This document shows, piece by piece, positions 1 to 64,000 of a DNA stretch of 64,000 nt. How positions within the stretch are numbered: position 1 is the stretch's first letter; each line of letters starts with the position of its first letter. The notes beneath the pieces were generated by a model. The model ran no database searches and was not told where the DNA came from. It was given only the letters and a program-made list of their open reading frames with translations. The stretch spans positions 2,509,080-2,573,079 of the forward strand of contig NZ_NKFP01000006.1 in assembly GCF_002215035.1 (NCBI RefSeq), in the 5' to 3' direction. The stretch is from Leptolyngbya ohadii IS1. Its GTDB lineage: Bacteria; Cyanobacteriota; Cyanobacteriia; Elainellales; Elainellaceae. Both the position numbers and the translations under genes were made by a program.

Positions 1-1299
1 CCGATCGCCAATCCCGAAAAAGCGCAGCAGATTCTAGGAACGCCAAAGGTTGCCAGCGGACAGGAGGCAGTCGATCGCGACTATAAGGGCTTCAAAATTC
101 GGGAAGTTCACGGGCAGACCGAGCGGGCATACGCAGCAACGGTGATTGATAACCGTCTGGTCGTCATGTCCCCCGACCCGAAATCCGTGGAGCAGGCGAT
201 CGATGTCTACAGAGGCAAGGCTTCCGTGGTGCAGGCTCCTGGCTATGCCCAGTCGTTCCGTCAGCTAGAGACAACCTCGAATCCCTTCGTGCGGTTCTAT
301 CTGAATGTGCCGCAGGCGATCGCGCTAGCAGCAAACAACCCCATGCAGCCGATCCCACCCCAAACGCTCATCCCGCTTCAGGCAAATCAAGGCTTTGTGG
401 CGATCGGAACAGTCGATCGGCAAACGGTCAACTTTGAGGGGATTGGCTGGCTCCCCAACGACAGCAAAATTCGCTACCGCACGAACGATCAGGAGGATCG
501 AATTACGAACCTGTTACCTGCGGATACGCTGCTGGTCAGTTCGGGCGACAGCTTTAAGCAGTTCTGGCAAAGCCTGGATGTTCCCCAGGAGAATGCGCCA
601 CGCGGCACGTTTAACCCCAATCTCGTCCGCCAGAGTTTTGCGAATCTGACCGGGCTGGACTTCGATCAGGACATGGCTGCCTGGATGGACGGTGAATTTG
701 CTATCTCCCTAATTTCTGCGCCCCCTGCTTCACCCAACCCCCAGCCCCGCGCCGGAATTCTGCTGCTGGCACAGGCAAGCGATCGCCGCAAAGGCGAGGA
801 AACCTTCAAAAAGCTCGATGTGCTAATGCGAGATAAATTCCGCTTTCAGGTGGCAGAGGCACAGGTTGCCGGAAAGCCTGTTACAAACTGGGTTTCGCCC
901 TTCTCGTCCCTCAGCGTTAGCCACGGATGGCTGGATGGGAATGTTGCCTTTATCGCGATCGGACCCAACCTCGCCAGTACGATCCTGCCTGCCCCCAACA
1001 CTGCCCTGGCGCAAAACGCCCTTTTCCAGTCCGCTACCGAATCCCAGCTCCAGTCCCCGGACGGACATTTCTTCCTCAACCTCGATCGCCTCGCAACGCC
1101 CAATCTCCCTGTACCCCTGCCCAAACTCGCTCCTGAAAACCAGAAAACCGTCAACGCGATTCGAGCGATCGGCGCAACCACGTCGGCACAGGACGGGCGA
1201 ACCATGCGCTACGACATCCAAATCTTGATGAATCAAACGTCCCAATCTTCCCAATCTCCGGCAACCTCACCGAGTCCGACTGCCAGCCCCAGCCCATAA
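1..1299 (+). CDS. DUF3352 family protein (5' truncated by window edge)
   Basis: Frame 1 is open from the first base to the TAA at 1297-1299, so at least 432 residues are present and the start lies upstream of the window. The sequence resembles the cyanobacterial DUF3352 family: exported proteins of several hundred residues with repeated globular segments and no known activity. Visible here are alternating hydrophobic beta segments and a Ser/Pro/Thr-rich tail over about the last 20 residues. No membrane segment is seen in the visible part; any signal peptide would be in the missing N-terminus. The family assignment is by overall resemblance and the function is unknown. Confidence 0.7.
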   Translation, partial: PIANPEKAQQILGTPKVASGQEAVDRDYKGFKIREVHGQTERAYAATVIDNRLVVMSPDPKSVEQAIDVYRGKASVVQAPGYAQSFRQLETTSNPFVRFYLNVPQAIALAANNPMQPIPPQTLIPLQANQGFVAIGTVDRQTVNFEGIGWLPNDSKIRYRTNDQEDRITNLLPADTLLVSSGDSFKQFWQSLDVPQENAPRGTFNPNLVRQSFANLTGLDFDQDMAAWMDGEFAISLISAPPASPNPQPRAGILLLAQASDRRKGEETFKKLDVLMRDKFRFQVAEAQVAGKPVTNWVSPFSSLSVSHGWLDGNVAFIAIGPNLASTILPAPNTALAQNALFQSATESQLQSPDGHFFLNLDRLATPNLPVPLPKLAPENQKTVNAIRAIGATTSAQDGRTMRYDIQILMNQTSQSSQSPATSPSPTASPSP

Positions 1300-1423
1300 C
1301 GGAAATCCCTGACCCGCATGGAACCTGCCCAGGTTCAGAGTGAACTGCTGAAGGCGATCGATCGCCCTAACCTACATCAAAATCTCCGTATTTCTATTCC
1401 TTTGACAAACAATTCCCCCTTTC

Positions 1424-1482
1424 TCAAAGTCCCCCCTCGCGCCTCAAGCGCGGCAATTGACAAGATGGGGAATTTAGGGAGC
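1424..1482 (+). repeat. Interspersed repeat, family A, copy 1
   Basis: A C-rich run, a GCGC-centred inverted core (CGCGCC...AAGCGCGGC) and a GGGGAATTTAGGG tail. A second, diverged copy is at 4281-4343 with the same order of elements. Both sit in short gaps just after a coding region. The gap 1300-1612 otherwise holds only the leader of ccsA; an 82-codon open frame over this repeat is probably not a gene. Confidence 0.6.
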
Positions 1483-1612
1483 GATGCAGGACTTCAGACT
1501 ATTTTTCAATCCATCGCCAAATCGGGAGACAGGCTCGGTACGATAGAAGAAGACAGTTTTCAATAATGCCTGTCGGGTTTGACGGCATCTCTCACGCTGG
1601 AGATTTTTTGGG

Positions 1613-2602
1613 ATGGATCTGGTTGTACTGCAAAACTGGTTGGATAATGCGTCCTTCGCCGTTTTGTTCTTCACAATGCTGATGTACTGGGCGGGGGCGG
1701 CTTTCCCGCGTATTCCCTACCTGACCCTGCTGGGCACGACCGGGATGGCGATCGGCAATCTCTGTATTGCGGCGCTATTGGGGGCACGCTGGATCGAGGC
1801 AGGCTACTTTCCACTGAGTAACCTCTACGAGTCGCTGTTCTTTATTGCCTGGGGCATTACGGCGATGCATTTTGTCGCGGAAAATATGAGCCGCAGTTCG
1901 CTGGTGGGTGTGGTCACGGCTCCGATCGCAATGGGAATTACCGCCTTCGCGACGCTGACTCTACCTGCCACCATGCAGTCCGCAGAACCGCTGGTTCCTG
2001 CCCTCAAGTCCAACTGGCTGATGATGCACGTGAGCGTGATGCTGCTCAGCTATGCTGCCCTCATGGTCGGTTCCCTGCTGGCGGTGGCGTTTCTGGTGGT
2101 GACACGCGGACAGGAGATCGAGCTAAAGGGAAGTTCCGTGGGTACAGGAGCATACCGGGATTCGCGGTTCCGTCTGAAGCGTTCGGGTGTTGAAGAGTCT
2201 GCCTTGGCAGTGACTACGGATTCTGGAGCAACTGCTGTTCTGACTCCGGTTGCTGAAACAGTTGCTCTTACCCCTCAACGGTTGAACCTGGCGGATACTC
2301 TGGATAACATCAGCTATCGCATTATCGGTCTGGGCTTCCCGCTGCTAACGATCGGCATTATTGCGGGAGCGGTCTGGGCGAACGAAGCATGGGGATCATA
2401 CTGGAGCTGGGACCCGAAGGAAACCTGGGCGCTGATTACCTGGCTGGTATTTGCGGCATACCTTCATGCTCGGATTACACGCGGTTGGCAGGGTCGTCGT
2501 CCGGCTCTTCTAGCGGCATCAGGCTTTGTCGTCGTCTGGGTCTGCTATCTGGGGGTCAACCTGCTGGGTAAGGGGCTGCACAGCTACGGCTGGTTCTTTT
2601 AG
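1613..2602 (+). CDS. ccsA: Cytochrome c maturation protein CcsA (ResC-type haem handling)
   Basis: Integral membrane subunit of the system II cytochrome c maturation machinery. It works with CcsB/Ccs1 to carry haem to the lumenal side and attach it to apocytochromes such as cytochrome f and c6. The 329-residue product has hydrophobic segments throughout and, near residues 258-275, the tryptophan-rich WWD signature ([11 protein letters not shown]) that defines the family. A hydrophilic loop at about residues 165-225 is the usual variable region. The start ATG at 1613 follows CTGGAG by about 10 bases. Some databases call this protein CcsB; the plastid homologue is ycf5/ccsA. It heads a co-directional run with the KGK gene and tilS. 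Confidence 0.92.
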
Positions 2603-2646
2603 AGACTCTTTTAGGGGGATAGCCTGTTTTTTACAACCCAAAAATC

Positions 2647-3102
2647 ATGGACGAATTTGAAGTTCTAAGAAACGACGAAGTGCTGCACGTGCGATCGGGT
2701 CGTATTCTGATGCGGAATCCCACCTTTAAAGCAAGCGAGTTGCTGGACGCACTGGCGCAGCTCATTAGCGAACAGGATAGCCAGTGGACAGAGGAACAGG
2801 AGGACTGGTTTACCGATCGCGGCTTAAGCTGTGAAGTCCTGCGCGTCGGCAATGCCGGATGGCAGCGAGGCAGAGTCCGCATCCGGTTTGAATTTATCCC
2901 CGAACGTCCCAAACTACTGCGCGAAAGTCCGCCCCCCGAAGCCGAATCCTATTCCCGTCCGGAACTCTTCCTGCCCCCACGCGACGAAGGCTATCCTCGC
3001 AAACCCTCCCCCAATCGAGAAGACATTTTTCCGCGCCGCAGGCCCTCCCAGAACGAGGACTGGGACGATCGAGACGAGTTTGATAGCGAACGCAATTACT
3101 AA
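2647..3102 (+). CDS. KGK-domain family protein
   Basis: A 151-residue protein of the cyanobacterial KGK family, whose function is unknown. The diagnostic C-terminal motif of the domain is present at about residues 60-88: a G-L-S-C-E-V-L stretch followed by GWQRGRVRIRFEFIPE. The canonical Lys-Gly-Lys is Arg-Gly-Arg here, a charge-conserving variant. Residues 95-151 are a charged, Pro/Arg/Asp-rich and probably disordered tail. It begins 44 bases after ccsA on the same strand, so co-transcription is possible. Family assignment is good; the biological role cannot be inferred. Confidence 0.75.
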   Translation: MDEFEVLRNDEVLHVRSGRILMRNPTFKASELLDALAQLISEQDSQWTEEQEDWFTDRGLSCEVLRVGNAGWQRGRVRIRFEFIPERPKLLRESPPPEAESYSRPELFLPPRDEGYPRKPSPNREDIFPRRRPSQNEDWDDRDEFDSERNY

Positions 3103-3136
3103 CTCCTCCAGTCCATCTAACCAGCAGCAAACTCTT

Positions 3137-3163
3137 CTTGTGGGGTGGGCATCTTGCCTGCCC
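3137..3163 (+). repeat. Interspersed repeat, family B, copy 1
   Basis: The core TGTGGGGTGGGCATCTTGCC recurs at 36504-36530 nearly unchanged (one base differs after it) and at 50917-50943 in diverged form. The copy ends 42 bases before the assigned tilS start. All three copies lie in intergenic or leader DNA on the + strand of this window. Confidence 0.7.
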
Positions 3164-3204
3164 TTTAGAATTTATCCCGTTCAAAGCATTCAATCCGCGT
3201 CTCT

Positions 3205-4275
3205 GTGGCAAACGCCGCCTGGTCTCACTTCCATGCTCGACTTCACCAAACCCTGCGCGATCGCTCCTTCCTACCTGCCCATCGATCGCTGCTGGTTGCG
3301 GTTTCGGGCGGACAGGATTCCCTCTGTCTGATTCGTCTTTTGTTAGATCTCCAGCCCCATTGGAACTGGCGACTCGGCATTGCCCACTGTAATCACTGCT
3401 GGCGATCGGACTCCGATGCAAACGCAGCCCATGTGAAACAGTTAGCAGAAACCTGGCAGCTTACTTTTCATAGCATCACCGCCACAGAACCCCCCAGAAG
3501 CGAAGCCGCAGCAAGGAACTGGCGATATCAAGCACTAACCGAAATTGCTCAGCAGCAAAACTACGGCTACATCGTGACCGGGCACACGGCAAGTGATCGC
3601 GCAGAAACTTTGCTCTACAACCTGCTGCGGGGAAGCGGCACAGATGGACTTCAAGCTCTCTCCTGGCAACGAGAACTGGCTCCGAGAATCTGGCTCACCC
3701 GTCCACTGCTGGAATTCACCCGTGCGGAAACGGCTCAGGTCTGCCAAGCGCAGGGCTTACAAGTCTGGGAAGATGCCACCAATCACGATCTCAAATTCCG
3801 GCGAAACCGCATCCGCGCCGAACTCATTCCCTACCTGCAAACCCACTTCAATCCGCAAGTTGAATCCAGCCTCGCCCAAACCGCCGAACTCCTTCAGGCA
3901 GACGTAGACTATTTAGAATCCGCTGCTTCTAGTCTTCTACGGCAGGCTTGCCCTGAATTTGAAGCTTTTCAGTCGATCGATCGCTTCGCGCAACCGCAAC
4001 AGGCGGATCACCTTCCATCCGCCCAGCCTGTTCCTTCCCTCGATCGCACCATCCTCAAATCCGCGCCCCTAGCAATCCAACGACGCGCAATCCGCCAATT
4101 TTTGCAGCAAATCCTGCCCCAGTCTCCAAACTTTGACCAGATCGAAAAACTCGTTGCCCTGATCGAAGCCCCCAACCGCAGCCAAACCGATCCCTTTCCC
4201 GGAGGCACGATCGCCCAGGTGAACCACAACTGGATTGTCTTTCAAACCTCATTCCTGGGCAACAGAAAGACCTGA
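3205..4275 (+). CDS. tilS: tRNA(Ile)-lysidine synthase
   Basis: Converts C34 of the CAU-anticodon tRNA-Ile to lysidine using ATP and lysine, allowing AUA decoding. The N-type ATP pyrophosphatase P-loop SGGQDS is at residues 34-39. The core continues with a TGHTASDRAET segment (about 123-133) and an LLRGSGTDGL segment, both typical of TilS. At 356 residues it is of the short cyanobacterial form and lacks the long C-terminal domains of the E. coli enzyme. The assigned start is GTG at 3205; the leader overlaps the region after a family B repeat, so an internal start is possible. It is convergent with hmpF. Confidence 0.9.
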   Translation: MANAAWSHFHARLHQTLRDRSFLPAHRSLLVAVSGGQDSLCLIRLLLDLQPHWNWRLGIAHCNHCWRSDSDANAAHVKQLAETWQLTFHSITATEPPRSEAAARNWRYQALTEIAQQQNYGYIVTGHTASDRAETLLYNLLRGSGTDGLQALSWQRELAPRIWLTRPLLEFTRAETAQVCQAQGLQVWEDATNHDLKFRRNRIRAELIPYLQTHFNPQVESSLAQTAELLQADVDYLESAASSLLRQACPEFEAFQSIDRFAQPQQADHLPSAQPVPSLDRTILKSAPLAIQRRAIRQFLQQILPQSPNFDQIEKLVALIEAPNRSQTDPFPGGTIAQVNHNWIVFQTSFLGNRKT

Positions 4276-4280
4276 CAACT

Positions 4281-4343
4281 CAAGGCTCCCCCAACTCGCG
4301 CTTAAAGCGCGGCAGAAGACAAGTGGGGCATTTAGGGGGCGGC
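4281..4343 (+). repeat. Interspersed repeat, family A, copy 2
   Basis: Second copy of the repeat at 1424-1482: CTCCCCC, a GCGC core inside ACTCGCGCTTAAAGCGCGGC, then GTGGGGCATTTAGGGGGC. It lies in the gap between the convergent tilS and hmpF genes. The core can form a short hairpin; there is no T-tract, so I do not call it a terminator. Confidence 0.6.
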
Positions 4344-4364
4344 AAGATCTAGAACATCAATCGA

Positions 4365-6104
4365 TTAAGGAACCGCGTACTCCATCTGAGGATTTACCAG
4401 CCGATCGATCGCGCCCCGCATCTCATCAATTGCCTGATGCTGATAGTCGGTGGCTTCCTGAAACTGGGTCATCATCGCGGCGATCGCCTCTGCTTTTTCG
4501 CGGAGTCCGTTGAGTCGATCCTGGATCGGCTGGAGGCTTTCCTGGTAGGTGTTGACCTTGCCCCACAGTTCCCCGACGCTGGACATCTGGGATTTTAGCT
4601 GCTGCTCAAGCTGAGCCAGTTCCTCTCGCTGCTGCTGCTGCTGCTGGGTGCGCTGATCGATCGTCTGTTGGTCGGAGTCGATCGTCTGCTGCAACTGCTG
4701 AATCTGAGTTTCCAGGTCTGCGAGTTCCTGCGCCTGCTGCTGCCGTAAAGCTGTAATTTGCTGGAGGACGGGTTCCAGATTAGCGGTGTAATTTTCCTCC
4801 TGGTTCACCGGAAGTCCCTGACGGCGGGCTAACACCATCTGGTGCTGCTTTAGGATTGCCTGCCGCTCTTGTAGATTGCGCCGCTGACCGATCAAGGTTT
4901 CATGCAGCATTTGATAGCGATCCTGCTCGTCGGCAAGCTCAGTTTCCAGGCGCAGACGATCGTACTCGCTTGCCTGCTGAATTTGCTGCTTAAGCTGATC
5001 AATTTCGCTCTGCTGAAGAGATAACTCTTCCTCCTGGCTGCTCACGAACCGCGACAGCTTTTCCAGATCCTTTTCCAGATCATTGGTGACGTTCTGGAGT
5101 TCATCCAGCGGCAGATTCTCAAGCTGACTGAGATCCACCTTCTCAGACGAACCGGCAAGCTGAGCCAGCTGGTGATGCAGTCCTTCCTGCCCCTGTAGAG
5201 ATTGGCTGAGGGTCTGGGCATAGTATTGCCGCACAATCAGGGTTTCCTGCTTTGCCCGCAGATCCGCCTTTGCCTGCTCCAGGTCTGCCTGCGTTTGATG
5301 CCACCCCTGCCAGCGATCGTGAATTTCCTGCGACTGACGATCGACCTGTGCCTGCGTTTCGTGAGCCGTGGAGCGGTGCTGATCGAGTGCCTGCCAGTAG
5401 TGGTTAAGCTGCTCCTGCTGCTGCCCAATGAGATCGAACGACAGATTGAGCTGCTCCCGAATCGAGTCTGTGGGTGCGACGGCAGTGGATAAACGATTCA
5501 GCAATTCCTGAAGGTAGGCTGCCTGTCCCGCATCCAGCGTAGTGGACTGATTGAGTTCTGCCGTTTTTTCCTCCAGGCGATTCATTTCACCGTGAAGCTG
5601 TGCCCATGCTCCCTCCAGCTCCTGCGATCGGCGCTCAAATTCCTGCCGTAGGCGATCGACTTCTTCTCGCTGGCTGTCAATTTCCTGTTTCTGCTGCTCC
5701 ATTCCCGCAAGTTCGGCTTCGAGCTGCTGTAACTCCTCCAGCCGTAGCTCCATCTCCATCTCGCGACGGTTTAGCTCCTGGCTCTGATAGGTGAGGGACT
5801 GTTTCCACTGCTCAATTTCCTCTTCCTGAACCTTGGCTTTTTCTTGCAGGCGAGAAAAGTTTTGCAGAATGCCAACGAGCTGACGACCCGCCTCCGTATA
5901 GCGCTGAATCTGCTTGCTAGCAGTGAGTTCGAGCATCACCAGCACGCCAGCATTGTAGGGAACATCGTCGGTTGCAGGAATAATTTCTTCGCCCTGAACC
6001 GGACTCCAGCTCTGTTCACTCCGCTGCAAAGCCAGAAGCTTAAACTCTGCTCTGCCTGCGCCGATGACCCTGGTTTTTCTAATCACTTCTGCTAAATACA
6101 GCAC
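4365..6104 (-). CDS. hmpF: Type IV pilus motility/taxis coiled-coil protein HmpF
   Basis: HmpF is a cytoplasmic coiled-coil protein needed in filamentous cyanobacteria for type IV pilus activity and gliding. The first 90 residues form a small globular domain with the family signature (LYLAEV, then EFKLLALQRSEQSWSPV and a GEEIIPA segment). From about residue 95 to 550 the chain is almost entirely Glu/Gln/Leu heptads, a very long coiled coil. I prefer the GTG start at 6104: it follows AGAGGGG by 9 bases and gives the conserved N-terminus MLYLAEV. An ATG three codons upstream (6113) directly abuts that SD. The gene is divergent from hmpA, the usual partner locus. Confidence 0.85.
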   Translation of the reverse strand: MLYLAEVIRKTRVIGAGRAEFKLLALQRSEQSWSPVQGEEIIPATDDVPYNAGVLVMLELTASKQIQRYTEAGRQLVGILQNFSRLQEKAKVQEEEIEQWKQSLTYQSQELNRREMEMELRLEELQQLEAELAGMEQQKQEIDSQREEVDRLRQEFERRSQELEGAWAQLHGEMNRLEEKTAELNQSTTLDAGQAAYLQELLNRLSTAVAPTDSIREQLNLSFDLIGQQQEQLNHYWQALDQHRSTAHETQAQVDRQSQEIHDRWQGWHQTQADLEQAKADLRAKQETLIVRQYYAQTLSQSLQGQEGLHHQLAQLAGSSEKVDLSQLENLPLDELQNVTNDLEKDLEKLSRFVSSQEEELSLQQSEIDQLKQQIQQASEYDRLRLETELADEQDRYQMLHETLIGQRRNLQERQAILKQHQMVLARRQGLPVNQEENYTANLEPVLQQITALRQQQAQELADLETQIQQLQQTIDSDQQTIDQRTQQQQQQREELAQLEQQLKSQMSSVGELWGKVNTYQESLQPIQDRLNGLREKAEAIAAMMTQFQEATDYQHQAIDEMRGAIDRLVNPQMEYAVP

Positions 6105-6934
6105 GCCAACCATCCCCTCTTAAGCAAGACCTGATCTAACTGCAACGTTATTGACTTGTATGCCTTTGACCTGCGCTTAATTCAATGAAATATAGAGATT
6201 CAAATAACGTATAACCTTGCTCTTCCCCTGCACAGTACGGCATAGACGACCATCCAGCAGGCTCGGAGGAAAGTTCCCTCAGAAAAGAAAAATCTAAAAC
6301 AGCGTTTCAATCTGGCATACCAGAACATCCTGAGCAGTAGATAAATACTGCAACAAGCAAGGATAAGCTGATTCTATGGGAAAAACAGCGGAAAGAAACT
6401 GCCAAATCTCCCGTTTACTGTAGCATTATCGCTTTCCTCAGTCGCATCCCCATCCCATCTAAAAGGTTTATAGCAATCCTTGTGGGACTTCAAGGTAAGG
6501 TGCCGGAAGCGTACTCTTGTGTAGGGGCACAGTGCCTACGTCCCCTTGTTCCTCAACCTTTGTCCTCAGTCCTGGTGTCAGTCCTGGTGTTAGTCCGATG
6601 TTTTTAGCTGGTTAGTCTGCCGATGAATCTAGTGAAGCCATCTATAAATCCAGGATGCCCCGGAACCGTTAGGACTGCAACAGCAAATTGATCCAAATTC
6701 ATTAATCCTTAGAATTAACCGCTATGAATAGTCATGAAAGAATGATGCTGAGAAGCTCAGGGGTCGTGCTGCGTTTAAAAATCTGCTTGATGGTTTTCGC
6801 CTGAAGGAGGGGCACTCTACTGGATAGGATTCGTGCAAGAAATAAACTGTCGGCTTCGCAGCAGGACTTCATAGGAGAAAAACGCGGCAGAGCGCACAGC
6901 GGACGAATAGGGCGAAATGCACAGGCAGGGCTGA
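6105..6934. other. Divergent intergenic region between hmpF and hmpA
   Basis: About 830 bases with no supportable gene, unusually long for this window. It should carry promoters for both hmpF (leftward) and the hmpA-E series (rightward). A short palindrome GGCACAGTGCC lies near 6527, in a segment GGGGCACAGTGCCTACGTCCCC that resembles interspersed hairpin repeats. I could not identify the sigma-factor boxes with confidence. Confidence 0.5.
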
Positions 6935-8194
6935 ATGCAGGGAAAGCTAAGCGAGATTGATATTCGGAGCATTCTTCAGCTCGTTGAACTGGGGCAGCGA
7001 ACGGGGGAGCTGTTTGTGGAAGCCTATGGCGCAACAGGGTACCGAACGGCTCAGCCCTCTCCCTCCTCCTGGTTAGTTTTCTTCGTGAATGGCAGAATTG
7101 TCTACGCCGGAGATAGCGGCGGCGACCTGATGCGGGTGCATGATTACCTGCGCCGATACCGCCAGCAGCCCATTTCAGACCTATTTGGCAAATCCACGAT
7201 CGCTACCCTGAATACGCCCGAATATGGCTACCTCTGGATACTGCTAGAAAACCATTTGATTACGCCCGTGCAAGCCAGAAGTGTGGTTCAGGGCATGGTG
7301 CGCGAAACCCTGTTCGATCTGCTGAGCCTGCACCAGGGATCTTTTATTTTTGAAATGAGTCCCGCCCTTGCGCCCCAGCTCACGACCCTGGAGATTGCCC
7401 CTCTAGTGACACGGATGATGAAACAGGTGCAGGAATGGAAACAGTTTTATCCCCATCTGTCCTCCCCCGACCACTGCCCCAGCATGGCAGACCCGGATCA
7501 ACTGCGGGAAATGCTGACGGAGACATCCTTTGGGCTGCTAGAACGCTGGGTAGACGGCAAAACGTCTCTCCGCCAAATGGCACGCTACCTGAATCGAGAC
7601 ATTGTGACGGTTGCCAGGGCAATTTATCCCTATGTGCAGCAGGGACTTGTACATCTCACTAGCCCAATTACTGCCAGTCCGCTGCCCCAGACGACCCTGC
7701 CCCCCGCCGAACCCTTTCTGGACAAGGTTCCTCGCATTGTTTGTATTGATGATGGTGCAACGGTTCGTAAGACCGTGGAGGATATTCTCAATCGTTCCGG
7801 CTATGAGGTGACGGCGATCGCCAATCCCCTGAAGGCATTGAGTCTGCTGTTCTATCTCAAGCCCGATCTGATCCTCTGCGATATTGCGATGCCAGAACTG
7901 GACGGCTACGAACTGTGCGCCATGCTGCGGAGCGCCTCTGCCTTTCGCGAAACGCCGATCGTCATGCTGACGGGTAAAGAAGGATTTATCGATCGGGTGC
8001 GGGCGCGCATCGTTGGTGCAACAGACTACCTTACCAAGCCCTTCGACGAAGGGGAATTGCTGATGCTGGTTGAAAAATACGTGGGTGTGGGGAACCCCGA
8101 TCGCCCCCAGCCGGATACCCTGCTTGCAGAAGACCTGGAGGCAGAACTGGCAGTAGATTACTCGAGTCTGGGTTCTGCTTCCCGCAATCGGTAG
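6935..8194 (+). CDS. hmpA: PatA-type response regulator HmpA/PilG
   Basis: First gene of the motility chemosensory series. The N-terminal 235 or so residues are the DUF4388/PatA-type domain found in cyanobacterial regulators (opening KLSEIDIRSILQLVELGQRTG). A Pro/Thr linker leads to a receiver domain from about residue 267 with the acidic pair in CIDDGA, the phospho-acceptor Asp316 in CDIAMPELDG, Thr in MLTGK and Lys in TKPF, so the receiver looks functional. The homologue in Synechocystis is PilG and in Nostoc HmpA. The ATG at 6935 is the first usable start because an upstream ATG is closed at once by TGA. It probably receives phosphate from HmpE. Confidence 0.82.
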   Translation: MQGKLSEIDIRSILQLVELGQRTGELFVEAYGATGYRTAQPSPSSWLVFFVNGRIVYAGDSGGDLMRVHDYLRRYRQQPISDLFGKSTIATLNTPEYGYLWILLENHLITPVQARSVVQGMVRETLFDLLSLHQGSFIFEMSPALAPQLTTLEIAPLVTRMMKQVQEWKQFYPHLSSPDHCPSMADPDQLREMLTETSFGLLERWVDGKTSLRQMARYLNRDIVTVARAIYPYVQQGLVHLTSPITASPLPQTTLPPAEPFLDKVPRIVCIDDGATVRKTVEDILNRSGYEVTAIANPLKALSLLFYLKPDLILCDIAMPELDGYELCAMLRSASAFRETPIVMLTGKEGFIDRVRARIVGATDYLTKPFDEGELLMLVEKYVGVGNPDRPQPDTLLAEDLEAELAVDYSSLGSASRNR

Positions 8195-8488
8195 GACTTG
8201 AGCCAGCCTTTAAGGATTTATGAAAAAATTAAACAGGGGGATTCGATCGCAACCTCCTGGAATTCTCAGCTCACTTTCGGGAACAGACTCAATTAATCGC
8301 GAAGAAAGGAAGTAATAATTTAGGCATCCGGGACTTAAGCTTTTAAGAGAGGTCTGGGATGGAAAGGTGCTATCCCAGGATTGGTTTTAGTTTCAGCAGG
8401 GTTGAGTCGTGCAGTATCGAGTCGTGCTGAGCAAATTATTCTTCGGGTATTTGTCTTTGTCGTTCCGTTAGGGGCAGTGGGAAGCGAT

Positions 8489-8854
8489 ATGAGTAAAATT
8501 CTGGTAGTTGAAGACAGCCTATCCCAACGGGAGATGATTAGTGACCTGCTGCGAAAAAGCGGGTTGGATGTCATGGTCGCCAGCGATGGCTTAGATGCAC
8601 TTGAAAAGATTCAGGGCTATGTTCCTGACCTGATTGTCCTGGACATTGTGATGCCGAAGATGAACGGCTATGAGGTCTGCCGCCGCCTGAAGGCAGATCC
8701 CAAGACGCAAAATGTGCCAGTGGTGATGTGTTCCTCTAAGGGCGAAGAGTTCGATCGCTACTGGGGCATGAAGCAGGGAGCCGATGCCTATATCGCAAAG
8801 CCCTTTCAGCCTACGGAGCTAGTGGGAACCGTCCGGCAACTCCTGCGCGGTTAA
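8489..8854 (+). CDS. hmpB: CheY-like response regulator HmpB/PilH
   Basis: A 121-residue stand-alone receiver domain. Visible residues are the acidic cluster VVEDS, the phospho-acceptor Asp52 in LDIVMPKMNG, Ser in CSSKGE and Lys104 in AKPF, with no output domain. As for PilH in type IV pilus chemosensory systems, it should be phosphorylated by the CheA-type kinase HmpE and modulate pilus extension and retraction. The start is the ATG at 8489, preceded by GGGAAG; the frame is open further upstream, but that extension lacks family similarity. It lies 294 bases after hmpA; the spacer shows nothing clear. Confidence 0.85.
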   Translation: MSKILVVEDSLSQREMISDLLRKSGLDVMVASDGLDALEKIQGYVPDLIVLDIVMPKMNGYEVCRRLKADPKTQNVPVVMCSSKGEEFDRYWGMKQGADAYIAKPFQPTELVGTVRQLLRG

Positions 8855-8958
8855 TCGGCTGCTTACTCCTGCGAATCGCAAACCCCTAATGCCCAAACGT
8901 GCACGACAAGCCCCGGTGGTCACTCGCGAAGCGATAGTTCTGATAGATCAACCCTATT

Positions 8959-9015
8959 GGTGAACCTGCATCATATCGGTGAACCTGAATTGGTAAACCT
9001 GAATTGGTAAACCTG
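8959..9015 (+). repeat. Four direct repeats upstream of hmpC
   Basis: The decamer GGTGAACCTG (twice) then GGTAAACCTG (twice) occurs at 8959, 8978, 8992 and 9006, spaced 19, 14 and 14 bases apart. It is in the 313-base gap between hmpB and hmpC, about 150 bases before the hmpC start. It could be a regulator-binding cluster or only a slipped duplication; no known operator was recognised. Confidence 0.5.
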
Positions 9016-9167
9016 CCTGATTGGCGGAGATTGCCACACGCGGCAAGAAATATTAGAAAGTGTGATAAAGAAATCTGATAGAGGGGTAGGTTAAGAGATA
9101 AAGGGCGTTCAGACGTTCTCACTCAGAGTTCTCACGCAGACGTTTTATCGAGCGTTAGGTCAAGCGC

Positions 9168-9695
9168 ATGATCGGAAATCCGGATTTCTTGACAGGTAGA
9201 GGGCAGGATCAGGCTCCCGAACTTCAGGAGTTAGAAAGCCCTGAAGGTGAGCTACATCTACGTTTCCTGATCAGCTCAGGGGCAGAATTTGCCTTGCCTG
9301 CAACGGGAATTCGAGAAGTAATTGAGGCTCCTCCCGATCGAATTACACCCATTCCCAATGTTTCTCCTTTACTATTAGGAACACTCAATATCCGGGGTCG
9401 CGTCATTTGGGTGGCGGATTTGGGGCAATTTCTGGGTGATTCCACCTCACTCAATACCGATCGCACCGAGATTTCCGTCATTGCCGTGGAGGATCAAGAT
9501 GCCATGTTGGGGTTGGCAGTCGATCGCATTATTGGAATGGACTGGCTGGACATCGACGAGATTCACATGCCCAGCAACCTGCCCGACGGTATGGCTCCCT
9601 TTCTACGGGGCGAGTGGGCGATCGATGGGGCAGACCACAGCCTCAAGCTTTTAGATCAGGTCGCAATTTTACGATCGGCGAGATGGGCGGCATAA
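9168..9695 (+). CDS. hmpC: CheW-like adaptor HmpC/PilI
   Basis: A 175-residue CheW-domain protein that would link the MCP HmpD to the histidine kinase HmpE. The CheW fold is visible from about residue 25: LHLRFLISSGAEFALPATGIREVIE, then ITPIPNVSPLLLGTLNIRGRVIWVADLG and a second half with VIAVEDQDAMLGLAVDRI. The first 25 residues are a short acidic extension. The assigned start is the ATG at 9168 with no obvious Shine-Dalgarno sequence. The gene sits 66 bases before hmpD, matching the gene order of hmp and pil chemotaxis loci in other cyanobacteria. Confidence 0.88.
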   Translation: MIGNPDFLTGRGQDQAPELQELESPEGELHLRFLISSGAEFALPATGIREVIEAPPDRITPIPNVSPLLLGTLNIRGRVIWVADLGQFLGDSTSLNTDRTEISVIAVEDQDAMLGLAVDRIIGMDWLDIDEIHMPSNLPDGMAPFLRGEWAIDGADHSLKLLDQVAILRSARWAA

Positions 9696-9761
9696 TGGGC
9701 GAGATAGCGGGCTATAAATTGGGTGAACAATCGGTTCTTGAACGGGTAGGAGAAAAGGCAA

Positions 9762-12680
9762 ATGGCAGTAAGCACGTACTCTGACGAATATAGACAGGCT
9801 GAACGCGCCTATATGCTCGGTAGCTACGAGGAAGCTGCATCGATCATTGACCGACTTGCAGAGAACTACCCCAGTGCGCCGGATGTGCGTTTGCTGCGAG
9901 GGCATATCTACTGTTATGGCTTACAGCAGTACGAAATCGCCAGGGAGCAGTACGAGTCTGTTTTGCAGCTGACCAGCGATGAGGAATACCTGAACTACGC
10001 CCATAATGGCTTAGCCTATGCCGAGCAGTTCGCCGGACATTCCGAGCCGCTCGAAAATGGCGCGGATTTTTCAAGTTCGGCAATACCGTCCCAATTTGGC
10101 GAACAGGACTTTAACGGTCAGGACTTTGAGAGTAATCTCGCTTTTGATGAAGATCCGGGCTTTACCGATATCGATCACGAGTTCATTAGCACGATTGATA
10201 TGTCCGCATCGCCGTTTGAGACACAGGAAGCTGCCGATCCTGCCGTTCGAGAAACCGCTTCACCTTCTGCCTGGCAGAGTCCAGACGATGTTGACCTCGA
10301 TGAATTCGATTTTGCCGACCTCAATCTCGACAGCACCGAAGGGGTTGAGCAACTGAGTGGCGTAGAAGAACTGCATCAAAACTTTTCTCCCAGTTCGCCC
10401 TTTAGCTATTCCGAGACAAGCGATCCGGAGACGAGCTACCTGGGAACCGAAACGCCTGCTGCCTCTGATAACCCCTTTGCGGATGATCCTAACCCCTTTT
10501 TGGCAGCTTCCGAAAGCGAAGACCATTTCTTTGCGGACTCCGATAATCCGTTTGGGGCAGATTCTGCGGCAAGCCCCTTTAATGCCACTCCTGCGGCTGA
10601 GTCTTCTGACTTCTACAGCAGTGAGGATGATGAGATCCCGTTTGACCTGAGCGAATTCGAGGACAGCGCTTCCAGTACGCCCTTCTCCGCACCTTCACCC
10701 CTGGGGCAATCATTTAGCGACGAAACGCTGTTTATGGGCGATAGCGACCTACCCTCCCACCCCCAGGATGCAGCGATAGACAACACGCCAACCTACGGTG
10801 TACCCGGCTTTCCCTTTGTGGAAGAAGGCTTAGAAGAGCAAACGTTTGTTTCCAGCGGCACCTCTTCGATGGCGGACTTTGGATTAGACGATGATTTAAG
10901 TCCCCCCAACTCTACCCATAACAGTGCTGCCTATACCGCTGCTTCTAATGGGAGAAGCAATATCGACTTCCTGGATGAGTTCGATGAGTTTGATGACCTG
11001 GGCAGTTTGCCAGATTTCGACCTGTCAGATAACTCGGTCGATTTTACCAGTCCGTCCATCAGCATGACCTCCGGCAATGCCGTGCCGCCAACCAGCAGTG
11101 TTGGGTTTGAGTTTGCCGATAGCGCTGACCAGTCTGTCATTCGCGACGATGAAATGTTCCCTTTATCGGGGACTGCCGAAGCTATGCCTGCCTTTATGCC
11201 AGGGGATAGTCGCACCGCAGAACCGGAAGTCACGGTAGAACAGGGTATGATGGCTCCCCTGGAGAATGTCTCCCTGGACAAGAAAAAATGGATTGTGGCA
11301 GGGGCAACGGGCGTAGTGTCCATGCTGGCGGTGGCGGCGGTGAATTTTGTGACGGCTTCCACGGTGCCAGAATCGAACCGTCCGGCGGTACTTCCCTACC
11401 TGGCGACCGCAGGGTTGGCAATGAGTGCAACGGCAGGGATTGCGGGGTTTGGTGTGGCTGCGGGGTTAAGCGGCGTGCTAACTCGTCAGGTCAAGCGCAG
11501 CGTCAAGGATCTGCAATACCAGTTTGATGCGGTGACGGAAGGCGATCTGAGCGCAAAGGCAACCGTTTACTCCGAGGATGAGTTTGGTCAGCTTGCCACC
11601 AGCTTTAACCAGATGGCGCGGGTGATTTTAACCACGACCAGCGAGGCTCAGCGTAAAGCCGAAGAACAGGAGCAGGCAAAGGAAGACTTGCAGCGCCAGG
11701 TGATTCGTTTGCTGGACGACGTGGAAGGCGCAGCGAGGGGGGATTTGACCGTCCAGGCAGAGGTGACAGCAGACGTACTGGGTGCGGTTGCGGATTCGTT
11801 TAACCTGACCATTCAAAACCTGCGCGAAATCGTTCAACAGGTGAAGACTGCTGCCCGTCAAGTCACCAAGAGTTCGACAGAGAACGAAATTTTCGCCCGA
11901 TCGCTTTCCTCCGACGCATTGAGACAGGCAGAGGAATTGGCAGTCACGCTCAACTCCGTGCAGGTGATGACCGACTCGATTCAGCGGGTGGCGGAAAGTG
12001 CGCGGGAGGCGGAAGAGGTGGCGCGATCGGCTTCTTCGACTGCTTTGAAGGGCGGTGAGGCAGTCGAAAGAACGGTATCCGGGATTCTAGAAATCCGCGA
12101 AACGGTGGCAGAAACCACCCGCAAGGTGAAGCGACTGGCGGAATCCTCCCAGGAAATTTCCAAGATCGTCGCCCTGATTTCCCAGATTGCCTCCCGAACC
12201 AACCTGCTGGCACTCAATGCCAGTATTGAAGCGGCAAGAGCCGGAGAAGCGGGACGGGGCTTTGCGATCGTGGCAGATGAGGTGCGTCAGCTCGCAGACC
12301 GGGCAGCGAAGGCATCTAAGGAAATCGAACAGATCGTACTGCAAATCCAGAGTGAAACCAGTTCGGTAATGACCGCAATGGAAGAAGGCACCCAGCAGGT
12401 GATCGAGGGTACCCGACTGGCGGAGCAAGCAAAACGATCGCTCGAAGATATTATTCAGGTGTCGAACCGGATTGACGTACTGGTGCGATCGATTACGGCA
12501 GACACGGTAGAGCAGACGGAAACCTCCCGTGCGGTGGCACAGGTAATGCAGTCCGTGGAACTGACGGCGCAGGAAACCTCCCAGGAAGCACAGCGGGTAT
12601 CGGGTTCGCTGCAAAACCTGGTGGGTGTCGCGCGCGATCTGCTGGCATCGGTAGAACGATTCCGCGTTGAGAAGGTTTGA
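9762..12680 (+). CDS. hmpD: Methyl-accepting chemotaxis protein HmpD/PilJ
   Basis: A 972-residue MCP. Order: TPR-like helical repeats (about residues 5-90), a very acidic Ser/Asp/Phe-rich and probably disordered segment (about 95-490), two hydrophobic segments (about 507-530 and 545-568) separated by only some 15 residues, HAMP helices (about 570-625), and a cytoplasmic signalling domain whose hairpin tip ([20 protein letters not shown]) is near residues 810-829. There is therefore almost no periplasmic sensor domain, and signals probably arrive through the cytoplasmic TPR part. An AGGAG lies upstream of the ATG. It should form an array with HmpC and HmpE. Confidence 0.88.
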
Positions 12681-12808
12681 TCTGCACGACGGGTGCTTGG
12701 GGGTAAACGGGAAGGGCATTCTGCCCCGATCGCCTGCCTCCTACGGTTGACCGATGTTTTTCTCTATCTATTTCCCTGACCAGTTTTCCCCCTAAGCAGG
12801 AAGAGGCT

Positions 12809-15800
12809 ATGCTGTCGGAACAACAACAGCGCATCATGGGTTACTTCATTGAGGAGGCAAAGGATCACCTCAATACGATCGAACAGGGCTTGATTAATCT
12901 GCAAGCGACGATCGAAGACTCGGAAATGGTGCATGAGGTCTTTCGGGCTGCCCACTCTGTCAAAGGGGGTGCGGCGATGCTTGGGTTGACCAGCATTCAG
13001 CACGCGGCGCACCGATTGGAGGACTACTTCAAAGTTCTGAAGGAATGCCCAGGGGTAAGAACGACTCACAAGCTGGAAACTTTGTTTTTGCGGGTCTTTG
13101 ATACGCTGCAAGCGCTGATCGAACAGCTTCAAGGACCGTTTGGCTTGACGGAAGACAAAGCGGCGGAGCTGATGGCAGCAGTCGAGCCCGTGTTTGCGGA
13201 ACTGAATCAGGATCTCACGGCGTTAGTCAGCCAAACTGGGGCAACCCTGCCAGATGATGTAGAGTTTGTTGCCTCTCCTGCTCCTGCTGCTCCTGCTGCT
13301 CCAGTGGTTTCTAAGCCGCAGCCCGTGATGCCTCAGGAAGAAAGTGCGGTTCAGCTGATTTTTCGCAGCGATGTTCCGGCGCTCCTGCGGCAGATGCTTC
13401 AGACCTTCAAGCAGTCTGACAATGCGAATACGCGACAGCGGCTTCAGGATCTCTGTGGGCAATTGGCTCAACCGGGGGAACAGCTCGACATTCCTTACTG
13501 GTGTGACCTGTTAGAGGCAGTCAAACGATCGATCGCCTATCCAGAAAATTCGTACCGCATCCTCGCACCCGTTGTCATTAAAGAACTCAAGCAAGCACAG
13601 GACTTAGTGCTGTCAGGACAAGCGATCGAGATTGCCCCCAGCGATAGCTTGCTGGATCTGTTACCGCAGTTGGATTGGGGCAGCGGGCAGGACAGCGGAG
13701 AAAGCGTGGAATCCGATCTGTCCTCCTGGTTCGATTCGGATGAGGATGCTCCCCTGCTTACGAACAGTGACCTGCTGGGGCTGGAATCGGAGGGAGAGTT
13801 TGCGCTGTCGCTGGAGGAGTCGATCGCCGTTCCAGAGATGGAGCTGCCGTTGCAAGGGACTGATGCTGAAGGCGGAGATCTGCTGGGTGATTTGTTCGCG
13901 CAGAATGCGGCGGCTAATGGCGATTCGGACGAGTCGGATTTCTTCCTGTTGGATTTGGGCGAGCCGGAAGCGGCTGTCGAGCGATCTGGACCAGGAGTGG
14001 GCGATGCAGAACTCAACTCGCTGGCAGACTTGTTTGAGGCAAATCTCGATGCGGGCACCTCTTCGGAGCTAAGCTGGCTGGATAGCCTGGATGGTTCATT
14101 TGACTCCTCTATGAGTGAGATGGATACGGCATTGGAGCTGGGCGATGAGGCACACGAGGTATCCCTGTCGCAGGAGCCGTTCGATCGGGTTGCAGATGAT
14201 CTGCCTGGCTCGCAGAGCAATGGCGAAACCTCCGAGCTGCTGCTGCCGCAAGACGAAGGCGACTCTTTCTTCACAGTGTTCCAGGTTGAGGAAACGGCTG
14301 CCTCAGACGATCTGGGATTGCCTGATTTAGAAGCGAATTTATTGGGGGATTCAGCCGTAGAAGACTGGGGTACCCTTCCTGAATTGCTTGTGGAGGAATC
14401 CAGCCCGGAGGAACCCTTCAGCTTTGACCTGGGGTTTGAGCTAGAGCAGGCGGCAGGTTCAGGGGACGACGATCTCCTTGCCTCGGTCTTTGGTGAACTT
14501 GACTCTTCTGAAGCCTCTGCTAATCTCTTTGATGAAGAGGCGTCGGCTGACAGCCCATTTGCTGCTGCTAGCAATGGATCGGATACGGAATTCCTCGATC
14601 TGTTCCCTCTAGGGGGAATGGAGAATGAACCCGTGGAGGACATGAATCAGGATGATCGGGATTCGATCGCAGAGGAGTTCTCAGGTGATCTGGACAACCT
14701 GCTAGAGATTGGAGAGTTCCCTGAAGCAGTTGACCCCGTTGAAGTAGTCGAACCCTCCGCAGCCCCCTTTGCCTCTAGTGATCTCAATGATTTGATGCCA
14801 GAATTTGCTGAAGCTGCGGCAGTCGATCGATTGGAGTCTGGTTTCCTGGATGGAGCTGAGCTATCCGCTTTCGATAGCGTGGAATTGAGTAGTTTGGAAT
14901 TGAGTGACGCAGCAACGCAGCCAGAGACGCAGTCCGAGATCCAATCAGAAGAGTTCCTGATTGAGGAGACAGCTCCAGAACTCCTATTCCAGCCTGACCT
15001 ATCCCAGTCTGAGGAAATACTGTTCGACGCAGAAGTTGCAAGTGATCTGTGGTCGGATGAAGCAATGGGCTTGGAGCAGGATGAGGCGGAACTCGGTTTT
15101 GATATTGCTGAACTGCTAGCGGCTGATGCGGTGCTAGATGGAGCCGACCAGCCTGATTTGGAAATTGCAGAAACGGAGGCGGATTCACCGTTTGACCTGT
15201 TCGCGGTTGACCTGGAATCTGTGGGTACAGAGTCCGTGGCTACAGAATCTATAGGTACAGATAATGCCGTGAGTGAAGGGTTTGGTGACGAAATCCTAGG
15301 GGGTGAAACTCTCGACAGGCAGACCTTTGGCAATGAACCCACTTTAGATGAGGATTTTGGTGCCCTCGAATCCCTGCTGTCTGAAGAGACGGATCTCGCG
15401 GCTGATTGGAATCTGACAGAGATGCCGTTCGGCGCTGCAATGATGCCTGATCTGTCTGGGGATAATCGTGATGTCCTTCAGGACAGTGTGAGTGGCTTGA
15501 GCGATAGGGAGTTCAGCGACGATCGCCCGGATGCCAGCGGATTGGGTGATGGCGAGTTGGATGTCGGTGGGTTTAGCGATCGCGGGTTTGGCGATAATCC
15601 TTCGGATGCCGCTGAATTTGGCGATGATTTTGCCGACCTGGAGGCGATGCTAAATGAAAGTGCCCCTCTTACTGCGATCGAAGTTCCTGTTTCGGGTCAG
15701 GAAACTGCTGACGCCGACTTTGCTGACCTGGAAGCATTGCTGGATGATGTGCCCCCCACTTCTCCACCCAAAATTGACGATGTGCCCATCAGCGGGTTTT

Positions 15801-17905
15801 CACCTACCACTAGCCTGCCTGCGGACGACGAGTTTGGCGATCTGGAGGCATTGATCAAGGATGTGGATCAGGTGTTGGGGGTTGGGTCATCTCCCAACCG
15901 CAAAATCGCCAGCGTTGCCCAGCGTCGCTCCAATCGCCGGAATGTGCTGAATGAGCAAATGATGCGCGTTTCGGTCAAACATCTCGATAACCTGAATAAC
16001 CTCGTGGGCGAGATGGTGGTGAACCGGAACAGCCTGGAGCAGGCACAGGAGCGACTGCGGCAGTTTCTCGATAACTTGCTGTATCAGGTGCAGCAGCTCA
16101 GCGATGTGGGACAGCGGATGCACGATCTGTACGAACGATCGCTGCTGGAACGATCGCTGCTGGCGAGTCGGCGAGGGGGCTATTCCGGCACAGGTATGGG
16201 AGCAGCTTCGGCACAGACCAGCCATGCGATCGGGGTGAGCTTCGATGCGCTGGAGATTGACCAGTTCACGGCATTCCATACCCTGTCGCAGGAAATGATT
16301 GAGCTGATTGTGCGGGTGCGGGAGGCTGCCTCGGACATCGACTTTGTGGTGGAGGAAAGCGATCAGGTGACGCGCAACTTCCGCCAGATCACCACCCAGC
16401 TTCAGGAAGGGCTAACCCGATCGCGAATGGTGCCCTTTGCCCAGACCGCCGACCGTCTGCCCAGAGGGGTGCGCGACAACTCGCTGAAATACGGTAAGCA
16501 AATGGACCTGGTGATCGAAGGGCGGGATACGCTAATCGACAAGATGATTGTGGATCAGCTCAACGATCCCATGACCCATCTGGTGAACAATGCGATCGCC
16601 CACGGTATTGAAACGCCGGAAGAACGCCTTGCCGCTGGAAAGCCACCCGTGGGGCGGATTACGATTCGGGCATTCCACCAGGGAAATCAGACTATTATTT
16701 CAGTGAGCGATGACGGAGCAGGAATTAATCCCGATCGCGTCAAAGAGAAGGCACTGGCGAAGGGGCTGATTACCCCCGCGCAGGCAAAGGATCTGTCCCG
16801 ACTGGAAATCTACGATCTGCTGTTCCATCACGGGTTTAGTACAGTAGATCAGGCGGACGATCTGCGCGGACGGGGTGTGGGTCTGGATGTGGTGCGAAAC
16901 AATCTGAACGAAATTCGCGGCTCAATTACGATCGATTCGGCGATCGGCAGAGGGACGACCTTCACCATTCGTTTACCGCTGACCCTTAGTATCTCAAAGG
17001 CACTATGCTGCATCAGCAACCGTGCCCGCATCGCCTTCCCGATGGACGGGGTAGAGGATATGTTTGACCTGCCGAGCAACCGTCTCCAAACGGACGAAGA
17101 GGGACAGACGACCATTCCCTGGCGAGATATGACTCTGCCGCTCCAGCCCCTTTCTGACCTGCTGCGCTACAATCGCGTGTTGGGACGAGGCAGCGTTTAT
17201 GGCGGGAATCAGGAAGATGATGTGATTTCGATCGTTGTGCTGCGAAGCGGTGGTCATTTCCTGGCGCTCCAGGTGGATCAAGTGTTGGGCGAACAGGAGA
17301 TTGTAATCAAACAGCTTGAAGGTCCGGTGCCCAAACCGATCGGGGTCGCGGGAGCCACGGTGTTAGGGGATGGTCGGATTATGCCGATCGCCGATGTGCT
17401 GGAACTGATCGACCTGTGGCAGGGACGCATCCGCCGTGAACCGGGCGTGAATCTGTGGGAGCGCGAGCCGGAACCCATCATCGAAGATGCGAAGGCAGAA
17501 CCTACTGTGCTGATTGTGGACGACTCGATCACGGTGCGCGAACTGCTGTCCATGACCTTCAGCAAGGTCGGCTACCGGGTGGAGCAAGCCCGCGACGGAC
17601 AGGAAGCCTGGGAAAAACTGCGAGCCGGATTGCCCTGTAATTTGATCTTCTGCGACATTGAAATGCCACGCATGGACGGACTGGAACTGCTGTCTCGGAT
17701 GCAGAAAGACCCGCATCTGTGCGAACTGCCGATCGCCATGCTTACCTCTAGAGGAGCCGATCGCCATAAGCAGATGGCAATTCAGCTAGGCGCAAAGGGT
17801 TACTTTACGAAGCCCTACCTGGAGGAAATGCTGCTGGATGCGGCTCAGCGAATGCTGCGGGGTGAGGTGCTGGTGAACGCGAATCCGACGACTACGATTA
17901 ACTAA
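12809..17905 (+). CDS. hmpE: CheA-type hybrid histidine kinase HmpE/PilL
   Basis: The 1698-residue kinase of the motility pathway. Order: HPt domain with phospho-acceptor His49 (AAHSVKGG), an Ala/Pro linker (about 150-175), a helical segment, a very long acidic Leu/Ser/Glu-rich segment (about 280-1030), P3 dimerisation helices (about 1050-1110), the HATPase domain (HLVNNAIAHGIE and DDGAGIN boxes), a CheW-like domain, and a C-terminal receiver with Asp1616 in CDIEMPRMDG and Lys in TKPY. All catalytic motifs are intact. Most of the extra length compared with standard CheA is the acidic segment. The 3' end overlaps the convergent TraX-like gene by 8 bases. Confidence 0.9.
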   Translation: MLSEQQQRIMGYFIEEAKDHLNTIEQGLINLQATIEDSEMVHEVFRAAHSVKGGAAMLGLTSIQHAAHRLEDYFKVLKECPGVRTTHKLETLFLRVFDTLQALIEQLQGPFGLTEDKAAELMAAVEPVFAELNQDLTALVSQTGATLPDDVEFVASPAPAAPAAPVVSKPQPVMPQEESAVQLIFRSDVPALLRQMLQTFKQSDNANTRQRLQDLCGQLAQPGEQLDIPYWCDLLEAVKRSIAYPENSYRILAPVVIKELKQAQDLVLSGQAIEIAPSDSLLDLLPQLDWGSGQDSGESVESDLSSWFDSDEDAPLLTNSDLLGLESEGEFALSLEESIAVPEMELPLQGTDAEGGDLLGDLFAQNAAANGDSDESDFFLLDLGEPEAAVERSGPGVGDAELNSLADLFEANLDAGTSSELSWLDSLDGSFDSSMSEMDTALELGDEAHEVSLSQEPFDRVADDLPGSQSNGETSELLLPQDEGDSFFTVFQVEETAASDDLGLPDLEANLLGDSAVEDWGTLPELLVEESSPEEPFSFDLGFELEQAAGSGDDDLLASVFGELDSSEASANLFDEEASADSPFAAASNGSDTEFLDLFPLGGMENEPVEDMNQDDRDSIAEEFSGDLDNLLEIGEFPEAVDPVEVVEPSAAPFASSDLNDLMPEFAEAAAVDRLESGFLDGAELSAFDSVELSSLELSDAATQPETQSEIQSEEFLIEETAPELLFQPDLSQSEEILFDAEVASDLWSDEAMGLEQDEAELGFDIAELLAADAVLDGADQPDLEIAETEADSPFDLFAVDLESVGTESVATESIGTDNAVSEGFGDEILGGETLDRQTFGNEPTLDEDFGALESLLSEETDLAADWNLTEMPFGAAMMPDLSGDNRDVLQDSVSGLSDREFSDDRPDASGLGDGELDVGGFSDRGFGDNPSDAAEFGDDFADLEAMLNESAPLTAIEVPVSGQETADADFADLEALLDDVPPTSPPKIDDVPISGFSPTTSLPADDEFGDLEALIKDVDQVLGVGSSPNRKIASVAQRRSNRRNVLNEQMMRVSVKHLDNLNNLVGEMVVNRNSLEQAQERLRQFLDNLLYQVQQLSDVGQRMHDLYERSLLERSLLASRRGGYSGTGMGAASAQTSHAIGVSFDALEIDQFTAFHTLSQEMIELIVRVREAASDIDFVVEESDQVTRNFRQITTQLQEGLTRSRMVPFAQTADRLPRGVRDNSLKYGKQMDLVIEGRDTLIDKMIVDQLNDPMTHLVNNAIAHGIETPEERLAAGKPPVGRITIRAFHQGNQTIISVSDDGAGINPDRVKEKALAKGLITPAQAKDLSRLEIYDLLFHHGFSTVDQADDLRGRGVGLDVVRNNLNEIRGSITIDSAIGRGTTFTIRLPLTLSISKALCCISNRARIAFPMDGVEDMFDLPSNRLQTDEEGQTTIPWRDMTLPLQPLSDLLRYNRVLGRGSVYGGNQEDDVISIVVLRSGGHFLALQVDQVLGEQEIVIKQLEGPVPKPIGVAGATVLGDGRIMPIADVLELIDLWQGRIRREPGVNLWEREPEPIIEDAKAEPTVLIVDDSITVRELLSMTFSKVGYRVEQARDGQEAWEKLRAGLPCNLIFCDIEMPRMDGLELLSRMQKDPHLCELPIAMLTSRGADRHKQMAIQLGAKGYFTKPYLEEMLLDAAQRMLRGEVLVNANPTTTIN

Positions 17906-18554
17906 CTCTGGGAATGAGGTGCTGAATGACAAACAGGACAGCAATGTGTCCGGGGTAGAACCAGTAGAACCAGCGGGCGCGTTTTCCCCGTTCTCCGTTT
18001 GCCAGCATAAAGAAGACCGGAGCAGCGATCGCCGGAGCCTGAGAGATTCCCCAACCAGGTTCAGCCAGAACGAGAGCGAAGTGGATCAGGAGCCAGGCAG
18101 TCCACCAGAGTCCGGTGGGTTCAAAGTAGCGAATCAGGGCAATGATGGCGATGCCATAGTAGCTGTAGTCTACCGGAATGACCTGTGCCAAAGCGGCTCC
18201 CGCAATCCAGGCGGGAATTTGTAGCCAGCGGTTGAATCGGGCGATTCGCAGGCAGACTAAGCCGATCGCCAGGGTAAACAGAATGTTGTACTGATCGTTT
18301 GCGCCGTTGAGCAAGACGGTATTGTAAATCGGCTGGGTAATGATTCCCATGATCAGCAGGCGGATCAGATATGCCCAGAAATTGCGCGTGTGCGCCTCCC
18401 CCTGAACGAGCAGCCAGCAAAACAACGGAAAGCTAAACCGCCCAATAAACCGCAGAACTTCTACTCCCGGAAAGAAGACTACCCCCACATGATCGATCAC
18501 CATCAGCAGAGCTGCCAGGAGTTTGAGTTGATAGCTGTTGAGCGATCGGGGCAT
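17898..18554 (-). CDS. TraX family membrane protein
   Basis: A 218-residue polytopic membrane protein with the TraX signature at the N-terminus (QLKLLAALLMVIDHVG, then FIGRFSFPLFCWLLVQG). TraX of the F plasmid N-acetylates pilin; chromosomal relatives belong to a wider acyltransferase-like membrane family of unknown substrate. About six to seven hydrophobic segments are visible. There are no conjugation genes nearby, so a plasmid origin is not suggested. The position directly after the pilus-control locus is suggestive of pilin modification, but that is inference only. The next gene upstream on this strand starts 52 bases away. Confidence 0.8.
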   Translation of the reverse strand: MPRSLNSYQLKLLAALLMVIDHVGVVFFPGVEVLRFIGRFSFPLFCWLLVQGEAHTRNFWAYLIRLLIMGIITQPIYNTVLLNGANDQYNILFTLAIGLVCLRIARFNRWLQIPAWIAGAALAQVIPVDYSYYGIAIIALIRYFEPTGLWWTAWLLIHFALVLAEPGWGISQAPAIAAPVFFMLANGERGKRARWFYWFYPGHIAVLFVIQHLIPRVS

Positions 18555-18606
18555 AGGGAATCGTAGTACCGGGGAGTCTCTGTGATCCTAAACGATTCCT
18601 CTCGGT

Positions 18607-19524
18607 TCAGGAGTTCGCATACTTCTGCCATGCCAGCTTTGCTGCTCCGACCATGCCTGCCTGGTTGCCCAACTCTGCCCGAAGCAGCTGAAGCCCTGCC
18701 CGTGAGGAGGGTAAAACGCGCCGCTCTAACTCTGCCTCGATCGCCGGAAAGAAGAACTCTGCACTGGCACTGACGCCACCGCCAATAATCACCGCCTGGG
18801 GGGTCAGAACATAAATGAGGCTGGCAATTCCCGCCCCCAAGTCGCGCCCGTACTCCTGCCAAAATTCGATCGCAGAACGATCGCCTGCCGCTGCCTTTTC
18901 GCCCAACTCATCGGGTTCCAGTCCTGTTCGTCGTCGGATTGCCCGCACAGAGGCGTATTGTTCCAGCGAACCGCGATTGCCGCTATTGCATTCGGGTCCG
19001 TCGGGATTGAGGGTAATTAAGCCCAGTTCCCCCGCCGCGCCATCGTGCCCGACAAACAGCTTGCCATCCAGAATAATTGCGCCGCCTACGCCCGTCCCCA
19101 GCGTCAGCAGGATCACGTTGCGGAAATGCTTGCCTGCCCCCAGCCAGAATTCCCCCAGCCCGGCACAGTTGGCATCGTTTGCCAGAATCGTGGGGCGATC
19201 GGTTTTTGCTTCTAACCAATCCGCCAGGGGAATATCGCGCCAGCCATCCAGATTAATCGCCACCCGCGCAATTCGTCCTTCCGCATCAGCGGGTCCGGGA
19301 GTTCCTAAGCCGATCGCCACTGCCTGACGGTCTGGATCAACAGAATCGATCGCCTCGACCAGCGCCAGCAAAACCGCTTCGGGGGTGGCAGGTTGGGGGG
19401 TGGGAACCGTAAGCGACTGGAGGCAATTCCCTTTCCAGTCAAATCTGCCGAGCTTAATGGCGGTTCCGCCGAGGTCGATGCCGATTACCTGATCTGCGGT
19501 GGAGAGGTCTGTGGGTGCGGTCAT
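18607..19524 (-). CDS. ROK family sugar kinase (probable glucokinase)
   Basis: A 305-residue ROK protein with the ATP-binding phosphate-1 motif IGIDLGGTAIKLG near residues 14-26 and the ROK segment LTLGTGVGGAIILDGKLFVG. The canonical zinc motif of ROK kinases (CxCGxxGCxE) is degenerate: the corresponding stretch, CNSGNRGSLEQ, keeps only one cysteine. Phosphorylation of glucose or a related hexose is the likely role. There is no helix-turn-helix domain, so it is not a ROK repressor. It is co-directional with the TraX-like gene and the permease. Confidence 0.85.
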   Translation of the reverse strand: MTAPTDLSTADQVIGIDLGGTAIKLGRFDWKGNCLQSLTVPTPQPATPEAVLLALVEAIDSVDPDRQAVAIGLGTPGPADAEGRIARVAINLDGWRDIPLADWLEAKTDRPTILANDANCAGLGEFWLGAGKHFRNVILLTLGTGVGGAIILDGKLFVGHDGAAGELGLITLNPDGPECNSGNRGSLEQYASVRAIRRRTGLEPDELGEKAAAGDRSAIEFWQEYGRDLGAGIASLIYVLTPQAVIIGGGVSASAEFFFPAIEAELERRVLPSSRAGLQLLRAELGNQAGMVGAAKLAWQKYANS

Positions 19525-19527
19525 GGG

Positions 19528-19612
19528 AAGGGGAGTGGGGACTGGGAAGTAGGGGTGGATAGGTGAGAGAGGGAGCAGGGAGCAGGGGCGCAGAGGAGCG
19601 GGGGAGAATGAG
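19528..19612. repeat. G-rich low-complexity intergenic repeat
   Basis: Runs of GGGGAGTGGGGA, AGGGAGCAGGGAGCAGGGG and GGGTGGATAG. The same units (mainly the heptamer GGGGAGT and AGGGAGC) recur at 58612-58692 and 60788-60845, and their complement occurs inside coding sequence at 28201-28270 and 49675-49715. Confidence 0.6.
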
Positions 19613-19687
19613 ACAAGAGGTTTTCTCTAATCTATTTTCTACAGAGCGTTCAATATCACTCTTGGAGATGGGATGACTCGGAGGGAG

Positions 19688-20566
19688 CTATTCCTGGCGC
19701 GATCGTGGATCGATTAGCTCATTTAAGCCTTCACCGACGAGGGACAGTCCGACGACGAGTAGGGTGAGTGCCAGTCCGGGGAAGAGAGCTGTCCACCAGA
19801 TGCCTGTGGGGAGTGCGTCGAGTGCCTGCTGCAAATCCCGACCCCATTCCGGCGTTTCTTCGGGTAAGCCCAAGCCCAGGAAGCCCAGCCCACCCAGCAC
19901 CAGGACGGCATCGGCGGCGTTGAGGGTAAACAGGACGGGGACGCTCTGGATCACATTCAGGAACAGATAGCGAGTCAGAACGCGCCAGGTGGAAGCCCCC
20001 ATCGATCGCGCCGCTTCAATAAACAGTTCCGTCTTGACGCTGACCGTGTGGTTTCGCACGACCCGATAATACTGCGGCACGTAGGCAATACTGAGGGCGA
20101 TCGCCGCATTCCACACGCCCCGACCCACCACAAACGCCAGCGTCACTGAGAGCAACAGTCCGGGCAGGGTGTAGATCGTATCCATCAGGAACAGCAGAAC
20201 GCGATCGAGCCTGCCGCCCAGATAGCCGCTCACCATTCCTAGGGGAACCCCAATCACCAGACTCAGCAGGGTTGCCAGCACCACCACCTGTAACGCCGCC
20301 TGACTTCCAAACAGCGTCCGCGAGAATACATCGTAGCCCTGCCGTGACGTGCCAAACCAGTGTTCCGCCGAGGGAGGCTGATGGATTGGATTCGCCAGCC
20401 CCTCCGTCGGGTTTTGGAGCCAGCCCCAGGATTGCAGCAGGGGGGCAAACAGCGCCGCCAGAATAAACGCCAGCGTGATCACCAGTCCGATCGCCATCAA
20501 CTGAATTGACAGGCGAGGGTACTGGGATAATCGCAGTCCGGGCAGACGGGATTTGGTGAGAGCCAT
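19688..20566 (-). CDS. ABC transporter permease, DppC/OppC type
   Basis: A 292-residue inner-membrane permease of the dipeptide/oligopeptide/nickel class. There is an N-terminal hydrophobic segment (about 24-45), the OppC-type N-terminal region with HWFGTSRQGYDVFSRTLFG, then five more hydrophobic segments. The cytoplasmic EAA loop that docks to the ATPase is visible as EAARSMGASTWRVL. No cognate ATPase, second permease or binding protein lies next to it, so it is an orphan half of a transporter whose partners must be elsewhere, as often in cyanobacteria. The substrate cannot be predicted. Confidence 0.88.
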   Translation of the reverse strand: MALTKSRLPGLRLSQYPRLSIQLMAIGLVITLAFILAALFAPLLQSWGWLQNPTEGLANPIHQPPSAEHWFGTSRQGYDVFSRTLFGSQAALQVVVLATLLSLVIGVPLGMVSGYLGGRLDRVLLFLMDTIYTLPGLLLSVTLAFVVGRGVWNAAIALSIAYVPQYYRVVRNHTVSVKTELFIEAARSMGASTWRVLTRYLFLNVIQSVPVLFTLNAADAVLVLGGLGFLGLGLPEETPEWGRDLQQALDALPTGIWWTALFPGLALTLLVVGLSLVGEGLNELIDPRSRQE

Positions 20567-20739
20567 AGAAAAAGGGCGATCGACTTTTCAGGAGACCAGG
20601 GTACGACGATTACCTCGAAGGGGAAACTGCGAAGCAACCGTGTATCCCGTATTGTCTCCTATGACGCTGCCATTTCTGCTTCGATTTCAACTGCGGCTTA
20701 AGATGTCACCGTTTCAATCAAGCTATTTCTAAACCTCTT

Positions 20740-21879
20740 TTAAGCTTCAGAAACGTCTGACTGCTCCTGCCTGCGTTTACGGAGTGCAGCAATGCCCACC
20801 CCTACTAATCCAGGCAGCAATGCTGGGGTCGGGATTGGGGCAGGGTCATAAGCAATCCCGATCGGACGCTGCAAGTTGGGGCTTGTGGAAACAAAAACAG
20901 CACCGGAATTGCCCGCCCCAGGCAGAGGTTCCCCTGTGAGTCCGTCGTAGCGCAAGATCGCTCCCTGGTTGCCTTGCGTGAAATCAAATCCGGTTGTGAA
21001 CAGCGTGTTACCCACAAACGCTAAGTTGCCAATAAAGTTTGAGCTAATGCTACCCGGAGCAGAAGTATAGTTGGTTGAAATCGTGAGTTTCAAAGCTCCG
21101 GTCTGGATGTCGTACACTCGAATGCCATTGGCAAAGTCCGTCGTAAACAGGTCGCCATTGGGACCGATCGCCAACCCTAAGAAGCTGACGAAACCAAAAG
21201 TGTCAGGCAAGGGAGTTGCAGATTCCACAAAAACCGACGAAGCACCTGTCAAAATGTCATAGCTCAAGATCTGGCTGGGCAGTCCACCGGAAAAATCGGG
21301 TCTGAACTCGCCGGGAAGATCGCCGGGTACAGCCACACTTCCTTGCGTCGTGACCAGTAAGCGACCATCTGGAGTAAAGAGCAAATCATTGGGACCATTC
21401 AATCCGCCCGGCTGTCCGTTACCGAATGCAAACACATCAATGAATGCCCCTGTTTGACCGTTGAAGCGCAAAATTTGATCGCTGAGAAAACTGCTGGTGT
21501 AGAGATTACCATCCGGTCCAAAGGCAATTCCATAGGGGCGGATCAATCCTCCTCCCGTCGCAAACACATCAATGAATGCCCCTGTTCGACGGTTGAATCG
21601 CAGAATTTTTCCTGTGGAGCTATTGCCACTGCTGATATACAGATTGCCATCCGGACCAAACACGATATCGTCAGGGCTGGTTAATCCGCCAGTATTGGGT
21701 GGAATGAAGGTTCCTAGAAAATTCCCAGTATTCTCGTCATACCGGACTACGTTGTTTCCGGCAGTATTGCCAACTAGCAAAACAGCTTGTGCCGAGTTGA
21801 TACCCAGTCCAGCGAAAGCAATAAAAGTTCCGCCGATCGTTGCAGCAGCAGTAGAAATCAGCTTTTTGAAAACTAACAC
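20740..21879 (-). CDS. Exported NHL/SMP-30-like beta-propeller protein with PEP-CTERM-like tail
   Basis: A protein of about 379 residues with a signal peptide (KKLISTAAATIGG...NSAQA), then repeated blades of roughly 45-50 residues containing FGPDGNLY-type motifs (ILRFNGQTGAFIDVF and variants), as in NHL or SMP-30-like propellers. The C-terminus has a PTPALLPGLVGVGIAALRKR sorting-type tail, the usual cyanobacterial PEP-CTERM variant. The GTG at 21879 is chosen as start because GAAGGAG precedes it by 7 bases; a longer frame to 21948 lacks this. It is probably surface-located; the ligand or activity is unknown. Confidence 0.8.
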   Translation of the reverse strand: MLVFKKLISTAAATIGGTFIAFAGLGINSAQAVLLVGNTAGNNVVRYDENTGNFLGTFIPPNTGGLTSPDDIVFGPDGNLYISSGNSSTGKILRFNRRTGAFIDVFATGGGLIRPYGIAFGPDGNLYTSSFLSDQILRFNGQTGAFIDVFAFGNGQPGGLNGPNDLLFTPDGRLLVTTQGSVAVPGDLPGEFRPDFSGGLPSQILSYDILTGASSVFVESATPLPDTFGFVSFLGLAIGPNGDLFTTDFANGIRVYDIQTGALKLTISTNYTSAPGSISSNFIGNLAFVGNTLFTTGFDFTQGNQGAILRYDGLTGEPLPGAGNSGAVFVSTSPNLQRPIGIAYDPAPIPTPALLPGLVGVGIAALRKRRQEQSDVSEA

Positions 21880-22039
21880 AAAAAATCTCCTTCGGTTGCA
21901 GTTAAGACACGAAGGTAGATGCAATGCTAAGTCGAGCGATGCTCTCAATAAAACTTAAATTTCTACATTGAACAATAGACTTCATGCTTTTTTTATATTT
22001 CTCTGCCTTGCGCGATCGTGCAGCTCAAGTCAGTCATCG

Positions 22040-22801
22040 TCATTCTTTCGTAAAGTCCCGGATCGCCTGCATCAAATCATCCGGGGTGCCAATATCACGA
22101 TAGCTGCCCTGCGGGAAAGGAACAGCATTCACCGATAAGCCTGCCTGAATACTTGCCTGAACCACATCGCCGATCGGCAATTCCTTTGCGGGGCTATGGC
22201 TCTGGAGAAAGTGATGCAGAAATTCCGTGAAGCGGGGTGTCCAGAGGGCGATCGCCCACATATATTTCAAATTAGTTTGTTGAGGTTTTTCGATAATTTG
22301 AAAGACCTGCCCGGAAACCGGATCGAAATCCACCATGCCCACTTTTTGATAATTCTCGGCGGGAAACAGTCCCAGCATCGCATCTGCCTGGGTTTTGTCC
22401 TGCTGCTTTACCAGTTCTACAAAGGCATCCGCTGGTTCAAACAAAATATCCGGGAATCCCAGCGCAATCATGGCTCCTTTGACAAAGGGATAAGCCTGAT
22501 CCAAGGTGTAGGGAACGCCGTGCGACACATGAACCGTGAGATAGCCCAGGTACATATTCAGCATCGAACCATCGCCAAAGTATGCCGGAATGTCCCACTT
22601 GCCCGGACGCAGAATGAAAAACGCTTTCTGCACTCCCGCCGATCGCATCTTCTCCAGCAGATAGTGGCTGACGACCTTGGGACGCATTCCCCCTGCATCA
22701 GACCGAAAGCCGATCGGATAGAGTTCTTTGCTCATAGGAAGCGGGGCGAGTCGGGTTGCCTGTCCGCCAGCGGGAAGCAGACCAATAATTTCGAGGGGCA
22801 T
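22040..22801 (-). CDS. Sugar-phosphate nucleotidyltransferase family protein
   Basis: A 253-residue protein of the glucose-1-phosphate thymidylyl/uridylyltransferase fold. The nucleotide-binding signature is at the N-terminus: LLPAGGQATRLAPLP, then SKELYPIG. It would join a nucleotide to a sugar phosphate, making an activated sugar. The frame is open for another 136 codons upstream, but that part is the antisense of the neighbouring polymerase gene; the family N-terminus begins at the ATG at 22801. It is divergent from the polysaccharide polymerase gene with a 94-base promoter gap. The sugar is unknown. Confidence 0.82.
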   Translation of the reverse strand: MPLEIIGLLPAGGQATRLAPLPMSKELYPIGFRSDAGGMRPKVVSHYLLEKMRSAGVQKAFFILRPGKWDIPAYFGDGSMLNMYLGYLTVHVSHGVPYTLDQAYPFVKGAMIALGFPDILFEPADAFVELVKQQDKTQADAMLGLFPAENYQKVGMVDFDPVSGQVFQIIEKPQQTNLKYMWAIALWTPRFTEFLHHFLQSHSPAKELPIGDVVQASIQAGLSVNAVPFPQGSYRDIGTPDDLMQAIRDFTKE

Positions 22802-22895
22802 AGGAAGGAGAGATCGTTGTAACGGGATCTTATAGCGATCGTTACCGCTTCGCTTACTGCGGGAATAACTAGGGGGTAGCGCGATTCCCCCAGCG

Positions 22896-24695
22896 ATGGT
22901 TCTTAAAACCCGACAGGTTTCAAAGCCAAACTCGGAGCCAAATTCAAAGCTAGAACAGCAGGACGCTGAAGCGATTGCCTCCCGCCCGAAGAATAGCCCC
23001 AAAACAGAATCATCCAGTGCAGCAACGCCCAGCCTGAGGGAACGACTGGCACAGAAGCGAAAAGCGGCACGGCTGCGAAAGGAGATTACCAACTTTAGCC
23101 TGTTTTCCGTTTTCTTTGCGGTGATGGTGGGTGCGCCGCTGGCGATCGTGGGTGGGGTGAAAATTGCGGCGGCTGCGGTGGTGGGGGTTCTGGCGCTGGC
23201 ATTCAGCATCCGGTATCCGTGGCTTGCCCTATGGGGATTCCTGATCTATCTGCCGTTTGGCGGCACGATTACCTACATGATCGGCAACAGTCCGCTGCTT
23301 CAGCTGGCGAAGGATGGGCTGTATCTGCCCGGATTATTTGGCATTGTCCAATATTGCAAACGGGAAAGACTGCCGCTGCTGATTCCCAAAGGGTTGATTC
23401 CGGCGATCGTCATTCTCTTATTTTTCTGCGGGCTGACGCTGTTTGGGGTAAATGGCTACCAGGAGATTCTTGGCGACCCGGACGAAAAGCCTTTTGCGAT
23501 GGGCATTTTGGGCTTGAAGGTGCTGCTGGGCTACGCGCCGCTGGTGATCTGTGCCTATTATCTGCTTCGTACCAGGGCAGATTTGCTACGGCTGACTCGG
23601 CTCATGACCGTTTTGGCGATCGCCTGTTGCAGTTTGGGGCTGGTGCAATACTTGCTGCTGCTCACCGGGCGCTGTGAGGGAACGCGATTTGCAGTCGGGG
23701 CAGATTTGTTTCGGGCAACGCTGGACGCACGCTGCTTTGTGGGTGGAGCGCTGGTTTACAGTCCACAGCAGAATATGATTCGCCTCCCCGGAACCTTTGT
23801 GGCTCCCTGGCAATGGGGCTGGTTTCTGATTTCCAATAGTTTTCTGATTTTTCCGACTGCCTTCAATGAACCGAAATTCTACTGGCGGATTGCCGGATAC
23901 GTAGCGCTGGGACTGATCTTTGTGATGGCGGTGGTGTCTGGACAGCGAATTGCCCTTGCCCTGGTGCCGCTCGCGATTGGGATATTGCTGGTTTTTACCG
24001 GACAGATTGTGAACCTGAAGCGGTTTATTCCGGTGGCGATCGTGCTTGGGGTAACGCTGACGGGCGTGGCGTTAAACAATATGGCAACCGTTGAAGAGCG
24101 GATCAATAGTTTCATTAGCCGCTGGAATGCCTCGCCGCCCTATGCCTTTATTGTGGAGCAGATGCGCTGGTCGCTTCAGGAAAACTGGCTGCTGGGGCAT
24201 GGGCTGGGACGCGCCACCAACTCTGCCCGTGCTTTGGGCGAAACGGAACTGGTGGAAACCTACTACCCAAAGCTGATTTATGAGATTGGTCCCTGGGGCA
24301 CGATCGCTTTCCTGGGCGTTGTCACCGTTCTCAGTTTTCTTTGCTTTAAAGCCTATCGATCTCTCCGTGATCCGTCCCTACGCGGTTATGGTGCAGCCTT
24401 CTGGCTCTTTGTTCTCTTCATTAGCTACAACACCTACTACTATCCGCTTGATGTTGACCCCGTGGCGGTCTATTACTGGTTTTTTGCAGGCGTCGTCCTG
24501 AAACTGCCGCAAATTGAAAAACAGTGGCAGCGAGAAGCATTAGAAGAATTAGCAGCTTCGCAAACAGATGCAAAAGGAAAGAAGGGGCGATCGCTTCAGA
24601 AAAAATCTCACGCACCAAAGCCGAGAGGCAAACCGAAATTGAATTCCAGGCGATCGTCCCAGCAAACAACCGCATCCAGCCCTCCCAGTCTCTAA
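22896..24695 (+). CDS. O-antigen ligase/polymerase family membrane protein (HpsL-like)
   Basis: A 599-residue polytopic membrane protein. A basic, Ser-rich cytoplasmic N-terminus (about 1-65) is followed by some ten or more hydrophobic segments and a charged C-terminal tail rich in Lys/Ser (about 545-599). A large loop before the last segments (EQMRWSLQENWLLGHGLG) matches the periplasmic region of the Wzy/O-antigen-ligase superfamily. It probably polymerises or ligates an exported polysaccharide. Its overall form resembles the hormogonium polysaccharide protein HpsL, but I give no symbol because I cannot align it. Glycosyltransferases follow on the same strand. Confidence 0.75.
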   Translation: MVLKTRQVSKPNSEPNSKLEQQDAEAIASRPKNSPKTESSSAATPSLRERLAQKRKAARLRKEITNFSLFSVFFAVMVGAPLAIVGGVKIAAAAVVGVLALAFSIRYPWLALWGFLIYLPFGGTITYMIGNSPLLQLAKDGLYLPGLFGIVQYCKRERLPLLIPKGLIPAIVILLFFCGLTLFGVNGYQEILGDPDEKPFAMGILGLKVLLGYAPLVICAYYLLRTRADLLRLTRLMTVLAIACCSLGLVQYLLLLTGRCEGTRFAVGADLFRATLDARCFVGGALVYSPQQNMIRLPGTFVAPWQWGWFLISNSFLIFPTAFNEPKFYWRIAGYVALGLIFVMAVVSGQRIALALVPLAIGILLVFTGQIVNLKRFIPVAIVLGVTLTGVALNNMATVEERINSFISRWNASPPYAFIVEQMRWSLQENWLLGHGLGRATNSARALGETELVETYYPKLIYEIGPWGTIAFLGVVTVLSFLCFKAYRSLRDPSLRGYGAAFWLFVLFISYNTYYYPLDVDPVAVYYWFFAGVVLKLPQIEKQWQREALEELAASQTDAKGKKGRSLQKKSHAPKPRGKPKLNSRRSSQQTTASSPPSL

Positions 24696-24794
24696 TCTAT
24701 GAGTTTTCTGTCCTGATGGTTAGGCATGGGTCAAATCATTCTCACCCCGATCAATTTTTGATTTCCATTTCCGTTCACACTGTTATTTCCTGTC

Positions 24795-26957
24795 ATGGTT
24801 CCTTTTATCTCCGTTATCATTCCGACCTACGAGCGAGAAGCGATTCTCTGTGAGTCGATCGCCTCTGTGCTGGAGCAGGACTATCCCCACTTTGAAATTC
24901 TGGTAGTGGATCAGACGCGGCAGCATCACCTGGATACGGAAGCCTATTTGCAAGAGATGGATGCGATCGGTAAAATTCGCTGGCTGCGGGTGTGTTGGGC
25001 AAGTTTGCCGGGGGCAAGAAACTATGGCGTCAGGCAATCGAATGGCGAGATAATTCTGTTCCTGGACGACGATGTGCAGCTACCGCCGGGATTTCTGGCT
25101 GCCCATGCCCGAAACTACGATCGCCCGGAAGTGGGAGCTGTAGCGGGACGGATCTTCGATCGCATGAAGCTGGCGGACGCGCAGCCCGGACTGACGATCG
25201 AAGATTTGCCGCCGGAAGCAATGGACCCCGGAATTGCCTGGTATCACCTGGATCTGGTTCACACGATCAAACCTCAGCAGGTGTTAACGGCGCGGGGCTG
25301 CAATATGTCCTTTCGCAAAACGCTGTTTACCCAACATGGCATCTGGTTCGATGAGCGGTTTCGCGGCAGTGCCGTCCGAGAGGAATCCGATTTTTGCTTA
25401 CACATTCGCCGTACAGGACTGATCATCTGGTACGACCCGGATGCCCATCTGGTTCACCTGGGCGAAGAAAACGGTGGTTGTCACGACATCAGCACCCGAT
25501 CGCTTCAGTATCAGGTCAGCTTCTACCACAATCATTTCCTGATGCTGCTGAAAAACCTCACCTTCTGGCAGGGATGCCGCCTCTCCGCCCGCCTGTTTGA
25601 CTGCCACGTTTTAGGGCACCCCCCCTGCTGCAAAAGCACCTCCCCTCTCAAAGTCCTGACCCGCGCCCTCTTCTACACGATCGGCTTCCTCGCCGCCCTC
25701 CTCACCCACCTCAGCGGCTTATGGAACAGTGGACAAACCCACACCCACCATGACAAGCCCAAGTCATCTCCCCGCCCCCCCGCTCCCCAGCGAGTTCTAA
25801 TCCTCAGCCACACCTACATCGTCCCCCTCAACTGCGAAAAACTCCGATCGCTCTCCCAATTGGAGCCGGATATCGAAGTCGTTGTTGTGGTGCCCAAGCG
25901 CTGGCAGCCGGGAGGCGTGCAGAAAGGAACGATCGAATCCCAGGGCTGGGAGGATGGTTCGTTCCGGGTTGTGCCCGTTGCCAACTGGAGCCAGAACCAC
26001 CAGGGATTGCTGTGCTTTGGGTTGGAACTCGTGACGCTGCTGCGGCAGTTCCGTCCTCAGGTGATTCAAGTCGAGCAGGGATCGCGATCGATCGCCTACG
26101 CCCAACTGATTGTCCTGAATAAATTGCTTGGACTTAAGGCGAAGCTGCTGTTTTTTACCTGGTGGAATCTGCCCTACCAACTCAAGCCTCCCGTCTCCTG
26201 GCTGGAGCAGTTTAACCTGCGGCATTCCCACGGCATCATTGTCGGAAATCAGGACGGGGCGGAGATTTTGCGGCAGCACGGCTATAAGAGCAAAATTCAG
26301 GTGATGCCCCAGCTAGGCGTAGACGAAGCCCTCTTTTCCCCTAAACCTCAAAACGAATTAGCTTCACGGCTCGGCATTCAGTCTCAGGACTTTGTGGTGG
26401 GCTATGTGGGGCGATTTGTGCCGGAAAAAGGACTGCTGACCCTCTGCGATGCCCTCGGCGGAATCCATCCGGAGTTTAACTGGAAGTGGCTCTTGGTGGG
26501 ACGGGGCGATCTGAAAACAGCCATTCAGGAGAAAGCGCAAACTTTGGGGATCAACGATCGCCTAATTTGGGTAGAAAGCGTTCCCCATGCGGAAATCCCA
26601 AACTATCTGAACCTGATGCACACGCTAGTTCTCCCCTCGGAAACCTCCCAGGACTTCAAAACCCTGACCTCCGTGGGCTGGAAAGAACAGTTCGGGCACG
26701 TCCTCATTGAAGCAATGGCTTGTCGCGTTCCGGTGATTGGCTCCGACTCTGGCGAAATCCCCTTTGTCATTGGCGATGCTGGACTTACCTTCCCAGAAGG
26801 CAATGCCGAAATTTTGCGCGATCGTCTGACCCAACTCATGGCACAGCCGGATCTGGCGCGATCCCTGGCTCAGAAGGGATACGATCGGGCGATGCTGCAA
26901 TACACCAATCGGGCATTAGCAAAACAGCAGCTTGAATTTTATCGGCAGCTTAATTGA
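24795..26957 (+). CDS. Bifunctional glycosyltransferase, GT2-GT4 fusion
   Basis: A 720-residue protein with two glycosyltransferase modules. Residues 1-240 or so are a GT2 (GT-A fold) domain: FISVIIPTYERE at the start, a FLDDDV metal-binding motif near residue 91 and a later ED-type region. A hydrophobic stretch (about 290-310) and a Pro/His/Ser linker (about 315-335) lead to a GT4 (GT-B) module from about 335 to the end, with VGYVGRFVPEKGLLTL and the EAMACRVPVIGSDSGEIP donor-site motif. It should add sugars to a lipid-linked polysaccharide repeat. The linker is encoded by C-rich repeat-like DNA. It lies 99 bases after the polymerase gene. Confidence 0.85.
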   Translation: MVPFISVIIPTYEREAILCESIASVLEQDYPHFEILVVDQTRQHHLDTEAYLQEMDAIGKIRWLRVCWASLPGARNYGVRQSNGEIILFLDDDVQLPPGFLAAHARNYDRPEVGAVAGRIFDRMKLADAQPGLTIEDLPPEAMDPGIAWYHLDLVHTIKPQQVLTARGCNMSFRKTLFTQHGIWFDERFRGSAVREESDFCLHIRRTGLIIWYDPDAHLVHLGEENGGCHDISTRSLQYQVSFYHNHFLMLLKNLTFWQGCRLSARLFDCHVLGHPPCCKSTSPLKVLTRALFYTIGFLAALLTHLSGLWNSGQTHTHHDKPKSSPRPPAPQRVLILSHTYIVPLNCEKLRSLSQLEPDIEVVVVVPKRWQPGGVQKGTIESQGWEDGSFRVVPVANWSQNHQGLLCFGLELVTLLRQFRPQVIQVEQGSRSIAYAQLIVLNKLLGLKAKLLFFTWWNLPYQLKPPVSWLEQFNLRHSHGIIVGNQDGAEILRQHGYKSKIQVMPQLGVDEALFSPKPQNELASRLGIQSQDFVVGYVGRFVPEKGLLTLCDALGGIHPEFNWKWLLVGRGDLKTAIQEKAQTLGINDRLIWVESVPHAEIPNYLNLMHTLVLPSETSQDFKTLTSVGWKEQFGHVLIEAMACRVPVIGSDSGEIPFVIGDAGLTFPEGNAEILRDRLTQLMAQPDLARSLAQKGYDRAMLQYTNRALAKQQLEFYRQLN

Positions 26958-26987
26958 CCGCCTAATCGACAGCTTGGATCGGGCGAT

Positions 26988-27017
26988 CCACCGAAGGCGG
27001 CTGCGCGAAGCGGTCGC
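26988..27017 (+). repeat. Interspersed repeat, family C
   Basis: CCGAAGGCGGCTGCGCGAAG followed by CGGTCGC. A similar piece (CCCGCCGAAGGCGGCAGCG) lies at 42454-42472 inside the universal stress protein gene. GCCGAAGGCGGC is a common cyanobacterial interspersed palindrome type. Confidence 0.45.
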
Positions 27018-27063
27018 AAAACGGCTGATTCAGGAGTTGGCGATCCGTTAGCTAGTGATTCAG

Positions 27064-27411
27064 TTAGTTATAGGACTCCACGAACTCCAGTCGATATTCG
27101 GGCATTCGCTCAACCTGTGCCCTCGATAGCCCCGCCGCAAACAGTTTACCGGAATGGGGATGGACATACACCCGTCGGGCAGGCACCAATACACTCCGTC
27201 CCCACCCTGTGATTTCCAGATCCACGACGACAAACTGAGGGCGACCATCATGGCTACACAACACATCCTGAACGCGACCAATTCGCTCATGCGTTGTGTG
27301 GCTCATCATTCCTGCGACGAGGTCGGACGAAATCTCCGCGCCGCGCAGGTCGTACCCGTGAAACTGCTGGCGTTTCCTGCTGCCAAAATCGATTAACTCT
27401 ACAGAAACCAT
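27064..27411 (-). CDS. PRC-barrel domain protein
   Basis: A 115-residue protein with a PRC-barrel-like fold. The segment EISSDLVAGMMSHTTHERIGRVQDVLCSH, followed by a VVVDLEITGWGRSVLVPARRV stretch, is the usual pattern. PRC barrels occur in photosynthetic reaction centre H subunits and in RimM, and as small stand-alone proteins in cyanobacteria whose role is unknown. It is antisense to, and flanked by, polysaccharide glycosyltransferase genes, with no obvious functional link. The start at the ATG 27411 gives a complete domain. Confidence 0.75.
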   Translation of the reverse strand: MVSVELIDFGSRKRQQFHGYDLRGAEISSDLVAGMMSHTTHERIGRVQDVLCSHDGRPQFVVVDLEITGWGRSVLVPARRVYVHPHSGKLFAAGLSRAQVERMPEYRLEFVESYN

Positions 27412-27566
27412 GATGCTGTCGTTGCCCGAGTTCTTTGAATTGCTTTATCCAAACTAATCACAACTGCTTGAATTGACCTCCCTCACAAGCATTAATTCAG
27501 AAGTCTTAAAACTTCATTCAATTTCCGATTATTTTTGCTTTTCTTTCCTGATTCATTTTGTTATCT

Positions 27567-28829
27567 ATGGAACCGTTACGCATTTTACAAATCGTCCCTG
27601 CCCTGTCGCTGGTCTACGGGGGTCCCAGTCAAATGGTGCTGGGCTTATCAAAAGCTTTAGCCGCTCAGGGAGTTGAAGTCACGATTCTCACGACAAATGC
27701 GAATGGCGATCGCCACCAGCCCCCCTTAGATGTTCCCCTGGCAACCCCGATCGAGCAGGACGGCTACCGCATTCTCTACTTCTCCTGCAAACCCTTCCGC
27801 CGCTACAAATTTTCCCCCGAACTTCTGATCTGGCTGGCAGCCCACGCTCAGGATTTTGATCTCGCACACATCCACGCCTGCTTCTCCCCCGTCAGCACCG
27901 CCGCTGCCACGATCGCCCGCCTCAAAAACCTCCCCTACATCATCCGTCCCCTCGGCACCCTCGACCCCGCCGACCTGCAAAAAAAACGCCTCCTCAAACA
28001 GATTTACGGCACCCTCCTCGAACGCCCCAACCTCGCCCACGCCGCCGCCCTCCACTTCACCAGCACCCAAGAATCCCAAATCTCCCACCGCTTCAACACC
28101 TCTACCCACGACTGGATCATCCCCCTTGGCGTCGATCTCCCCTGCTCCCTGCCTCCCCGCTCCCCTGCTGAAACCACGAGTTACGCTGCGCTAACCCACC
28201 CTACGCCCCACTCATCCACCCATCTACCCATCCACCCATCCACCCATCCACCCATCTACTCATCCACTCCCCACCTCCTCTTCCTCTCCCGCATCGATCG
28301 CAAAAAAGGCTTAACCCTTCTCCTCCCCGCCCTAGAACAGCTTGTCGCCGAAGGAATCGATTTTCGGTTAACGATCGCCGGATCAAATCCCCAAGACCCG
28401 GAGTACGAGCAGTCGATTCACGACCGCGTCAAAAACTCTCCCCTGCGGGATCAAACGACCTTTAGCGGATTTGTCGCCGGATCAGAAAAATGGGAGCTAT
28501 TGCGATCGGCGGATTTGTTTGTGTTGCCGTCCTACTACGAGAATTTTGGTATTGCAGTCGTGGAGGCAATGGCGGCAGGCGTACCTGTCCTCATCTCCGA
28601 TCGGGTTCACATCTGGCAGGAAATTCAAGCCAGCGAATCCGGCTGGATCTGTGAGTGCGAAGTTTCCAGTCTCGTGGATCAACTGCGATCGGCTCTCCTC
28701 AGTCCCGAAGAACGCCAGCGACGCGGACAGAATGCCCAGGCTTATGCGCTCAGTGCTTACAACTGGGGCAAGATAAGCGATCGGATGATTCAGGCTTATC
28801 GGGAGGTGGTGGAGGGAAAGCTGGCTTAG
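27567..28829 (+). CDS. GT4 family glycosyltransferase with in-frame repeat insertion
   Basis: A 420-residue GT-B glycosyltransferase. The N-terminal Rossmann part opens LRILQIVPALSLVYGGPSQMV. The C-terminal donor-binding part has LLFLSRIDRKKGLTLLLPAL and the E-x7-E type motif EAMAAGVPVLISD. Between them, at about residues 195-235, is a low-complexity insertion rich in His, Pro, Ser and Thr, encoded by interspersed repeat DNA; the normal family has a short loop there. The start is the ATG at 27567; an in-frame TTG three codons upstream is less likely. It is probably part of the polysaccharide cluster that starts at 22040. Confidence 0.85.
   Translation: MEPLRILQIVPALSLVYGGPSQMVLGLSKALAAQGVEVTILTTNANGDRHQPPLDVPLATPIEQDGYRILYFSCKPFRRYKFSPELLIWLAAHAQDFDLAHIHACFSPVSTAAATIARLKNLPYIIRPLGTLDPADLQKKRLLKQIYGTLLERPNLAHAAALHFTSTQESQISHRFNTSTHDWIIPLGVDLPCSLPPRSPAETTSYAALTHPTPHSSTHLPIHPSTHPPIYSSTPHLLFLSRIDRKKGLTLLLPALEQLVAEGIDFRLTIAGSNPQDPEYEQSIHDRVKNSPLRDQTTFSGFVAGSEKWELLRSADLFVLPSYYENFGIAVVEAMAAGVPVLISDRVHIWQEIQASESGWICECEVSSLVDQLRSALLSPEERQRRGQNAQAYALSAYNWGKISDRMIQAYREVVEGKLA
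28160..28275 (+). repeat. Interspersed repeat DNA inside a glycosyltransferase gene
   Basis: Two repeat types are joined in frame: a segment ACGAGTTACGCTGCGCTAAC followed by CCACCCTACG, which resembles the common cyanobacterial intergenic GTAGGGTGGGTTAGCGCAGCG repeat, and then CCCATCCAC units at about 28216-28260, the complement of the GGGTGGATG units seen at 58627-58690. The reading frame is kept open throughout. Confidence 0.65.
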
Positions 28830-28869
28830 TGTTGCTCTAGCAGATTTTTTGTTCGTTCCAGCTTGTGAA

Positions 28870-30723
28870 TTAGCCGATCGCAATATTAAATGCCCCGTTC
28901 GTCGTCAACGCACTGTCACTGACGCTGAAGCCAAAGCTATCGCTGGTAATCGAGCCGTCATAGAAGAAGAGGCGATCCATCACGGCTAGACTGCTTCCCC
29001 CTAACCATGCGGCATTGCCACCCGAAACCCCTACGCTTCGTTCAATTGCAGCACCTCCATTTAATCGCGTTGAGGTTCCCGTCGTAAGGTTGTAGAGATT
29101 TGCGGTGCGCTGAGCTGTGCCAAATTCTGTCCAGCCGACCAGATTGCCGTCAATGCTATTTAGCCCAGGAAGCACGGAGCCTGTTGGGAAGAAGCGGGTG
29201 GATGTTCGGGTCGCAGGGTTGAACAGATAGTATCCCTCTATATCATTGCTGCGGGCTGTGCGAGGAAACTCAAATCGATAGAAGACAATGCTAGAGCCAG
29301 GAATCAACACTAACTCATCAATGACGGTCGGGTCTACACTAATCGTCTCAAAGCCAAAAACGCGCGGACTGGTTTTATAATTAATGTCGATATCGCCGCC
29401 CACATAGACCCTTTCCCAGGCGATGAGGGAGCCAGAGATTTGGGGATTGCGATCGGTGTAGCTCGCTGCTTCGCTGGAAACCTGAGTGAGTGTTCTGCCG
29501 ACGGCTAAATCAGCAAAATAGATGCCATCGCGTTCGGGACCCCCTGGACTGGTAACGGAACGGTGAAAAACGAGGTTAGAGCCAGAAATCGCAGGAGCCG
29601 CATCCTGAAAGTTATCCTCAAAGGCATCGAATGGATCGATGTTAAGCACCCCTGCCGCTGGATTGCTCAGTGAGTAGAATTTGACATCGGTTTCGGTGGT
29701 ATCCAGGTTGGTCGTTTGCCAAACCACGTAGCGGTCTGAAATTTTAGGATTACTGTCGTGCAGGGTGTCGTTGGTCAGGCGAGTCGTCGCTCTTGTTGTG
29801 CTGTTGTAAAGGTAGATCTCAGCCGCACCGTCTCTATTGCTTTGCCAAACGACGTTTGCTCCAGAAATTTGGGGATTCGTGTCATCCACACTGTTGCGAG
29901 TGATCTGCGTGACTTCCCCCGTGCTGCCGCCATAGAGAAAGATTTCGGTGTCGCCAGAGCTTTCGCGAGCTGCCCAAACCACATTCGAGCCAGAAATTTT
30001 GGCTTCCCCGCTGGTTGGAATTTCTCCGGTATTCGGAATCGGTTTAATCGAGTTTTGCCTATAGGTTAGCCGATTGTTGTCGATGTCTGTTTGCGTGAAA
30101 CTGTCTCCCACAACCAGGGGTACTTCGTTGAGCAATAGCGCTCCGGCAGCGGGCAAGCGGATCACTTGATACAAAAGCTGATCGCCAGACTGCTGGGTAT
30201 CGCTCGAAAGTAAATTAGTCCGTCCGATCGTCGCTGTTCCCTGACGGCTGACGCTGAGGGGAAGGTTGACGGCGATCGCTGGAGCGGTATTCGGAATATT
30301 GCCGCCCGAATTACTCCCGCCCGAATTACCACCCCCGCCCGGATTGCCAACCGGATTTCCCCCGCCTGAAGGATTGTCTGAAGCCGGAATTGCTGCAACT
30401 CTTAGCTCGTAGCCTGTAGCACCTCCTCTGGCATCAAGCCGGATGTAGTAGGTTCCAGCCTCCAGCGTTGCGCGAATTGACTCCGATTTCCGGGCAGGCT
30501 GACGCGAAGAGGCAACCACTCTGCGAGCGTTATTCAGCAGGGCTACATCCACGTTCGATCGCAGCTTGCTCAGTGTCAAATCAAAACTGCTGCGGCTGGT
30601 GAGATTGAACTTGAAGAAATCGCGAATATCATTTGCACCGATCGTTTCCCGGCGCGCTTTAGCACCTGTGGAGAGGTTAAGCGATCGGGCAGATTGAACG
30701 GTATTCCCAGAATCTCTAGCCAT
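28870..30723 (-). CDS. Putative secreted PPC-domain / nested beta-propeller protein
   Basis: A 617-residue protein with no signal peptide. Residues about 5-113 form a bacterial pre-peptidase C-terminal (PPC) beta-sandwich (DIRDFFKFNL, GTYYIRLDA). A Gly/Asn linker (117-146) follows. Residues 147-222 resemble the first part of a CSPG/cadherin-like repeat (GALLLNEVPLVVGDSFTQTD). Residues about 240-582 carry TolB-like propeller repeats with IS..NVVW motifs at about 50-residue spacing. The last 32 residues (DSFGFSVSDSALTTNG) match the missing end of the CSPG repeat. Cyanobacterial proteins of this build usually leave by type I secretion, and an ABC exporter lies immediately upstream on the same strand, though a terminator separates them. 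Confidence 0.72.
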   Translation of the reverse strand: MARDSGNTVQSARSLNLSTGAKARRETIGANDIRDFFKFNLTSRSSFDLTLSKLRSNVDVALLNNARRVVASSRQPARKSESIRATLEAGTYYIRLDARGGATGYELRVAAIPASDNPSGGGNPVGNPGGGGNSGGSNSGGNIPNTAPAIAVNLPLSVSRQGTATIGRTNLLSSDTQQSGDQLLYQVIRLPAAGALLLNEVPLVVGDSFTQTDIDNNRLTYRQNSIKPIPNTGEIPTSGEAKISGSNVVWAARESSGDTEIFLYGGSTGEVTQITRNSVDDTNPQISGANVVWQSNRDGAAEIYLYNSTTRATTRLTNDTLHDSNPKISDRYVVWQTTNLDTTETDVKFYSLSNPAAGVLNIDPFDAFEDNFQDAAPAISGSNLVFHRSVTSPGGPERDGIYFADLAVGRTLTQVSSEAASYTDRNPQISGSLIAWERVYVGGDIDINYKTSPRVFGFETISVDPTVIDELVLIPGSSIVFYRFEFPRTARSNDIEGYYLFNPATRTSTRFFPTGSVLPGLNSIDGNLVGWTEFGTAQRTANLYNLTTGTSTRLNGGAAIERSVGVSGGNAAWLGGSSLAVMDRLFFYDGSITSDSFGFSVSDSALTTNGAFNIAIG

Positions 30724-30855
30724 AGGAGAGGGCTGTCCTAGAGGAGATCATATTTTGGTAAACACTCGATCGAGCAGATTGTCCGGAAAGCACTGCATTT
30801 TTTCTATTCTGGCTGAGATATTCGGCTGATGTACCTGACTGGGATAAAAGCTGCT

Positions 30856-30885
30856 AAAAAATCGCCCCTCTAGACGAAAGGCGAT
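30856..30885 (-). terminator. Rho-independent terminator after the ABC exporter gene
   Basis: Read on the minus strand: ATCGCC, a loop of 13 bases, GGCGAT, then six T. It lies about 55-85 bases past the stop of the ABC exporter and before the start of the PPC/propeller gene, so the two are probably separate transcripts. Confidence 0.6.
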
Positions 30886-30938
30886 AACTGAAAGGCGATC
30901 GAAAATAATTGATTTTGAGTGTGAAACGCTAGATTGGC

Positions 30939-33467
30939 TTAGACCGATGCCTGCTGCCGCTGATACAGTGACCAGTAAAGCCCCTTCTGCTGAAGCAGTT
31001 CCTCATGCTTACCCCGCTCTACAATCACGCCTTTCTCCATCGTCAGAATTAAATCTGCCCGTTTCAGGGGGGCAAAGCGGTGGGCGATCATGAACATCGT
31101 GCGTCCGGGGGAAACCCGCTTCAGGTTTTCGAGTACCTGCTGTTCGGTTTCCGCATCGAGGCTACTGGTGGCTTCGTCTAGAATCAGAATCGGCGCATCG
31201 GAAAGGAATAGTCTAGCGAGGGTAATCCGCTGCCGCTGTCCGCCGGAAAGGGAGGTTCCCCGTTCGCCTACATTGGTTTCGTAGCCGTTGGGCAGATCGC
31301 AGATAAAGTCGTGTGCTACTGCCAGTCGCGCCGCCTCGACCACCTGTTCTGCCGTTACGTCCGGGTTGCCCAGCGTGATGTTTTCCAGGATCGAGCCGTT
31401 AAACAAAAAGTCTTCTTGCAGCACCACGGCAATCTGGGGACGCAGGGAAGCCAGATCCGCACTCTTCACATCAAAGCCGTCAATCAGCACCCGGCCGCCC
31501 TCCGGCTGATAGAGCCGCTGGATCAGCTTCGACAGGGTACTTTTACCCGATCCGCTGCGTCCCACAATGCCGACAAACATTCCTGGCTCCGCATCAAAGG
31601 AGATGCCGCGCAAAATCGGTTCCTGTGCCTCCTGGTAGCGGAAAAACACCTGATCGAATTTGACTTCGCCTCGCAGAGGGGGCAGCATCAGTCCGGTTCC
31701 CGGTTCAGCCTCCGGCGCAACGTTGAGAATATCGCCAATCCGATCGACCGCCAGCAGCACTTCCTGAAGATTCTGCCAGAGCTGGACTAATCGCAGCAGC
31801 GGACCCGTCACCCGTCCGGACAGCATTTGGAATGCTACCAATTGACCGATCGTGAGTTCCTGTTTGATCACCAGATGCGCCCCGAACCACAGAATCAGCA
31901 GAGCCGAAAAGCTTGTGAGGAAGTCGCCTAGGTGGTTGCTAATGTTCGCCGTTGTTGCCGCCTTAAATCCAGTGCGGACGAATCGGGCGTAGAGTCCTTC
32001 CCAGCGATCGCGCGAAGTCTTTTCAGCGGCGTGTGCCTTAACAGAGTGAATTCCGGTAATCGTTTCCACCAGGAACGACTGACTATCCGCACTGCGGTTA
32101 AAAGTTTCGTTCAGCCAGGTTCGCAGAATTGGCGTGGCGACCAGGGTGAGAATCGCAAACAAAGGAATCGCCGCCAGCGCAACCCCCGTCAGGGTCGGGC
32201 TGTAATAGAACATCATCACCAGATACACAACCGAGAAGATGCTGTCCAGCACCACCGTCAGCGCCGTACTGGTAAGAAACTGACGAATTTCCTCCAATTC
32301 CTGTACACGGGCAACCGTATCGCCCACCCGTCGTGCCTCAAAGTAGGACAGAGGCAGCCGCAGCAAATGGCGGAACAACTGGGCGGACAGTGCCATGTCC
32401 AGGCGGTTCGTCGTGTGGGTGAAAATGAACATCCGCAGGATGCCCAGAATCGCCTCAAAGATTGCCGCGCCTAGAAGCGCCATTGCCATCACGTCCAGGG
32501 TGGGAATGCTGCCCTGCACCATCACCTTGTCGATCACGACTTGGGTGACAACGGGTGTCACCAGACCCAAAAGCTGGAGCGTAAACGACGCAATCAGAAC
32601 TTCCGTCAGCAGGTTGCGAAACTTCCAGACCGCAGGCAAAAACCAGCTCAGGTTGAACTTCTCCTGCTTGTGGATCAGCTCCGCCTGCCACATTTGTCCG
32701 TCCCAGGACTGCTCCACCAGACCACGCGGCACGGTTTCGCAGCTTCGCCCCGGATTCATCGGATCGCCAATAATGAGACGATCGCCCCGTACTCCATAGG
32801 CGATAACCCAGTGTTCTGATTGCTGCCACTGCATCAGAGCCGGAAATTTGATTTGCCGCAGATCGTGCCAGTTGCCCACCAGCAAACGCCGAAGCTGAAT
32901 TCCCGCCTTCTCCGCCCCGTCAATCACGTTTTTGGGGCGCTGACCGCGCAACTGTCGCTGCATCCAGTCCATCTGCACGGGCGTATCGAGGTGCTGGGAT
33001 AGCATTGCCAGACTCGCAGCGGCGGTATTGAGTCCTGCCACAAACGGAAATCCGGAGATCGGCTGGGGTGCAGAGGAGTAATTCGGCTGATAGCGCGATC
33101 GCACCGATGCCCAATACTGCCCCAGTTCATTTGAATTCAGGGATTCCCAGTCGGAGGCATTCCACTCCGCCACAATCACTTCCTTATCGGCAGCTCTGGC
33201 TTTCCACTGATCGGTAAGATGCAGCAAATCTCCAAACCAATCGCCTGCTTTCAACACTACCGGACTGCCCTCACTGGGAACCAGCCGCACTTTGCCTGTC
33301 AATACGACAAAATGGCTCCCCGGTGTTTCCGTAGACCAGATCACCTCGCCCAGACTACAGGAGCGAGACTTCGCCCGATCCTTCAGCAAAAGCTGCTGCT
33401 CCGAATTCAGCCAGGAAAGGGGTGGATTATTCCAGTCAAGGTTGGCAAGCAGGTCGTTGGTTATCAT
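30939..33467 (-). CDS. Type I secretion ABC exporter with N-terminal CNB-like and degenerate C39-like domains
   Basis: An 842-residue HlyB-type exporter. Residues about 20-110 resemble a cyclic-nucleotide-binding (Crp-like) beta-roll. Residues about 135-255 are a C39 peptidase-like domain, but the segment holding the catalytic cysteine reads VAGLNTAAASLAML and has no Cys, as in the C39-like domain of HlyB, so cargo is probably not cleaved. Six membrane helices follow (about 270-555), then the ATPase with Walker A GRSGSGKST near 636, signature LSGGQRQ, Walker B ILILDEATSS and the switch His in IAHRF. It overlaps the upstream foldase gene by 4 bases (ATGA). No HlyD adaptor gene is in the window. 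Confidence 0.85.
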   Translation of the reverse strand: MITNDLLANLDWNNPPLSWLNSEQQLLLKDRAKSRSCSLGEVIWSTETPGSHFVVLTGKVRLVPSEGSPVVLKAGDWFGDLLHLTDQWKARAADKEVIVAEWNASDWESLNSNELGQYWASVRSRYQPNYSSAPQPISGFPFVAGLNTAAASLAMLSQHLDTPVQMDWMQRQLRGQRPKNVIDGAEKAGIQLRRLLVGNWHDLRQIKFPALMQWQQSEHWVIAYGVRGDRLIIGDPMNPGRSCETVPRGLVEQSWDGQMWQAELIHKQEKFNLSWFLPAVWKFRNLLTEVLIASFTLQLLGLVTPVVTQVVIDKVMVQGSIPTLDVMAMALLGAAIFEAILGILRMFIFTHTTNRLDMALSAQLFRHLLRLPLSYFEARRVGDTVARVQELEEIRQFLTSTALTVVLDSIFSVVYLVMMFYYSPTLTGVALAAIPLFAILTLVATPILRTWLNETFNRSADSQSFLVETITGIHSVKAHAAEKTSRDRWEGLYARFVRTGFKAATTANISNHLGDFLTSFSALLILWFGAHLVIKQELTIGQLVAFQMLSGRVTGPLLRLVQLWQNLQEVLLAVDRIGDILNVAPEAEPGTGLMLPPLRGEVKFDQVFFRYQEAQEPILRGISFDAEPGMFVGIVGRSGSGKSTLSKLIQRLYQPEGGRVLIDGFDVKSADLASLRPQIAVVLQEDFLFNGSILENITLGNPDVTAEQVVEAARLAVAHDFICDLPNGYETNVGERGTSLSGGQRQRITLARLFLSDAPILILDEATSSLDAETEQQVLENLKRVSPGRTMFMIAHRFAPLKRADLILTMEKGVIVERGKHEELLQQKGLYWSLYQRQQASV

Positions 33468-34225
33468 GCATTCACCTGAAGCTTAATCGGTAGGGTTTGC
33501 ATTTTCTCCCCCAACCACTGTTCAAAAAGTTCGTCCTGCAAGCTCTGATGCAGCTGCGGATCGTCTAGCGTTGCCGGAAGCAGTGCCTCCACGCGAAACA
33601 GCCCGAAGCGTTCCTCCATGCCGATCGGACCTACGACCTCCCCTGGCTGTGCCAGATCGATCGCCGCCCGCAGCAAATCTGGCATCGAACCGCGGCTCAC
33701 CGGACCGACCATGCCATTCATAACACGATCGTCCGTCAGGGAATAATCCCTGGCAAGCTGCTCGAAGCTAGCACCTTCCTGCAACTGACTCTTTAATTCT
33801 TCTGCAAGTTCCTTATCCGCCACAATAATTCGTGACAGAATCACGCGATCGAGGAAAACCTTGCGCCCGATGAAGTATTCCTGCAATTTTGGCTCTGTTA
33901 CCTCATCTTTGAGCTTTTTGAGCCGGAAATTGGTGGCAAGCTGCGTGTGAAATGCTTCATAGGTCAGCCCGTGGTCGTTGAGCCACTGCTGAAACAGATT
34001 CGGATCGGTGAGCTGGTTTTGCAGCCGGAAGTCGATGACTGCCTGTTCGATCGCCACCGAACTAACCGCCTGTTGACTCTGCGACTGAAGTTCGCGTTCG
34101 ATCACAAACTGCCGCACAATATCCCCAATAAAGCCATCAAGCTTGCGGCTCGCCTGAAGATATCGAAAAATTTGCCCGATCGTAATGGGCTGGTCGTCGA
34201 TCGTCAGAAAAGGTTCGGATGTCAT
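33464..34225 (-). CDS. Parvulin/SurA-like peptidylprolyl isomerase or foldase
   Basis: A protein of about 253 residues with an alpha-helical SurA-like N-terminal region and a parvulin-like rotamase region at the C-terminus (ASFEQLARDYSLTDDRV, GSMPDLLRAAIDLAQPGEVVGPI). No signal peptide or lipobox is visible, so it seems cytoplasmic. Proteins of this type often precede type I ABC exporters in cyanobacteria and may chaperone the unfolded cargo. I chose the ATG at 34225, preceded by AGGA with a 5-base spacing; ATGs at 34231 and 34318 are in frame upstream. It shares an ATGA overlap with the exporter, which implies translational coupling. Confidence 0.78.
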   Translation of the reverse strand: MTSEPFLTIDDQPITIGQIFRYLQASRKLDGFIGDIVRQFVIERELQSQSQQAVSSVAIEQAVIDFRLQNQLTDPNLFQQWLNDHGLTYEAFHTQLATNFRLKKLKDEVTEPKLQEYFIGRKVFLDRVILSRIIVADKELAEELKSQLQEGASFEQLARDYSLTDDRVMNGMVGPVSRGSMPDLLRAAIDLAQPGEVVGPIGMEERFGLFRVEALLPATLDDPQLHQSLQDELFEQWLGEKMQTLPIKLQVNA

Positions 34226-34448
34226 GCTCATCCTGTAAAGCGTCTCAGCTAACTCATTATGCCCAGATCCATCGCGTACCACGCAAATTCCAAAGATTGG
34301 TAACAGGAATTGAGGCAATCGCTAGAAAACTTTACCCTCCCCCGATCCCCGATCCCCATAGAATAGGAAGACTAAAATTCTCTCTAATTCTCGGTATAAA
34401 CAGCCGAATTTCAAACAACCGAATCGCCATTGCTAGCGGGGAAAAATC

Positions 34449-35387
34449 ATGTCTCAACGCCCGATCATTGTTGGCATTGTCGGAGATAGCGCCGCCGGAA
34501 AAACGACCCTGACACGCGGTATTGCTCAGGTGTTGGGTGAGGATGATGTCACCGTCATTTGTACCGACGACTATCACCGCTACGATCGCCAGCAGCGGGC
34601 AGAGTTGGGAATTTCCGCGCTGCATCCAGACTGCAACTATCTCGACATCATTCAGCAGCACCTCGCCTTACTTCGCACTGGACAGCCGATCCTAAAGCCG
34701 ATTTATAACCACTCGACGGGCAGCTTCGATCCGCCGGAATACATTAAGCCCAGCCGATTTGTGATTGTAGAAGGCTTGCTGGGCTACTCCACACGCGGAA
34801 TGCGCGACTCCTACGATGTCAAGGTTTATCTGGCTCCTCCAGAAGATTTGCGAACCAACTGGAAAGTCAAGCGGGACACCCGCAAGCGCGGCTACAACGA
34901 TGAACAGGTGATGGAACAGTTGCGCCAGCGAGAGCCGGACTCGGAGGCATACATCCGTCCGCAGCGACAGTGGGCAGATGTCGTCGTCACCTTCTACCCT
35001 TCCAATGGCGGCACCCCCCAGGACGATCTGCTGCTGAACGTGCGGCTGGTTCTGCGTCCCACCATTCCCCATCCCGACTTCTGCGATATTGTGCCCTGCA
35101 ATAGCCCCGTCAGTTCTGCGGTACGCCTGGGACTCGATCGCGATATGGGCAAACCCGTGGATGTGCTGGAGATTGACGGTCACGCCACCGCAGAACAGGT
35201 ACAGCAGCTCGAACGAATGCTCTGTAACGAAGTCCCCTACTTGGGCAGCTTTTGCAGCATTGCAGGCAACGAAGCGACGATCGGGAAGGTCGTGGGCACG
35301 ACGGGCGAAACGCTCCAGAGCTACCCGCTGGCAATTACCCAGCTCCTCATCACCTACCACATGCTGAAAGCCCTGAACATCCAGTAG
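34449..35387 (+). CDS. Phosphoribulokinase/uridine kinase family protein (non-canonical paralogue)
   Basis: A 312-residue P-loop kinase of the phosphoribulokinase/uridine kinase family. The nucleotide loop is GIVGDSAAGKTTL, followed by the VICTDDYHRYDR stretch and KPIYNHSTGSFDPPEYI, which match phosphoribulokinase closely. In the Calvin-cycle enzyme the P-loop carries the redox-regulated cysteine (GDSGCGKST); here that position is Ala, while the second cysteine (VIC) is kept. The C-terminal 100 residues differ from standard Prk. It is therefore probably a paralogue and not the main Calvin-cycle enzyme; its substrate is unknown. It is divergent from the foldase-exporter operon. Confidence 0.8.
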   Translation: MSQRPIIVGIVGDSAAGKTTLTRGIAQVLGEDDVTVICTDDYHRYDRQQRAELGISALHPDCNYLDIIQQHLALLRTGQPILKPIYNHSTGSFDPPEYIKPSRFVIVEGLLGYSTRGMRDSYDVKVYLAPPEDLRTNWKVKRDTRKRGYNDEQVMEQLRQREPDSEAYIRPQRQWADVVVTFYPSNGGTPQDDLLLNVRLVLRPTIPHPDFCDIVPCNSPVSSAVRLGLDRDMGKPVDVLEIDGHATAEQVQQLERMLCNEVPYLGSFCSIAGNEATIGKVVGTTGETLQSYPLAITQLLITYHMLKALNIQ

Positions 35388-35469
35388 ATTTCGCTGCTCG
35401 TCGATGGGATGGCCTTTCTGCTGATTGAAAAGACGATCGATGCTCCGCCGAATTTCGGTGTGACTCTGT

Positions 35470-36339
35470 TTAGCGGGGGTGCTGCTGCATGAGTTCGCGG
35501 ACTTGTTCAGCGTGGTAGGAACTGCGGGTTAGGGGGGAGGAAACCACCTGCAAAAAGCCGATCGCTTCACCAAACTCGCGCCATGCATCGAACTGTTCTG
35601 GGGTGACGAATTCTTGAACGCCCAAGTGTTTTTGGCTGGGCTGGAGGTATTGCCCGATCGTCAAAATGTCGCAGTCTGCCGATCGCAAATCCTGGATCAC
35701 CTGCCGCACTTCTTCGTCGGTTTCGCCCAAACCCACCATAATTCCAGACTTGGTGTAGACCTGGGGAGCCAGTTCACGCGACCGTTTCAAAACTTCTAGC
35801 GATCGGGCATAGTCGCCCTGAGGGCGCACCCGCTTATAAAGGCGAGGAATGGTTTCGGTGTTGTGATTCAAAACTTCTGGCTTTGCCTGCAAGATGATCG
35901 CCAGCGCATCCCAGTTGCCGCACAGATCGGGAATCAGGACTTCGATCGTGGTTTGAGGCGAAACCGATCGCACTTGTTCAATGCAGCGCACAAACTGAGA
36001 AGCTCCCCCGTCGGGCAGATCGTCCCGGTTCACAGAGGTAATCACGACATGATTGAGCCGCATTCGCCGCACGGCTTCCGCTAAGCGATCGGGTTCCGTA
36101 GGGTCGAGGGCTTTGGGCTTCTTCTCGAAGTCAATGTCGCAGTAGGGGCAGGCTCTGGTGCAGGCTGGTCCCATAATCAGGAATGTCGCGGTTCCGGCGT
36201 TGAAGCACTCGCCGATGTTGGGACAGGATGCCTCTTCGCAAACCGTATTCAGCCCCAAATCGCGTAGCACTTCCTTAACGCTGCCCACCCGCTCCCACTG
36301 GGGAGCCTTTACCCGTAACCACTCTGGCTTAACTACCAC
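35470..36339 (-). CDS. lipA: Lipoyl synthase
   Basis: A radical-SAM enzyme that inserts two sulfur atoms into protein-bound octanoyl groups to make lipoyl cofactors for 2-oxoacid dehydrogenases and the glycine cleavage system. Both iron-sulfur clusters are intact: the auxiliary cluster cysteines Cys34, Cys39 and Cys45 ([12 protein letters not shown]) and the radical-SAM cluster Cys60, Cys64 and Cys67 (CTRACPYC). The C-terminal RSSYHAEQ segment carries the conserved RSSY motif. At 289 residues it has normal bacterial length. It is convergent with the phosphoribulokinase-family gene. Cyanobacteria often have two lipA paralogues; which one this is cannot be told. Confidence 0.95.
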
Positions 36340-36503
36340 AGGAATCCTGGATCGATCGCTAAGTAAACAAATCTATCTTAACAGCAAGCGATCCGCTCCT
36401 ACCGACTGCACGAAGGGGCTGCCCCATTCATCTATTGCGATTACGATCGGGCAACTTCAGCGAAATCAATTTGGCTAGCAAACCAGGATGAATCCAAAAA
36501 ACT

Positions 36504-36530
36504 CTTGTGGGGTGGGCATCTTGCCCGCCC
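36504..36530 (+). repeat. Interspersed repeat, family B, copy 2
   Basis: Same core as 3137-3163: CTTGTGGGGTGGGCATCTTG followed by CCCGCCC. It lies in the gap upstream of lipA and beyond the 3' end of the Pmp3-type gene. Confidence 0.7.
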
Positions 36531-36565
36531 ATCCGGGTCTACCCCACTCATCAAAGAATTAAATC

Positions 36566-36757
36566 CTACGAGTTGGTCACACCCGTACCAAATTTTTCTT
36601 CGTGCTTCGAGACTGCCCACAGCGCATGGATCGTGCCGGGAATCCAGCCCAGGATCGTCAAACCAATATTAATTGCCAGAGTGCTGCTCACGCCGTAGGT
36701 AAACAGAATTGCCACCGGGGGCAGAACGATCGCCAGGAGATACTTCAGGATTTTCAT
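36566..36757 (-). CDS. YqaE/Pmp3 family small membrane protein
   Basis: A 63-residue protolipid-type membrane peptide with two hydrophobic helices (about 3-26 and 29-50) separated by a short turn, with the family pattern LPPVAILFTYG...INIGLTILGWIPGTIHALW. Homologues in plants, yeast and bacteria are induced by salt or cold and influence membrane potential; the bacterial role is unclear. The start is the ATG at 36757. It stands alone between lipA and gmd. Identification rests on the pattern and the size, which match the family well. Confidence 0.88.
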   Translation of the reverse strand: MKILKYLLAIVLPPVAILFTYGVSSTLAINIGLTILGWIPGTIHALWAVSKHEEKFGTGVTNS

Positions 36758-36833
36758 GGGGGTTTCTCAACTCAATACTGAATACCCCCATTGTTGGCGA
36801 TCGTCCTTCAACCGACCTCTTTCAGGGGGACGA

Positions 36834-37907
36834 TTATACCGTTACCACTTTCTGTCGAACTGTGGCGTGATCCACTACGGGCTGGAGGATATGACCATTG
36901 AGCGGCACCAGACCCAGCGCCTTCAGGTCTGCCTCTACCATCAGATGGACAAGCTGTTCAAACGTCACGCTCGGTTCCCAGCCCAACTTCGCTTTTGCCT
37001 TTGCCGGGTCGCCAATCAGCAGATCAACTTCCGCCGGGCGCAGGTATCGCTCATCAAACGCAACGTAGTCCTGCCAATTCAGGTTCACGTAGCCAAACGC
37101 CAGGTCGAGGAATTCCCGCACTGAGTAAGTTTCGCCCGTCGCAATCACGTAGTCATCCGCTTCCGACTGTTGCAGCATCAGCCACATTGCCTTCACGTAG
37201 TCTTTGGCATAGCCCCAGTCCCGCTTCGAGTCCAGGTTGCCCATAAACAGCTTTTTCTGCTGTCCTGCCACAATCCGGGCGACGGCACGGGTAATCTTAC
37301 GCGTCACAAAGGTTTCGCCGCGTCGGGGCGACTCGTGGTTAAACAAAATGCCGTTGCAGGCAAACAGCCCGTAGGATTCGCGGTAGTTCACCGTTTGCCA
37401 GTGGGCGTAGACTTTAGCACAGGCGTAGGGACTGCGGGGGTAGAAGGGCGTGGTTTCCTTCTGAGGAACGTCCTGTACCTTGCCGTACATTTCCGAGGAG
37501 CCTGCCTGGTAGTACCGCACCTCATTGCCTGTGCGCTGCTGGTAGTCCCGCACGGCTTCAAGCAGGCGCAGCGCCCCCATGCCAACGGCATCCACCGTGT
37601 ACTCCGGCGAGTCAAAGCTGACGCGAACGTGGGACTGTGCCCCCAGGTTATAAATTTCGTGGGGCTGGATTTCTTCAATAATGCGGCGCAGGGTCGTACC
37701 GTCCGTTAGGTCGCCATAGTGGAGAAACAGTTGGGCTTCTTCTTCGTGGGGATCGTCGTAAATGTGGTCAATCCGATCGGTATTAAACGTGGAAGTTCTG
37801 CGGATAATGCCGTGAACCTCATAGCCCTTTTCCAGCAATAGCTCACTTAAATAAGAGCCATCCTGACCGGTAATCCCCGTAATTAGTGCGCGTTTCTTGT
37901 CAGTCAT
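36834..37907 (-). CDS. gmd: GDP-mannose 4,6-dehydratase
   Basis: A 357-residue short-chain dehydrogenase/reductase that converts GDP-mannose to GDP-4-keto-6-deoxymannose, the precursor of GDP-fucose, GDP-rhamnose or GDP-perosamine for surface polysaccharides. The NADP-binding [10 protein letters not shown] glycine motif is at residues 12-21, and the catalytic pair Tyr161/Lys165 (YACAK) is intact. Residues such as [10 protein letters not shown] and the [22 protein letters not shown]-terminal segment are typical. The next enzyme (GDP-fucose synthase or GDP-rhamnose reductase) is not in the window; it may lie elsewhere. It fits with the polysaccharide genes at 22040-28829. Confidence 0.95.
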
Positions 37908-38159
37908 GCTGTTCTCTCTTTGCGATTGGTGACTTAGACGAATGACCTGGATGAGACGACATCCCCTAATTCAAAGTTGCTCTTTTAACAGTCGCTCTTT
38001 CAATCATTGATACCTGATAGTGTGTAATCTTGCTGGAATCGCTCAGCAATCGTTTTGGCAGGTATTGTGGCAAATGTTTTGGCAAGTCTAACGTTTTCTT
38101 GAGCTAGCATTCCCTCAGAGCGGGCTTTAGATTCATCCGTTACCCAGTGAGCAGGAAAG

Positions 38160-38219
38160 TCCCAATACGACCTATCCCAATACGACCTATCCCAATACGA
38201 CCTATCCCAATACGACCTA
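38160..38219 (+). repeat. Perfect 15-bp tandem repeat, four copies
   Basis: TCCCAATACGACCTA is repeated four times without a mismatch. It lies in the 640-base gap between the divergently oriented gmd and proB, about 250 bases upstream of gmd and 330 bases upstream of proB. There are no spacers, so it is not a CRISPR. The rest of the gap shows no gene that I can support. Confidence 0.9.
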
Positions 38220-38547
38220 GAAGATGCAATCGCGATAGGAACTGCACAGGTTTTAATTAATTCCTTCTCTGCTTCATTTCAGCCGATTGCAGGGAAAATC
38301 CGTACAGATACAGCGGTTCTTCACAGGATCTAAACGGAGTGCGGCAGGGTCTTTAAGAAATAGATTTATATCTTCAGTCCTCTTGGTAGCGTCTGCAACA
38401 GAATTGATGATTCTTCGATCTGACCGATTTCTGCCCTGGCTGCCGGAGGTTCCTAAAATTCGGTACAATCCTGAATCTGGAATGCGATCGTTCTGCCGAT
38501 GGTTTTCCCCGTTTCCGTCCTGCTTCTTGAGGGTTCTGAGATTATTC

Positions 38548-39657
38548 ATGGGTCAAACGCTGGTCGTTAAAATTGGCACTTCAAGTCTGGCTCACCCCGA
38601 CACTGGCTTTTTAGCGCTGGCGACGATCGCCCAGTTGGTCGAAACCCTCAGTCAGTTGCGGCAGCAGGGGCATGACGTGATTCTGGTGTCCTCCGGAGCG
38701 GTGGGGGTGGGCTGTGCCCGGTTGGGACTCACGGAACGTCCGCGCAGTATGGCAATGAAGCAGGCTGTGGCAGCGGTGGGGCAGGGTCGCCTGATGCGGG
38801 TCTATGATGACCTGTTTAGCTCCCTTCAGCAGCCGATCGCCCAGGTCTTGCTAACCCGCACCGATCTGACCGAGCGCAGCCGCTATGTGAATGCCTACCG
38901 GACGTTCCGGCAACTCCTGAAGCTGGGCGTCATCCCGATCGTGAATGAAAACGATACCCTTGCCGTCGAAGAACTGAAGTTTGGCGACAACGATACCCTG
39001 TCTGCACGGGTTGCAAGCCTGGTCGGGGCAACCTGGCTGTTTCTACTCACCGATGTCGATCGCCTTTATTCTGCCGATCCACGCTCTCATCCAGATGCCA
39101 AGCCGATTCCGGTGGTGGAGGATATCGAGAAGCTGGATGAACTGGTAGAGGTGGGCGATCGGGGCACAAGCTGGGGCACTGGCGGCATGGTGACAAAGAT
39201 TGCTGCTGCCAGAATCGCCACAACCGCTGGAATCCGCACGGTGATTACTGAAGGACAAGCACCCCAAAATTTGCTGAAAATTCTGGCAGGGGAGCCGATC
39301 GGCACCCGGTTTGAGCCTCAGCCTGATCGGGTAAATGCCCGTAAACGCTGGATTGCTCATGGTCTGGTTCCCGCAGGCAAGCTATATTTAGATGCAGGGG
39401 CGATCGCGGCAATTCGGGATGCGGGTAAATCGCTGCTGGCGGCTGGGGTGCGTGAAGTAGAAGGTGAGTTTCAGACAAACGATGCGGTGGTACTCTGCGA
39501 TCGCTCCGGACAGGAAGTGGCACGCGGCATTGTGAACTACACCAGCATCGAACTGCAAAAAATTCGGGGTTGTCATTCCGACCAAATTCCGCAGATCCTG
39601 GGCTACGGTGGCGCAGAAACCGTGGTGCATCGGGATAATTTGGTGCTGAGCAGCTAG
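38548..39657 (+). CDS. proB: Glutamate 5-kinase
   Basis: The first enzyme of proline biosynthesis, phosphorylating glutamate to glutamyl-5-phosphate. The 369-residue product starts with the amino-acid-kinase signature [10 protein letters not shown], then [10 protein letters not shown] and [10 protein letters not shown], and has the glycine-rich GTGGMVTKI nucleotide-binding region near 213-221. A C-terminal PUA domain (about 280-360) completes the usual bacterial architecture. The open frame extends 87 codons upstream, but the family N-terminus is at the ATG 38548, so I use that. It stands alone; proA is not nearby. Confidence 0.93.
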
Positions 39658-39792
39658 TTCAAGTTGAACGGACTGTGTGAATTGAGCTGATTCAGGGCAT
39701 TCTACAGCAGAACCGTCTAACCGTTTGCAGTGGTCATCTACGCCATCGGGCAGATCAACTCGCTAGAATAGCCATTACCTCAGGTGGCAATT

Positions 39793-39864
39793 TAAGCATC
39801 GGTTTAAGCATTGGTTCAACCATCAGTTCTACGATCAGTCCAACCATCAGTTCAACAATCGGTG
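39793..39864 (+). repeat. Degenerate 12-bp tandem repeat, six units
   Basis: Six consecutive 12-base units: TAAGCATCGGTT, TAAGCATTGGTT, CAACCATCAGTT, CTACGATCAGTC, CAACCATCAGTT and CAACAATCGGTG. One forward frame reads through as a four-residue repeat of the type Ser/Leu-x-Ile-Gly/Ser, with no credible start codon. It lies in the 520-base gap between proB and the Ser/Thr kinase gene, which shows no other supportable feature. Confidence 0.6.
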
Positions 39865-40178
39865 TTAGCTCAGTCGTGGGCGAAGGTCAGTACCAGGGAA
39901 TAATTCCAGCAAAGGCAAATGCGGTCAATGCTGGCAAGAACTTGCCTCAGAGGGAGAACTCCATCAAGCGATGAACCTATGGGTCTGTTGTGACAATCTT
40001 CCTCGATCAGGTGCTGATAGGCTTTTATTCGTGTTTCAAACCTGTGTCTTAACCTTGTGTTCCACTCCTTTAAGTCGCAACACTTCGAGCCTGTGAATGA
40101 CTTAAACTCTGCCACACCTTCCATTCTGTTGTCCCGATCGTCGTCGGTTGCTTCGCAGTTTCCCGTGGGGGAAATCGC

Positions 40179-41732
40179 ATGGAGGCAAGCCCTGTGATGA
40201 TAGCAGATGCTAATGTCGGGCGAGTTTTACGCGATCGGTACCACCTGCGCCAGCTTCTTGGTCAAGGATCAATGGGGCGAGTCTATGGAGCCGATGATGA
40301 AGCGCTTGGCGGCATTCCCGTTGCAATTAAATTCCTTTCCCAGGCGCTACTGAATGAGCGAATGCGCGAGCGGTTTGAGCGGGAAGCAAAAACCTGTGCC
40401 CAGCTGGGGCAGCGCAGTATTCATATTGTTCGCGTGACGGATTACGGCGTTGATGATGAGGGGATTCCCTTTTACGTAATGGAATATCTGCGGGGTCAAA
40501 ATCTCAGCGATCTCATCCTGCAACAAAGCCCGGAGCTGCCTCGCTTCCTGTACCGCATCAAGCAAATTTGCCTAGGACTCCAGTGTGCCCACCGGGGAAT
40601 CCAGGTCGAAGGAAAGATTTGCCCGATCGTCCACCGGGATATCAAACCCAGTAATATCCTGGTCAGCCAGAATGAGAGCCTGGGCGAGCTGGTTAAGATC
40701 CTAGATTTTGGCGTGGCTAAAGTGTTACAGCCGGAGGGGCACCACACCAACTGCTTCATGGGCACCCTTGCCTATGCCTCACCGGAGCAAATGGAGGGGC
40801 GCGAACTGGATGCCCGCTCAGACATCTACAGCCTCGGCGTGATGATGTTTCAGATGCTGACGGGCAAGATGCCGCTAAATGTAGAAACCCATTCGTTTGG
40901 TGGCTGGTACAAAGCGCATCATTTTCAAAAGCCGCAGCCCGTCTCGACTGTGAATCCCAACCTCAGGGTGCCCAAAATCCTTGAGAATCTGGTGATGAGC
41001 TGTCTGGAGAAATCACCGACCGATCGCCCGCAGTCGGTAAGCGAAATTTTGGGTACGCTGGAACCCCTAGAAGAACGATTTGGCACCGGGCTTCAGGTGG
41101 CACAGCGCATTAAAGCTTCCCTCTCCCGCCTGCCCGTCACGGCTGGACCCAAAAACCTGAGTCTGGTTGGGGGCGATGAAATTCACCGACTGGCAACCTG
41201 GCCCTCCCAGATGCCGATCGCGGAAATTGTGTTTCCCAAGCCGCTGCAAACCAGCCAGGGACTGATGCCGATGTTGTGGGTCATGCTGCCCCGCATTGAG
41301 ATTCTCAAGCGAGTAACGTGCAGCCGCTACAATCAGTTTCTCTTTCTGGAAATGCCTCACCCGATGCTGCTTTGGCTGACGGTGCTGTACAACCGTGGCT
41401 ACGATCCGCGCTGGCTCCCCTGCTATCTCGATCTCAGAAGCACTCCTGGACGACAGATGGCAACTCTGCTCGGCGCAACCGGACATTACCGGATTTTGTT
41501 CTTTGCCCAGGAAGAGCCTCAGCGCTGCGCCAGTGTGCAAAACGTGACGATCGCGCCTGCTCAGTGTCAGCTTTTAAACGACTGGGCAATGGTAGGGCAA
41601 TCCTCGCGGCTGCCGCCCAATCCAACCTTGAGCAAAGACTTACTGAAGCAGGAACTTGAAAAAATCAAGCCGCAGATTTTGCGAAAGCTAGAAGCCCTCT
41701 ACAGCAGTGGTTCAACGGCTTTTCATTTTTAG
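40179..41732 (+). CDS. Ser/Thr protein kinase with cyanobacterial C-terminal domain
   Basis: A 517-residue Hanks-type kinase. Present are the glycine loop LGQGSMGRV (28-36), Lys51 in VAIK, catalytic Asp154 in HRDIKPSN, Asp176 in DFG and a SPE segment in place of APE, so it should be active. Residues about 330-517 form a further domain with no transmembrane helix or WD repeat; I recognise it as occurring after kinases in cyanobacteria, but its function is not known. Start choice is uncertain: the ATG at 40179 follows GGGGGAAA, but a GGAGG at 40182 sits 8 bases before a GTG at 40194 with an ATG right after. Substrates are unknown. Confidence 0.88.
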   Translation: MEASPVMIADANVGRVLRDRYHLRQLLGQGSMGRVYGADDEALGGIPVAIKFLSQALLNERMRERFEREAKTCAQLGQRSIHIVRVTDYGVDDEGIPFYVMEYLRGQNLSDLILQQSPELPRFLYRIKQICLGLQCAHRGIQVEGKICPIVHRDIKPSNILVSQNESLGELVKILDFGVAKVLQPEGHHTNCFMGTLAYASPEQMEGRELDARSDIYSLGVMMFQMLTGKMPLNVETHSFGGWYKAHHFQKPQPVSTVNPNLRVPKILENLVMSCLEKSPTDRPQSVSEILGTLEPLEERFGTGLQVAQRIKASLSRLPVTAGPKNLSLVGGDEIHRLATWPSQMPIAEIVFPKPLQTSQGLMPMLWVMLPRIEILKRVTCSRYNQFLFLEMPHPMLLWLTVLYNRGYDPRWLPCYLDLRSTPGRQMATLLGATGHYRILFFAQEEPQRCASVQNVTIAPAQCQLLNDWAMVGQSSRLPPNPTLSKDLLKQELEKIKPQILRKLEALYSSGSTAFHF

Positions 41733-41753
41733 CTCGCCTGATGCCTGTCTGAG

Positions 41754-42659
41754 CTAGCTTGCCGTACGACGGAAGGGAAAATAGATAATGGGATGCCCGC
41801 TTCGGCGCAGCAGTTCCCCTGCAAAGCTGGGAGCAGACAGTTCGCTGAGTTTGCCAAACCGCTCGGAGCTGATCGCGATCGCGCTGATGTCATAGTCGAT
41901 CGCAGCCAGCAAAATTTCCGGAATCGGTTCTCCACGCAGAATTCGCGTTTCAATGGTTAGGTTTGCAGACTCTAGCGCTGTTTTTGCCGCCGCCAGTCGG
42001 GTTTTTGCCTCTTCAATTTGATAGTCTTTGGGCAGTTCACGCCGTCCCCCTTCTGTAATCACCCAGGTCAGCAGACATTGCTCCAGCACATTGCCATCCG
42101 TCTGTGCCCGTTGCCGGATCTGCTGCACTAAATAGTCCGCTGCTCTGGAGCTATCGTAGGGCACCAGGAGGTACCGAAACAGGTGTTGACAGCGCAATGC
42201 CAGCTCCTCGTTGGTGTAAACCGAGAGTAGCTGTGGGCGAAACAGCATCACCGGCACAGCCGATCGCTGACAAACACTCACCAGGGTACTGCCGAACAGT
42301 TTCTCTGCCAGCAAACTCCGAATAGGCGTGCCCATTAAAATGAGATCTACTCCGCCAGCCTGGGCGAGATGGAGAATTGCATCCACAGGACGCCCCCACT
42401 GCACCTCAACTCGAATTTCAACGCCGCCTGCTGCCTGATCACCGGCAAGCCGACCCGCCGAAGGCGGCAGCGTCAAACGATCGCGCACCTGACGTTCTTT
42501 TTCGGGGTCAGGTTTGGGAATCGATCGATCGCTGTCCAGCGGCAGCACATGGAGGAAAGTTATCTGCTGGATACCGCTCGCAGCAAGCTGGGGCACAAAA
42601 TGAACCAACCGCTGCAACCCATCCGTAAAGTCAGTGCAGACCAGAACTTTTTGAAACAT
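41754..42659 (-). CDS. Tandem universal stress protein (two UspA domains)
   Basis: A 301-residue protein with two UspA folds. The first opens QKVLVCTDFTDG and includes a LMGTPIRSLLAEKLFGSTLVSV nucleotide-loop segment; the second starts near residue 165 (YLLVPYDSSRAA) and ends with an AISSERFGKLSE segment. Only the first domain clearly resembles the ATP-binding G-2x-G-9x-G type. Such proteins respond to stress through an unknown mechanism. A family C repeat lies within the coding region at 42454-42472, encoding a Pro-Pro-Ser-Ala-Gly-type insertion. It is convergent with the Ser/Thr kinase gene. Confidence 0.87.
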   Translation of the reverse strand: MFQKVLVCTDFTDGLQRLVHFVPQLAASGIQQITFLHVLPLDSDRSIPKPDPEKERQVRDRLTLPPSAGRLAGDQAAGGVEIRVEVQWGRPVDAILHLAQAGGVDLILMGTPIRSLLAEKLFGSTLVSVCQRSAVPVMLFRPQLLSVYTNEELALRCQHLFRYLLVPYDSSRAADYLVQQIRQRAQTDGNVLEQCLLTWVITEGGRRELPKDYQIEEAKTRLAAAKTALESANLTIETRILRGEPIPEILLAAIDYDISAIAISSERFGKLSELSAPSFAGELLRRSGHPIIYFPFRRTAS

Positions 42660-43314
42660 GACGGCGGCAGGAAGATGTGAAAGTCCTTCCTAACCTACCA
42701 TTCCTGCTGAAAAATCCAAGCTGCCATCGGCGATATTTTTGCGGAGCCTCGCTCTGCCATAGCGGAATCGTCGAACTGGGTCATTGCAGAATCAGCGTAC
42801 CCTGGTACACCTGGTGCAGTACAAAGTATGGATGGGTAATGAAATGCAGTTGAGTAATGTTTTGAAGCAGCAGCAGGGCAGTTTGGTTTGGAGGTATGGG
42901 GCACTGAATGCTGAGCTGCACACCCTTCCCGCTATCTGCCTGGTTTTCGTCGATTAGTCTCTGCCCAATCTGATGTCTGGAGTTGGATTGAAAAGCGTGA
43001 TCCAGAATGGCTGGGCGTTGTTCTTGGTGACTTCTTGAATTCCGGTTTGACTGAACGCTTAAAGGACGTTTAGAAACTCAGCGCAAACGGGATAATGCAA
43101 TGGACAAGCTTGATTACAGATTTTACAGCAGACGATCGAAGTGTCTGAAATCAAAATCTCCTACAAGGTGAACCGAAATACGTAAACCGAGATTTGCAAA
43201 CAGGACTATAGCAAACGAAATCTTGCTTCCGAGTAGAACGCCCCAGCATCCCCAGCCCCTTTCTGTCTCAGAACAAAGCAAGAGAGGGAGGTCGCCCACA
43301 ACGGTCGCAGACGA
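42660..43314. other. Gene-free region between the universal stress and nblA genes
   Basis: About 650 bases with only small open frames lacking protein-like composition. I see a short palindromic stretch near 42798-42815 (GTACCCTGGTACACC) but no terminator, RNA gene or repeat that I can name. Confidence 0.4.
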
Positions 43315-43512
43315 TTACTCGTACTGGTTAGCAGTTTCGATGCCCCATTGGTGCTTCAGGAAGTGCTTGTACATGTTTTCTTTGACCATCATTTGCTCAT
43401 AGAGCTTGATCAGGAAGTCCTGAGCCTGTTCGCGGCTCATATGCTCGACCTGGGTTTCAAACGAACGAAGGCTGAATTGCTGTTCCAGGGTGAGTTCGAT
43501 AGGCTGGCTCAT
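43315..43512 (-). CDS. nblA: Phycobilisome degradation protein NblA
   Basis: A 65-residue NblA, the small adaptor that binds phycobiliproteins and recruits the ClpC protease so that phycobilisomes are degraded in nitrogen or sulfur starvation. The sequence IELTLEQQFSLRSFETQV, then MSREQAQDFLIKLYEQMM and HFLKHQWGIE, is highly characteristic. The start is the ATG at 43512, giving the canonical MSQPIEL terminus, with GGAG 7 bases upstream; an ATG at 43524 is in frame but precedes that SD. A likely promoter is at 43697-43726, implying a leader of about 180 bases. Confidence 0.95.
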   Translation of the reverse strand: MSQPIELTLEQQFSLRSFETQVEHMSREQAQDFLIKLYEQMMVKENMYKHFLKHQWGIETANQYE

Positions 43513-43696
43513 AATACACTCCAAGTTGAATTAGTGAATCAAGTGGACAGAGGACTTGGCGAAGCCGAGATATTCACTGAGAGACATTCACTGAAAATCG
43601 TTGAATCAGAATCATTGCGTGATTGCCGTTCGTGCTTGCCTCAGGAATGCAGTGTTGTCTGTAGTCTTCCCAATCTGAATACAGCTTATCACTTGC

Positions 43697-43726
43697 ATAT
43701 TACAGAAGATAACAATCGTTTGACAA
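43697..43726 (-). promoter_or_regulatory. Candidate sigma-70 promoter of nblA
   Basis: On the minus strand, TTGTCA (43721-43726) and TAATAT (43697-43702) are separated by 18 bases, pointing at nblA. I found no NtcA box (GTA-N8-TAC) in the visible leader or upstream. Confidence 0.4.
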
Positions 43727-43994
43727 AGCGACCACCCCCCACATAGGTATTTCTCTAGAATGAAGTATTTGTATCAAGGGCTGCGACCACAGACTGTTCC
43801 TTTTGAACAAATTGCTTAAACCTTCTTAACAAGAGCGATCGCAGCTTGCTTCTATGGCGGGACTTGGCGGAAGAGAGCGCTGTAGGATCAGAAAAACTGA
43901 TTCCTTACTTTTAAAAGACTCATCGAAGGTTGCCGGGTTTCCTGACCTTCCCGTCAATCTGTCTCTAGAGCAAGAGCTGGAAGGAGAAACAATC

Positions 43995-44024
43995 AAAAAG
44001 CCCGCAGCTCAAAAGAGTGCAGGC
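43995..44024 (-). terminator. Candidate rho-independent terminator
   Basis: On the minus strand, GCCTGCACTC, a TTTT loop and GAGCTGCGGGC form a stem with two interruptions, followed by TTTTT. It lies about 195 bases past the stop of the 88-residue gene at 44218, and argues against a 60-codon forward frame over it being a gene. Confidence 0.45.
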
Positions 44025-44217
44025 ACGAAAAATTAAAGTTTTAGAGTTGTTGTAGACCGATCGCAGGGAGGGCAAAGACAGAAACGGCGATCGGATAACA
44101 AGCTAAACCAGGGAATTGAGCAAATAATCCTGAAAAGCAGCCGCGATCGCGAGAAGCAGCCAAGTAATTCGTAACTGGATTAACTAACCCGATTACTTAC
44201 TCAGGGAATTAGCACAA

Positions 44218-44484
44218 TTAGCGAATTGCCAAAGCGGGGGTTAATTCCGGAAGTGGAGCTGCCGTTGGAGGGGTATCCTGACGGATTTGGCGACGCTGTT
44301 TGAGTGCCCGAAGCTGCTGAAGCAGAGCTTCCGTTTCTGCCTCAAGGTGCATTAATTCGACTTGATGAGTTGCCTGGTAGGGGAGTTTTCTAGCGGACGA
44401 GGACTGGGTTGAAGATGATTCAGTCTTCGCTGGAGCCGATTGCGCAGTAACACCGGATTGAGAAGAATTTATGCTGTTCATCAA
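44218..44484 (-). CDS. Small conserved cyanobacterial protein, unknown function
   Basis: An 88-residue protein. The first 32 residues are Ser/Thr/Gln-rich and look disordered; residues about 34-66 (YQATHQVELMHLEAETEALL, then QQLRALKQRR) form an amphipathic helix likely to be a coiled coil; the tail is Pro/Ala-rich. The helical part resembles small hypothetical proteins that I have seen in other cyanobacteria, so I judge it real. Two adjacent ATG codons open it. It is co-directional with hisS, about 120 bases downstream of the hisS stop. No function can be given. Confidence 0.6.
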   Translation of the reverse strand: MMNSINSSQSGVTAQSAPAKTESSSTQSSSARKLPYQATHQVELMHLEAETEALLQQLRALKQRRQIRQDTPPTAAPLPELTPALAIR

Positions 44485-44602
44485 TTTGGACTAGTAATTA
44501 TTACTCATTCACACCACATGGGTATTTTATCCCAAACCTGATCCTAGATTGTATTCGCTGTATCGATTGACCCGAAGGGAGCTGTGGCGGTTCCCAAACT
44601 GG

Positions 44603-45886
44603 CTATGCTCTAGCTTGGTGAAGCCGCTGCCGAAACTCCTCTGCCTTTGTGGAGAGATCCGCCTGCGAAAGACTCTCTTGTTGCCCGGATACCAGCCACT
44701 TAAGCTGTACGGTCTGACTATCGGCTTCGGCGTCTCCCAGCACCAGACAGGCGGTTGCTCCGCTGCGATCGGCGCGTTTGAACTGTTTGCCAAAGGCACT
44801 GCCGCTCAGGTCTAGCTCGACTGAAAATCCTTGATGACGCAGCATTTGGGCGAGTTGGGTTGCCTGCGGTTCTGCCCGATCGCCTCGCGATACCAAATAG
44901 AAATCCAGGGGTGCAGCCGGAGCCTGGCTTGCCTGCCGCAGCAGAATAATGAGTCGCTCTAAGCCGATCGCCCAGCCTACCGCAGGGGTTTGGGGTCCAC
45001 TCAGTTCTTTCACCAGTCCGTCGTAGCGACCGCCGCCGCAGACCGTATTTTGTGCCCCCAGCCCCGTATCGGCAATAATCTCGAATGCCGTGTGGGTGTA
45101 GTAGTCTAGACCGCGCACCAGACAGTGATTTAAGCGATAGGCAATTCCTAGATCCGTCAACTGCTGCTGTACCTGCTCGAAGCGGGTCTGGGATTCCGGC
45201 GAGAAGTGATCCCAGATTTTTGGGGCGTCCTGGACAATTTCCTTGGTTTTGGGATCTTTGCTGTCTAGAATTCGCAGCGGGTTGCGCTCCAGACGATTTT
45301 GCGAGTCCGAATCGAGGCTGGCTTTGTAGGGAGTGAGGTAATTAATGAGCGCCTCGCGATACTGGCGGCGATCGTCCGGATCTCCCACCGAGTTCAAATC
45401 TAGACGCAGATTGTCCAGCCCCAGGGTTTTCAGAATATCGATCGCCAGAGCAATCACTTCCACATCTGCACGGGGGTCCCCGCTGCCAATGGACTCAATG
45501 CCAAGCTGATGAAACTGCCGCTGCCGTCCTTCCTGGGGCTGCTCGTAGCGAAACATGGGTCCGGTGTACCAGAGCCGCTGGGTATCCCCCTGGGCGTAAA
45601 GGCTGCGCTGAATGTAAGCCCGCACCACGCCCGCCGTGCCCTCTGGTCGCAGGGTAATCGATCGATCGCCCTTATCGAGGAAGGTGTACATCTCCTTGCC
45701 GACCACATCTGTCGCTTCGCCGATGCCCCGCTCAAACAGATCGGTCTGTTCAAAGATGGGGGTGCGAATTTCGCGATAGGCGGCACGGCTCAAGATAGTA
45801 CGGGCAACGGACTCAACCCACTGCCAGTAGCCCACCTCGTCGGACAGGATATCGCGTGTTCCCTTGATGGCTTGAATTCCGCTCAT
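44603..45886 (-). CDS. hisS: Histidyl-tRNA synthetase
   Basis: A class II aminoacyl-tRNA synthetase that charges tRNA-His. The N-terminal IKGTRDILSDE opening, motif 2 (TLRPEGTAGVVRAYIQ and MFRYEQPQEGRQRQFHQLG), the histidine-specific GLDYYTHTAFEI and GGGRYDGL segments, and motif 3 (PAVGWAIGLERLI) are all intact. The C-terminal anticodon-binding domain (about 325-427) is complete. At 427 residues it has standard bacterial length, so this is not the HisZ paralogue. The start is the ATG at 45886. Confidence 0.96.
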   Translation of the reverse strand: MSGIQAIKGTRDILSDEVGYWQWVESVARTILSRAAYREIRTPIFEQTDLFERGIGEATDVVGKEMYTFLDKGDRSITLRPEGTAGVVRAYIQRSLYAQGDTQRLWYTGPMFRYEQPQEGRQRQFHQLGIESIGSGDPRADVEVIALAIDILKTLGLDNLRLDLNSVGDPDDRRQYREALINYLTPYKASLDSDSQNRLERNPLRILDSKDPKTKEIVQDAPKIWDHFSPESQTRFEQVQQQLTDLGIAYRLNHCLVRGLDYYTHTAFEIIADTGLGAQNTVCGGGRYDGLVKELSGPQTPAVGWAIGLERLIILLRQASQAPAAPLDFYLVSRGDRAEPQATQLAQMLRHQGFSVELDLSGSAFGKQFKRADRSGATACLVLGDAEADSQTVQLKWLVSGQQESLSQADLSTKAEEFRQRLHQARA

Positions 45887-46111
45887 GAATTTAGGCGCGT
45901 GAAATTAGCGTGAGACTAAACGGTGTTGGACGGTCAAAGCGGCGAATGGATTCCCCGATATTCCCAAATATAGAATCTTAGCCCAACTTGTTGCCCGAAT
46001 CGTTCTTATCCCCCAACCTGCGAAGCTGGGAGACTGGCGATCGAACCCTATCAAAGGCTCTACGGGGAGTGATTTGGCGGCACGCCCGAAAACCAGCAGG
46101 AATAGTTAATG

Positions 46112-46423
46112 TCAAAACTGTGAATTCAGCCGTTCCCAGGTACCAAAGCGATCGGCGTAGTAGCGCAAAATTTGCTCGACTCGCTGCTGGGACACTGCAT
46201 TTACAGTGGAGGTATAGCGGAGACAAAGCCCACCAACCTGACTGTCGCAATAGTTAAACTGCTGAGACGTTTGCGGCAGGAGATCGACCTCAACCCCATC
46301 AACCTGCCTCAGGTGGGCAGCGACCTCCCGATAGACGGCAAGTGGCAGTTGGGGGCAGACCAGACGAACTGTGGTTGGTGTGCTGTCTGTGAGCCGGGGA
46401 TTCATCGCAGCAGAATCAGTCAT
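46112..46423 (-). CDS. Small conserved cyanobacterial protein, unknown function
   Basis: A 103-residue protein. Residues about 20-103 form a compact alternating alpha/beta segment (LPLAVYREVAAHLRQVDGVEVDLLPQ, GGLCLRYT, VEQILRYYADRFGTWERL). The pattern resembles a cyanobacterial hypothetical family; no catalytic motif or known domain is recognisable. The start at ATG 46423 leaves a short Thr/Ser-rich N-terminus; the ATG at residue 7 is an alternative. The neighbours are hisS downstream and a LuxR-type regulator upstream, all on the same strand. Confidence 0.65.
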   Translation of the reverse strand: MTDSAAMNPRLTDSTPTTVRLVCPQLPLAVYREVAAHLRQVDGVEVDLLPQTSQQFNYCDSQVGGLCLRYTSTVNAVSQQRVEQILRYYADRFGTWERLNSQF

Positions 46424-46554
46424 GGGATTGGGTATCCGGTTTCGTATCCAGGCATTCCCATTTTTCCACAGGTTTTTACGCTCTGTCTCCCCGTCTATAA
46501 AACGGAAGCAGGCTGCGGGAATTTAGAGGAAATGAAGCAGATGCCAAACCGTGG

Positions 46555-46881
46555 CTAGAGGGAATCTTCAGCAGAAACCATAGTTTCCCCCGGCATATTT
46601 TCCGCAGGAGGAAGACTTTCCCTGGAAATCGGCAGGGTGCAGCAGTTGACCTCATCAATGCAGACCTTGCCCCACTGTAATGCCCAGCGAACCAGCGCTA
46701 CCCGGTTTCCGGTCTCAGTCTTGGTCAAGATATTGCTGATGTGGTTATCTACCGTGCGTTTGCTGATATCTAACTTTTCTGCGATTTCCTGGTTGGTTAA
46801 GCCAGCCGCGACCAGCTCAACGATTTGGAGTTCCCGCTCGGACAGGGTTCCAGTGCTTTGCGCCTCGCCGCCCATTGTCAT
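46555..46881 (-). CDS. pedR: LuxR/NarL-type HTH regulator, PedR-like
   Basis: A 108-residue stand-alone DNA-binding protein: a LuxR-type helix-turn-helix (LSERELQIVELVAAGLTNQEI, then LDISKRTVDNHISNILTKT) without a receiver domain. The following stretch, NRVALVRWALQWGKVCIDEVNCC, matches the cyanobacterial PedR type, a redox-responsive regulator linked to photosynthetic electron transport. The three cysteines in this stretch (CIDEVNCC) are the candidate redox sites. The symbol rests on resemblance only. The start could be the ATG at 46881 or the one two codons later. Target genes are unknown here. Confidence 0.72.
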   Translation of the reverse strand: MTMGGEAQSTGTLSERELQIVELVAAGLTNQEIAEKLDISKRTVDNHISNILTKTETGNRVALVRWALQWGKVCIDEVNCCTLPISRESLPPAENMPGETMVSAEDSL

Positions 46882-47263
46882 AACCAGTTCTCGCTTAACT
46901 GTGATGTGTATATGTACTTAGTCTACCTGTCTTCATTGTAGGCATTTATTCTGATAACGCCATTCTCATCAGAGATTCTTTAGTCCGATATAGATTTAGC
47001 TGACGGAAATGAGGTAGAGGAGGGCGATCGGGAACTATCCGCGGCAAAGGCTCGTCACGATCGGTTTTGAGCATTGGTTTTAAGTATTGGTTTAGAGCAA
47101 TGCGCTGAGTAGACCGGAATAACCGTAGGATGTTTAGGCAAGCATCCCCACGCACAAGGCTCCGGAATTCCTGGCGTAATGCTGCGCTGATTTTTTACAA
47201 CAATATGAGCCATCCTGACCCCTATCAGAGTAATCTTTAGCAGCGAAATATTTGAGCAGCGAA
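46882..47263. other. Intergenic region between the PedR-like and amidase genes
   Basis: About 380 bases between divergent genes. It should contain both promoters. I saw no repeat, RNA gene or clear sigma-70 box that I could assign with confidence. Confidence 0.35.
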
Positions 47264-49183
47264 ATGAGCAATTTCCGCAGGTTGACTGGTGTTGGTGCGA
47301 TCGTCTCTGGCATGGCAGCGATCGGGATCATGACTTTTGCAGATGCCGCGAGAGCAGAGCAGGTGAGAGCAGAGCAGGTAAGAGCAGAGCAGCCCCTTTC
47401 AGTGGTCTATCCGCCCGACCAGCACGAAACCACGTCCGATCGCATCTTTTTAATTGGCACGGCTCCCGCAGGCGAAACCGTCACGGTGAATGGACAGCCG
47501 ATCGATCGTCGCAGTCCGGCAGGTCATTTTGCGCCCAGCTTGCCGCTCCAGATGGGGGAGAACGTCTTTACGCTTAAGGCGGGGGAACAAACCCTGACGC
47601 TGCGGGTAACTCGCACTGACGATCAGATGCCCAGCCCCGTAGGGACTGCCTTTGCGGAGGGATCGCTTTCGCCTGCGGAAAATATCGCCCGTTTGCCGAA
47701 TGAGCCGATCTGCTTTAGTGCCGTTGCCCCTGCTAATGCCACCGTTTCTGTGACGCTCCAGGATCGATCGATTCCGCTCCTGCCCCAGCCGTCTGCTGCC
47801 AATTTGCCCCCTAATTCCGCCGTCCTGACGCTGCAAAATCAGCCGATCGCCGCAAATACCACAACCACAGCTGCCACTCCCTACGAGGGCTGTACAATGT
47901 TTCAGTCGGGCACTGGAATGCTGCTCTATGGCAATAACCGGATTACGGGTGCGGTTCCGCCTGCGCCGAGTGGCGGTCAGGATTTAGGTTTTCCAACGTT
48001 TAATCTCAGTTTAAATGGGCAAACGGTCACACAACAGGGCAGCGGCAAAATCGAACTGCTCTCGCCCGATCGGCTTCAGGTGGTTGAAGTGACTGCCGAT
48101 CCGGGAGCTGCCCGCACCGGACCCAGCACCGACTACTCTCGCCTTACTCCCCTGCCCCAGGGCACCAGAGCCGCTGTGACTGCCCGTACCGGAGACTGGC
48201 TGCGGTTAGATTATGGAGCCAATAATGGAGTCTGGATTCGCGCCTCGGAAACCCAGCCCGTTGCCAATGCAGTCCCGCCCCAGACGGTCATCCGCAGCAT
48301 TCGTTCCCGCCAGGTGGGTGACTGGACAGAAGTGCTGTTTCCCCTGCAAACGCCCGTCCCAGTGAGCCTCCAGCAGGACGATCGCACCTTTACGTTGACC
48401 CTTTACAACACGACTGCCCAGACCGACACGATCTTTATTGATGACGATCCGGTGATTCGCCGCATGGACTGGCAGCAGCCCAGCCCCGGACAGGTGCAGT
48501 ACACCTTCCACACCAAGTCCGACCAGCAGTGGGGCTACCGGATGCGCTACGAGGGAACCACGCTGATTTTGTCCTTCCGCCATCCGCCAACTAGAACCGG
48601 ACGCAGCCTGGAAGGCATTTCGATCGTCCTCGATCCGGGACATGGGGGACCAGAGGATTTAGGGTCAAGAGGTCCGAACGGCTACCCCGAAAAGGATGTT
48701 GCTCTGGTGATATCCAACCTGCTGCGCGATCGCCTGGAAGCCAGGGGGGCAAGGGTCTATCTGACGCGAGAAGCGGATGTGGATCTGGAATTGCGTCCCC
48801 GGATGGACTTTATTGCTGAACGAGAACCCACGATCGCCCTTAGCCTCCACTACAATGCGCTGCCGGACAATGGCGATGCCGAAAACACAGCAGGAGTAGG
48901 AGCATTCTGGTATCACCCCCAGGCACACGATCTGGCTCTCTTCCTGCACGACTATCTGGTGAACAGGCTCGATCGCCCCTCCTATGGCACCTTCTGGAAT
49001 AATCTGGCTCTGACTCGCCCGACGGTTGCGCCCACCGTACTGCTAGAACTGGGCTTTATGATTAATCCTGCTGAGTTCGAGTGGATCACCGATCCTCAAC
49101 AGCAGGAGCGACTGGCGGATGCGCTGGCAAATGGGATTCAGGCATGGATTGATTCCCGAACAAGTTCGAGTTCTAGCAGATAG
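47264..49183 (+). CDS. N-acetylmuramoyl-L-alanine amidase, AmiC type
   Basis: A periplasmic zinc amidase that cleaves peptide stems from peptidoglycan. The 639-residue protein has a signal peptide (about 1-28, ending near ADAARA), an Ig-like segment (about 40-110), a low-complexity region, an SH3b domain (about 275-325), an AMIN domain (about 345-440) and a C-terminal Amidase_3 domain (about 450-635). Zinc ligands are visible in LDPGHGG, the Glu of YPEKDVAL and SLHYNA; the catalytic Glu is in LLELGF. Just after the signal peptide, three copies of a 15-base repeat encode Ala-Glu-Gln-Val-Arg. The ATG at 47264 is preferred to an upstream TTG. Confidence 0.9.
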   Translation: MSNFRRLTGVGAIVSGMAAIGIMTFADAARAEQVRAEQVRAEQPLSVVYPPDQHETTSDRIFLIGTAPAGETVTVNGQPIDRRSPAGHFAPSLPLQMGENVFTLKAGEQTLTLRVTRTDDQMPSPVGTAFAEGSLSPAENIARLPNEPICFSAVAPANATVSVTLQDRSIPLLPQPSAANLPPNSAVLTLQNQPIAANTTTTAATPYEGCTMFQSGTGMLLYGNNRITGAVPPAPSGGQDLGFPTFNLSLNGQTVTQQGSGKIELLSPDRLQVVEVTADPGAARTGPSTDYSRLTPLPQGTRAAVTARTGDWLRLDYGANNGVWIRASETQPVANAVPPQTVIRSIRSRQVGDWTEVLFPLQTPVPVSLQQDDRTFTLTLYNTTAQTDTIFIDDDPVIRRMDWQQPSPGQVQYTFHTKSDQQWGYRMRYEGTTLILSFRHPPTRTGRSLEGISIVLDPGHGGPEDLGSRGPNGYPEKDVALVISNLLRDRLEARGARVYLTREADVDLELRPRMDFIAEREPTIALSLHYNALPDNGDAENTAGVGAFWYHPQAHDLALFLHDYLVNRLDRPSYGTFWNNLALTRPTVAPTVLLELGFMINPAEFEWITDPQQQERLADALANGIQAWIDSRTSSSSSR

Positions 49184-49267
49184 GGAACTGCTTTCACTTT
49201 TTGCGATCGTTTTGGGAATCCTCAAGGGCGTAGGATAGTCAGTTGAATCTGCTAGAGGAGATCTGCG

Positions 49268-49522
49268 ATGCCAAGAACACCCAACGAATTTGCTGTGCAT
49301 CTGATGATGGAAGGGGGACATCGGGAAGAGGTGCGGTTTCCCACGATTCAGGACTTCCAGAAATGGTATAGTGGTGAGCTTGTGCCCAAGTCCGGGTCTA
49401 ACGAATTTATCAACGTGCCAATTAAAAACATTCAAGGCGAATACATGGTCGTCCGCCCTTCCCGCGTGATTGCCCTGCGCGTTGAACCCGTTTTCTACGG
49501 CAGCGTAGACCGCGACTACTAG
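49268..49522 (+). CDS. Small conserved cyanobacterial protein, unknown function
   Basis: An 84-residue protein with a strong Shine-Dalgarno (AGAGGAG) 9 bases before its ATG. Conserved-looking blocks are RFPTIQDFQKWYSGELVPKS and a INVPIKNIQGEYMVVRPSR stretch. It resembles a widespread cyanobacterial hypothetical family with no recognised domain; there is no signal peptide or membrane segment. It lies 85 bases after the amidase gene and just before the mltA-like locus, so it may be co-transcribed with cell-wall genes. The function is unknown. Confidence 0.75.
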   Translation: MPRTPNEFAVHLMMEGGHREEVRFPTIQDFQKWYSGELVPKSGSNEFINVPIKNIQGEYMVVRPSRVIALRVEPVFYGSVDRDY

Positions 49523-49539
49523 AAATTTCCTTCCTCGTT

Positions 49540-49731
49540 TTGCGACCTTTCTCCCTCCGCCAAACCCTGCGCCGCTTCCTTCAAAATTCCCCGAAGCGAA
49601 AAATCCTGCTGTTTTGTCTCGGCTTCCTCCTGAGCCTGCCGGGACTACTCACCTTCCCTGCCAATACGCAGCCCTCCCCTCCCCTCCCCACTCCCCACTC
49701 CCCCTCCACCCCATCGAATCATCAGTTCTAA
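49540..49731 (+). pseudogene. Signal-peptide portion of the mltA-like gene, out of frame
   Basis: A 63-codon frame from a TTG at 49540. Its first 45 residues form a convincing signal peptide: basic n-region, hydrophobic core ILLFCLGFLLSLPGLL, then a Pro/Ala segment. It ends in a C-rich low-complexity tract where the downstream catalytic frame, one base out of phase, takes over. The mltA-like frame by itself has no signal peptide. The likely reading is one gene disrupted by a frameshift at about 49680-49715. Confidence 0.6.
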
Positions 49732-50783
49732 CGGGAGAAACCGGGATCGATCGCCAACTCTGGGGCAACGGAACTCCCGCCGATCGTCGGGCACTTCTGC
49801 AAGCGATCGACCATTCGCTGACTTATCTGGCGACTCCAGAGGCGGAATCCGCTTATGCGAACTATTCCATTCCTCAATTCACTCGCGATCGGGTGCGGCG
49901 CAGCCTAATTCGATTCCGGCAGCTGGTACGCAATACGCAATCGCCCGAAGAATTACAGGCAGCCGTGCGGCGAGAGTTTGATCTGTATCAGTCGATCGGC
50001 TCAGACGGGCAGGGAACCGTGAAGTTTACGGGTTATTTTGAGCCAGTCTATGCCGCCAGTCGGGTTCAGACCGCCGAATTCCGCTATCCGCTTTATGCGC
50101 TGCCGCCTGATTTAGCAGAATGGACTCGTCCCCATCCCACCCGGCGCGAACTGGAGGGAAATGACGGACTTCAGGGCAGTCGAGGCAGACTGCGGGGCTT
50201 GGAGCTGGTGTGGCTGCGCGATCGCCTGGAGGCATTTCTGGTGCAGATTCAGGGATCGGCTCAGCTTCAGTTAACCGACGGGACGCGGATGAGCGTGGGC
50301 TATGCGGGACGGACCGACTACCCCTACGTCAGCATGGGGCGGGAGTTAATTAACGCAGGCAAAATTCAGCCAGAAAACCTGAGCCTGCCCGTGGTGATTC
50401 AGTATTTCCGCGATCATCCTAATGAGCTGAACGAATACCTGCCGCGCAACGATCGCTTTATCTTCTTCAAAGAAACCACCGGAACTCCTGCCACCGGGAG
50501 TCTGCGCGTTCCCGTTACGGCGGATCGATCGATCGCGACGGATAAATCCCTGATGCCGCCGGGTGCCCTAGCTTTGATTCACACGGAAATTCCCCTTGCC
50601 AATGCTCAGCGGCAAATTGTGCCCCAGGTCGTGAGCCGCTATGTGCTGGATCAGGATACGGGTGGTGCAATTCTGGGAGCGGGGCGGGTCGATATTTTTA
50701 TGGGAACGGGACAGCTCGCAGGCGATCGGGCAGGGCGAATGCTGGCTCCGGGACAGCTGTATTATTTGCTGCTAAAGGAATGA
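49614..50783 (+). CDS. MltA-type membrane-bound lytic transglycosylase, N-terminus out of frame
   Basis: The catalytic part of a lytic murein transglycosylase that cleaves the glycan strands of peptidoglycan to 1,6-anhydro ends. The MltA domain (about residues 100-300) has KFTGYFEPVYAAS, and the C-terminal 3D domain has DTGGAILGAGRVDIFMGTG with its conserved aspartates. The open frame begins at a TTG in 49614, but its first 40 residues overlap low-complexity DNA, and the signal peptide it should have is encoded in another frame just upstream. Either the gene is broken, the site is phase-variable, or the sequence has an error. It lies between the amidase and antiporter genes. Confidence 0.8.
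   Translation: MSRLPPEPAGTTHLPCQYAALPSPPHSPLPLHPIESSVLTGETGIDRQLWGNGTPADRRALLQAIDHSLTYLATPEAESAYANYSIPQFTRDRVRRSLIRFRQLVRNTQSPEELQAAVRREFDLYQSIGSDGQGTVKFTGYFEPVYAASRVQTAEFRYPLYALPPDLAEWTRPHPTRRELEGNDGLQGSRGRLRGLELVWLRDRLEAFLVQIQGSAQLQLTDGTRMSVGYAGRTDYPYVSMGRELINAGKIQPENLSLPVVIQYFRDHPNELNEYLPRNDRFIFFKETTGTPATGSLRVPVTADRSIATDKSLMPPGALALIHTEIPLANAQRQIVPQVVSRYVLDQDTGGAILGAGRVDIFMGTGQLAGDRAGRMLAPGQLYYLLLKE
49675..49715 (+). repeat. C-rich slippage tract in the mltA-like gene
   Basis: CCCTCCCCTCCCC, then two perfect copies of the heptamer CCCCACT at 49686-49692 and 49693-49699, then CCCCCTCC. The complement of this heptamer is the GGGGAGT unit of the interspersed repeats at 19528, 58612 and 60788. 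Confidence 0.7.
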
Positions 50784-50916
50784 AAAAGGGCGCAATTCAG
50801 CCAAAAATCGTAGTACGGAGATATCAGGCTATGATCAGGCAAAAGCACGATTACAATTCAGAAAATTCTCAACAAGTCTGTTTTCATTAGAACCGCGAAT
50901 TAAATTAGCTGGAATT

Positions 50917-50943
50917 CCTGTGGGGTAGCAGCTTGTCTGCTCC
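50917..50943 (+). repeat. Interspersed repeat, family B, copy 3 (diverged)
   Basis: CCTGTGGGGTAGCAGCTTGTCTGCTCC, related to 3137-3163 and 36504-36530 with changes in the arms that keep partial symmetry (AGCAGCTTGTCTGCT). It lies in the leader of the antiporter gene, and an upstream TTG-initiated extension of that gene falls inside it. Confidence 0.6.
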
Positions 50944-50995
50944 GTGGAATTTAACGCTATTCCGCCAACGACTCAAGCCTTCTGCCAAAGAACCT

Positions 50996-52891
50996 ATGGA
51001 TGCAGATGCATTTAAGCTAACCTTGCAAATCGTTCTTGCCGTAATTGCAGGAATCGGGGCGCAGGTGCTAGCCGAATATCTCAAAATTCCAGGGATTGTC
51101 CTGCTGCTGCTGTTTGGCATCCTGCTGGGTGCGGATGGGGTGGGGCTGCTGCATCCGACCTGGTTTGGCAATGGGCTGGAGGTGATTGTGTCCCTCTCCG
51201 TGGCGCTGATTCTGTTTGAGGGCGGGCTAACCCTGAACCTGCGGGAGCTAGATAAGGTTTCGGGCAGTTTGCGGAATCTCGTCACCCTGGGCGTGCTGAT
51301 TACCCTGTTGGGCGGCGGCATGGCGGCTCATTGGCTGGGCGAATTTCCCTGGACGATCGCCTTTCTCTATGCGTCGCTGGTGGTCGTCACGGGTCCTACG
51401 GTAGTCAGCCCATTACTGAAGCAGGTGAAAGTCGATCGATCGGTGGCGGTTCTGCTGGAAGGGGAAGGCGTGCTGATCGACCCGGTGGGGGCAATTCTGG
51501 CGGTCGTGGTGCTGGACATTATTCGCAGTGGGGATGCCGACCCGCTAATGATCCTGAGCGGAATGCTGCTGAGATTGGGGATCGGCGGAGGGATTGGGGC
51601 GATCGGCGGCTGGCTATTGGGGCAGTTTTTGCGGCGGGCAACGGTCGTTTCGGACGATCTCAAAAATTTGGTGGTGCTGGCGGGTGTCTGGGGACTCTAC
51701 GAACTGGCGCAGTTTATCCGCAGCGAATCCGGACTGATGACGATGGTGGTGGCGGGCGTGGTCATGGGTGCGCTAGAGCTGCCTGCGGAACGGCTGCTGC
51801 GACGATTTAAAGGACAGTTGACCACCCTGGCAGTTTCAGTGCTGTTTATCCTGCTGGCGGCGGATCTGTCGATCGCGAGTGTGTTTGCCCTGGGCTGGGG
51901 GGCGCTCCTCACCGTGCTGGTGCTGATGTTCTGGGTACGTCCGCTGAATGTCTGGCTCTGCACCTGGAATAGCGATCTGAACTGGCGGCAAAAGCTGTTT
52001 GTGTGCTGGGTTGCGCCCAGAGGCATTGTTTCGGCGTCGGTGGCTTCCCTGTTTGCCATTCTGCTCACCGAACGGGGGATCAGTGGGGGAGAGGCAATCA
52101 AGGCGCTGGTCTTTCTGACGATTCTTTCTACGGTGTTTTTACAGGGCTTATCCGCAGGCTGGGCGGCGCGGCTCCTGGGCATTACCTCCACACAGGCAAC
52201 GGGGGTAGTGATTGTGGGCTGCAATGCGCTGAGTCTATTAATTGCGCGTCTGTTTCGCGATCGCGGCGAGTCGGTGGTTCTGATCGATACCGATGCTGAT
52301 GCCTGCAAATTAGCGCAGGAGGAGAACTTCACGGTATTTTCCAGCAGTGCCCTAGATACCTCCGTTCTCGAACAGGCGGGGCTGAGTCGCGTAGGCACAT
52401 TCCTGGTGATGACCAACAACAGCGAAGTTAACCTGGTGCTGGCACAGCGAACTGCCGAAGAATTTGATCCGCCCCGCGTCCTGGCGGTTTTTCCCAGTGA
52501 AGTGCAGTCCATGCAGAGCAGCGATACCAGTCGGGTACAGCAGGCATTTGCGGATCAGATTTCGCTTAAGACCTGGAATGGCTACCTGAAGGACAACGCT
52601 GTGAAGCTCGGTGAAACCACGCTGAGGGATACGGAATTGCTGTTTCAGCAGGCACACCTGAAAGCACTGATTCGATCGGGTGATTTAATCCCGCTTCTGG
52701 TGGAAAGGGACGATCGGCTTCAGGTAATTCCGGTGACAGAGGAATGGCAGGCGGGCGATCGACTGATCTATCTGCTGCATGATCCGCGTCCGAAGTTGCT
52801 GAGACAGCTTGCCGGAAATAATAACAAACCGCTGGTGATTGAAAAGCTGCCGGAAGTGGAGGAGATTCCGTTTAGCGTGTCGCTGAACTAG
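50996..52891 (+). CDS. Na+/H+ (or K+/H+) antiporter, CPA1/NhaP type with TrkA-N domain
   Basis: A 631-residue cation/proton antiporter. The first 400 residues hold about 12 hydrophobic segments, with the CPA signatures LILFEGGLTLNLREL and VTGPTVVSPLL. From about residue 402, an RCK/TrkA-N Rossmann domain (GVVIVGCNALSLLIARLF, VLIDTDADACKLAQ) and a TrkA-C-like end form a cytoplasmic regulatory part that probably binds nucleotide. It should control Na+ or K+ and pH homeostasis. The start is the ATG at 50996; extension to a TTG at 50933 would run into a repeat and is rejected. It stands alone. Confidence 0.9.
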   Translation: MDADAFKLTLQIVLAVIAGIGAQVLAEYLKIPGIVLLLLFGILLGADGVGLLHPTWFGNGLEVIVSLSVALILFEGGLTLNLRELDKVSGSLRNLVTLGVLITLLGGGMAAHWLGEFPWTIAFLYASLVVVTGPTVVSPLLKQVKVDRSVAVLLEGEGVLIDPVGAILAVVVLDIIRSGDADPLMILSGMLLRLGIGGGIGAIGGWLLGQFLRRATVVSDDLKNLVVLAGVWGLYELAQFIRSESGLMTMVVAGVVMGALELPAERLLRRFKGQLTTLAVSVLFILLAADLSIASVFALGWGALLTVLVLMFWVRPLNVWLCTWNSDLNWRQKLFVCWVAPRGIVSASVASLFAILLTERGISGGEAIKALVFLTILSTVFLQGLSAGWAARLLGITSTQATGVVIVGCNALSLLIARLFRDRGESVVLIDTDADACKLAQEENFTVFSSSALDTSVLEQAGLSRVGTFLVMTNNSEVNLVLAQRTAEEFDPPRVLAVFPSEVQSMQSSDTSRVQQAFADQISLKTWNGYLKDNAVKLGETTLRDTELLFQQAHLKALIRSGDLIPLLVERDDRLQVIPVTEEWQAGDRLIYLLHDPRPKLLRQLAGNNNKPLVIEKLPEVEEIPFSVSLN

Positions 52892-52947
52892 CTTGCACAG
52901 TTGGTTTGCACAGTTAGCTTTTACGACTGGCTTTCAGAACGAGAAAT

Positions 52948-53586
52948 TTACCGATAGGTCAGACGACGAAGGTGCGCTGGAAGGGTGGAGATTTTTGTTG
53001 CTGGCACGGGAGTAGTGAGTGCGGGATCGATCCCTATCTTCGGTGAACTAACCGCTGTGCGGCTGGATTGCCCTTGCCGAGTTCTGGTCAGAGGCTTTTG
53101 CGAAGCAGTTTTTTGCGATGTAGGCTTTTGAGAAGACCAGATTGATTCGCGATACGGCATTTCAATCCGGATGGCATCTTTGGCTTGGGCTTTCGGTGAC
53201 TGATATTTGGGTGACTGATATTTGGGCAGTTTTGCTGCCTGGGAGCTATTTGAGATCGGAAATTGAGGCGATCGGCTTCCAGGGGTTGCAGTGGGATGGG
53301 CAAATTCGGGTTGCAGTTCTCGCCAGAAGGTAATTTGCTCAGTCGATTCAATCAGAAGACAGGGAATCCCGGAATTGACATATTCTTCGTACAGGTTGAT
53401 CGCGACCTGTTTCACCCGCTGGGAAAAAGTTTGCCTCTTTACAAATAATCTCTCTTGAAACAGAATCTTTGATGCGGCACGGTAGGGAATTCCCTGAGAC
53501 TCAAGAATCTGGGCGTTCAAAATTAACATAGAGAGTTGCCTTTGGGTCAGAGAGAGTGATTCAATTGCGCCATTTAGCCCGCGCAT
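52948..53586 (-). CDS. Unknown protein with disordered C-terminal half
   Basis: A 212-residue protein that I do not recognise as a known family. Residues about 15-85 are well ordered (AQILESQGIPYRAASKILFQ, then RQTFSQRVKQVAINLYEEY and IPCLLIEST). Residues about 95-212 are rich in Pro, Ser, Gln and Lys with short repeats such as Lys-Tyr-Gln-Ser-Pro twice, and are probably disordered. The start is uncertain; the ATG at 53529 (residue 20) would give a protein that begins at the ordered block. It is convergent with the antiporter gene. Confidence 0.6.
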   Translation of the reverse strand: MRGLNGAIESLSLTQRQLSMLILNAQILESQGIPYRAASKILFQERLFVKRQTFSQRVKQVAINLYEEYVNSGIPCLLIESTEQITFWRELQPEFAHPTATPGSRSPQFPISNSSQAAKLPKYQSPKYQSPKAQAKDAIRIEMPYRESIWSSQKPTSQKTASQKPLTRTRQGQSSRTAVSSPKIGIDPALTTPVPATKISTLPAHLRRLTYR

Positions 53587-54124
53587 CTAGGCGTTGGACA
53601 ACGTTACCGCCCATCTTAAAAAGCCTGAAGCGAAAAGGTTTACGGAAATTTAATGGAAGTTTTTTCGCTCACCTCAAACAATTCCGTAGCATTACCGATC
53701 GCCGGGGTGATCTTTAAATTTTTTCAAAGGATGCTAAAGGGTTTGGGCATCAAAGTTTTAATTTCTGTCCAAAGCAGTAGATTTTTCTGAAGGCTGAGCT
53801 TCCCTAGTTGGCATAAGCAAAACTCTATCGTCAGGCGATCGATCCTAAGGGGTGCCGGTATAGGTTTCAGCGCTTTTGCGGAGCGGCGTAGAAATTGCAA
53901 TCAGACTAGAAATGCTCCGCGTCTAAAACTACCTCTATCCAGGGATAGTTCTTCGGCTGCCTCTCCCTCAGTCCTTGCCTGGAAAGGACTCCTGCATATT
54001 TTCTTCAGAATTTACAATCTCTATTAACTTAATTTGTAAACTAGCGCACACGCGGCAGGTATCTGTCGTTAAGTTCAGTGTGTCCGATCTGACTTTTAGG
54101 GACTCTGAACAAGGACTCTGAACC
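53587..54124. other. Intergenic region upstream of the sensor kinase at 54125
   Basis: About 540 bases between divergent genes. No gene, RNA or long repeat is visible. A short direct duplication GGGACTCTGAACAAGGACTCTGAACCATG stands immediately before the start of the kinase gene. Promoters for both flanking genes are expected here but none could be assigned. Confidence 0.4.
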
Positions 54125-55948
54125 ATGAGATGGTGGATCGATCGGCGAGTGACAGCGGTTTTTTCCCTGATTCTGCTGCTGTTGCTCAGTATTGGAATGG
54201 TCTCGTGTTTGAGCTATACCTCCTTTCAGGAGACGGAACGATGGGTGCGGCGATCGCAAAGCGGCATTGCCCGCCTCGAAAGCTTACTGGTGCATCTGGT
54301 GGAGGCGGAAACTGGGCAGCTAGGCTATTTGCTGACGGGGGATGAACGCTATCTGCGACCCTACCTGACCGCGCTCGACTCGATTCAGCATCATCTGGAT
54401 CGGCTGGAAAACCTGACGCAGGATAACCCTGCCCTTCAGCAGCACCTCCTCCGGCTGAAGCCCCTAATTGCCGACAAATTTGCCGAACTGGAGCAGACGA
54501 TCGTTCTCCGTAATTATCAGGGCTATGAAGCGGCACTGGCGATTGTCAAAACCCGGCAGGGGCAGCAGGTGATGGATAAAATCTACGCAATTCTCCACCA
54601 GATGAAAGCCGAGGCGCGCCAGTCTTTTGCTCAGCGATCGGAGGTGGCACAGGTTTATTCGCGCCGTACCTGGCTCTTGCTGTCTGGCGAAAGTCTGGCG
54701 ATCGCTGTCCTGCTGCTGATTGGAGTGCTGAAGCTCAACCGCGATGTTTCTCGCTATTCCCAGATCTATAAGCAGTTGCAGACCGCAGAAACTATTTTCC
54801 GACGGGCGATCGTCGATGCCCCAATTCCGATGATGCTGCATACCGCAGAGGGGGAAATTCTTCAGCTCAGCCGGGTCTGGACGGAGTTAACGGGCTACAG
54901 CAAAGCCGACATTCCCACGATTTCCGATTGGCTAGAACGCGCCTACGGGCAGCACAAAGCGGTAATTCAGCAGCGCATGGCGGCTCTCGATGGTTTAAAC
55001 CAGAAGCTGGATGAGGGGGAATACCAGATCGAAACGCACCGGATCAGAACCCTCTCTGGAGAAATGCGCCTGTGGAACCTCTATTCCTCGCCTCTGGGGC
55101 AGGTGCCGGACGATCGCCAGATTATGAGTATCGCTGCGATCGACGTGACGGAATCTCATCCGGTGTGGGAAGCACTGCATCACCTGGAGGAGGATCTAGA
55201 ACAGCGGGTTGCCGATCGAACTGCCGATCTGGAACAGGCAAATGCTGCCCTCGAAGAATTCTCTCGCACCGTGGCACACGATCTGTACGCGCCCCTGAGA
55301 ACGATCCAGAGCTTTGCGGAAATTTTGCTGGAAGACGCAGATAGGCTGAATCCGGAAGAACAGAATTCCCTTCAGCGAATCTACGGTGCAGCGCAGCGCA
55401 TGGAAGCCTTTATCCAGGATTTGCTGGTGTACAGCCGTTTGGAGCGGGTCAACCTGCCGTTGCAGCCTGTCAACCTCAGTTTGGTCATGGCGCAAGTGTT
55501 GTCCGATCTCACCGATCTGATTCAGCAGCGTCAGGTGCAAATCCAAATTGCGGAGCCGCTGGCGATCGTCCAGGGAAACCCGATCGCTCTGGCTCAGGTG
55601 TTGACCAATCTGCTCACCAACGCCATTAAATTTGTGCCCCCGGAGACTCAGCCCCAGATTAACCTCTGGACAGAAACCATGACCAACGGCATGATCCGCC
55701 TCACCGTAAAAGATAATGGGATTGGGATTGCATCTGAAGATCAAGCACGCATCTTTCGGGTTTTTGAGCGGCTGCATCCGGCAGAAATTTTTCCGGGAAG
55801 TGGGATTGGCTTAGCCATTGTCCAGCGGGCAGTGGAGCGTATGGGCGGGCGGGGCGGTGTGGTATCTCAGTCGGGGCAGGGCAGTCAATTCTGGGTAGAA
55901 CTGCCAATTTATCCAGAATCGCTTGAACGCATTTCAGGAGAACCCTGA
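54125..55948 (+). CDS. Sensor histidine kinase, CHASE3-PAS-HisKA-HATPase
   Basis: A 607-residue membrane kinase. A first membrane helix (about 12-32), an extracytoplasmic helical domain of CHASE3 type (about 38-180) and a second helix (about 185-205) are followed by a PAS domain (about 225-350), a short coiled coil, the HisKA domain with phospho-acceptor His385 in TVAHDLYAPLR, and an HATPase domain with N box (NLLTNAIKFV) and G boxes (DNGIGIA, GSGIGLAI). All motifs are intact. Its TGA overlaps the ATG of the next gene by one base (TGATG), so the two are translationally coupled. The signal is unknown. Confidence 0.9.
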   Translation: MRWWIDRRVTAVFSLILLLLLSIGMVSCLSYTSFQETERWVRRSQSGIARLESLLVHLVEAETGQLGYLLTGDERYLRPYLTALDSIQHHLDRLENLTQDNPALQQHLLRLKPLIADKFAELEQTIVLRNYQGYEAALAIVKTRQGQQVMDKIYAILHQMKAEARQSFAQRSEVAQVYSRRTWLLLSGESLAIAVLLLIGVLKLNRDVSRYSQIYKQLQTAETIFRRAIVDAPIPMMLHTAEGEILQLSRVWTELTGYSKADIPTISDWLERAYGQHKAVIQQRMAALDGLNQKLDEGEYQIETHRIRTLSGEMRLWNLYSSPLGQVPDDRQIMSIAAIDVTESHPVWEALHHLEEDLEQRVADRTADLEQANAALEEFSRTVAHDLYAPLRTIQSFAEILLEDADRLNPEEQNSLQRIYGAAQRMEAFIQDLLVYSRLERVNLPLQPVNLSLVMAQVLSDLTDLIQQRQVQIQIAEPLAIVQGNPIALAQVLTNLLTNAIKFVPPETQPQINLWTETMTNGMIRLTVKDNGIGIASEDQARIFRVFERLHPAEIFPGSGIGLAIVQRAVERMGGRGGVVSQSGQGSQFWVELPIYPESLERISGEP

Positions 55949-57462
55949 TGAAATTGCCGGAACATATTCTGTTACTGGATGATAGTCCTGATGAACGTGC
56001 GCTGATTATGCGGGAACTGCGGCGAGCTTTTCCGACAGTGCAGGTTGAAGAAATCTTGACGGCACAGCGATTTCAGCAGGCACTGGAAGCCGATCGCTAC
56101 GATCTAGTGATTACCGACTATCACCTGATCTGGTCGGACGGCATTACGATTTTGCGACAGGTGAAGGAACACGATCCGCTGCGTCCGGTGATTATGTTTT
56201 CCACTACGGGAACTCAGCAAACCGCGATCGACGCGATGAAAGCCGGACTGGATGACTATGTGATTAAATCTCCGCGTCACTATATCCGTTTAACGGTGGC
56301 AGTGCAGGCGGCGATGGCTCGCAGCGAGATGCAGCAGCGAAATGCATTGCTGGAAATTCAGCTTCAATCTCTGCTCGATCGGCTAGATGTGGGCGTGTTT
56401 CGGACGCACCTGGATGGGCTGTTGATTGACGCAAATCAGGCATTTTTTAAGATGCTGGGAGTGGCATCCCTGGAGGAAGCGCAGACCATTAACCCGGATC
56501 ATTTGTTTGGACGACTCGATCGCCAGCCGGAACTGCTTGCCGAACTGCGCGAAAGCGAACAGCCCCATGCGCGAGAAGTCCAGCTTAATCTGCCCAGCGG
56601 TCGGCAAACATGGGTGCTCCTGAGCGAAACCCTCAGCAAGATTGGACAGCAGCAGGTGGTTGAAGGAATTATTACCGATATCGATCGCCAGAAGCGTGCC
56701 GAAGCGGAAATCCGCCAGCTCAACGAAACCCTGGAAGAACGAGTTTTAGAACGCACTGCCCAGCTTGCCGAAGCGAACAGCCAGCTAGAAGCCTTCAGCT
56801 ATTCCGTCTCCCACGATTTGCGGGAACCCCTGCGGGTGATTGAGGGCTTTGCCCTGGCAGTCTTAGAGGACGCAGGCGATCGCTTAGACGCGACGAATCT
56901 GGACTACCTCCACCGCATCGTTGCTGGAACTCAGCGCTTAGAACGCCTGATTCAAAACCTGCTGACCTACAGCCAGCTCAGCCGCGAGGAAATGCCCATC
57001 CAGCCCGTTTCCCTGGCAGCCATCCTGCGCGAAGCCATGGCTCAACTCGATACGGTGACTCAGGAGCAGCAGGCAGAAGTGACGATCGTTGATCCGCTCC
57101 CGATCGGGATGGGCAACTATTTTTCGCTGTTGCAGGTGGTGATCAATTTGCTGACGAATGCGCTTAAGTTTGTTGCGCCGGGAGTTCGTCCCCAGGTGCG
57201 CGTTTGGGCAGAGCCGCGACAGGACAGGGTGCGCCTATGGATCGCGGATAACGGCATCGGCATTGCCCCGGAGGACACTGATCGCATTTTTGATGTGTTC
57301 AGTCGGCTGCACGGCTCGGATTTCTACACGGGCACGGGGATTGGTCTGGCCATCGTGCGGAAGGGCGTTGAGCGCATGGGCGGACAGGTGGGACTGGAAC
57401 CGAATCCTGAGGGCGGTACCTGCTTTTGGATTGAGCTAGTGCGGTTTAGCGATCGTCGGTAG
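55948..57462 (+). CDS. Receiver-PAS-histidine kinase
   Basis: A 504-residue soluble hybrid protein. Residues 1-125 are a receiver domain with Asp10/Asp11-type acidic residues (LLLDDSP), phospho-acceptor Asp57 in ITDYHL and Lys in IKSPR. A PAS domain follows (about 140-250), a coiled coil, then HisKA with His289 in SVSHDLREPLR, and an HATPase domain with NLLTNALKFV, DNGIGIAPED and GTGIGLAIV. It is arranged in reverse of a standard hybrid: the receiver is N-terminal. It is coupled to the CHASE3 kinase by a 1-base overlap; the obvious model is that the first kinase phosphorylates this receiver. Confidence 0.9.
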   Translation: MKLPEHILLLDDSPDERALIMRELRRAFPTVQVEEILTAQRFQQALEADRYDLVITDYHLIWSDGITILRQVKEHDPLRPVIMFSTTGTQQTAIDAMKAGLDDYVIKSPRHYIRLTVAVQAAMARSEMQQRNALLEIQLQSLLDRLDVGVFRTHLDGLLIDANQAFFKMLGVASLEEAQTINPDHLFGRLDRQPELLAELRESEQPHAREVQLNLPSGRQTWVLLSETLSKIGQQQVVEGIITDIDRQKRAEAEIRQLNETLEERVLERTAQLAEANSQLEAFSYSVSHDLREPLRVIEGFALAVLEDAGDRLDATNLDYLHRIVAGTQRLERLIQNLLTYSQLSREEMPIQPVSLAAILREAMAQLDTVTQEQQAEVTIVDPLPIGMGNYFSLLQVVINLLTNALKFVAPGVRPQVRVWAEPRQDRVRLWIADNGIGIAPEDTDRIFDVFSRLHGSDFYTGTGIGLAIVRKGVERMGGQVGLEPNPEGGTCFWIELVRFSDRR

Positions 57463-57464
57463 TT

Positions 57465-57491
57465 CCCCCGTTCGCCGCGAGGGCTAGGGGG
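57465..57491. terminator. Possible stem-loop between convergent genes
   Basis: CCCCC GTTCGCC ... GGGCTA GGGGG in the 41-base gap between the kinase at 57462 and the hydroxylase-like gene at 57504. There is no T-tract on either strand, so termination is only suggested by position. Confidence 0.25.
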
Positions 57492-57503
57492 GATCTCTAA
57501 ATC

Positions 57504-58508
57504 CTAAAACGTTGTCCGAATCACCCGTTCTCCCGGTTGCCGATCGACTGCCGACTCACCCAAATCGCGCACCACAAACGCTCGTTGCAGCCAGCGATCG
57601 AAGCCGTCATAGCGGGGCACAAAGGAAGACCGTCCGTGAACCGTGCGTCGATTGTCGATGCAGAGCAAATCGCCCGAATTGAGCTTAACTCCGCGATATA
57701 CCGAGGCAACGGCATCCTTGAGGGCTTCCAGGGCAGACTCCGCTTCGGACGTGATTGCCGTCATCAAATCCTCGTCGTAGTTGAGGAAGGGGTCGTGACG
57801 GTTGCCATACAGCACGGGCAGAATCGGACCATTGCCCTTCACGGTTTGCAGGTTGCCAAAGGAATAGTCAATTCCCGTCCGGTAGAGGGGCTGAAATAAC
57901 AGCTCTCGATGTTCCTCGGACAGGAGGGGCAGGGCATGGCTGATGCTGGCGTAGGTGGTCTCCGCCACGCGATCGTGATCTGGGCGCAGACAGTAGAGCA
58001 GCAGATACTCCGGCGCGTAGGGGTGGAACACCGTTTCCCGATGAAACTGGAGCCGCACCTGGGAACCGCTGGACGCCTGAACTTTCTCTGTGCCTTTCAC
58101 CGGGGCAAGATTTTGAAACAGATCGCCATTTTTTTCCTGAATGTAGGACACCAGATGCCCTAAACGACTGCCGATCATCGCCAAACAGCGTTCGCTGACG
58201 TGGGTTTTCTTTTCCGTGGATCGTTTCGCGTCCCCAGGAGTATGAATTTGAGACAGATCGGGGTCTGTGGGTAAGCCGCGCAGCAGCAAGATTCCTTCCG
58301 GGTTGGAATGTACCTGAAACTCCAGTAATGCCCGACGCAGGAACCGGGGTAGCTCGTCTGCTCGCATTTCGCAGTCAAACAAAAATTCTTCGGTTGCCTC
58401 GTAGGGATCGGCTCCAGGAGTCAAAAACAACGCCAAGGTCTGCTTGTCTAACTCGTAGCGGTCAACCAGATGCAGCGTATGAGAAGCTGCCTTAACGGTT
58501 TGCATCAC
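57504..58508 (-). CDS. Fe(II)/2-oxoglutarate oxygenase, AsnO/VioC-like amino-acid hydroxylase family
   Basis: A 334-residue non-haem iron oxygenase of the clavaminate-synthase-like (TauD/TfdA-type fold) group. The iron triad is visible: His156 and Glu158 in FHRETVFH and the distal His291 in VHGRSSF, followed by PRYDGFDRWLQR, the pattern of asparagine and arginine beta-hydroxylases such as AsnO and VioC. It would hydroxylate a free or carrier-bound amino acid, coupled to oxidation of 2-oxoglutarate. No peptide synthetase or carrier gene is nearby, so it may act on a free amino acid. The start ATG at 58508 is followed by a second ATG. Substrate assignment is inference. Confidence 0.8.
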   Translation of the reverse strand: MMQTVKAASHTLHLVDRYELDKQTLALFLTPGADPYEATEEFLFDCEMRADELPRFLRRALLEFQVHSNPEGILLLRGLPTDPDLSQIHTPGDAKRSTEKKTHVSERCLAMIGSRLGHLVSYIQEKNGDLFQNLAPVKGTEKVQASSGSQVRLQFHRETVFHPYAPEYLLLYCLRPDHDRVAETTYASISHALPLLSEEHRELLFQPLYRTGIDYSFGNLQTVKGNGPILPVLYGNRHDPFLNYDEDLMTAITSEAESALEALKDAVASVYRGVKLNSGDLLCIDNRRTVHGRSSFVPRYDGFDRWLQRAFVVRDLGESAVDRQPGERVIRTTF

Positions 58509-58867
58509 AGCCTCCTTGATCCTCTTGATCCGAAAGATTAATGCAGAATGATGCGAGAAATTAGCACAGAAAAATGTGTGAAAGGCGACTCTAGCTTATC
58601 TTTTTTGTTGGGGGAGTGGGGAGTGGATGGGTGGATGGGGAATAGGGGGAGCAGGGAGCAGGGGAGTAGAGTGGGTGGATGGGGAGAGGAGGGTTATTGT
58701 TTGCGTTTTCTCTGGGATTGCTGATTCGTTCATTCCCTCGATCGCATTTACAATCATTAGGTGCGTCATTTACAGTGCGTACATTGATAGCACTTACATT
58801 TACAGTGCGTATAGTGCGAGCATCTAGCTCACGTTTTTCCTGAAGTTTAGCCGCAGTCCCGTTTCCC
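58509..58867. other. Divergent intergenic region with repeats
   Basis: About 360 bases between divergent genes. It holds a G-rich interspersed repeat (58612-58692: GGGGAGTGGGGAGTGG and GGGTGGATGGG units) and, nearer the esterase gene, a 15-base direct repeat CATTTACAGTGCGTA at 58767-58781 and 58797-58811, with a 30-base period. The promoters are not identified. Confidence 0.6.
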
Positions 58868-59716
58868 ATGACCGAAGCCCCCCAACTCCTGAATCGATCG
58901 CGCTCCTTTGGTGGAAACGTTGAGTTTTATCAGCATCGATCGCAGTCCTGCAACGGCGAAATGCGGTTTTCGATCTACCGTCCACCTCAGGCGGAAAGTC
59001 AGGCGGTTCCGGTGCTGTATTTCTTGTCAGGACTGACCTGCACGGAAGAGAATTTTATGGTTAAGGCGGGGGCACAGCAGTTTGCGGCAAAGGCAGGCTT
59101 AATGCTGGTTGCACCGGATACTAGTCCCCGAAACAGCGGCATTTCGGGGGAGGAGGACGACTGGGATTTTGGCACGGGAGCGGGGTTCTACGTCGATGCC
59201 ACCCAGGAACCCTGGAAGCGCAACTATCAGATGTACAGCTATGTGACGCAGGAACTTCCGGCGCTGCTGGCAGACCATTTTCCGATTCAGCCCGATCGCC
59301 AAGGCATTACGGGACATTCGATGGGCGGACATGGGGCGTTAATTTGCGCCTTCAAAAATCCCGATCGCTATCGTTCTGTTTCTGCGTTTGCGCCGATCGT
59401 AGCTCCGATGCAGTGCCTCTGGGGACAAAAAGCCTTCCGCAATTACCTGGGGGAAGACCCGTCGAGCTGGAAGGAATACGACGCGAGTGAGCTAATTCAA
59501 ACTGTGCAGTGGCAGCGCCCTATTTTGATTGATCAGGGGACTGCGGATAATTTCCTAGAAAAGCAGCTCATGCCCGATCGCTTTCAGGAAGCCTGCGCTA
59601 AAGCGGGGCAATCCCTAACGCTGAGAATGCAGGACGGCTATGACCACAGCTATTACTTCATTGCCAGCTTTATCGAAGACCATATTCGCCATCATGCCGC
59701 CGCGCTGAAATCATAG
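58868..59716 (+). CDS. fghA: S-formylglutathione hydrolase
   Basis: A 282-residue esterase of the alpha/beta-hydrolase fold that hydrolyses S-formylglutathione to formate and glutathione in formaldehyde detoxification. The sequence is typical: VLYFLSGLTCTEENF (oxyanion region), PDTSPRNSG, and the nucleophile Ser151 in GHSMGGHGAL. An Asp (near IDQGTADNF) and a His (YDHSYYF) complete the triad. The partner S-hydroxymethylglutathione dehydrogenase is not in the window. It starts at the ATG 58868. Confidence 0.95.
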   Translation: MTEAPQLLNRSRSFGGNVEFYQHRSQSCNGEMRFSIYRPPQAESQAVPVLYFLSGLTCTEENFMVKAGAQQFAAKAGLMLVAPDTSPRNSGISGEEDDWDFGTGAGFYVDATQEPWKRNYQMYSYVTQELPALLADHFPIQPDRQGITGHSMGGHGALICAFKNPDRYRSVSAFAPIVAPMQCLWGQKAFRNYLGEDPSSWKEYDASELIQTVQWQRPILIDQGTADNFLEKQLMPDRFQEACAKAGQSLTLRMQDGYDHSYYFIASFIEDHIRHHAAALKS

Positions 59717-59893
59717 TTTTGAGGGAATCAATCGAATCGCGCAGCACATGAAACTGAGACAGCGTGAGGAGCCGCATCTGCGATTCCCAGTCCGAAGCAA
59801 AATCGGAATTGCGGCAATCCTGATGGTGGGAAATGTAGCGATCGCTAAGCGGGTTCAGCGTGGTTCTCATAGCGTTAGCTGGCTCTAATCATT

Positions 59894-59937
59894 AAAAAAA
59901 TCGGGGCAGGCTGTCTGCTTCTCGTCGCCGCCCCCGA
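59894..59937 (-). terminator. Rho-independent terminator of the OmpR-type regulator gene
   Basis: On the minus strand, TCGGGGGCGG, an 18-base loop and CCTGCCCCGA, then a run of seven T. It lies about 115-160 bases past the regulator stop. The stem has a two-base internal interruption. Confidence 0.6.
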
Positions 59938-59986
59938 AGGTGAATCCATATTTAATCTCAAGTTAGCTCCAGCGTTAGGCAAAATG

Positions 59987-60017
59987 CGGGTAGAAATCGG
60001 GTAGAAATCGGGTAGAG
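59987..60017 (+). repeat. 11-bp tandem repeat, three copies
   Basis: CGGGTAGAAAT is repeated twice, followed by CGGGTAGAGG. It is in the gap after the regulator gene. Nothing else is evident in the 337-base gap apart from the terminator at 59894. Confidence 0.6.
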
Positions 60018-60053
60018 GTGAATCTATTTATAATCCGGTTTCTAGTCTGGTTT

Positions 60054-60731
60054 CTAATTAAGCTGCTTGAGACGATAACCTAAGCCATGCACGGTTTCAA
60101 CCAGGTCTTCCGGTGCGCCTGCGGCTTTTAGCTTGTTCCGCAAGAATTTGATGTGGGATTTAACCGTCTCCTCGCTAGGCGGATTTTCTAACGACCAGAT
60201 GCGATCGATAATGCCAGTCCGACTCAGCACTCGCCGACCGCTCGACATTAGCAGTTCTAGCAGGGCAAATTCCTTCGGCGTCAGGGAAACGGGCTGACGA
60301 TCGAAAAACACTTCGTAGGTGCTGGGATTGAGGTGAAGATTACCCCAGCTTAGCTCACCTGCCATTCCACTATTCCCGCGCCGCAGCAGTGCCCGAACTC
60401 GCGCCAGAAACTCCTGAAGGTCAAAGGGTTTCACCATGTAGTCGTCTGCACCCGCATCCAGTCCCGTAATTCGATCGGCGATCGTGTCTCGTGCCGTTAG
60501 CATCAGCACCGGAAGACTGAAATGATGATCGCGCAATCTTTGGCAGAGGCGAATCCCGTCCAGTTTGGGCAGCGTAACGTCCAGTACCAGCAGGTCATAG
60601 GCGATCGATTCCAGCCAGTGCCAGGCAGTTTCTCCGTCCTGAAGCACATCAACCCCATACTGAGCATCCGTTAATGCCTCAGCGACGACTTCTGCAAGCT
60701 GCCCATCATCTTCAACGACTAAGATTCGCAT
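60054..60731 (-). CDS. OmpR/PhoB-type response regulator
   Basis: A 225-residue regulator: a receiver domain (1-115) with Asp8/Asp9-type acidic pair (VVEDDG), phospho-acceptor Asp51 in VLDVTLPKLDG and Lys in VKPFDL, followed by a winged-helix DNA-binding domain (about 127-222; VSLTPKEFALLELLM, EETVKSHIKFLRNKL). It is complete and should be a transcription factor. It is divergent from the sensor kinase at 60967, which may be its partner; the start-to-start gap of 235 bases holds a G-rich repeat. Target genes are unknown. Confidence 0.92.
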   Translation of the reverse strand: MRILVVEDDGQLAEVVAEALTDAQYGVDVLQDGETAWHWLESIAYDLLVLDVTLPKLDGIRLCQRLRDHHFSLPVLMLTARDTIADRITGLDAGADDYMVKPFDLQEFLARVRALLRRGNSGMAGELSWGNLHLNPSTYEVFFDRQPVSLTPKEFALLELLMSSGRRVLSRTGIIDRIWSLENPPSEETVKSHIKFLRNKLKAAGAPEDLVETVHGLGYRLKQLN

Positions 60732-60787
60732 CGCTGCTTTTGTTCAATCGGGTTTGATTTAATCTTAGGGAATTTTTGGGCGATATG

Positions 60788-60845
60788 CTGGAGGGTGGGG
60801 AGTAGGGAGTGGGGAGTGGGGGAGCAGGGGGCAGGGGGCAGGGGA
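60788..60845 (+). repeat. G-rich interspersed repeat
   Basis: GGGTGGGGAGTAGGGAGTGG then GGAGTGGGGGAGCAGGGGGC and CAGGGGGCAGGGG. It shares the heptamer GGGGAGT and the AGCAGGG units of the repeats at 19528-19612 and 58612-58692. It lies between the divergent regulator and kinase genes. Confidence 0.6.
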
Positions 60846-60966
60846 GAATTTTTTGTGAAAGTGTTTTGCTGATGTCGAGATGTTGTGGTGATGAGCGTTT
60901 TGCTGGTGTTGTGATGAATTAGAGAAACAGAGAAACATAGAAAAGCGAGATTTTGGTTATGTTGCG

Positions 60967-62376
60967 ATGAACGGGAAGCTGGGTGGGAAAAGATGGACAT
61001 TTGCGGCTGGATTTGTGGCGATTGTTACGCTGATGGGATTGACGAATTGGACATCTTATCAGAATGCAAAGCAGTTAATTGAGAGTACGGATGAGTCAAA
61101 GCAGACTTACGAAGTTATCAAAAGCCTTGTGGATATTTCTGCGACGATGACGATCGCCGAATCGGGACGACGTGGATATATTTACATGGGCGATCGCAAG
61201 GAATATTTGCGTTATCAGAAAGCGGTTAAAGAGATTGCGCCAAAAATACAGCTTCTTCAGCGGCAGCTTCAGCAGAGCGGTGAACAAACGGATCAGTTTG
61301 AACGGCTTCAACAGTTGCTCGATCGCCGTATTGCCCTGTTAGAACAATCTATTCAGCTTTATCAGCAGCAGCCGGACGATCGTGCCCTGCAAGCCCAACT
61401 AACGGAGGAAAGTATTCAGCTTCGGGAGCAGATCCTATTGCTGATGGATCAGATGCAGGCTCAGGAAGAACGACTTTTGCAGCAGTGGCTTAGCCAATCT
61501 CAGGTGAATATTCGCAATCGCTATTGGATTGAATTCCTGATTGGTTTTTCTAGTTTTGCGATCTTTCTGGGCTTTGTACTTCTGCTTTACTACGAATATA
61601 TGCAGCGGCAGCAGGCAGAAACGCTGCGATCGAACCTATTGAAGGAAAAGGAATTGAGCGATCTCAAACTCAGATTCTTTTCAATGGTGTCCCACGAATT
61701 TCGCACGCCGCTCACCGTGATTCTTGGGTCAGCCCAGCTCATGCGCGACAATGAATCCTCCTGGAACAAGGAGCGTCGGCAGAAAAATCTGAAGCGAATC
61801 CAATCTTCTGCCAATTTAATGAAGCAAATGCTGGTGGATATTTTGACCCTTACCAGAGCGGAAGCGGGCAAACTGGAGTTTAATCCGCAGCCGATCGATC
61901 TGGAGGCATTCTGTCTGAATCTTGTTGAAGAAATTCAGCTTTCAATGCAATCGTCCCACCCAATTCAAATTATCAGTCAGGGAAGCCAGCGATACGCATT
62001 CTTAGACGAAAAGCTGCTTTACTCCATTCTCAGTAATCTGCTCTCCAACGCCATCAAATACTCTAATCCCAATTCCCCGATCGATCTTTGGTTGGATTGC
62101 CAGCCCGACCAGACCATCCTGCAAGTCAAGGACAACGGAACTGGAATTTCAGACATCGATCGATCGCACCTGTTTGAAGCCTTCTATCGCGGACAAAACA
62201 GCAGCGGCATCAGCGGCAGCGGACTCGGCTTAGCGGTCGTTAAACAGTGCGTCGATCTGCACCAGGGCAAAATCACCCTACAAAGCAGCCCCCCTCAATC
62301 GGTTGCTTCTCAGTTGTCCGAAGGGGTAATCGACCCTTTTCTCGACGGAAATAGAGACAGCAAAGCTGGGTGGTAG
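60967..62376 (+). CDS. Sensor histidine kinase, CHASE3-like, with repeat-encoded C-terminus
   Basis: A 469-residue membrane kinase. A membrane helix (about 9-27), an extracytoplasmic helical domain of CHASE3 type (about 30-185) and a second helix (about 190-210) precede the HisKA domain with His243 in MVSHEFRTPLT, and an HATPase domain with NLLSNAIKY, DNGTGIS and GSGLGLAVV. The catalytic core ends near residue 438. The last 25 or so residues (from about 445, ending SKAGW) are encoded inside the left arm of the long inverted repeat that starts at 62300. Probably partnered with the divergent OmpR regulator. The signal is unknown. Confidence 0.88.
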   Translation: MNGKLGGKRWTFAAGFVAIVTLMGLTNWTSYQNAKQLIESTDESKQTYEVIKSLVDISATMTIAESGRRGYIYMGDRKEYLRYQKAVKEIAPKIQLLQRQLQQSGEQTDQFERLQQLLDRRIALLEQSIQLYQQQPDDRALQAQLTEESIQLREQILLLMDQMQAQEERLLQQWLSQSQVNIRNRYWIEFLIGFSSFAIFLGFVLLLYYEYMQRQQAETLRSNLLKEKELSDLKLRFFSMVSHEFRTPLTVILGSAQLMRDNESSWNKERRQKNLKRIQSSANLMKQMLVDILTLTRAEAGKLEFNPQPIDLEAFCLNLVEEIQLSMQSSHPIQIISQGSQRYAFLDEKLLYSILSNLLSNAIKYSNPNSPIDLWLDCQPDQTILQVKDNGTGISDIDRSHLFEAFYRGQNSSGISGSGLGLAVVKQCVDLHQGKITLQSSPPQSVASQLSEGVIDPFLDGNRDSKAGW

Positions 62377-62615
62377 AACACCGGATGATCGTACAATGGA
62401 TAATCGTGCAATGAATAACAAACACAACAGGGATGCGTCGTCGTCTCAACCTGTTTGCTATTTCACACGCATTGAACAAGCTCACTTCAAACGTTCACTG
62501 CAAATGAACGGCTGATATGAACCGTTAACATAAACGACTGATTTGTCAAAAATTGGTAGTTTGCTTTGCCCTGATTTCAGGTTGCTGTCAGGTTGTTTTT
62601 AACTTGCCCGATTGG
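62300..62615 (+). repeat. Long inverted repeat, left arm
   Basis: A 316-base arm whose reverse complement is the sequence 62680-63006. The match is continuous over most of its length (for example 62401-62580 matches with very few changes). Differences I found: several bases in 62314-62337, one base at 62391 and an 11-base length difference near the inner end. The outer part encodes the end of the kinase at 60967; the rest is non-coding. Confidence 0.92.
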
Positions 62616-62679
62616 TCATTGTGAAACAACTGCGACTCTACCCTGAAAGTTCTGTGAATTCACCGATCGCAGTTGATGT
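62616..62679. other. Spacer of the long inverted repeat with inner palindrome
   Basis: A 64-base spacer containing CAACTGCGA near 62627 and TCGCAGTTG near 62667, an inner 9-base inverted pair. The whole 62300-63006 segment could thus fold as one cruciform or as a long RNA hairpin if transcribed. Confidence 0.7.
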
Positions 62680-63006
62680 CCAATCGGGCAAGTTAAAAAC
62701 AACCTGAAAACAACCTGACAGCAACCTGAAATCAGGGCAAAGCAAACTACCAATTTTTGACAAATCAGTCGTTTATGTTAACGGTTCATATCAGCCGTTC
62801 ATTTGCAGTGAACGTTTGAAGTGAGCTTGTTCAATGCGTGTGAAATAGCAAACAGGTTGAGACGACGACGCATCCCTGTTGTGTTTGTTATTCATTGCAC
62901 GATTATCCATTGCACGATCATCCGGTGTTCTACCACCCAGCTTTGCTGTCTCTATTTCCGTCGAGAAAAGAGACGATAACCCCTTCGGAGAACTGCAAAG
63001 CAACCG
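62680..63006 (-). repeat. Long inverted repeat, right arm
   Basis: A 327-base arm, the reverse complement of 62300-62615, with an extra 11-base unit in a CAACCTGA-type run (62702-62730). Its outer end lies 54 bases before the start of the beta-helix gene at 63060. Read on the minus strand, it also encodes a tail ending SKAGW, like the end of the kinase. Confidence 0.92.
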
Positions 63007-63059
63007 CATTCTGGGCGGTGAGTGTGACCCGGTGAGTGCCAACCATCAGAGGAGACTCC

Positions 63060-64000
63060 ATGTCGAATATGATTACCGTCACCACCACTGCGGACAGCGG
63101 TGCGGGTTCTCTGCGGGCAGCAATTGCTGCGGCAACTCCTGGAAGCACAATTCAGTTTGCCTCTAGCCTGGCAGGACAGACGATTACGCTCACAGGCGGG
63201 CAGCTTCAGATTCCTCCCGGCAAAAATCTCACGATCGATGGCGGCAGTGCGCCGGGACTAAAGATTAGCGGCAACAATGCCTCTCGGATTTTCTTTGTTA
63301 ATTCCAATCAGGATTTTCCGACTACTGTTTCGTTCAAAAACCTCAGCCTGATCAACGGTCGAACCAATGAGCAGGGGGGCGCAATCCGGGGTGAACACAG
63401 GGCAACTATCAGCGTTGAAAATGTCAGCTTCCAGAACAACGTTGCCGATCGCGGGGGCGGTGCAATCTTTGCACCCTGGGAAAATAACCTGACCGTGATT
63501 AATTCCCAGTTCGATCGCAATAAGGCAACTGCGGGCAACGATGAACGGGGGGCAGGGGCGATCGCCTTTGTCAGTCCCGGCAATTTCATTGTGCGAAACA
63601 GCAGTTTTACCAATAACGAGGGCATCAACGGCGGCGCAATCAACAGCCTCAACGGAAAGCTGACGATCGAAAATTCTCGCTTTATCAACAACAGCACGCT
63701 GGCTGCCAGCTACGCCAACGGTCAGCAAAATCCCGATCTGCGCGGCTATGGGGGAGCGCTCTACACCGATCGCGCCAGCGGCACCAGCGAACCCTCCGGA
63801 ACCATCCGAATTGTTGGTAGCCTGTTTGAAGGCAACAAGGGTAAGGCAGAGGGCGGCGCAGCCTATCTGTACACCGGAACCCAGGATAACATCATCATCG
63901 ATCGCACTACCTTTAAAGACAACGAAGTGCAGCCCCTTCCCCAGGGCAATGGCGGCAATGGCGGCGGCGTCGTAGTGATGAGCAACGGTGACAACCGGGG
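63060..64000 (+). CDS. Parallel beta-helix surface/secreted protein (3' truncated by window edge)
   Basis: An open frame from the ATG at 63060 to the last base (at least 313 residues). AGAGGAG precedes it by about 6 bases. There is no signal peptide. The opening MITVTTTADSGAGSLRAAIAAA is the typical start of cyanobacterial polymorphic outer-membrane/beta-helix proteins, and repeated GGAI and FxxNxA-type motifs (VSFQNNVADRGGGAIF, SFTNNEGINGGAI, TFKDNE) form a right-handed helix. Such proteins often end with calcium-binding repeats and leave by type I secretion, but that part is outside the window. The promoter would lie in or near the right arm of the inverted repeat. Confidence 0.85.
   Translation, partial: MSNMITVTTTADSGAGSLRAAIAAATPGSTIQFASSLAGQTITLTGGQLQIPPGKNLTIDGGSAPGLKISGNNASRIFFVNSNQDFPTTVSFKNLSLINGRTNEQGGAIRGEHRATISVENVSFQNNVADRGGGAIFAPWENNLTVINSQFDRNKATAGNDERGAGAIAFVSPGNFIVRNSSFTNNEGINGGAINSLNGKLTIENSRFINNSTLAASYANGQQNPDLRGYGGALYTDRASGTSEPSGTIRIVGSLFEGNKGKAEGGAAYLYTGTQDNIIIDRTTFKDNEVQPLPQGNGGNGGGVVVMSNGDNR

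What the first reader, a model, noticed from the sequence alone, without database searches (positions are those of the whole stretch)
62300..63006. Near-perfect 320-bp inverted repeat joining the end of a kinase gene to the leader of a beta-helix gene
The two arms match over more than 310 bases with a 64-base spacer that contains its own 9-base inverted pair. The arms are not identical: they differ by scattered bases and by one extra 11-base unit, which argues against a simple fold-back assembly artefact and for an inverted duplication that has diverged. The duplicated DNA encodes the last residues of one protein and the upstream region of another. Possible roles: a mobile or foldback element, a recombination site that inverts a segment, or a duplicated regulatory leader.
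Basis: partly seen in the sequence, partly recalled or inferred. Interest (0 to 1): 0.75.

Follow-up and report, generated by a model that had tools for sequence, protein, structure and literature searches.

The report
Inverted copy of a gene leader
In this cyanobacterium a stretch of about 290 bases in front of one gene was copied backwards over the end of the neighbouring sensor-kinase gene, apparently by a replication slip between two short scattered repeats; it is a well-preserved scar of a known kind of mutation, not a new mobile element.

Summary
The inverted repeat is real (arms 62300-62615 and 62680-63006). It is not a 707-bp mobile element. In the one other genome of the genus found (G001, FACHB-502), the kinase and beta-helix genes are neighbours too. 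The spacer and right arm are there once, in the same order and orientation; the left arm is not. So the right arm is the original leader and the left arm a derived inverted copy. It stands where the relative has the 3' end of the kinase gene; the kinase lacks the end of its ATPase domain.

The outer 33 bp of each arm is a dispersed 27-nt module sitting in CG^ATCG (core of HIP1), the insertion site published for the cyanobacterial repeat SDR5. The two outer copies differ about as much as two random copies among 66 collected, while the next ~250 bp differ by one base. The inner end lies beside a 9-bp hairpin.

Best explanation: a two-step template switch (or gene conversion), anchored outside by two older inverted SDR-type repeats and inside by the hairpin. 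A known kind of mutation; the clear polarity and the SDR anchors are the interesting part. No function is shown. Long reads were not available.

The parts
60967..62376 (+). Sensor histidine kinase (CHASE3, HisKA, HATPase_c); its 3' end is encoded by the left arm
   Evidence: Pfam: HATPase_c matched only to 2-99/111, against 2-109/111 in the G001 orthologue; 71% identity to G001
62300..62332 (+). Outer end of left arm: 27-nt SDR-type module 62302-62328 between CG and ATCG, read through in the kinase frame
62336..62615 (-). Left arm interior: inverted copy of the beta-helix leader, the derived copy
   Evidence: 62336-62618 matches the G001 intergenic only as reverse complement (score 94.5, best of 200 shuffles 16.9); forward score 14.1, shuffles up to 18.5
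62619..62675 (+). Spacer with 9-bp stem 62627-62635 / 62667-62675, ancestral orientation
   Evidence: Forward match to G001 21.0, best shuffle 13.0; reverse 8.0; hairpin z -2.75 in the window, -0.82 in G001
62680..62970 (+). Right arm interior: original leader of the beta-helix gene
   Evidence: 62676-62970 forward match to G001 94.5, best shuffle 16.0
62700..62732 (+). Three 11-bp tandem units CAACCTGANNN; the left arm has two
   Evidence: (D4); at up to 1 mismatch the pair of units has 3 matches in G000, all in these arms, and 0 in G001 (reversed control: 0 and 1)
62978..63004 (-). Outer end of right arm: 27-nt SDR-type module; G001 has an empty CGATCG site here
63060..64000 (+). Beta-helix/RTX-type gene, runs off the window
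   Evidence: Chlam_PMP repeat in the window part; the G001 orthologue (L010:9581, 747 aa) has Chlam_PMP and an RTX repeat
60054..60731 (-). Divergent response regulator (receiver plus OmpR-type C-terminal domain) next to the kinase
   Evidence: Response_reg and Trans_reg_C

Best explanation
The structure is the scar of one local inverted duplication. In the lineage of this strain a 27-nt SDR-type repeat sat at the 3' end of the kinase gene, and another sat in opposite orientation in the beta-helix leader. A growing DNA strand folded back at the 9-bp hairpin, copied the leader outwards, reached the leader's SDR, and rejoined the original template at the kinase's SDR (or the same two switches in reverse order, or a gene conversion between the two). 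The product is an inverted copy of the leader in place of the kinase end and the old intergenic sequence. Shown: which arm is ancestral (by one relative), the dispersed-repeat identity of both outer ends, the 27-bp empty site in the relative's leader, and a kinase that lacks the usual end. Inferred: the order of steps, that the kinase SDR was there before the duplication, and the replication mechanism. No function of the repeat is shown; the likely effect is an impaired or altered kinase and a possible second leader copy pointing back into it.
For: Polarity: spacer and right arm match the G001 intergenic forward and in order, the left arm only inverted. Both outer ends are a dispersed 27-nt module. 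The leader's module is absent from G001 with a gap of 27 nt at GACGAT^CGCA. The two modules differ at 4 of 27, like random pairs of the 66 copies collected from ten genomes (mean 4.7; 46% of pairs at 4 or fewer). The inner end lies beside a 9-bp stem. HATPase_c is matched to position 99 instead of 109, while 10 of 11 homologues examined end in a G-x-x-F-x-V-x-x-P strand. Precedent in E. coli: 22 of 90 sequenced novel junctions lie at REP palindromes (PMC3161906, section 13 read).
Against: Both modules share a T at position 16 that only 4 of the other 64 copies have, which hints that one may be a copy of the other. End-biased gene conversion inside an older inverted repeat would give a similar pattern of mismatches. 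Only one relative was available, so the ancestral kinase end of this lineage was not seen. The stem is not significant in G001 (z -0.82, 39 of 200 shuffles as good). A tract of about 290 nt is long for the classical short quasipalindrome mutation. No inverted pair longer than 59 nt was found at the other SDR loci looked at (67 loci, several overlapping, two of them this locus).
Confidence: 0.65

Rival explanations
1. Single-origin duplication with conversion: only the leader had an SDR; the whole right arm was duplicated inverted at a HIP1-like site in the kinase, and later conversion between the arms kept the interior identical while the ends drifted.
For: The two modules share T16, found in 4 of the other 64 copies. 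Homogenisation of inverted arms by template switching is described in yeast (PMC8604942, abstract and passages).
Against: Needs a second process to explain 6 of 36 mismatches outside against 1 of about 250 inside; the left module has the commonest base at positions 8 and 27 where the right one has not.
Confidence: 0.22
2. Foldback or MITE-like mobile element of 707 bp with 300-bp terminal repeats, inserted at the kinase end.
For: Long terminal inverted repeats with defined outer ends.
Against: Spacer and right arm are ancestral by G001; no further copy in the own genome; interior found in 2 of 60 genomes, the window's own and G001, there as a single arm.
Confidence: 0.03
3. Invertible switch: recombination between the arms flips the spacer and changes expression.
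For: The geometry permits RecA-type flipping of the spacer (inference).
Against: The spacer is in the ancestral orientation; no terminator-like site and only promoter matches near chance level (2 found, 1.0 expected) in 62200-63100. Recombinase genes and sites were not searched for.
Confidence: 0.04
4. Assembly artefact (fold-back read or mis-join).
For: Raw reads were not available, so it cannot be excluded directly.
Against: Arms differ by an 11-bp unit and by 6 of 36 outer bases; both flanks join the same neighbours as in G001; the contig is 4.26 Mb long.
Confidence: 0.04

Closest known systems
SDR5, small repeat module of cyanobacteria (Elhai et al. 2008, known to me here only through its citation in PMC4390886)
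   Different: The SDR5 sequence itself could not be compared; the 2008 paper is not held and was not read
Template-switch inverted duplications and REP junctions in E. coli (PMC3161906, passages and section 13)
   Same: Inverted copies; junctions with 3-30 bp of microhomology, and many junctions at short dispersed palindromic repeats
   Different: There the inverted duplications are 5.2-42.6 kb inside amplified regions; here about 290 bp in a chromosome
Quasipalindrome template switching (PMC8604942, passages; PMC7202029 seen in the search listing only)
   Same: Snap-back between short inverted repeats, two switches
   Different: The tract here is much longer than the arms of 16 bp and less named in the passages seen

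Membership tests
SDR5-type small dispersed repeat | Inserted between nt 3 and 4 of HIP1 (GCG^ATCGC) | tested here: met
   66 copies: C at -2 in 62, A, T, C, G at +1 to +4 in 61, 58, 54 and 59; joined flanks are CG plus ATCG in 39 and full GCGATCGC in 13. G at -1 was partly selected by the search pattern.
SDR5-type small dispersed repeat | Precise presence or absence between relatives | tested here: met
   Clean 27-nt empty sites in G001 for the leader copy and the XdhC-like gene copy L004; the L003 site has CGATCG in G001 but the net difference is 15 nt, and L006 was unresolved. So 2 clean of 4 tested.
SDR5-type small dispersed repeat | Sequence identity to published SDR5 | not testable with these tools
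   Paper not held; 0 papers of the library hold any of four core strings
Foldback/MITE mobile element | Several copies of the whole unit, with an empty target in relatives | tested here: not met
   No second copy; right arm and spacer present in G001
Template-switch inverted duplication | One ancestral arm, one derived inverted copy | tested here: met
   with one relative
Template-switch inverted duplication | Both junctions at short inverted homologies | tested here: inconclusive
   Outer: 27-nt module plus CG and ATCG flanks in both arms; inner: 9-bp stem. Present today, but the sequence before the event was not seen.
Template-switch inverted duplication | Formation during DNA synthesis | not testable with these tools
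   Needs an experiment

The most novel reading that the evidence does not exclude
HIP1-inserted 27-nt modules act as anchors for template switching in cyanobacteria, so that inverted pairs of them rewrite nearby gene ends and promoters; here one event both reshaped a sensor kinase and placed a copy of its neighbour's leader against it.
Probability: 0.35. Interest if true: 0.55.

Novelty: new member of a known kind. Interest (0 to 1): 0.36.

Why it matters
It is a well-resolved case in which the ancestral arm, the derived arm, the outer anchors and the inner hairpin can all be named. If such SDR pairs prove to be recurrent anchors, tiny cyanobacterial repeats would have a measurable role in rewiring gene ends. 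As a single case it is a mutation scar with a likely cost to one kinase.

Tried and rejected
Mobile element: rejected. Regulon motif: the 11-bp repeats looked like a response-regulator site, but at up to 1 mismatch the pair matches only this locus in G000 and nothing in G001, so I dropped it. An early idea that the kinase's lost end is still readable after 63006 was dropped after the G001 comparison. RNA families: 2 matches at E up to 1, MIR7996 (80.8 bits, cut-off 119), which I take for the long hairpin, and a chance-level snoRNA. AlphaFold2 model of the kinase (7 sequences): mean pLDDT 68.3, pTM 0.35, new tail residues 441-469 under 50 with no strand; no model of the G001 kinase was made as a control, so it proves nothing about function. 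SDR loci as sources of other inverted duplications: self-BLAST of 67 loci, several overlapping, reporting pairs of 40 nt or more; two of the loci were this locus, and the only others were three of 44, 51 and 59 nt. The genome scan for relatives with the kinase gave 3 loci, only FACHB-502 being close. The L006 empty-site test did not align orthologous sequence. In one search the stretch 63007-63059 scored 9.0, within the shuffles (up to 12.0), because the G001 stretch given ended at 9580; one search aligns that part.

Full report
Observation. The inverted repeat is present as described: 307 nt, 97% complementary without gaps, and with gaps 62300-62615 against 63006-62680. The loop is 64 bases and carries a 9-bp stem. 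At a minimum length of 40 nt the window shows no other inverted pair of comparable size. The 7.9-Mb genome has no further long copy; the four other matches of the 62200-63100 search are 30-37 nt long and fall on the outer ends of the arms.

Which arm is old. G001, the only other genome of the genus among the 60 searched, has the same gene order. Its contig length and coordinates fit record JACJNZ010000039.1, Cyanobacteria bacterium FACHB-502. There the kinase ends in the usual way and one leader lies before the beta-helix gene. Spacer (score 21.0, best of 200 shuffles 13.0) and right arm (94.5, best shuffle 16.0) align forward and in order with that intergenic region. The left arm aligns only as reverse complement (94.5), its forward score of 14.1 being within the shuffles (up to 18.5). 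So the left arm is a derived inverted copy, and the 707-bp unit did not arrive as a whole. This rests on one relative.

What the outer ends are. Each end is a copy of a dispersed module, commonest form GTTGCTTCGCAGTTCCCCGAAGGGGTA. A 26-nt core at up to 3 mismatches occurs 10 times in the own genome and 39 times in G001, and the reversed control pattern 0 times in both. A 24-nt core at up to 2 mismatches occurs in 10 of 98 genomes (the window's own and 97 others), control 0 in all. From the window and the loci fetched for these hits I collected 66 distinct copies from ten genomes, at up to 4 substitutions in the core. Duplicates and any copy within 40 nt of a locus end were left out by the script without being counted; copies with small internal indels were kept as they stand; weaker copies seen were not collected. 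The modules are preceded by CG and followed by ATCG: C at -2 in 62, A, T, C, G at +1 to +4 in 61, 58, 54 and 59 of 66. The joined flanks give CGATCG in 39 of 66. The G at -1 was partly selected by the pattern. [quoted passage not shown] That is the same site, so I call these SDR-type modules; identity in sequence with SDR5 was not testable. Empty sites in G001: clean 27-nt differences for the leader copy and for an XdhC-like gene copy (L004 against L093, net gap counted by eye). One further site (L003) has CGATCG in G001 but a net difference of 15 nt, and one (L006) was unresolved. So 2 of 4 are clean. A length of 27 nt keeps the reading frame; by my reading one of the six frames meets a TAA at its end.

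How the pieces fit. The outer 36 bp of the arms differ at 6 positions, the next ~250 bp at one, 62393. The two 27-nt modules differ at 4 positions; random pairs among the 66 copies differ at 4.7 on average (a few copies with indels raise this mean). This is what one expects if both modules were there before and only the DNA between module and hairpin was copied. At the inner end the copied tract stops next to CAACTGCGA...TCGCAGTTG. Folded as single-stranded DNA this region has z -2.75 (1 of 200 shuffles as good). The G001 counterpart also forms a stem, but not significantly (z -0.82, 39 of 200). A strand that snaps back at this stem, copies the leader outwards and rejoins the template at the other module yields the observed structure. 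The direction cannot be told. Against it: both modules share T16, found in 4 of the other 64 copies, so a single origin with conversion stays possible.

Consequences. The kinase keeps CHASE3, HisKA and most of HATPase_c, but the profile match stops at 99 of 111 instead of 109 in G001. Of 11 homologues examined (11 of the 42 further matches listed) 10 end in the usual last strand; the exception is L087. The new tail is predicted without structure, in a weak model without a control. Any promoter in the leader is now also present pointing into the kinase; the promoter scan is near chance level, so this is inference only.

Known or new. Inverted template switches, and rearrangement junctions at short palindromic repeats, are known from E. 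coli (PMC3161906: 22 of 90 sequenced novel junctions at REP; section 13 read; passages). Homogenisation of inverted arms by template switching is known from yeast (PMC8604942, passages). In the listings of my literature searches I saw no paper that links cyanobacterial SDR repeats to inverted duplications; most listed papers were not opened, and the library lacks most subscription papers.

Noticed in passing
window 40147-40173 (+): A third, more diverged copy of the 27-nt module, in TCG^ATCGC, directly before an ATG at 40179 that opens what I read as a Ser/Thr protein kinase-like frame (letters; no ORF or family call was made).
   Followed up: partly
L003, L004, L006 (own genome): Copies of the module lie inside open reading frames (metallophosphatase-like, XdhC-like and phytochrome-like by my reading), adding about nine residues.
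   Followed up: partly
L014 (G001): Two module copies side by side; the second starts in the flank of the first.
   Followed up: no
window 62830-62900: Block of about 60 bp in the leader that, by eye, is much better conserved with G001 than the rest of the intergenic region; possibly the promoter or operator of the beta-helix gene.
   Followed up: no
L087 (G028): A kinase homologue that also lacks the usual last strand, ending EKGQHSR.
   Followed up: no
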